64,000 nt of DNA from Ariolimax columbianus (Eukaryota; Mollusca; Gastropoda; Stylommatophora; Arionidae). Shown piece by piece: positions 1-64,000 of the stretch. The DNA is taken from contig JAVGWX010000001.1 in assembly GCA_036924085.1 (NCBI GenBank), forward strand, positions 335,001 through 399,000, read 5' to 3'. The position numbers and the translations under genes are program-made. Within the stretch, counting starts at the first letter, position 1; the number at the start of each line of letters is the position of its first letter. Under the pieces are notes generated by a model that saw only the letters and a program-made list of their open reading frames with translations, searched no databases and was not told the origin of the DNA.

Positions 1-90
1 CACTAGGTCCTAGTCATGGTATAAGGGTCTGGGGATTTGCTGGAAACACTAGGTCATATTCATGATATTGCTTTGTTTTTTTCTTTTCAG

Positions 91-168
91 GGTCCACATA
101 TAATTATACATGAACATGATGAGGTCCTCAATAATATGGGAGATTGGTGTACAGAGCATCATGGGAAG
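91..168 (+). CDS. REXO2: REXO2 exon ([16 protein letters not shown])
   Basis: The exon follows a polypyrimidine tract and acceptor ttcttttcag (ends at 90) and stops before donor gtcagt. It is 78 bp and in phase 0 at both ends. It encodes the helix leading to the DWC..HHGK motif of oligoribonucleases. Confidence 0.9.
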
Positions 169-3100
169 GTCAGTTTACAATCTTGTGTTTTTCTGGTGCT
201 GACAGTGTTCTCTGACTGCCCTCAATACTTTGTTGTGGTGAATACACCAAGTTCAATCATCCAGCATGTACAATCTGAGATCATTGGAGCATACTGTTGG
301 ATGTTAAATATTGTGTTGGATTAGCTGAGCAGTTACCTTAAGAGTTTACTGACTCACAACATAGACTGTAAGAGTTTACTGACTCACAACATAGACTGTA
401 AGACGTTACACTTCAATCACAGAAAACACTAAAATTAGTGTTAACCATTAAAACAAAATAATATGATTTATTTACAAGGATAGTTGTTACATAAAATCAG
501 CAAACGAATAGAACTAGTAACTAAATAAATATCATATACTAAACTAACTCAGAGGGCTCAAACATTAGCTTTTGGTGGTATCTCCGAAACTATTCTAGCC
601 AGATTCTCAGTCTCCTATATGAAATACCATCAACCATAACTGAATCTAATTCATTCGTATTACAAATCAGTGGTTAACTATCTCAGTCGTTGTCTCCTGC
701 CGTCTTCTGGGTCGTCGACGTTGGTGATGATCTGCCGTTGTCTGTCAGGGTTGTTGCTTTAGGCTGTCAAACGTACAAACATGGGTTAACAATAAGCTTT
801 GTTTCACTTACAACCATTAGCAGTTCTCAAATGAGGCTTGCCCTTTGGTGCTCGTGTTACACTTGTATTGAATAATTTCATTCTCTGAGGGCTCATGGGA
901 TGCACCTCTCTGAGGGCTTATGTGATGCACCTCTCTAAGGGCTCATGGGATGCGCCTCTCTGAGGGCTCATGTGATGCACCTCTCTGAGGGCTCATGGGA
1001 TGCACCTCTCTTTCTGTACTGACGGGCCTTTGAGATCGCAGTCCCTAGCATTACACAGAATCCTTATCGAGCCACTTTGTCCGAGACAACTACCTTTCTT
1101 CCTAGAATGGCCACCATTCTTCCAAGTATCGTATCACTTATGAGTAAGTAACCAACCTGCTCAAGTTGCTAATCAAAACCTGACCTTGTTGATGAATGCA
1201 CGACGTGGGCCCTTAGCTTGAACTGTCCCCACCTGTGCTGAAATGTCCTACGATTGTCCCCACCTGTGCTGAAATGTCATACAATTGTCCCAACTAATTT
1301 TGACCCTCTGAGTCTAAGCTGCAATTTATAACTTCTGTGCTCCACGTGTCATTTCACATACAGTGTCCCTGACTCATGAAACTGTTGGAGTACTATGTAC
1401 AGGTGTGCAGTCCTTATCATAGAGGAGATATAAACACACTGGAAAGGATGCAAAGAAGAGCCACAAAACTGATAGTGGAATTCTGGAATTACAGTTATGA
1501 GAAAAGACTTAGAAAAACCAGCCGACAGTGTCTAGAGAAGAGAAGAATTCGAGGTTTATAAAATAATAAACTGAACGGATAAATTAGACTATAACAAGTT
1601 TTTCAAAATACAACCACCCACAAGAGCAGGAGGACACATCCCCAAATTAATTAAAGAAAGGTTCAGATTAGATGCCAGATAATGTTGTTTTTTTTTGTCA
1701 GTGAAAGGTGAATGCTTGAAATGCATTGCCACAAGAAATAGTGCAGACATGGTCAATTAATGTGTTCAAGAATAAATTTGATGCACATCAAAGTTTTTTT
1801 TAGATTAAGTGAATATAAACATTAACTGACTGTATACAGACTCTGCAGAGTCTTCTAAAACAGTGTAAGGCCATGAAGTCCATAAGAGCAGTAGATTGTC
1901 AACTGATTTCACCTCAAACATCAAAATAACAAAAGGAGACAAATGCGAGAGAGGAATGAAAGCCAAGATCGGCAGTCCCCAGAGATGTGTGCTAATGTCT
2001 CAAAGCTATTATTGATATGATGGTGGCAGGAATGATTCATGCTCTTTCGCGGTCAGCTCGAAGCCCTCCTCCACATATGAGACAACAGGCACCCCCCTCC
2101 AATATGAGAGAACAGGGCCCCCCCTCCCATATGAGAAAACAGGGCACCCCCCCCCCCCACACATATCAGAACATTCCCACGTATGAGAGAACAGGCCCCC
2201 CCCCCCATATTGGAGAACAGCCCCCCCCCCAACCCATATCAGAGAACAGCCCCCCCCTCCCCATCCCATATCAGAGAACAGCCCCCCATATCAGAGAACA
2301 GCCCCCCCCCCAATATAAGAGAACAGGCAACCCCCCTCCCCTCCCATATCTGAACAGCCGCCCCCCCCCCCCCATCACATATAAGAGAGCAGGCAACACC
2401 CCCCCCCCCCATACCATATCAGAGAACAGCCCCCCCCCCCCCCCCCCCCCCCCATCATCCCATATCTGAGAACAGGTTGCCACCCCCTCCATGCAGCATC
2501 CCGCCTCTACCCCCTTCCCCCACTTCCCCAAATGTCAGCTTGTCTATTTGAGTACATGTCATCTTATGTTTCTGACGTCTTTTTGTGGACTATGTCTTTG
2601 ACAGTCTGGTCTGACGGCTGCTGTGAGACGTAGTGAGATCAATCTTGGACAGGCTGAGCGGATGGTCCTTGATTTTGTCAGACAACACACGCCCAAGGGG
2701 AAGTGTCCCCTGGCAGGCAACACTATTGGCATGGACAAGATCTTCATAGAGAGGCATATGCCGAGGTTGGCTGAACATCTGCACCACAGAGTGGTTGACG
2801 TCAGCACCATCAAGGAGCTGTGTAGGTAAGAAGACGCTAACGATACTTGCCCATAGCAAACCAAGCTCTAACAAATCAACATTTTCTATTTACAAGTATT
2901 TATCAATCATGTTGAAGACATGAGATCTCAACAACAAAATATCTTCTTCAATTGCACCCAAAGCCCTGTATTATACATATACCATTAACCTCTGTAATCT
3001 CGTCAAGTTGAATTGGCTGTTGTTATGCTACAACTAATTACAGCCAACACTGAGGTCTGACATTTTCATTACAGATCTATTGTAGCATGTTACTCTCTTT

Positions 3101-6100
3101 CTTACAACTATCACTCTTTAACTCACAACTCTAATTAGAACACTCAAACAATTATTGGAACTACAGCAATAACAAATGAATGTTGATTTTCTCAAACACC
3201 AAAATCGTATTATAACAATGAAATAGCATGCGTTAAAGTGTAAATGGGCGATGAATTTCAATATCCTTGTCACAATATTGTCGCAGAGTTGCCGATCAGA
3301 GATGTCAGACAGCAAACTGGCCACTACTTTTCATTTACATCTGATTTAGTTAAGTTAAAAATAGCTTGACTGATTGCATGGTACCGTCGTGGCGTGGATG
3401 TCTCCTGGCATCTTTGCCTTCAGCACCTGTTCTATGATGGAGTCTGCTCTACATTCCCGCTCTGGCAGAGAGCATTGATGTAGCAGCACCAGGCAATCTG
3501 ATCTTTGAAGAAACCTGATCACATGGACCATTAATGATTAACAGCGCCGCTGCCTTTCGTCCTCCTGACCGCAGCCTGCTCTGGTCTACTACTACTACAG
3601 ATTCCCGTTGGAATGTCCGGACCTTTTTCCTCTGAACTATTTATATTTTGACTCTGATCGTTTAGGGATGATTACAGCCAAACACAGCAGTGACTAACAC
3701 AGATTCTTTATAAATGAATAAAACAGTCAATTCTTGATTTTCTGTCCTCTCCATACAACAAGTAATAACACTGAACATCACAACAAGTAATAACACTGAA
3801 CATCACACAACATTATGATTTTCCTTTCACTCACTGACTTAGGCTGGACATCTAACTGATTATTCTCTCAACCAACTTTCACTTTCTGACTGACTACTGC
3901 TCCCTTCACTAACTACATCGATACATTTGTGTAATCACTCGGTTCTTGTTGTCAAATTCTAATATGAACAACACTTGTTTCTGATCTTTTTGGTTTGAGC
4001 TTGCATCCAATTTAGCTTGAGATTTCTTCTTCCTTCAGATTCCGATGTGGTATTAATGATCATCTGAGATGAGAAATTTGCTGGTTTTTTTCTTTCTCCC
4101 TTTATCTCACAGAACTTGAAATAACAAATAGTTGAACATCTCTTCCTTCTAGAACTTGGATATTTCAAGTCAAAACTTTACTGCTGAATGACTTAGTCGT
4201 CTAGGGTTTTCAATATGGTTGTAAGATATCTTAAGATAATCTGTGCTTCAATTCTTGAACCACTTGGCGAATTTATTCTGGTTTGTTTCTTAAACGAAAT
4301 CTGGATTTGGTCTTCTGTACTGAATGTCACTGGCTATCTTATAAATATAAATACAGCATAATTACCTCAAATACTCTTCTCTGGAAACTGGACTGTCTTT
4401 GTTGGTCTCCTCCACTCGTCACTCACAACCATTTTATTCCACGTCCCGTCTTAGTCCTTGAATCTTGTTCTACTTACGTCTTTTAGTGTCTCCAGTACTC
4501 GGACCACCTGGTGATGCCCCCACATAATGATGTCAGCCTCCTTGAGGAAATTTGTGCGTTTCATTGGTCCAGGGCTTTACGTGTACCCAAATTCTCCATT
4601 TTCTCCTTGGCTAAAACTAACAACGCCAAGATCCAGCGGACACAGAATATAACTGCTATCTGACTTCCCGCACCAAATTTTGGCTGGGGTTAGTTGTCTG
4701 GTGTAGAATAACTTAGGTTTAAAAATGCTAATTTATGCTGGTCTAGGTTCAGCTGTACTAACTCAAGGCCGTCGCTTTGGTTTCGGCAGATGTCTTGTGA
4801 ATGTAATATCCTGCCATTAGAAGCCTCAACAATACGGAGAATAAATCAAATGGCTTTCTACTCATTAATCTACTAATCCTTCACTAATGGTGGCTGCTAA
4901 GGTCTGTTACATTGACTAGGCTGATACAAGCTCTCCCATACGTGCTAAGGTCTGTTACATTGACTAGGCTGATTCTTCTTCTTCTTCGTAGATGCGTCGA
5001 TCAAATGTGACTCCCAGATAGTTTGGGTTGTCGTTTGGCTGCAGGTATTTGCCGTTTAGACTTAATTTGGTGTTTTGGGGTTTCTTCTTCTTCGTACGCA
5101 GTCAGACAGTAACCATTATTTTTTCGAAAAAAGCAGCCGTCATCCTGAGGCTGTCGACACTGCCATAGAGCTTGTCTAGTGTTGCCGCTGGTGATGGCCA
5201 CATCTGCTCTCTCTGATCCTCGTATGTCGGGCAGTTTTGCAGCAAATGCTCAGCGGTCATTTTCCCGGTACCACACGGGCATTCGTCGGTGCCACCTATC
5301 TTCAATTTGTTGAATAGGTGGTACCTCAGTCTATTGTGGCCAGTGCGAAGTCTGAAGACCACGACCTGCTCCTTTCTGTTCAGCTGGTAATAGGCATTGT
5401 TTTTGGTGTAGCCAGTATGTTCGGTTTCCCATTTGGTCATGTATCTAGCTCTAATAAGCCGTTTTGACTCTTCGTATGTCATACTAGTATCAGGTTGTGG
5501 TAGTTTTGCACCTTGTTTTGCCAGTCTGTCTGCCTCCTCGTTGCCTTGGATGTTGCAGTGAGATGGAACCCACTGCACCACTACCCTTTTTGGTGCGGAC
5601 TGCTGGCATAGTTGATAGAGTACTGTTCTTAAATCATTAAGTTCAGTATTTTTCTGGCTTTTTAGTGCTGTACAACGGCCAGAGCATCTGTAAGCAGGAC
5701 TATGTTGCTTTCATTACTTTTACCTGTCACCATTTCTTCCACTGCCGCCCTCAGTGCCTCTGCCTCCGCTCTGAAATTGCTTGTGTATTTTCTAGTAGCG
5801 AATGACAGTGTTATTTTTCTGCCATTTGGTAGGTTCAGAAATGTTCCTGCCCCTCCGTTCTGTGTTGAATTTGTTACGGAATCGTCGGTGTATGCATGGG
5901 TCAAGTCCATGCTTGGGTAGTTTTCCGTTATGTAACTCAGGGTAGTATCTCTTCTTTCTATTTCAGACTGGCAGTTTTTGTTTCCAATACCTGGTATATT
6001 TTCTACCACCTCTGGAAATATATGCTGCCTCCAGGTAGGTTTTCGTACAGTAGGGATGGGCTTTGGTGTTAGTGCGTTCATGGGGTTTTTGTGCATCTTT

Positions 6101-9100
6101 GCTTTGGCTATTTCTGCAAAGTTTCTCCGCTTTAGTTTCCCATTTCCTAAATTGTTTAGTCTCTGGTGCATTGGATGGTCAGTCAGTCTTCGGAGTTTCT
6201 CTGACTGCAGCTGGGCTCTGCAGTCTCTTCTGTCGGTCATGGATTGCAGTTTTGTAATCTTTTCAAGTTCTACAATTGGCATTGACTTCATGCCTCCTGT
6301 TATAACTCTCATGGCTTGGTTTTGGAGTTTGCTAATTTTTAATCGAAGTTCGCCTTTGCTGCTGTTGTCCATGCCGCAATGCCACACTAGAGAACTGGTC
6401 TCACTCTTCCAGTGTACAGTTTCTTAAGTATACTTTCGTCTGCTCCCCAGCTTGTGCCAGCAAGTTTCATCATGATTGCCATTCTTTCTCTGGCTCTCAT
6501 TCGGTTTCTCTCGATCTGACTTTTCCATGTCATGCGTCGATCAAATGTGACTCCCAGATAGGCTGGGTTGTCGTTTGGCTGAAGGTATTTGCCCTTTAGA
6601 CTTAATTTGGTGTTTTGGGGTTTGATTGATAGCGAGAATATTGTACATGTTGTTTTTTCCTCGTTTATTTTGACCAGCCATGAGTTCACCCACTCTTCCA
6701 GCGATGTTAGGGCCTGCTGCATCCGATTTCTTGCTATGGTGAGATTCTTTTCAGAGGTCCACATAGCCAGATCGTCTGCAAACATTGAGCTATGGACTCT
6801 TCTTGGTATTTTCTCTGTAATGTCATTTATATACACCAGGAAAAGTGTGGGTGACAGTACTCCCCCTTGGGGTACTCCCTGCTCGAGTGTCACCTTTTTG
6901 CTCATCTGCCCTTGTACTTGAACTCTGGCCGTTCTGTTTTTGAGGTAGTGGTTGATCCACTTGTACATTTTCCCACAAACTTCACTTCTTCTTAGCTTGA
7001 CTAAGTCCTTCTTTCCAGACTTTGTCAAATGCCTTTTCCAGGTCCACCCAAATCGCTACTGTGTGTTTCTGTTCCTGGTAGGCATCTTCTATTTCCTGGG
7101 CTCTGAGGATGACCTGATCCTCAGTGGATCTGTGCTGTCTAAAGCCTGCTTGCTGTGGAATTAGTATGCGTTTTTCTTCCAGATGTCACATCAGTCTGGT
7201 GTTTATCATACGTTCCTTCAGTTTGCCGACACAGCTCGGTAGGCTGATAGTCCTGTATCCATTTGGATCTGTTTTGTCTTTTCCTTTCTTTGGTACTGGT
7301 ACAAGTACTGCGTCTTTCCATGCCTGTAGTACAATACCCCTTTTCCAGCTTTGGTTCAGGACTGATAGCAGTTTCCTCTTTGCTGTTTGGCTCAGCCCCA
7401 TCAGCATTTCGTTTGTTATCCCGTCTTTTCCGGGAGATTTCCTTTTCTTTAACGTTCTCATGGCCTCTTCCATTTCGTTCATTGTTAATTTTTCCATCAT
7501 ATGCTCTTCTGGTGCCATATTGATGTTGTCGTGCCCCTTTTGCTCTTCATTAATGTCTGTGTGCCTATCTGCAGGACATCTATGTGGTTCGCTCTGGCAT
7601 AGTGTTCAACAAAGGCGTTTGCAGCTTTTTTTCCAGCGAGCAAGTTTTCGCCCTGCTTGATGGTAATTTGTTTGTTTGACGGAGTTTCGTCATTCATGGC
7701 TCTGACTAGCTTCCATAGTTTGTTCCCTTCTTTGTCCAAGTTGAGGCTTTCTGTTTTGTTTTTCCAGCTTTCTCTTGCTTTTTGGTTTAGAGTGTATTTG
7801 TATTTCGCCGTGACGGCTTTGAGGGCGATATTTGCCTCCATAGATTGTTCTCGCTCTGCCATGTTCCTAGCATTTGTGACTGCGTCTTCCGCTTTCTACA
7901 ACTCATCATTCCAATAGGGCTTATAGTTTTTCCTTGCCCCTCTTGGGATGGTTTCAGTGGCAGCTTGCATTATTGCTTTGCTTAGGCTTTCCACCATGGG
8001 CTTCATTTTGTTGTTCCGTGTGTTGATGGTTTCACACAGCCCATCTGTCAGGCTTGCAAATCTGTCCCAGTCGGCTTGTTTGTAATTCCAATGTGGGAGC
8101 GGTTTTGTTTCCTGTGGGCCTACTTCCATATCAATTTCCAACCCTAATTGGCCTGTGGTCGCTACCTGCCAATTGGTTTAGCACCTGGCGGTCTATTTTA
8201 TGGTGCATGTCGACTGTGGAGAAGGCCAAATCTGGAGTAGAGGTGGTATGCCATGTTCTAGAATAGAAGCTAGTGCTATCCTCCGGCCTGTTGATAAGAT
8301 AGAGATTTGTGTCTATCTCCCAATCTTCCACTTCGTCACCTCTGCTGTCTGTGTCAGAGTATCCCCATCTCTCCGAGTGGCTGTTGAAATCTCCAACTAC
8401 TATGCAGTTGAAGTCTTTGACTTCCATATTCGAGAGCGATAGGTCTTTATTTGGTGGTCCGTACAGGTTGAAAATGCGGATCTTCGTCTCTTGAGCCATT
8501 ATGTCAACTCCTACAATTTCTGCTTGTCCGGTGTGATTGACAGATACTGCGCTACTCGGTATGCAGTTACAGGTCAGTATCAGAACCCCTCCATTGTGAC
8601 CTTCTCTATCCAGGCGGAAGGCCTGGTATCCTCTGATTGAGAATTTATGGTTGCTGTTGAGGTGCGTTTCTTGGATACATGCCACGTCAATCTTACCTTC
8701 ATGCAAGTGATGTGTTAGAGAAAGATTTTTGTAAATGACTCCTCCGCATTCCACTGTAGTATTTTGAGGGTCTTGAGTTTTTGGTCCATAGAAATTGCCC
8801 CATAGCCATGTGTCTTGACTCCACAACACATGGGTGGGTGACCACCAGTAGTCAAGGGTGGTCCCCTTCGAGGCGTGAGGCCCGGCACTCTCGCTGCCTG
8901 GCGGGACTCCGCAGGATGAAAGCCATACATTTTTCTGTTAAGTTGTATTGTCATCGTACTGCGATTTACGTTGCACTGTGTCGTTAAGCCTGTGGCCCAG
9001 TGCATCCGATTTCAACAGGCGTTTCTGTAGGGATGCCCTCCTTAGCCTTTGGCTGTCCCCAGCCTATCTGCAAGGCAGCAGTTGTTTGTGATCAGAGTTG

Positions 9101-10225
9101 TCTCTCTTATGGAAGTTGTCTTACAGGACTAACGAGTCTTCACTACTCGTGTCTATAGGGTGCGGTGATGATATATGATATGGACTATGTACTGGTTTAT
9201 ACTAACCCGGAAGAGAGGCAGTCCAGTGTGTCTATATCCCAGGATCGTCACGTCCTGCCAGAAACGTAGCATTTGCATGTGAGTGGGGTATCTCTTTGCT
9301 CCCTTTATTTTCTAGCTTCTCTGCAGTGATGGTACGCCTAGCATTCCCCGCCACCTGGGAGGTTGACACAATAGGGCAGATGTGCAATGTCCGCTAGTCT
9401 GCATCTCTTCTGCGTCCATTGGTAGGGCTGATAGCATACAGAGGTAGAGATCGAGGCAGGAGTGCATTTAACCAGGGGACAAGCCTGGTAATGTCACGGA
9501 GATGTTGTTCTCCTGGTGTGCGGACATATCTCATGGTCATGGGTTGAGTCTCGACAGTTCACAGTGACGTAGCTGCTCTACTGTTTTCGACACCCCGACC
9601 AAGAACCAAGTCTTATGTTGGTGGTTTCGCACGCCATCGCCATATCGGGTGAATATCGAGCAGCTATCTGCCCGCTTTGATCGGCGGACGGCAGAGACCT
9701 CTTTCTGCGGCTCGACCGGGTAGGGCTGAGGCGCGAGCCCCAGGTCCCGACCATATCGAAGCCTCCCATTGCGGTGGTGCTGAGATTTTGGGCGGGATTC
9801 CGGCTTACAGGCGTTCGGCCGTAATCCCTCACATGGAAGCCTCGCGCCATTGGCTTATCAGCCTGGTACGTGAACCAAAAATGTCTGCGGCTCCTCTCGA
9901 ATTTAGCAGGATTACCGTAGCAACGCCCTGTCATTAGTAGGGTAAAACTGACCTGTCTTCCAAGGATTAACAGCACCCGTTCATTATTAGACCGGACGAA
10001 TTAATAGAGGGCTTTTTGTTTGTCAATGACCAGGTATCTGAAACCTGTGGTTTCTGCGGGGTTAAACACGATTTCCGTAGCGTTCTTTCATTAGAAGGTT
10101 AAAGAGCTGATCTGTCTTCAGTGGGTCTAATACCAGCACGCGTTCACTATTAGACCCAACGAAAGTGCTCTCGATTTGTCATTCGTTCTACGGTATTGGT
10201 GTGTTCAGTCAAATTAAGCCGCAGA

Positions 10226-10271
<46 letters not shown>

Positions 10272-13200
10272 TTTGCAACCATACTTCCCTCGGAACCCAA
10301 ACACTTTGGTTTCCTAGAAGCTGCCCGCAGAGTCATCGAAGCAACTCCTGCGGATCGCTAGTCGGCATCGTTTATGGTCAGAACTACGACGGTATCTGAT
10401 CGTCTTCGCGCCTCTGACTTTCGTTCTTGATTAATGAAAACATTCTTGACAAATGCTTTCGCAGTAGCTCGTTTTGCGGCGATCCAAGAATTTAACCTCT
10501 AACGCCGCAATACGAATGCCCCCGTTTGTCCCTGTTAATCATTACCTCCAGTTCCGAAAACCAACAAAATAGAACCAAGGTCCTATTCCATTATTCCATG
10601 CACCATTATTCAGGCAGCCGAGGCCTGCTTTGAACACTCTAATTTTTTCGAAGTAAACGCGCCGGCCACCCAGGACGCTCAGCGAAGAGCACCCGTGGGA
10701 GAGAGCCGGCAGACGGTAGGGCAGGAGACAACGGGCAGTGAACCGGCGCGAGCCTGACCGCCCACCTGCGCCTGAGATCCAACTACAAGCTTTTTAACTG
10801 CAACAACTTTAATATACGCTATTGGAGCTGGGATTACCTCGGCTGCTGGCACCAGACTTGCCCTCCAATAGATCCCCGTTAAAGGGTTTAAAGTGTACTC
10901 ATTCCAATTACGGGGCCTCGAAAGAGTCCCGTATTGTTATTTTTCGTCACTACCTCCCCATGCCGAGAGTGGGTAAGTTGCGCGCCTGCTGCCTACCTTG
11001 GATGTGGTAGCCGTTTCTCATGCTCCCTCTCCGGAATCAAACCCTGATTCCCGTTACCCGTCACAAGCATGGTAGGCATGTCACGTGCCATTGACATTTG
11101 ATAGGGCAGACATTTGAAAGATGCGTCGCCGGCACATGAGGCCATGCGATCAGCACAAAGTTATCAAGAGTCACCAGTGGGGACGCCGCACCCCCGCGAG
11201 GGGAAACGACGATTGGTTTTGAACTAATAAAAGCGCTCTTTCCGCGAGGGTCGGAGCTTGGTAAGCATGTATTAGCTCTAGAATTGCCACAGTTATCCAA
11301 GTAGGATCGTGTCATCTAAGGAACCTCGACTGATTTAATGAGCCATTTGCGGTTTTACCGTGAGACAGTGTGAACTTAGACATGCATGGCTTAATCTTTG
11401 AGACAAGCATATGACTACTGGCAGGATCAACCAGATATCTGTCGGAGACGTACGAACCACACACACTGATCGGCGGAGGACGGTTGTGTAAAACGCCTCA
11501 CTGGGACGGCCGCAGGGACCGACTGACGGATGGACGGTTGTTCCGTCCCTCACTCCGTCGACCTAGGACCGCCTGACAGGGGCCCCTACACACACCAGGC
11601 GACCGACCGACCGGGCTCGCTCGGGGAGGGATGGCAGCGCTCTGTGCAGAACGGATCCCAACGGCCCCGGCGATAGATTTCACAGGGACTGGAGACGATA
11701 TTTTGCCTGCCGGCCTGCCCTTCTCCCGATGGTCGGTCGGGCGAGAACAGGGCCTTTAGGCAGGATTCCTGCTTTCCATTTGCCGGTCACAAGCTCTTTG
11801 CGAGAGTCTGACCACTAGCGAGACGAAATGTCGAGCTCTGCTATAAGCCTTCGAAAAAGTACGACTGACTGTAAAAGTTTCTCGATACGGGCCAGAGTAA
11901 CGCACCTCTGCGGAGGGCACGACACCACAAACTGCGTCCAGCTACCTAGTCGGGGAGAGGCGGGCGAGCGTTTTCAGCAAGCCCGCGCTATCGCTTCGTC
12001 TGGCGGGACTGAGATCGCTGTACGAACACTGGGTGAGAGTGAATCGCGGCGGCGAGACAACTACCCCAGACTAGGCTGATACAAGCTCTCCCATACGGGC
12101 TGCTAGGATTGCTACATTGAGCTGGTCTAAACGTAAAGCTGACATTGTTTAACCTACATAAAGACTTGTCGAGAAAGGAAGTTGAGACAAGCCTAAAACG
12201 GCAGGGTCGACCTGGAAATGATATAGAGTGACCGAAAGATGTGGCAAGTATTTGTTTAGGCTCTACAGGGTGTTGCAACGTTTGGATTGATTGATCTACA
12301 TAAGATCTTCCTGGTATGTTTCAACATTTTCTATAATGTTCACAAATCAATTGAAATGAAATAGTAAAACAATTTATATATACTTTCATTTGTATTATTT
12401 TAAAGCTGTCATTGCCCCTATAAAGCCGACATTATCACTATAAAGCTGCCATTACCACTATAAAGCTACCAGTACCGATATAAAGCCACAAGTACCCCTA
12501 TAAAGGCACAGGACCCCAATAAAGCCACCAGTAAGTACCCCTATAATGCCATGTACCCCTATAAAACCATCATTACCCCTATAAAGCTGTCATTACCCCT
12601 ATACATTTCATTGTGACTCAATTGGGGGTAATGATCCTTTTGGCCCTGATGTAGACTTTGACATTATGAGCCTGCAGTCTGTCCAAGCCTTTTACTCTTA
12701 CACCCGGCATGTCCCTCATTCGGGTGAGGATATAGTCGATGAGATGCTGCTGTGTAGAGCAAGTATGCATCTTGTTGCGAGGGGGCAATTGAAACATGCT
12801 GTTAGTTTATACTCCAGGTACTCCTCAGGAATGATGCTTGGTCCCAACTCTGGCATCGGTGTCACTCGGACTTTAGAACTGATGATGTTCATTGTCTGGA
12901 CATAGATACTGATGTTTGTACAGATGGAGCAGCATGCAGGCTCTCGCCCTTCGGTCCCTAGACAATGATCACTGATCTTCCTGTGTCCCCATGAGAGTTG
13001 GAGAGTCATTAACACCCTGCAAAGTTTGCAGACTAGAGAGATCTGATGTCGATTCCGACACAAGCCTTTCATCATTCTGTGTTGTCACATCCAATCCATG
13101 AGGACTCGCTGCCCACACCTTCTGTGCTCTGGTCCTCTCCAGGCAATTATGTCTCACTAAGAGCACCCAGTTCTCTGACCACTAATGCTGTCCTGTTTTG

Positions 13201-16200
13201 GTCTATCTACATTAGCACTGTCCTATTTTGGTCTATCTACATTAGCACTGTCCTGTTTTGGTCTATCTACATTAGCACTGTCCTGTTTTGGTCTATCTAC
13301 ATTAGCACTGTCCTGTTTTGGTCTATCTACATTAGCACTGTCCTATTTTGGTCTATCTACATTAGCACTGTCCTGTTTTGGTCTATCTATATAGCACTGT
13401 CCTGTAATGTGAAGATGTTTCATGTAGTATGAAGGTCGATTGGTTTGTCTGGTAGGTCTGACGCTGTGCCTTGCATTTAAATAGATTGAAGTGAAGAACA
13501 TGCAATGTCGTCAACCTAGCTCTCGTGTCCTGAGCCACCTCCGTCCAATAGCAGGACACAGTTGAGACAACTGAAGGTAGTGCAGAAAGTGTATTGTATA
13601 TCAGCCTTTCCTGTTGTAAGCAGCACGACTACTGACTACATTTTTTATAGTAATCTGTTCAGATCCTAAAATGCTGCGTCAAAGCTAAGGGGACCGAATT
13701 GAGATAAGTTAACATGTTTAGATACCTGGACACATACATAACACCAGATGGAAGATGCAATTACGAAATAAAATGCAGAACAGCCCAAGCAAAATTGGTC
13801 TTCTAGACCATGAAGGGAACATTTTGCAACAGAACCTTGTTGCTGGAACTGAGAAAGAGAGTGCTTGGATGCTATGTGGAATCAGTACTGACATATGGCA
13901 GTGAATCATGGACAATCAGCAAGCAAGCGCATAGATCTTTGGAAGCAACGGAGATGTGGTTTTACAGAAGAATGCTGCGGATCCCATGGACTGCAAAGAA
14001 GACTAATGATACAGTACTCGAGGAGGCACAAACACAACTCATTGCATAGATCAGAACAAGGCAGTCGTTCTTTTTCGGGCATGTTATAGGAAGAGGTGGC
14101 TTGAAGCATGTTATGACAGGGTGAGAGACAAAGGAAGGCAGAGAGAGATATTTGACAGCCTGAGAGAGAGACAAAGGAAGGCAGAGAAATAGTTGGACAG
14201 CCTGAGAGAGAGACAAAGGAAGGCAGAAAGAGATGTTGGACAGCCTGAGAGAGAGACAAAGGAAGGCAGAGAGAGAAGATGTTGGACAGCCTGAGAGACA
14301 AAGGAATGCAGAGAGAGATATTGGATAGCCTGAGAAAATGACACGGGTGAGAATCGAGTTTGTAAATGACACACGTGATAGAAGCAGGTCGATGTCTATG
14401 ACCGACAGTGCCAATCGGCAAGGCACCTGATAATGATGATGTTCAGATGATTGTGACTCATCGTCTTTTATCAAAATCATCAATAAAGTCGAGGACTCAA
14501 TTTATCCTGCAGCTACATTATTGTTCAGGACGTCACGTTATTTAACCATGGTTGTTACTTTGAGAGCCTGTAACATTTTTATTTGGTGGTCTATTGATAT
14601 ATTTTTTTTTGTGAGTAGAGAAACAATTAAATAAAGCATTTGTTGGTGTTTTTGTTGTGTCTGTGTTAGTTTCTGAGGTAAAAAAAAATGTAGGTGATAG
14701 TGTTAAAAAAAAAAGACAGCACACTTAGACTCCCGCTTTCAGCGTCCCTTGGTTGAACAAATTTTAAAAAAAATCGCAGATGATGGATTACCGATGTTTA
14801 CCGTAATGGCTATGTCTGCCACCTCCACAATAAACATAATTATTGTATTTAAATAAACAATCTAAACAGATCTACCTCAGAGAAATCAGTTGCAGAAACT
14901 TGTCTCCCCCATTCTCAACAATTGGTGAATCTTCAAATCCAAGCGAAAAACAAGAAATCATTTCCAAGAAAACCATTTTTGGTATCCATACATTACGGAA
15001 GTCAGCTAGAGCCTGTCATGTTTGTATGCATGCGTATGAGAGCCTGACATGTTTGCATGCATGCATGCAGGAGCCTAACATGTTTGTATGCATGCGTGCA
15101 AGAGCCTGGCTTATTTGTATGCATGCGTGCGAGAGCCTGGCATGTTTGTATGCATGCGTGCAAGAGCCTGGCATGTTTGTATGCATGCGTGCGAGAGCCT
15201 GACATGTTTGTATGCATGCATGTGAGAGCCTGACATGTTTGCGCGCGTACGAAAGCCTGAAATGTTTGCATGCATGCGTGCGAGAGCCTGACATGTTTGC
15301 GTGCGTACGAGAGCCTGACATGTTTGTTTGCGTGCGTGCGAGAGCCTGGCATGTTTGCGTGCGTGTGAGAACCTGACATGTTTGTATGCATGCGTGTGAG
15401 AGCCTGTCATGTTTGCGTGCGTGCGAGAGCCTGACATGTTTACGTGCGTGCGAAAGCCTGACATGTTTGCATGCATGCGTGCGAGAGCCTGACATGTTTG
15501 CGTGTGTGTGAGAGCCTGATGTGTTTGCGTGCGTGCGAGAGCCTGACATGTTTGCATGCGTGCGAGAGCCTGACATGTTTGCGTGCGTATGAGAGCCTGG
15601 CATGTTTGCGTGCGTGCGAGAGCCTGACATGTTTGCATGCATGTGTGCGAGAGCCTGACATGTTTGCATGCGTGCGAGAGCCTGACATGTTTGCATGCGT
15701 ACGAGAGCCTGACATGTTTGCGTGCGTATGAGAGCCTGACATGTTTGCAGGCCCCACAAAGACAGCAATAATCCTGTATGAACACAACCTTCTTGTTTTA
15801 GGCGCTGGTTTCCTGACCACTTCAGTATGGCTCCTGTTAAGAAGGAAAACCACAGGTATGTTGTCCTGGTCTGGCTCTAGTCCCTGAACTCAGTCAACCT
15901 GATCCATCATAAACCACATCATCTTTACTTGTTGTGTCAGTCAATCACTTTTGATCACAAATAGATTATTCTATGTCATCATTATGTCTAAAGATATTTG
16001 GATACGGTCAGGTCTTCAATGTCCAGCAATTTATAATGCTTGAAGTACTGACATTGAATCTGTGAAATAACATTTTGGACCTTTTAAGGAAAGGCATCAA
16101 AAACAATCTTCAAATGGTACAAAGTGGCTTCAAATGCAGTGATTTCAGCTTCATAGTTAGAGCAAACCTCCCCGCAAGCATCAGACAGTTCATCAGAAGA

Positions 16201-19200
16201 TTCATCCGGGTATTTAAATAAACGTCATTACCTGCTTTTATGATGGCTTTAATTGCAGAACCATCAGTATATACACGTATCCATTCATCGAGATAGACAT
16301 CAATAGATCTTTGAGCTGCTTGAATGAGAGTACTTGGGTCTGAACTTTTGGTTGTATCATCTATTAATTTTGTCAGTATTTCTGGTGTTTAAAGGAATTT
16401 AAAAAATATGGCCACTGTATGCTTGTTGTTCTGGAAGTCATCATTTATTCTTTGTGTTAACCTAAAAAGCTGATCTTCTGTGCAGCTACCAATTCTGAAC
16501 CCTGTTTGTTCCTGGCATAAGGTGTTGGATTTCTCCAGGAACCAATAGAGATGTGTGTTTATCATTCTCTCTGCCAATTTGCACAGGCACAATGTCAGGG
16601 AGATGGGCTGATGGCTGTTTGGTTCATTCTGAGGTTTTTATTTTGTTCTCTTATATTGGCAATAGATGTGCATTCCTCCCTGTTTTGTGGAGCTTGCCAT
16701 TTCTCCCTATTTTGTGGAGCTTGCCATTTCTCCATGTTTTGTGGAGCTTGCCATTTCTCCCTATTTTGTGGAGCTTGCCATTTCTCCATGTTTTGGGGAG
16801 CTTGCCATTTCTCCCTATTTTGGGGAGCTTGTCATTTCTCCCTGTTTTGTGGAGCTTGCCATTTCTCCATGTTTTGGGGAGCTTGCCATTTCTCCCTATT
16901 TTGGGGAGCTTGTCATTTCTCCCTGTTTTGTGGAGCTTGCCATTTCTCCATGTTTTGGGGAGCTTATCATTTCTCCCTGTTTTGGGGAGCTTGCCATTTC
17001 TCCCTGTTTTGGGGAGCTTGCCATTTCTCCCTGTTTTGGGGAGCTTGCCATTTCTCCCTGTTTTGGGGAGCTTGCCATTTCTCCCTGTTTTGGGGAGCTT
17101 GCCATTTCTCCCTGTTTTGGGGAGCTTATCATTTCTCCCTGTTTTGGGGAGCTTGCCATTTCTCCCTGTTTTGGGGAGCTTGCCATTTCTCCATGTTTTG
17201 GGGAGCTTGCCATTTCTCCATGTGTTGGGGAGCTTGCCATTTCTCCATGTGTTGGGGAGCTTGCCATTTCTCCATGTGTTGGGGAGCTTGCCATTTCTCC
17301 ATGTGTTGGGGAGCTTGCCATTTCTCCATGTGTTGGGGAGCTTGCCATTTCTCCATGTGTTGGGAAGCTTGCCAAAAATATTTGTTATTTTTTTTGCTTT
17401 CGCCTTATGTCTCAATTTTCCAAGGCGGTGTGTGTTGCACTGTGGTTTTTATTTTGCGCCTGTCGGCCCAGTGCATCTGACTTCAGCATACATTTTATGT
17501 AAGGGCCTGCTTCCTCCTTCATTTTATAAGGGTTTGCTTCCCCGGGGTAACGGCCGGTGCTGTGATGGGGATCGAACCCAGCACCTTCGGATTCTGAGCC
17601 ATGTCACTTAACCACTCGCCCCACGCCATCCCCCCACAAATATTTAACTGTAGAACATTCAATGAGAGTTTATCTTGTTTCTGCATATGCTTCCTCCTCT
17701 TATGTTTTCTTGTGTTAGTATGTTTGTTTCCAGTAGTCCATTTTTTACTCATTACAGCCTGGTCACCCACTGTCAGGCGCGGACCTTGATGACCAAGGTG
17801 CCATCCGAGCTTGTTTGTAAAACTTTAACATTTTGCCCTTCCTATATTTTTTGCATTATTGGGCTGGTGAGTCTGTGGACTGTCTTCCCATCCCAGGTAG
17901 AAGCCAGAAATGTACTGTCCTGACATTTAAGTGATTAGCAACGCTTCAATGTACAGAAGCCATGGTAGGGTTCTTTGTGCCCATTCCCACCACTAATTGT
18001 CTACTGGTTAGGCCGAGTTCTCCTAGGCTATAGACCTGTGACCAACAGTTCCAGACAATTAGATCGTCACGTTTTGAGCCACTTTGCCTTTACGATTGGC
18101 CTCGAGTGTCATGGTGTGGCGAATGCAGGTTCTCTTTTCCCATATCTGTTCAGCACGGTGCTGGTTCCTTCCTAATCACAGAGGGTGCTGGTTCCTTCCT
18201 AACCACAGAGGGTGCTGGTTCCTTCCTAACCACAGAGGGTGCTGGTTCCTTCCTAATCACAGAGGGTGCTGGTTCCTTTCTAACCACAGAGGGTGCTGGT
18301 TCCTTCCTAACCACAGAGGATGCTGGTTCCTTCCTAACCACAGAGGATGCTGGTTCCTTCCTAACCACAGAGGATGCTGGTTCCTTCCTAACCACAGAGG
18401 GTGCTGGTTCCTTCCTAACCACAGAGGGTGTATACGTATTGTCCGATAGGAGATTCATTTGTACAGATGGGTTACTGGTAAGGGAATACAAATCCTCATA
18501 GTAGCTCATCTAAGTTCTACTGTAGCAAAGTGTTAGTTCTGATAGGTCATGGGAAGCCTAGTTCCTTCATTGACACTGTCATTGGATGACTCTCCTCGTT
18601 CACACCTTACAAACATCACATGATTGTTGTAGCTGTTATACCTACCCGTCACATGATTGTGTTAGCTGTTACACATACCTGTCACATGATTGTGGTAGCT
18701 GTTACACCTACCCGTCACATGATTGTGGTAGCTGTTACACCTACCCATCACATGATTGTTGTAGCCGTTACACATATCCGTCACATGATTGTTGTAGCTG
18801 TTACACCTACCTGTCACATGATTGTTGTAGCTGTTACACCTACCTGTCACATGATTGTTGTAGCTGTTACATCTACCTGTCACATGATTGTTGTAGCTGT
18901 TACACCTACCTGTCACATGATTGTTGTAGCTGTTACACCTACCTGTCACATGATTGTTGTAGCTGTTACACCTACCTGTCACATGATTGTTGTAGCTGTT
19001 ACACCTACCTGTCACATGATTGTTGTAGCTGTTACATCTCTACCTGTCACATGATTGTTGTAGCTGTTACATCTCTACCTGTCACATGATTGTTGTAGCT
19101 GTTACACCTACCTGTCACATGATTGTTGTAGCTGTTACACCTACCTGTCACATGATTGTTGTAGCTGTTACACCTACCTGTCACATGATTGTTGTAGCTG

Positions 19201-19551
19201 TTACACCTACCTGTCACATGATTGTTGTAGCTGTTACATCTCTACCTGTCACATGATTGTTGTAGCTGTTACATCTCTACCTGTCACATGATTGTTGTAG
19301 CTGTTACACCTACCTGTCACATGATTGTTGTAGCTGTTACACCTACCTGTCACATGATTGTTGTAGCTGTTACACCTACCTGTCACATGATTGTTGTAGC
19401 TGTTACACCTACCTGTCACATGATTGTTGTAGCTGTTACACATATCCGTCACATGATTGTGTCACATTTGTTTTCCTGTTTCAGAGCCAGAGATGACATC
19501 AATGAGAGTATAGCGGAACTGATCTTCTATCGGTCCACCATTTTCAAATAG
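91..19551 (+). CDS. REXO2: Oligoribonuclease REXO2, 3' part of gene (four exons)
   Basis: REXO2 is a DEDDh-family 3'-5' exonuclease that degrades very short RNA oligomers (nanoRNA) in mitochondria and cytosol. Four exons on this strand join in phase: 91-168, 2605-2825, 15802-15855 and 19485-19551, giving 139 residues plus TAG. Family signatures in order are [11 protein letters not shown], the [16 protein letters not shown] segment with the following aspartate (Exo II), [13 protein letters not shown], and the Exo III His/Asp pair in [13 protein letters not shown], ending LIFYRSTIF as in the animal protein. All introns seen are GT-AG. The first exons, with the targeting peptide and the Exo I D-x-E, must lie upstream of base 1. 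The second intron (12,976 bp) carries the rDNA-LINE insertion in antisense. Catalytic residues that are visible are intact, so the gene looks functional. The identification rests on remembered family sequence, not a search. Confidence 0.93.
340..399. repeat. 30-bp tandem duplication
   Basis: Two perfect 30-bp copies beginning agagtttactgactcacaac, in a REXO2 intron. Confidence 0.9.
400..883. other. Unassigned REXO2 intron sequence
   Basis: AT-rich intronic DNA with no coding pattern, recognisable transposon protein or array. Confidence 0.6.
884..1010. repeat. 25-bp minisatellite, 5 copies
   Basis: Unit starts tgagggctcatgggatgcac, period 25 (starts at 886, 911, 936, 961, 986), with single-base variants. 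Confidence 0.9.
1221..1282. repeat. 30-bp tandem duplication
   Basis: Two copies of a unit beginning tgtccccacctgtgctgaaa. Confidence 0.8.
1380..1868 (+). mobile_element. CR1-like LINE family B, 3' fragment
   Basis: Translation shows the C-terminal RT region of CR1-type elements ([17 protein letters not shown], then [17 protein letters not shown]), followed by degenerate frames and the family B 3' end around tatacagactctgcagagtc. It is 5'-truncated and full of frameshifts. The other family B copies in this window confirm the family. Confidence 0.88.
2062..2475. repeat. C-rich imperfect minisatellite
   Basis: About 18 degenerate units of the form catatgagagaacag separated by C-runs of variable length, up to about 20 C. 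It ends about 130 bp upstream of a REXO2 exon. C-run lengths may be unreliable in the assembly. Confidence 0.88.
2605..2825 (+). CDS. REXO2: REXO2 exon (Exo II region)
   Basis: Acceptor tttgacag ends at 2604; the exon is 221 bp and ends with phase 2 before gtaaga. It encodes [11 protein letters not shown] through DVSTIKELC. It contains the CPLAGN motif followed by an aspartate that is the expected Exo II metal ligand. Confidence 0.95.
2826..4890. other. Unassigned REXO2 intron sequence
   Basis: Two kb of mixed composition. No ORF here resembles a known protein and I recognised no transposon termini. A 20-bp direct repeat of aacaagtaataacactgaac occurs near 3768-3800. Confidence 0.5.
4895..4973. 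repeat. 48-bp minisatellite split by the rDNA-LINE insertion (left part)
   Basis: One complete unit (about 4895-4942) and a partial unit (4943-4973) beginning tgctaaggtctgttacattg. The array resumes at 12069 after the insertion, continuing acaagctctcccatacg in phase apart from a 12-bp duplication. Confidence 0.85.
4962..4973. repeat. Target-site duplication, left copy (gactaggctgat)
   Basis: The 12 bp gactaggctgat directly precede the CTT-run that is the LINE 3' tail. They recur at 12069-12080 directly after the last GC-rich ETS base. Confidence 0.85.
4977..5095 (-). repeat. Extra RT segment between two GAA tails
   Basis: Positions 4990-5080 repeat the RT segment at 6531-6615 (encoding PKLSGSHI, then FDRRM at the main copy) with few changes. 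It is bracketed by CTT-rich tails on both sides, so the element ends tail, RT piece, tail. This looks like a second piece of LINE RNA joined during integration. Confidence 0.8.
5500..5900 (-). pseudogene. LINE A RNase H domain
   Basis: HAYTDDSV (family YTDGS), [25 protein letters not shown] and [19 protein letters not shown] contain the expected D-E-D-D positions. The break near 5620-5660 disrupts the frame. Confidence 0.88.
6387..7530 (-). pseudogene. LINE A reverse transcriptase domain
   Basis: Fingers and palm: [38 protein letters not shown], then [28 protein letters not shown] and [16 protein letters not shown] frame break near 7030-7140 separates the two halves. Confidence 0.92.
8131..8800 (-). 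pseudogene. LINE A endonuclease domain
   Basis: APE-type endonuclease that nicks the target for reverse transcription. The motifs [34 protein letters not shown] and GSDHRPI are visible. The N-terminal ILQWNAE lies in a different frame from the rest, a frameshift near 8740. Confidence 0.88.
8830..9540 (-). other. LINE A 5' leader (non-coding)
   Basis: No long ORF. Near 8950-9020 it contains a stretch resembling the SINE core elsewhere in the window (gcccagtgcatccgatttca on +). It joins directly to the 28S-like 3' end. Confidence 0.6.
9541..10000 (-). rRNA. 28S rRNA 3'-end fragment, copy 2 (diverged, pseudogene)
   Basis: On this strand it reads taataatgaacgggtgctg, agacaggtcagttttaccct, ggtaatcctgct, cgagaggagccgcagac, ataagccaatggcgcgaggc, aacgcctgtaagccggaatc and ggtcggggtgtcgaaaacag. 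That is the order of the last ~450 nt of eukaryotic 28S. It is clearly more diverged from the universal sequence than the 18S part beside it. Confidence 0.9.
10018..10170 (-). rRNA. 28S rRNA 3'-region fragment, copy 1 (degenerate)
   Basis: A second, more degraded copy of the start of the same 28S stretch: ctaatagtgaacgcgtgctg, agacagatcagctctttaac, and accacaggtttcagatacct. It is in tandem with copy 2, separated by about 17 bp. Confidence 0.8.
10200..11435 (-). rRNA. 18S rRNA, 5' two-thirds (truncated)
   Basis: Starts at atctggttgatcctgccagt and proceeds collinearly through agccatgcatgtctaagttc, the aaaaattagagtgttcaaag block and aaggaattgacggaagggca. It breaks after aatttgactgaacac, about 1,236 nt in. 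Changes in universally conserved positions (for example gccgaggtaatccc for gccgcggtaattcc) show it is not a working gene. The variable regions look gastropod-like. Confidence 0.95.
11436..12068 (-). other. rRNA 5' external transcribed spacer (inferred)
   Basis: 633 bp of GC-rich DNA directly upstream of the 18S 5' end, unlike the AT-rich intron outside it. The composition change coincides with the TSD at 12069. If the insertion derives from RNA, 12068 approximates the rRNA transcription start. Confidence 0.7.
12069..12100. repeat. Right TSD copy and resumed 48-bp minisatellite
   Basis: gactaggctgat at 12069-12080, followed by acaagctctcccatacgg, which continues the unit interrupted at 4973. 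Confidence 0.85.
12120..12400. other. Unassigned intron sequence
   Basis: AT-rich; nothing recognised. Confidence 0.5.
12405..12606. repeat. Minisatellite, ~18-20-bp unit
   Basis: About 11 degenerate units of the form attaccactataaagctgcc. Confidence 0.85.
12607..13180. other. Unassigned intron sequence
   Basis: Short open frames on both strands, none recognised; no array. Confidence 0.5.
13187..13402. repeat. 30-bp minisatellite, 7 copies
   Basis: Unit begins tgtcctgttttggtctatct; nearly perfect, with a cctatttt variant. Confidence 0.92.
13690..14432 (+). mobile_element. RTE/craniofacial-type LINE, RT C-terminal fragment
   Basis: Encodes [56 protein letters not shown] and a C-terminal [20 protein letters not shown], typical of the end of these elements. 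A 43-bp tandem array (14118-14332) interrupts the last part of the frame. It is 5'-truncated. Confidence 0.88.
14118..14332. repeat. ~43-bp minisatellite inside a LINE ORF, about 5 copies
   Basis: Unit contains gacagcctgagagagagaca and aaggaaggcagagagagat. It lies where related elements encode a single basic R/G-rich stretch, so the array grew from LINE sequence. Confidence 0.85.
14435..15000. other. Unassigned AT-rich intron sequence
   Basis: Contains A/T homopolymers; nothing recognised. Confidence 0.5.
15007..15750. repeat. 27-31-bp minisatellite, ~27 copies
   Basis: Units of the form gagagcctgacatgtttgcg plus a variable tgcatgcatgcg stretch. It creates long spurious open frames on both strands. 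Alternating purine-pyrimidine runs (for example tgcatgcatgcatgca) are frequent. Confidence 0.93.
15802..15855 (+). CDS. REXO2: REXO2 exon ([18 protein letters not shown])
   Basis: Acceptor cttgttttag ends at 15801 and donor gtatgt begins at 15856. The 54-bp exon starts by completing the split arginine codon of the previous exon and ends with two bases of the next arginine. Its last histidine is the DEDDh catalytic histidine. A minisatellite stops only about 50 bp upstream of it. Confidence 0.92.
16010..16640 (-). mobile_element. RNase H-bearing LINE fragment (family F)
   Basis: RT motif [18 protein letters not shown] and [12 protein letters not shown] at 16390-16590, then RNase [11 protein letters not shown] around 16260 and a segment like [20 protein letters not shown] palm and thumb are missing between them. 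The same family recurs at 59000-59695. Confidence 0.8.
16672..17372. repeat. 27-bp minisatellite, 26 copies
   Basis: Unit begins gagcttgccatttctccctg, with systematic tgtgg/tgggg/gttgg variants grouped along the array, suggesting stepwise expansion. Confidence 0.95.
17384..17637 (-). mobile_element. tRNA-derived SINE (S1), copy 1
   Basis: On this strand: tRNA-like head with an A-box-like gcgagtggttaagtgac and B box ggttcgatccc, a core with gaagtcagatgcactgggcc, and an A-rich 3' end. It is flanked by an 8-bp TSD aaatattt (17376-17383 and 17638-17645). Same structure as the copy at 41494. Confidence 0.88.
17646..18157. other. Unassigned intron sequence
   Basis: No recognised coding or repeat content. 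Confidence 0.45.
18158..18430. repeat. 27-bp minisatellite, 10 copies
   Basis: Unit begins ggtgctggttccttcctaac; variants at two positions. Confidence 0.95.
18608..19465. repeat. 33-bp minisatellite, ~26 copies
   Basis: Unit begins tgtcacatgattgttgtagc. It ends about 20 bp from the terminal REXO2 exon. Confidence 0.95.
19485..19551 (+). CDS. REXO2: REXO2 terminal exon with stop
   Basis: Acceptor cctgtttcag ends at 19484. The exon encodes [21 protein letters not shown] then TAG. The first DD provides the last catalytic aspartate. The 33-bp minisatellite of the preceding intron ends about 20 bp before the exon, so the branch point probably lies in repeat-derived sequence. Confidence 0.93.
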
Positions 19552-20040
19552 TCGACCATTGCTGTTGTGTTTAAAGATACTGTCTCAGTGGATGCACACA
19601 CATGCTGGAGATGGTCAAGGTTTGGAGACAAATGGTTGGCTAGCACAGATGGTTAGCTATCCAGGTTGTTGGATGACTGGCTGTTCCAACAACGGATGCT
19701 CTCCAACTGTCCTGGCCTCCTTTTCCACTGATCTTTGCCAGGTTGGCTGCATTGTTAATTTTTTTTCAAACTAATCTAATGAACCACCACCGCACCTTGA
19801 GACAACGTAATGTGTCCCTATGTTGTCCAAGTAAATTCAATAGCCTCGCCAAGAGTTTTAAGATACTGGGTAACAGGAAAAGTTTGACCTGCATGTCACA
19901 ACCTGATCTATGCCATTATTTGCAGCCCCTGCAATGTGAAATACATTGTGCCAACACCCCAGTCACACTGCTAAATATAAAGAATAATAAAAACACACAT
20001 CCTGACCAGTGCCCCCCTCCCTCCCCAAGTACAGGCTAAC
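19552..20040 (+). other. Probable REXO2 3' UTR
   Basis: Follows the TAG stop; aataataaaaac near 19983 is a weak polyadenylation candidate. The true 3' end is not evident. Confidence 0.4.
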
Positions 20041-20048
20041 TAGCTGGG

Positions 20049-20050
20049 GG

Positions 20051-20083
<33 letters not shown>
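20049..20083. repeat. Poly(C) run of ~35
   Basis: Homopolymer C tract in the convergent intergenic region; the exact length is doubtful in any assembly. Confidence 0.9.
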
Positions 20084-20084
<1 letters not shown>

Positions 20085-20089
20085 ACGTA

Positions 20090-21255
20090 CAGGTTCACTA
20101 AGGTTATACAGAGCCAGCATTTGGACCAAACTGAAAGTCAATTATGCCCCAATAAAAGCAAAGAGGAGAACTAGACTTGTTTGATTGTATTTATTATTGT
20201 GTAACATTTTATTCTCAATGATTATGTAACATGATACCAATTTACAAGTTGACCTAGATATTATGGGAGAGGGCAAGCATTTGCTAACAGGAACACACAA
20301 CTGCCAAACATTCTTGACCGGCCTAGCTATACAGGCTAATACATGGACAAGCATATGCAACAGTTCCCTGTAGAGCAGAAGAGATTGAAGATTGAGCCAA
20401 ACTTGGCTGAGAAGTATTTTGATATTTCAATTCAGACAAGGTCAGGTCAATCTAAGGTCATAACACCACTTGTGTCCATTTTAAGGGCTAGGTTTGGATT
20501 AGCAATACCAGAGAGAGAGAGGCAGACAGTGTTTACTTGAGTTGGTAACAATTGTAGGTGGGGGTGTAGGACAGCCCATGCCATGTATTAACTGGCCCTG
20601 GCAGGGATGGTGAAAACAGTCAGCTGGGGAAAACAGGTTTAGTGGGAGGAACTTGTCAGTGACAAGTATTGCAGGCACAGCCATGATTTGTTGACTGCAG
20701 ACCGGTCAACAGGGAAAAGGCATAGGTACCACATGACCACATCCATCTCTGTTTAGGCCAGCTAAAGAGGCAATAAAAGTTGGGAATTGGGGACAGGAAA
20801 AAACTTTACAGGAAGTCATCCCACTATACACCAGGGGCAAATGGTGGATTTCCTGTAATAAATTAAACAAGAAATCTGATCACTTCAAGTGACAGGCACT
20901 GTCGGTACGAATACTTTAGATTCCAGACTCCCTGGAGTGGCGTGCCGGAAAGAACAGTTTGAGAGAGCAGTCGGTGCCAGGCCAGGCAGGTTGGATTTAT
21001 CTCAGAAGGAACAAGAGTTTCAGGAAGCACATCCTCCCCCTGGCTTGCTAAGGGCTTTCACACATGACCACTAAGCAGATAGATAGTTCATCACTCTAGA
21101 AGAAGATTTGTATAGATTGTCATAGACATAACTTTAGACTAGAGGACTGGGTTGTTGTAAACAAACCATAGATTTTGTCATCAATGAATTATCATGTTTT
21201 ATTATTCACATGAGTTTGAGTGTTTTACTAAGTTGTTTTTATTACGTGTAGAATA
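20090..21255. other. Convergent intergenic region
   Basis: Between the two host genes. No recognisable protein; ggcaataaaagttgg at about 20771 and aataaa at 20861 are isolated motifs only. Confidence 0.45.
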
Positions 21256-21261
21256 AGATAG

Positions 21262-21790
21262 ATTAGAACTTGATTACACATAGAGGTGAGAGAACTCAAT
21301 GATTACACATAGAGGTTAGAGAACTCAATGATTACACATAGAGGTGAGAGAACTCAATGATTACACATAGAGGTTAGAGAACTCAATGATTACACATAGA
21401 GGTTAGAGAACTCAATGATTACACATAGAGGTTAGAGAACTCAATGATTACACATAGAGGTGAGAGAACTCAATGATTACACATAGAGGTTAGAGAACTC
21501 AATGATTACACATAGAGGTGAGAGAACTCAATGATTACACATAGAGGTGAGAGAACTCAATGATTACACATAGAGGTGAGAGAACTCAATGATTACACAT
21601 AGAGGTTAGAGAACTCAATGATTACACATAGAGGTGAGAGAACTCAATGATTACACATAGAGGTTAGAGAACTTGATTACACATAGAGGTTAGAGAACTC
21701 GATGATTACACATAGAGGTTAGAGAACTCAATGATTACACATAGAGGTTAGAGAACTCAATGATTACACATAGAGGTTAGAGAACTCTAT
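21262..21790. repeat. 29-bp minisatellite, ~18 copies
   Basis: Unit begins gattacacatagaggttaga; gtgag/gttag variants alternate irregularly. Confidence 0.95.
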
Positions 21791-22397
21791 CACATGTAGA
21801 CTGTGGTCTCTGCTGATGGAGATGGTGGCAAGGAATTCAACTAGATATGGAGAAAGAGAAAAATGGACAGCCAAAAGAATGCAAGCTTAGTCAATGGCTG
21901 CAGTCACATGCTACAGTTGTGAGCCATGTGTGGGTGGATGGTCAGTCTTCAAGGTCAAGTGGTGGTAACCTACAGAAGATATCTGTTGTGTATGACAGCT
22001 TCCCTAGGAGAGGTAACCATGGCAACAACTGCTGCCTGACAAGATGACCAAGGAAGCAGGCCCAAACAAGTGCATGCTGGAGATGGGGGCTCTGTGGCGT
22101 AGAAGTGTAATCTACTTCATAAAGACGGCCTCAGACATGGGGCTATTGATGTGGCTGGTTTGATGTCGTCGAGAATATGGCGTAAACAGCTGCTTCAACA
22201 AGACCTAGTAAAGTGGAACACAGGGTGACATCATTGTATCCACATGTGGATAAACATTGACATCTTGTACATAATTACACACAATGTCAGCACAGCACGC
22301 ACAGAGTCAACACATGACACATGTCATCTCAGACCCACAGATGACATTGTGTCAAGATCAAATATATATATGGAAAGGGGGGGTATTTTGGGTTCTA
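21791..22397 (-). other. Probable PGGT1B 3' UTR and flank
   Basis: Immediately follows the PGGT1B stop on this strand. No protein recognised. Confidence 0.4.
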
Positions 22398-63912
<41,515 letters not shown>

Positions 63913-64000
63913 CTCTGCCCGTCAACGCCTGCTTCTCCCACAACCGGATAAACAATGGCTACAATCAAACGTGCCCTCGACATGCACATCGCGTCAACAG
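63913..64000 (-). promoter_or_regulatory. PGGT1B 5' UTR/promoter region (inferred)
   Basis: Lies directly upstream of the PGGT1B ATG and runs off the window. On the opposite strand an ATG at 63953 in aacaatggct opens MATIKRALDMHIAST to the end of the window. That could be the start of a divergent gene or chance. Confidence 0.35.

Follow-up and report, generated by a model that had tools for sequence, protein, structure and literature searches.

An rRNA-headed LINE insertion in the slug Ariolimax columbianus and its possible origin by template switching onto pre-rRNA

A broken LINE in the genome of Ariolimax columbianus is preceded, in the same orientation, by 18S and 28S ribosomal sequences, and the locus raises the question of how these parts came to lie in one element. 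A preliminary description had proposed that a LINE residing in an rDNA unit was co-transcribed with it by RNA polymerase I (Pol I), and that the long fused RNA was then retrotransposed as one unit into an intron of REXO2. We analysed the surrounding stretch of 64,000 nucleotides (hereafter the window). All parts of the element described below lie on its minus strand.

One insertion flanked by a 12-bp target site duplication

The element occupies positions 4974-12068 and represents a single insertion of ~7.1 kb with a perfect 12-bp target site duplication (TSD). The TSD copies directly adjoin the element at the LINE 3' side (4962..4973) and at the rRNA side (12069..12080). The insertion splits a 48-bp minisatellite, which occupies 4895..4961 and resumes at 12081. 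The TSD sequence, gactaggctgat, occurs three times within the window (at 4914, 4962, and 12069), always on the plus strand, and the copy at 4914 corresponds to the same phase of the minisatellite unit. When the flanks were joined via one TSD copy, the restored unit was identical at 48/48 positions to the neighbouring unit 4895-4942. This restoration rules out a chance match inside the tandem repeat, so that the TSD can be accepted in spite of its location. Both the one-unit insertion and the interruption of the minisatellite were thus confirmed. A preference of this LINE for minisatellites is conceivable, but tandem repeats of period 10 or more already make up 25% of the window.

The flanking TSD, the endonuclease, reverse transcriptase, and RNase H domains, and the 3' tail of the family correspond to an insertion made by target-primed reverse transcription. 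The position of a foreign RNA sequence, in sense on the LINE 5' side and within one TSD pair, is that of a template-switch chimera. All parts have one orientation, and together with the GAA tail and the TSD this supports 4974-12068 as the product of one retrotransposition event by LINE machinery.

The GAA tail is common to other LINE copies in the window; five LINE insertion sites were available for comparison. Copy D is flanked by a 15-bp repeat, copy C, as judged by eye, by a singly mismatched one of about 15 bp, and copy C2 by 14 bp with one mismatch; no flanking repeat was found for copy B. The repeat lengths of D and C, which lie in repeated DNA, are weaker evidence than the 12-bp TSD described here. 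Searches for LINE relatives with P0002 in viral contigs gave 9 stretches matching a pattern and no relatives. With A1, 31 matched stretches in viral contigs and 22 in genome contigs likewise included no relatives, and an exact 28S word had no matches in viral contigs.

The insertion likely lies in a REXO2 intron. Plus-strand pieces at ~2722-2826 and ~15800, on both sides of it, carry REXO2-like motifs. On its own, the first piece matched nothing in Pfam, and both pieces joined gave an RNase_T match below the threshold (19.3 bits vs. a cut-off of 24).

Ribosomal sequence of two levels of decay ahead of a LINE with two tails

The sense order of the parts is, as had been described, an ETS-like leader, 18S, 28S, LINE leader, endonuclease-reverse transcriptase-RNase H, and GAA tail. 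It required amendment in that the 28S sequence is strongly decayed and partly duplicated, decayed 18S continues to ~10157, and a 92-nt LINE piece with a second GAA tail is present. The outermost part, 11438..12068, lies upstream of 18S and is likely the 5' ETS it had been called, a label given by its position. It is followed by the near-intact 5' two thirds of 18S (10208..11437; Rfam SSU_rRNA_eukarya, 886.9 bits at 10291-11434 minus) and by a decayed 18S piece (10157..10194) in register with the fresh 18S. The alignment score of this tail, obtained with a reference stretch other than host rDNA, was reached by 0/5000 shuffles, which rules out chance alignment.

The decayed 28S 3' part (9524..9990; Rfam LSU_rRNA_eukarya, 107.1 bits at 9526-9929 minus) reaches the last model position (3401/3401) at window position 9524, where homology stops; the end piece alone scored 43.2 bits (E 1e-9). 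A second 28S-derived piece (10026..10153) stands in tandem to the first at a spacing of 163 nt. The tandem comparison, also made against reference stretches other than host rDNA, revealed that the two pieces have 18/129 derived states in common vs. 4.6 expected (p = 8e-7), and they thus stem from an already changed copy. A 140-aa open frame spanning the 28S part gave 10 candidates and no match at E 0.001, and was therefore not treated as a gene. Self-cleaving ribozyme families were absent among the four matches listed for 8800-12200 (E up to 1), which lends no support to a ribozyme like that of R2 where 28S meets the LINE.

The ribosomal parts differ in their degree of decay. At strongly conserved Rfam positions, 21/489 were mismatched in 18S up to ~10208 and 22/132 in the two 28S pieces pooled (Fisher p = 6e-6); conservation here refers to the Rfam consensus and not to host rDNA, so some of the 21 may be normal host variation. 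The 18S count leaves out the last block, 1196-1230, in which the fresh sequence ends at the break and 8/21 positions are mismatched; with this block included the count was 29/510 and the contrast with 28S remained (p = 2e-4). The longer 28S piece alone had 17/103 mismatches. Low-conservation blocks (18S 696-741 and 28S 3186-3249) and a gap-rich 28S placement (2901-2923) were left out of all these counts. Change private to this LINE copy amounted to 31/1107, counted over the gap-free columns out of 2237, with stretches in which copy D is gapped dropping out, and it did not differ from the 18S rate (p = 0.13).

The LINE leader (8955..9523) contains no ORF1 recognisable by eye in the three sense frames. 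The broken ORF2 (5102..8954), its start codon set at 8954 from likeness to the N-termini of P0002 and P0003, encodes the Pfam domains Exo_endo_phos_2, RVT_1, and RNase_H. The first GAA tail (5082..5093, four GAA) lies where other LINE copies end. Beyond it, 4974-5083 consists of a 92-nt piece of the LINE reverse transcriptase coding region (4992..5083, 95.7% identical to 6532-6623) and a second, outermost tail (4974..4991), TAC plus five GAA, which resembles the LINE 3' end and has one base in common with the TSD. The 92-nt piece, placed between the two tails, matches copy B or C at all four sites at which it differs from the LINE body; it differs from copy B at four sites, the same number as from the body.

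Origin of the ribosomal front end

We consider the most likely origin of the front end, with about as much confidence as doubt, to be a switch of the LINE reverse transcriptase within 18S homology onto pre-rRNA. The template for this switch would have been a LINE RNA whose leader already held the decayed rRNA stretch. Target-primed synthesis began on a GAA tail, as this tail and the TSD show. The 92-nt internal LINE piece may then have been taken in by a first switch, followed by return to a GAA tail. Copying next went through ORF2 and its leader and on into the decayed 28S/18S stretch, which was presumably part of the LINE RNA. Where the level of decay changes, the sequence continues in register with fresh 18S and what lies above that; this passage would have been a further switch, with copying continuing toward the pre-rRNA 5' end. 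The 28S sequence would have been captured in an earlier jump, from the 5' end of a LINE onto mature 28S rRNA at its 3' terminus, as suggested by homology that stops at the final position of the 28S model.

This switch onto pre-rRNA is suggested by the TSD with exact 48-bp restoration, the decay contrast between 18S and 28S, and the 18S rate resembling the LINE's own change. The in-register 18S tail, the 28S pieces with common derived states, the 28S end at 3401/3401, and the LINE piece between two tails, with its likeness to copy B or C at four sites, argue for it as well. In line with such switching, a non-LTR reverse transcriptase jumps between templates in vitro (PMC8857657), and LINE chimeras formed by double jumps and bearing direct repeats are known (PMC2104539). 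Counting against it, this is the sole rRNA-bearing copy in the window, the others being 5'-truncated, and the leader is a family trait by supposition; in-register continuity would be equally expected from a single RNA of a decayed rDNA unit.

That last possibility extends the co-transcription proposal by an ageing unit: a LINE master copy would sit in a decayed, orphan-like rDNA unit, in which homogenisation keeps the ETS and 18S fresh while decay and duplication proceed in 28S and the tail of 18S, and the whole would be transcribed by Pol I and the fused RNA retrotransposed. The 18S continuity, the order of parts in one RNA, and the decay contrast would all be accounted for, but the unit would have to be homogenised in part and to hold a LINE at the 3' end of 28S, and neither the additional LINE piece nor the second tail is explained; we regard this origin as rather unlikely. 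In the simple form, the rDNA unit around the LINE was intact apart from an 18S-to-28S deletion, and one Pol I transcript of both was inserted. This form fits the single TSD pair and the single orientation. All rRNA parts should then be equally old, contrary to 22/132 in 28S vs. 21/489 in 18S, and the derived changes common to the 28S pieces indicate descent from an already changed copy. Because of the two rRNA ages, the 28S end at 3401/3401, as in an end-to-end jump, and the two 3' joins, we do not favour co-transcription from a normal unit and consider it improbable; of the proposed origin, the single retrotransposition by LINE machinery stands.

Just as improbable is an origin in which one old insertion of a LINE lineage took in all rRNA, and ectopic gene conversion from rDNA renewed 18S and the part above once the present insertion had occurred. 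The in-register shift of divergence at ~10208 is what conversion would leave, but a tract of >1.2 kb would have to be converted soon after insertion, and the 18S mismatch resembles the LINE's own change (31/1107). Finally, RNA ligation or trans-splicing may have linked the RNAs before they were reverse transcribed. RNA ligation was proposed beside template switching for sense 28S/LINE-1 chimeras (PMC13174262). Switching guided by homology would account more naturally for a join that keeps the register of 18S, however, and two further joins are present at the 3' end; we consider such prior joining improbable as well.

Through a switch onto pre-rRNA, LINEs would acquire new front ends from ribosomal RNA. 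As a tentative extension, which we hold possible but doubtful, a LINE lineage may carry a lasting rRNA-derived leader (18S tail plus tandem 28S pieces) as a homology bridge for repeated recombination by its reverse transcriptase with living pre-rRNA, by which its front end would be renewed again and again. If the decayed stretch belongs to the LINE family, LINE 5' ends would repeatedly be supplied by pre-rRNA, and the switch point of the enzyme would be set by the homology that captured rRNA has to the living one. What lies upstream of the transcription start is absent from an RNA copy, so the copy alone would be without the upstream part of the Pol I promoter, and a 'Pol I-led LINE' should therefore not be assumed for its daughters.

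Comparison with known rRNA-associated retroelements

Human 28S/LINE-1 chimeras are reported from 18 loci, with 28S fragments of 50-482 nt and 83% of the 28S segments in sense (PMC13174262). Like them, the slug copy has an rRNA fragment at the LINE 5' side within one insertion. Unlike them, it holds about 1.23 kb of 18S, 631 nt above it, and a more decayed 18S/28S stretch, and its LINE has a GAA tail and encodes RNase H. The term '18S' has no occurrences in the main text of that source (PMC13174262). The tripartite LINE chimeras of Magnaporthe and mouse, with 14-16 bp direct repeats and proposed double template jumps, resemble our copy in that several RNAs are fused. The main text of that paper has no occurrences of rRNA, and a part of two ages or an in-register join was not found in the sections covered (PMC2104539).

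In R2 elements of 28S genes, LINE RNA is joined to rRNA through rDNA co-transcription (PMC3774820, PMC8789037). R2 occupies a specific 28S site there, whereas the target of this copy was a minisatellite, probably within an intron of REXO2, and here it is the rRNA sequence that was moved. The endonuclease of the slug LINE is of the Exo_endo_phos type. That of R2 is of the restriction-like type. A 28S-derived mammalian SINE is reportedly a short non-autonomous element. It is likewise a retroelement with 28S-derived sequence (Longo et al. 2015, as cited in PMC13174262), but the 28S pieces here lead a coding LINE.

The claim that no such case had been described does not hold for the general kind, given the 28S/LINE-1 chimeras, but it agrees with our literature search for the exact form: no rRNA/LINE chimera with 18S plus upstream sequence and rRNA of two ages was found in the sources searched. 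Relative to the human LINE-1 catalogue (PMC13174262), the slug copy adds a much longer ribosomal piece starting above 18S, another LINE type, and an in-register join to a more decayed rRNA-derived stretch.

Insertion site and order of the parts

The 12-bp repeat gactaggctgat adjoined the element at either end (4962–4973 and 12069–12080). The insertion site was a minisatellite, of which a 48-bp unit was interrupted. A target site duplication (TSD) might be feigned by the surrounding minisatellite; therefore, the flanks were joined with one copy of the repeat, and the restored unit matched the neighboring unit at 48/48 positions. The stretch from 12068 to 4974 is a single insertion, and both the one-unit insertion with a 12-bp TSD and the interrupted minisatellite of the preliminary description were borne out. 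Presumed exon pieces with REXO2-like motifs stand on either side (2722–2826 and about 15798–15850, both plus strand), and the element is antisense to both.

All parts of the chimera, analyzed at this one locus (n = 1), lie on the minus strand. In sense order, these were 631 nt directly above 18S (from 12068; labeled 5′ ETS by position only), near-intact 18S spanning its 5′ end to ~10208, a stretch of decayed 18S (10194–10157), a shorter (10153–10026) and a longer (9990–9524) 28S-derived piece, a LINE leader of 569 nt (9523–8955), a broken ORF2 (8954–5102), a first GAA tail (5093–5082), 92 nt from the RT region of the LINE (5083–4992), and a second GAA tail (4991–4974). The 92-nt piece, enclosed by the two tails, differed at four sites from the LINE body of the chimera and matched copy B or C, further LINE copies in the window, at each of them, which ruled out derivation from the decayed body as a late copy. 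From copy B, too, it differed at four sites. The piece was likely acquired in the course of the insertion itself.

Two levels of decay in the rRNA

Past the 18S letters GAACAC, 18S homology persisted in a decayed piece in register, with about 15–17 nt missing by two alignments. Its alignment score against an 18S reference stretch was reached by 0/5000 shuffles, and Rfam placed it in the same model region. The two 28S-derived pieces following this 18S tail (spacing 163 nt) had 18/129 common states departing from 28S vs. 4.6 expected under independent decay, a count that depends on the 28S reference chosen and may be inflated by host-specific letters. Given this excess of shared derived states, the common source of both pieces was probably a single 28S copy that had already changed and that was duplicated well ahead of the present insertion. 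A hairpin was observed in the shorter piece (10117–10163; 16-nt arms, 88% complementary, 15 nt between). The longer piece extended to the final 28S model position (3401 of 3401) at 9524, and the LINE leader started right where 28S homology ended.

Decay was scored at strongly conserved (upper-case) Rfam consensus positions, although this consensus may differ from the host's own rDNA. Mismatches were found at 21/489 positions of 18S before the break and at 22/132 positions of 28S (Fisher p = 6e-6); the longer 28S piece on its own had 17/103. When the block with the break was included, the 18S count was 29/510, and the contrast with 28S gave p = 2e-4. Normal variation of the host may account for some of the 21 mismatches in 18S, and the contrast would then only grow. 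Copy-private change in the LINE body (31/1107 columns) did not differ from the 18S rate (p = 0.13). These counts suggest that 18S was near a working sequence at the time of landing and that 28S had decayed already by then. The 28S piece does not look like working 28S, because letters of its presumed sarcin-ricin loop were changed in the Rfam alignment.

The LINE, its relatives, and other copies in the window

Pfam recognized Exo_endo_phos_2 endonuclease, RVT_1, and RNase_H in the LINE of the chimera. With the read-through ORF2 query, 220 relatives passed an E threshold of 0.001, and 120 of them were listed. Among the matches listed, the two closest with full query coverage, P0002 and P0003, had 65–66% identity, and the five named to species belonged to the gastropods Littorina saxatilis (four, 41–50% identity) and Batillaria attramentaria (one, 47%), which makes a gastropod or some other mollusc the probable host. 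The start codon was set at 8954 because the ORFs of P0002 and P0003 begin with a similar N-terminus. Many full-length relatives (about 1200–1330 aa) among the matches listed were on contigs of ~4–5 kb, barely exceeding the coding region. No ORF1 was recognized by eye in the three sense frames of the leader, and no relatives of the LINE were found in three collection scans (two of viral contigs, one of genome contigs).

Self-comparison of the window revealed three longer and one short further LINE copies, each 5′-truncated relative to the chimera. The TSDs of 14–15 bp previously claimed for these copies were found as TSD-like repeats at D, C2, and C (one mismatch in C2 and in C); at copy B, none was found. 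Copies D (46206–47262) and C (30680–32720) are likewise in repeat-rich DNA, and D breaks up a minisatellite of 42–43-bp unit. Tandem repeats with a period of 10 or more make up about 25% of the window. An ORF at 39694–40164 (plus) matched Transposase_1, a partial DDE domain (31.4 bits vs. Pfam cut-off 24). Reverse transcriptase fragments at 47895–48272 and 60149–60643 (both minus; RVT_1, 29.0 and 27.0 bits, cut-off 29.6) had no match to the chimera in the self-comparison.

Probable origin and described chimeras

The single insertion, tail, TSD, order of parts, decay contrast, register, and 28S end form the observed basis of the origin model. The chimera most likely arose by multi-step template switching from LINE RNA to pre-rRNA. 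The enzyme would initiate on a GAA tail, jump to an internal LINE piece and then back to a tail, and copy the LINE together with a leader that held the decayed rRNA; within the 18S homology, it would then switch to a pre-rRNA and copy upward beyond the start of 18S. The decayed rRNA itself would stem from an earlier jump in which a LINE 5′ end was joined to 28S at its 3′ end. The main rival, a LINE master copy inside a decayed rDNA unit whose front is homogenized, accounts for the 18S register and for the differing ages but leaves both the 28S end and the 3′ joins unexplained. Template jumping has been described for the Bombyx R2 RT (PMC8857657), as have multi-jump LINE chimeras carrying direct repeats (PMC2104539).

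A 2026 study records 18 human 28S/LINE-1 chimeras (median 269 nt, 83% sense; PMC13174262), and rRNA/LINE chimeras are therefore a known kind. To say that no case has been described would be too strong for this general kind. As for the exact form, of which the preliminary description knew no case, the open-licence literature matches listed included neither a chimera with 18S and the sequence above it nor one in which older and fresh rRNA are joined in register. The present locus carries 18S with its upstream sequence and an in-register join between two levels of rRNA decay, whereas the human chimeras of that study carry 28S segments.
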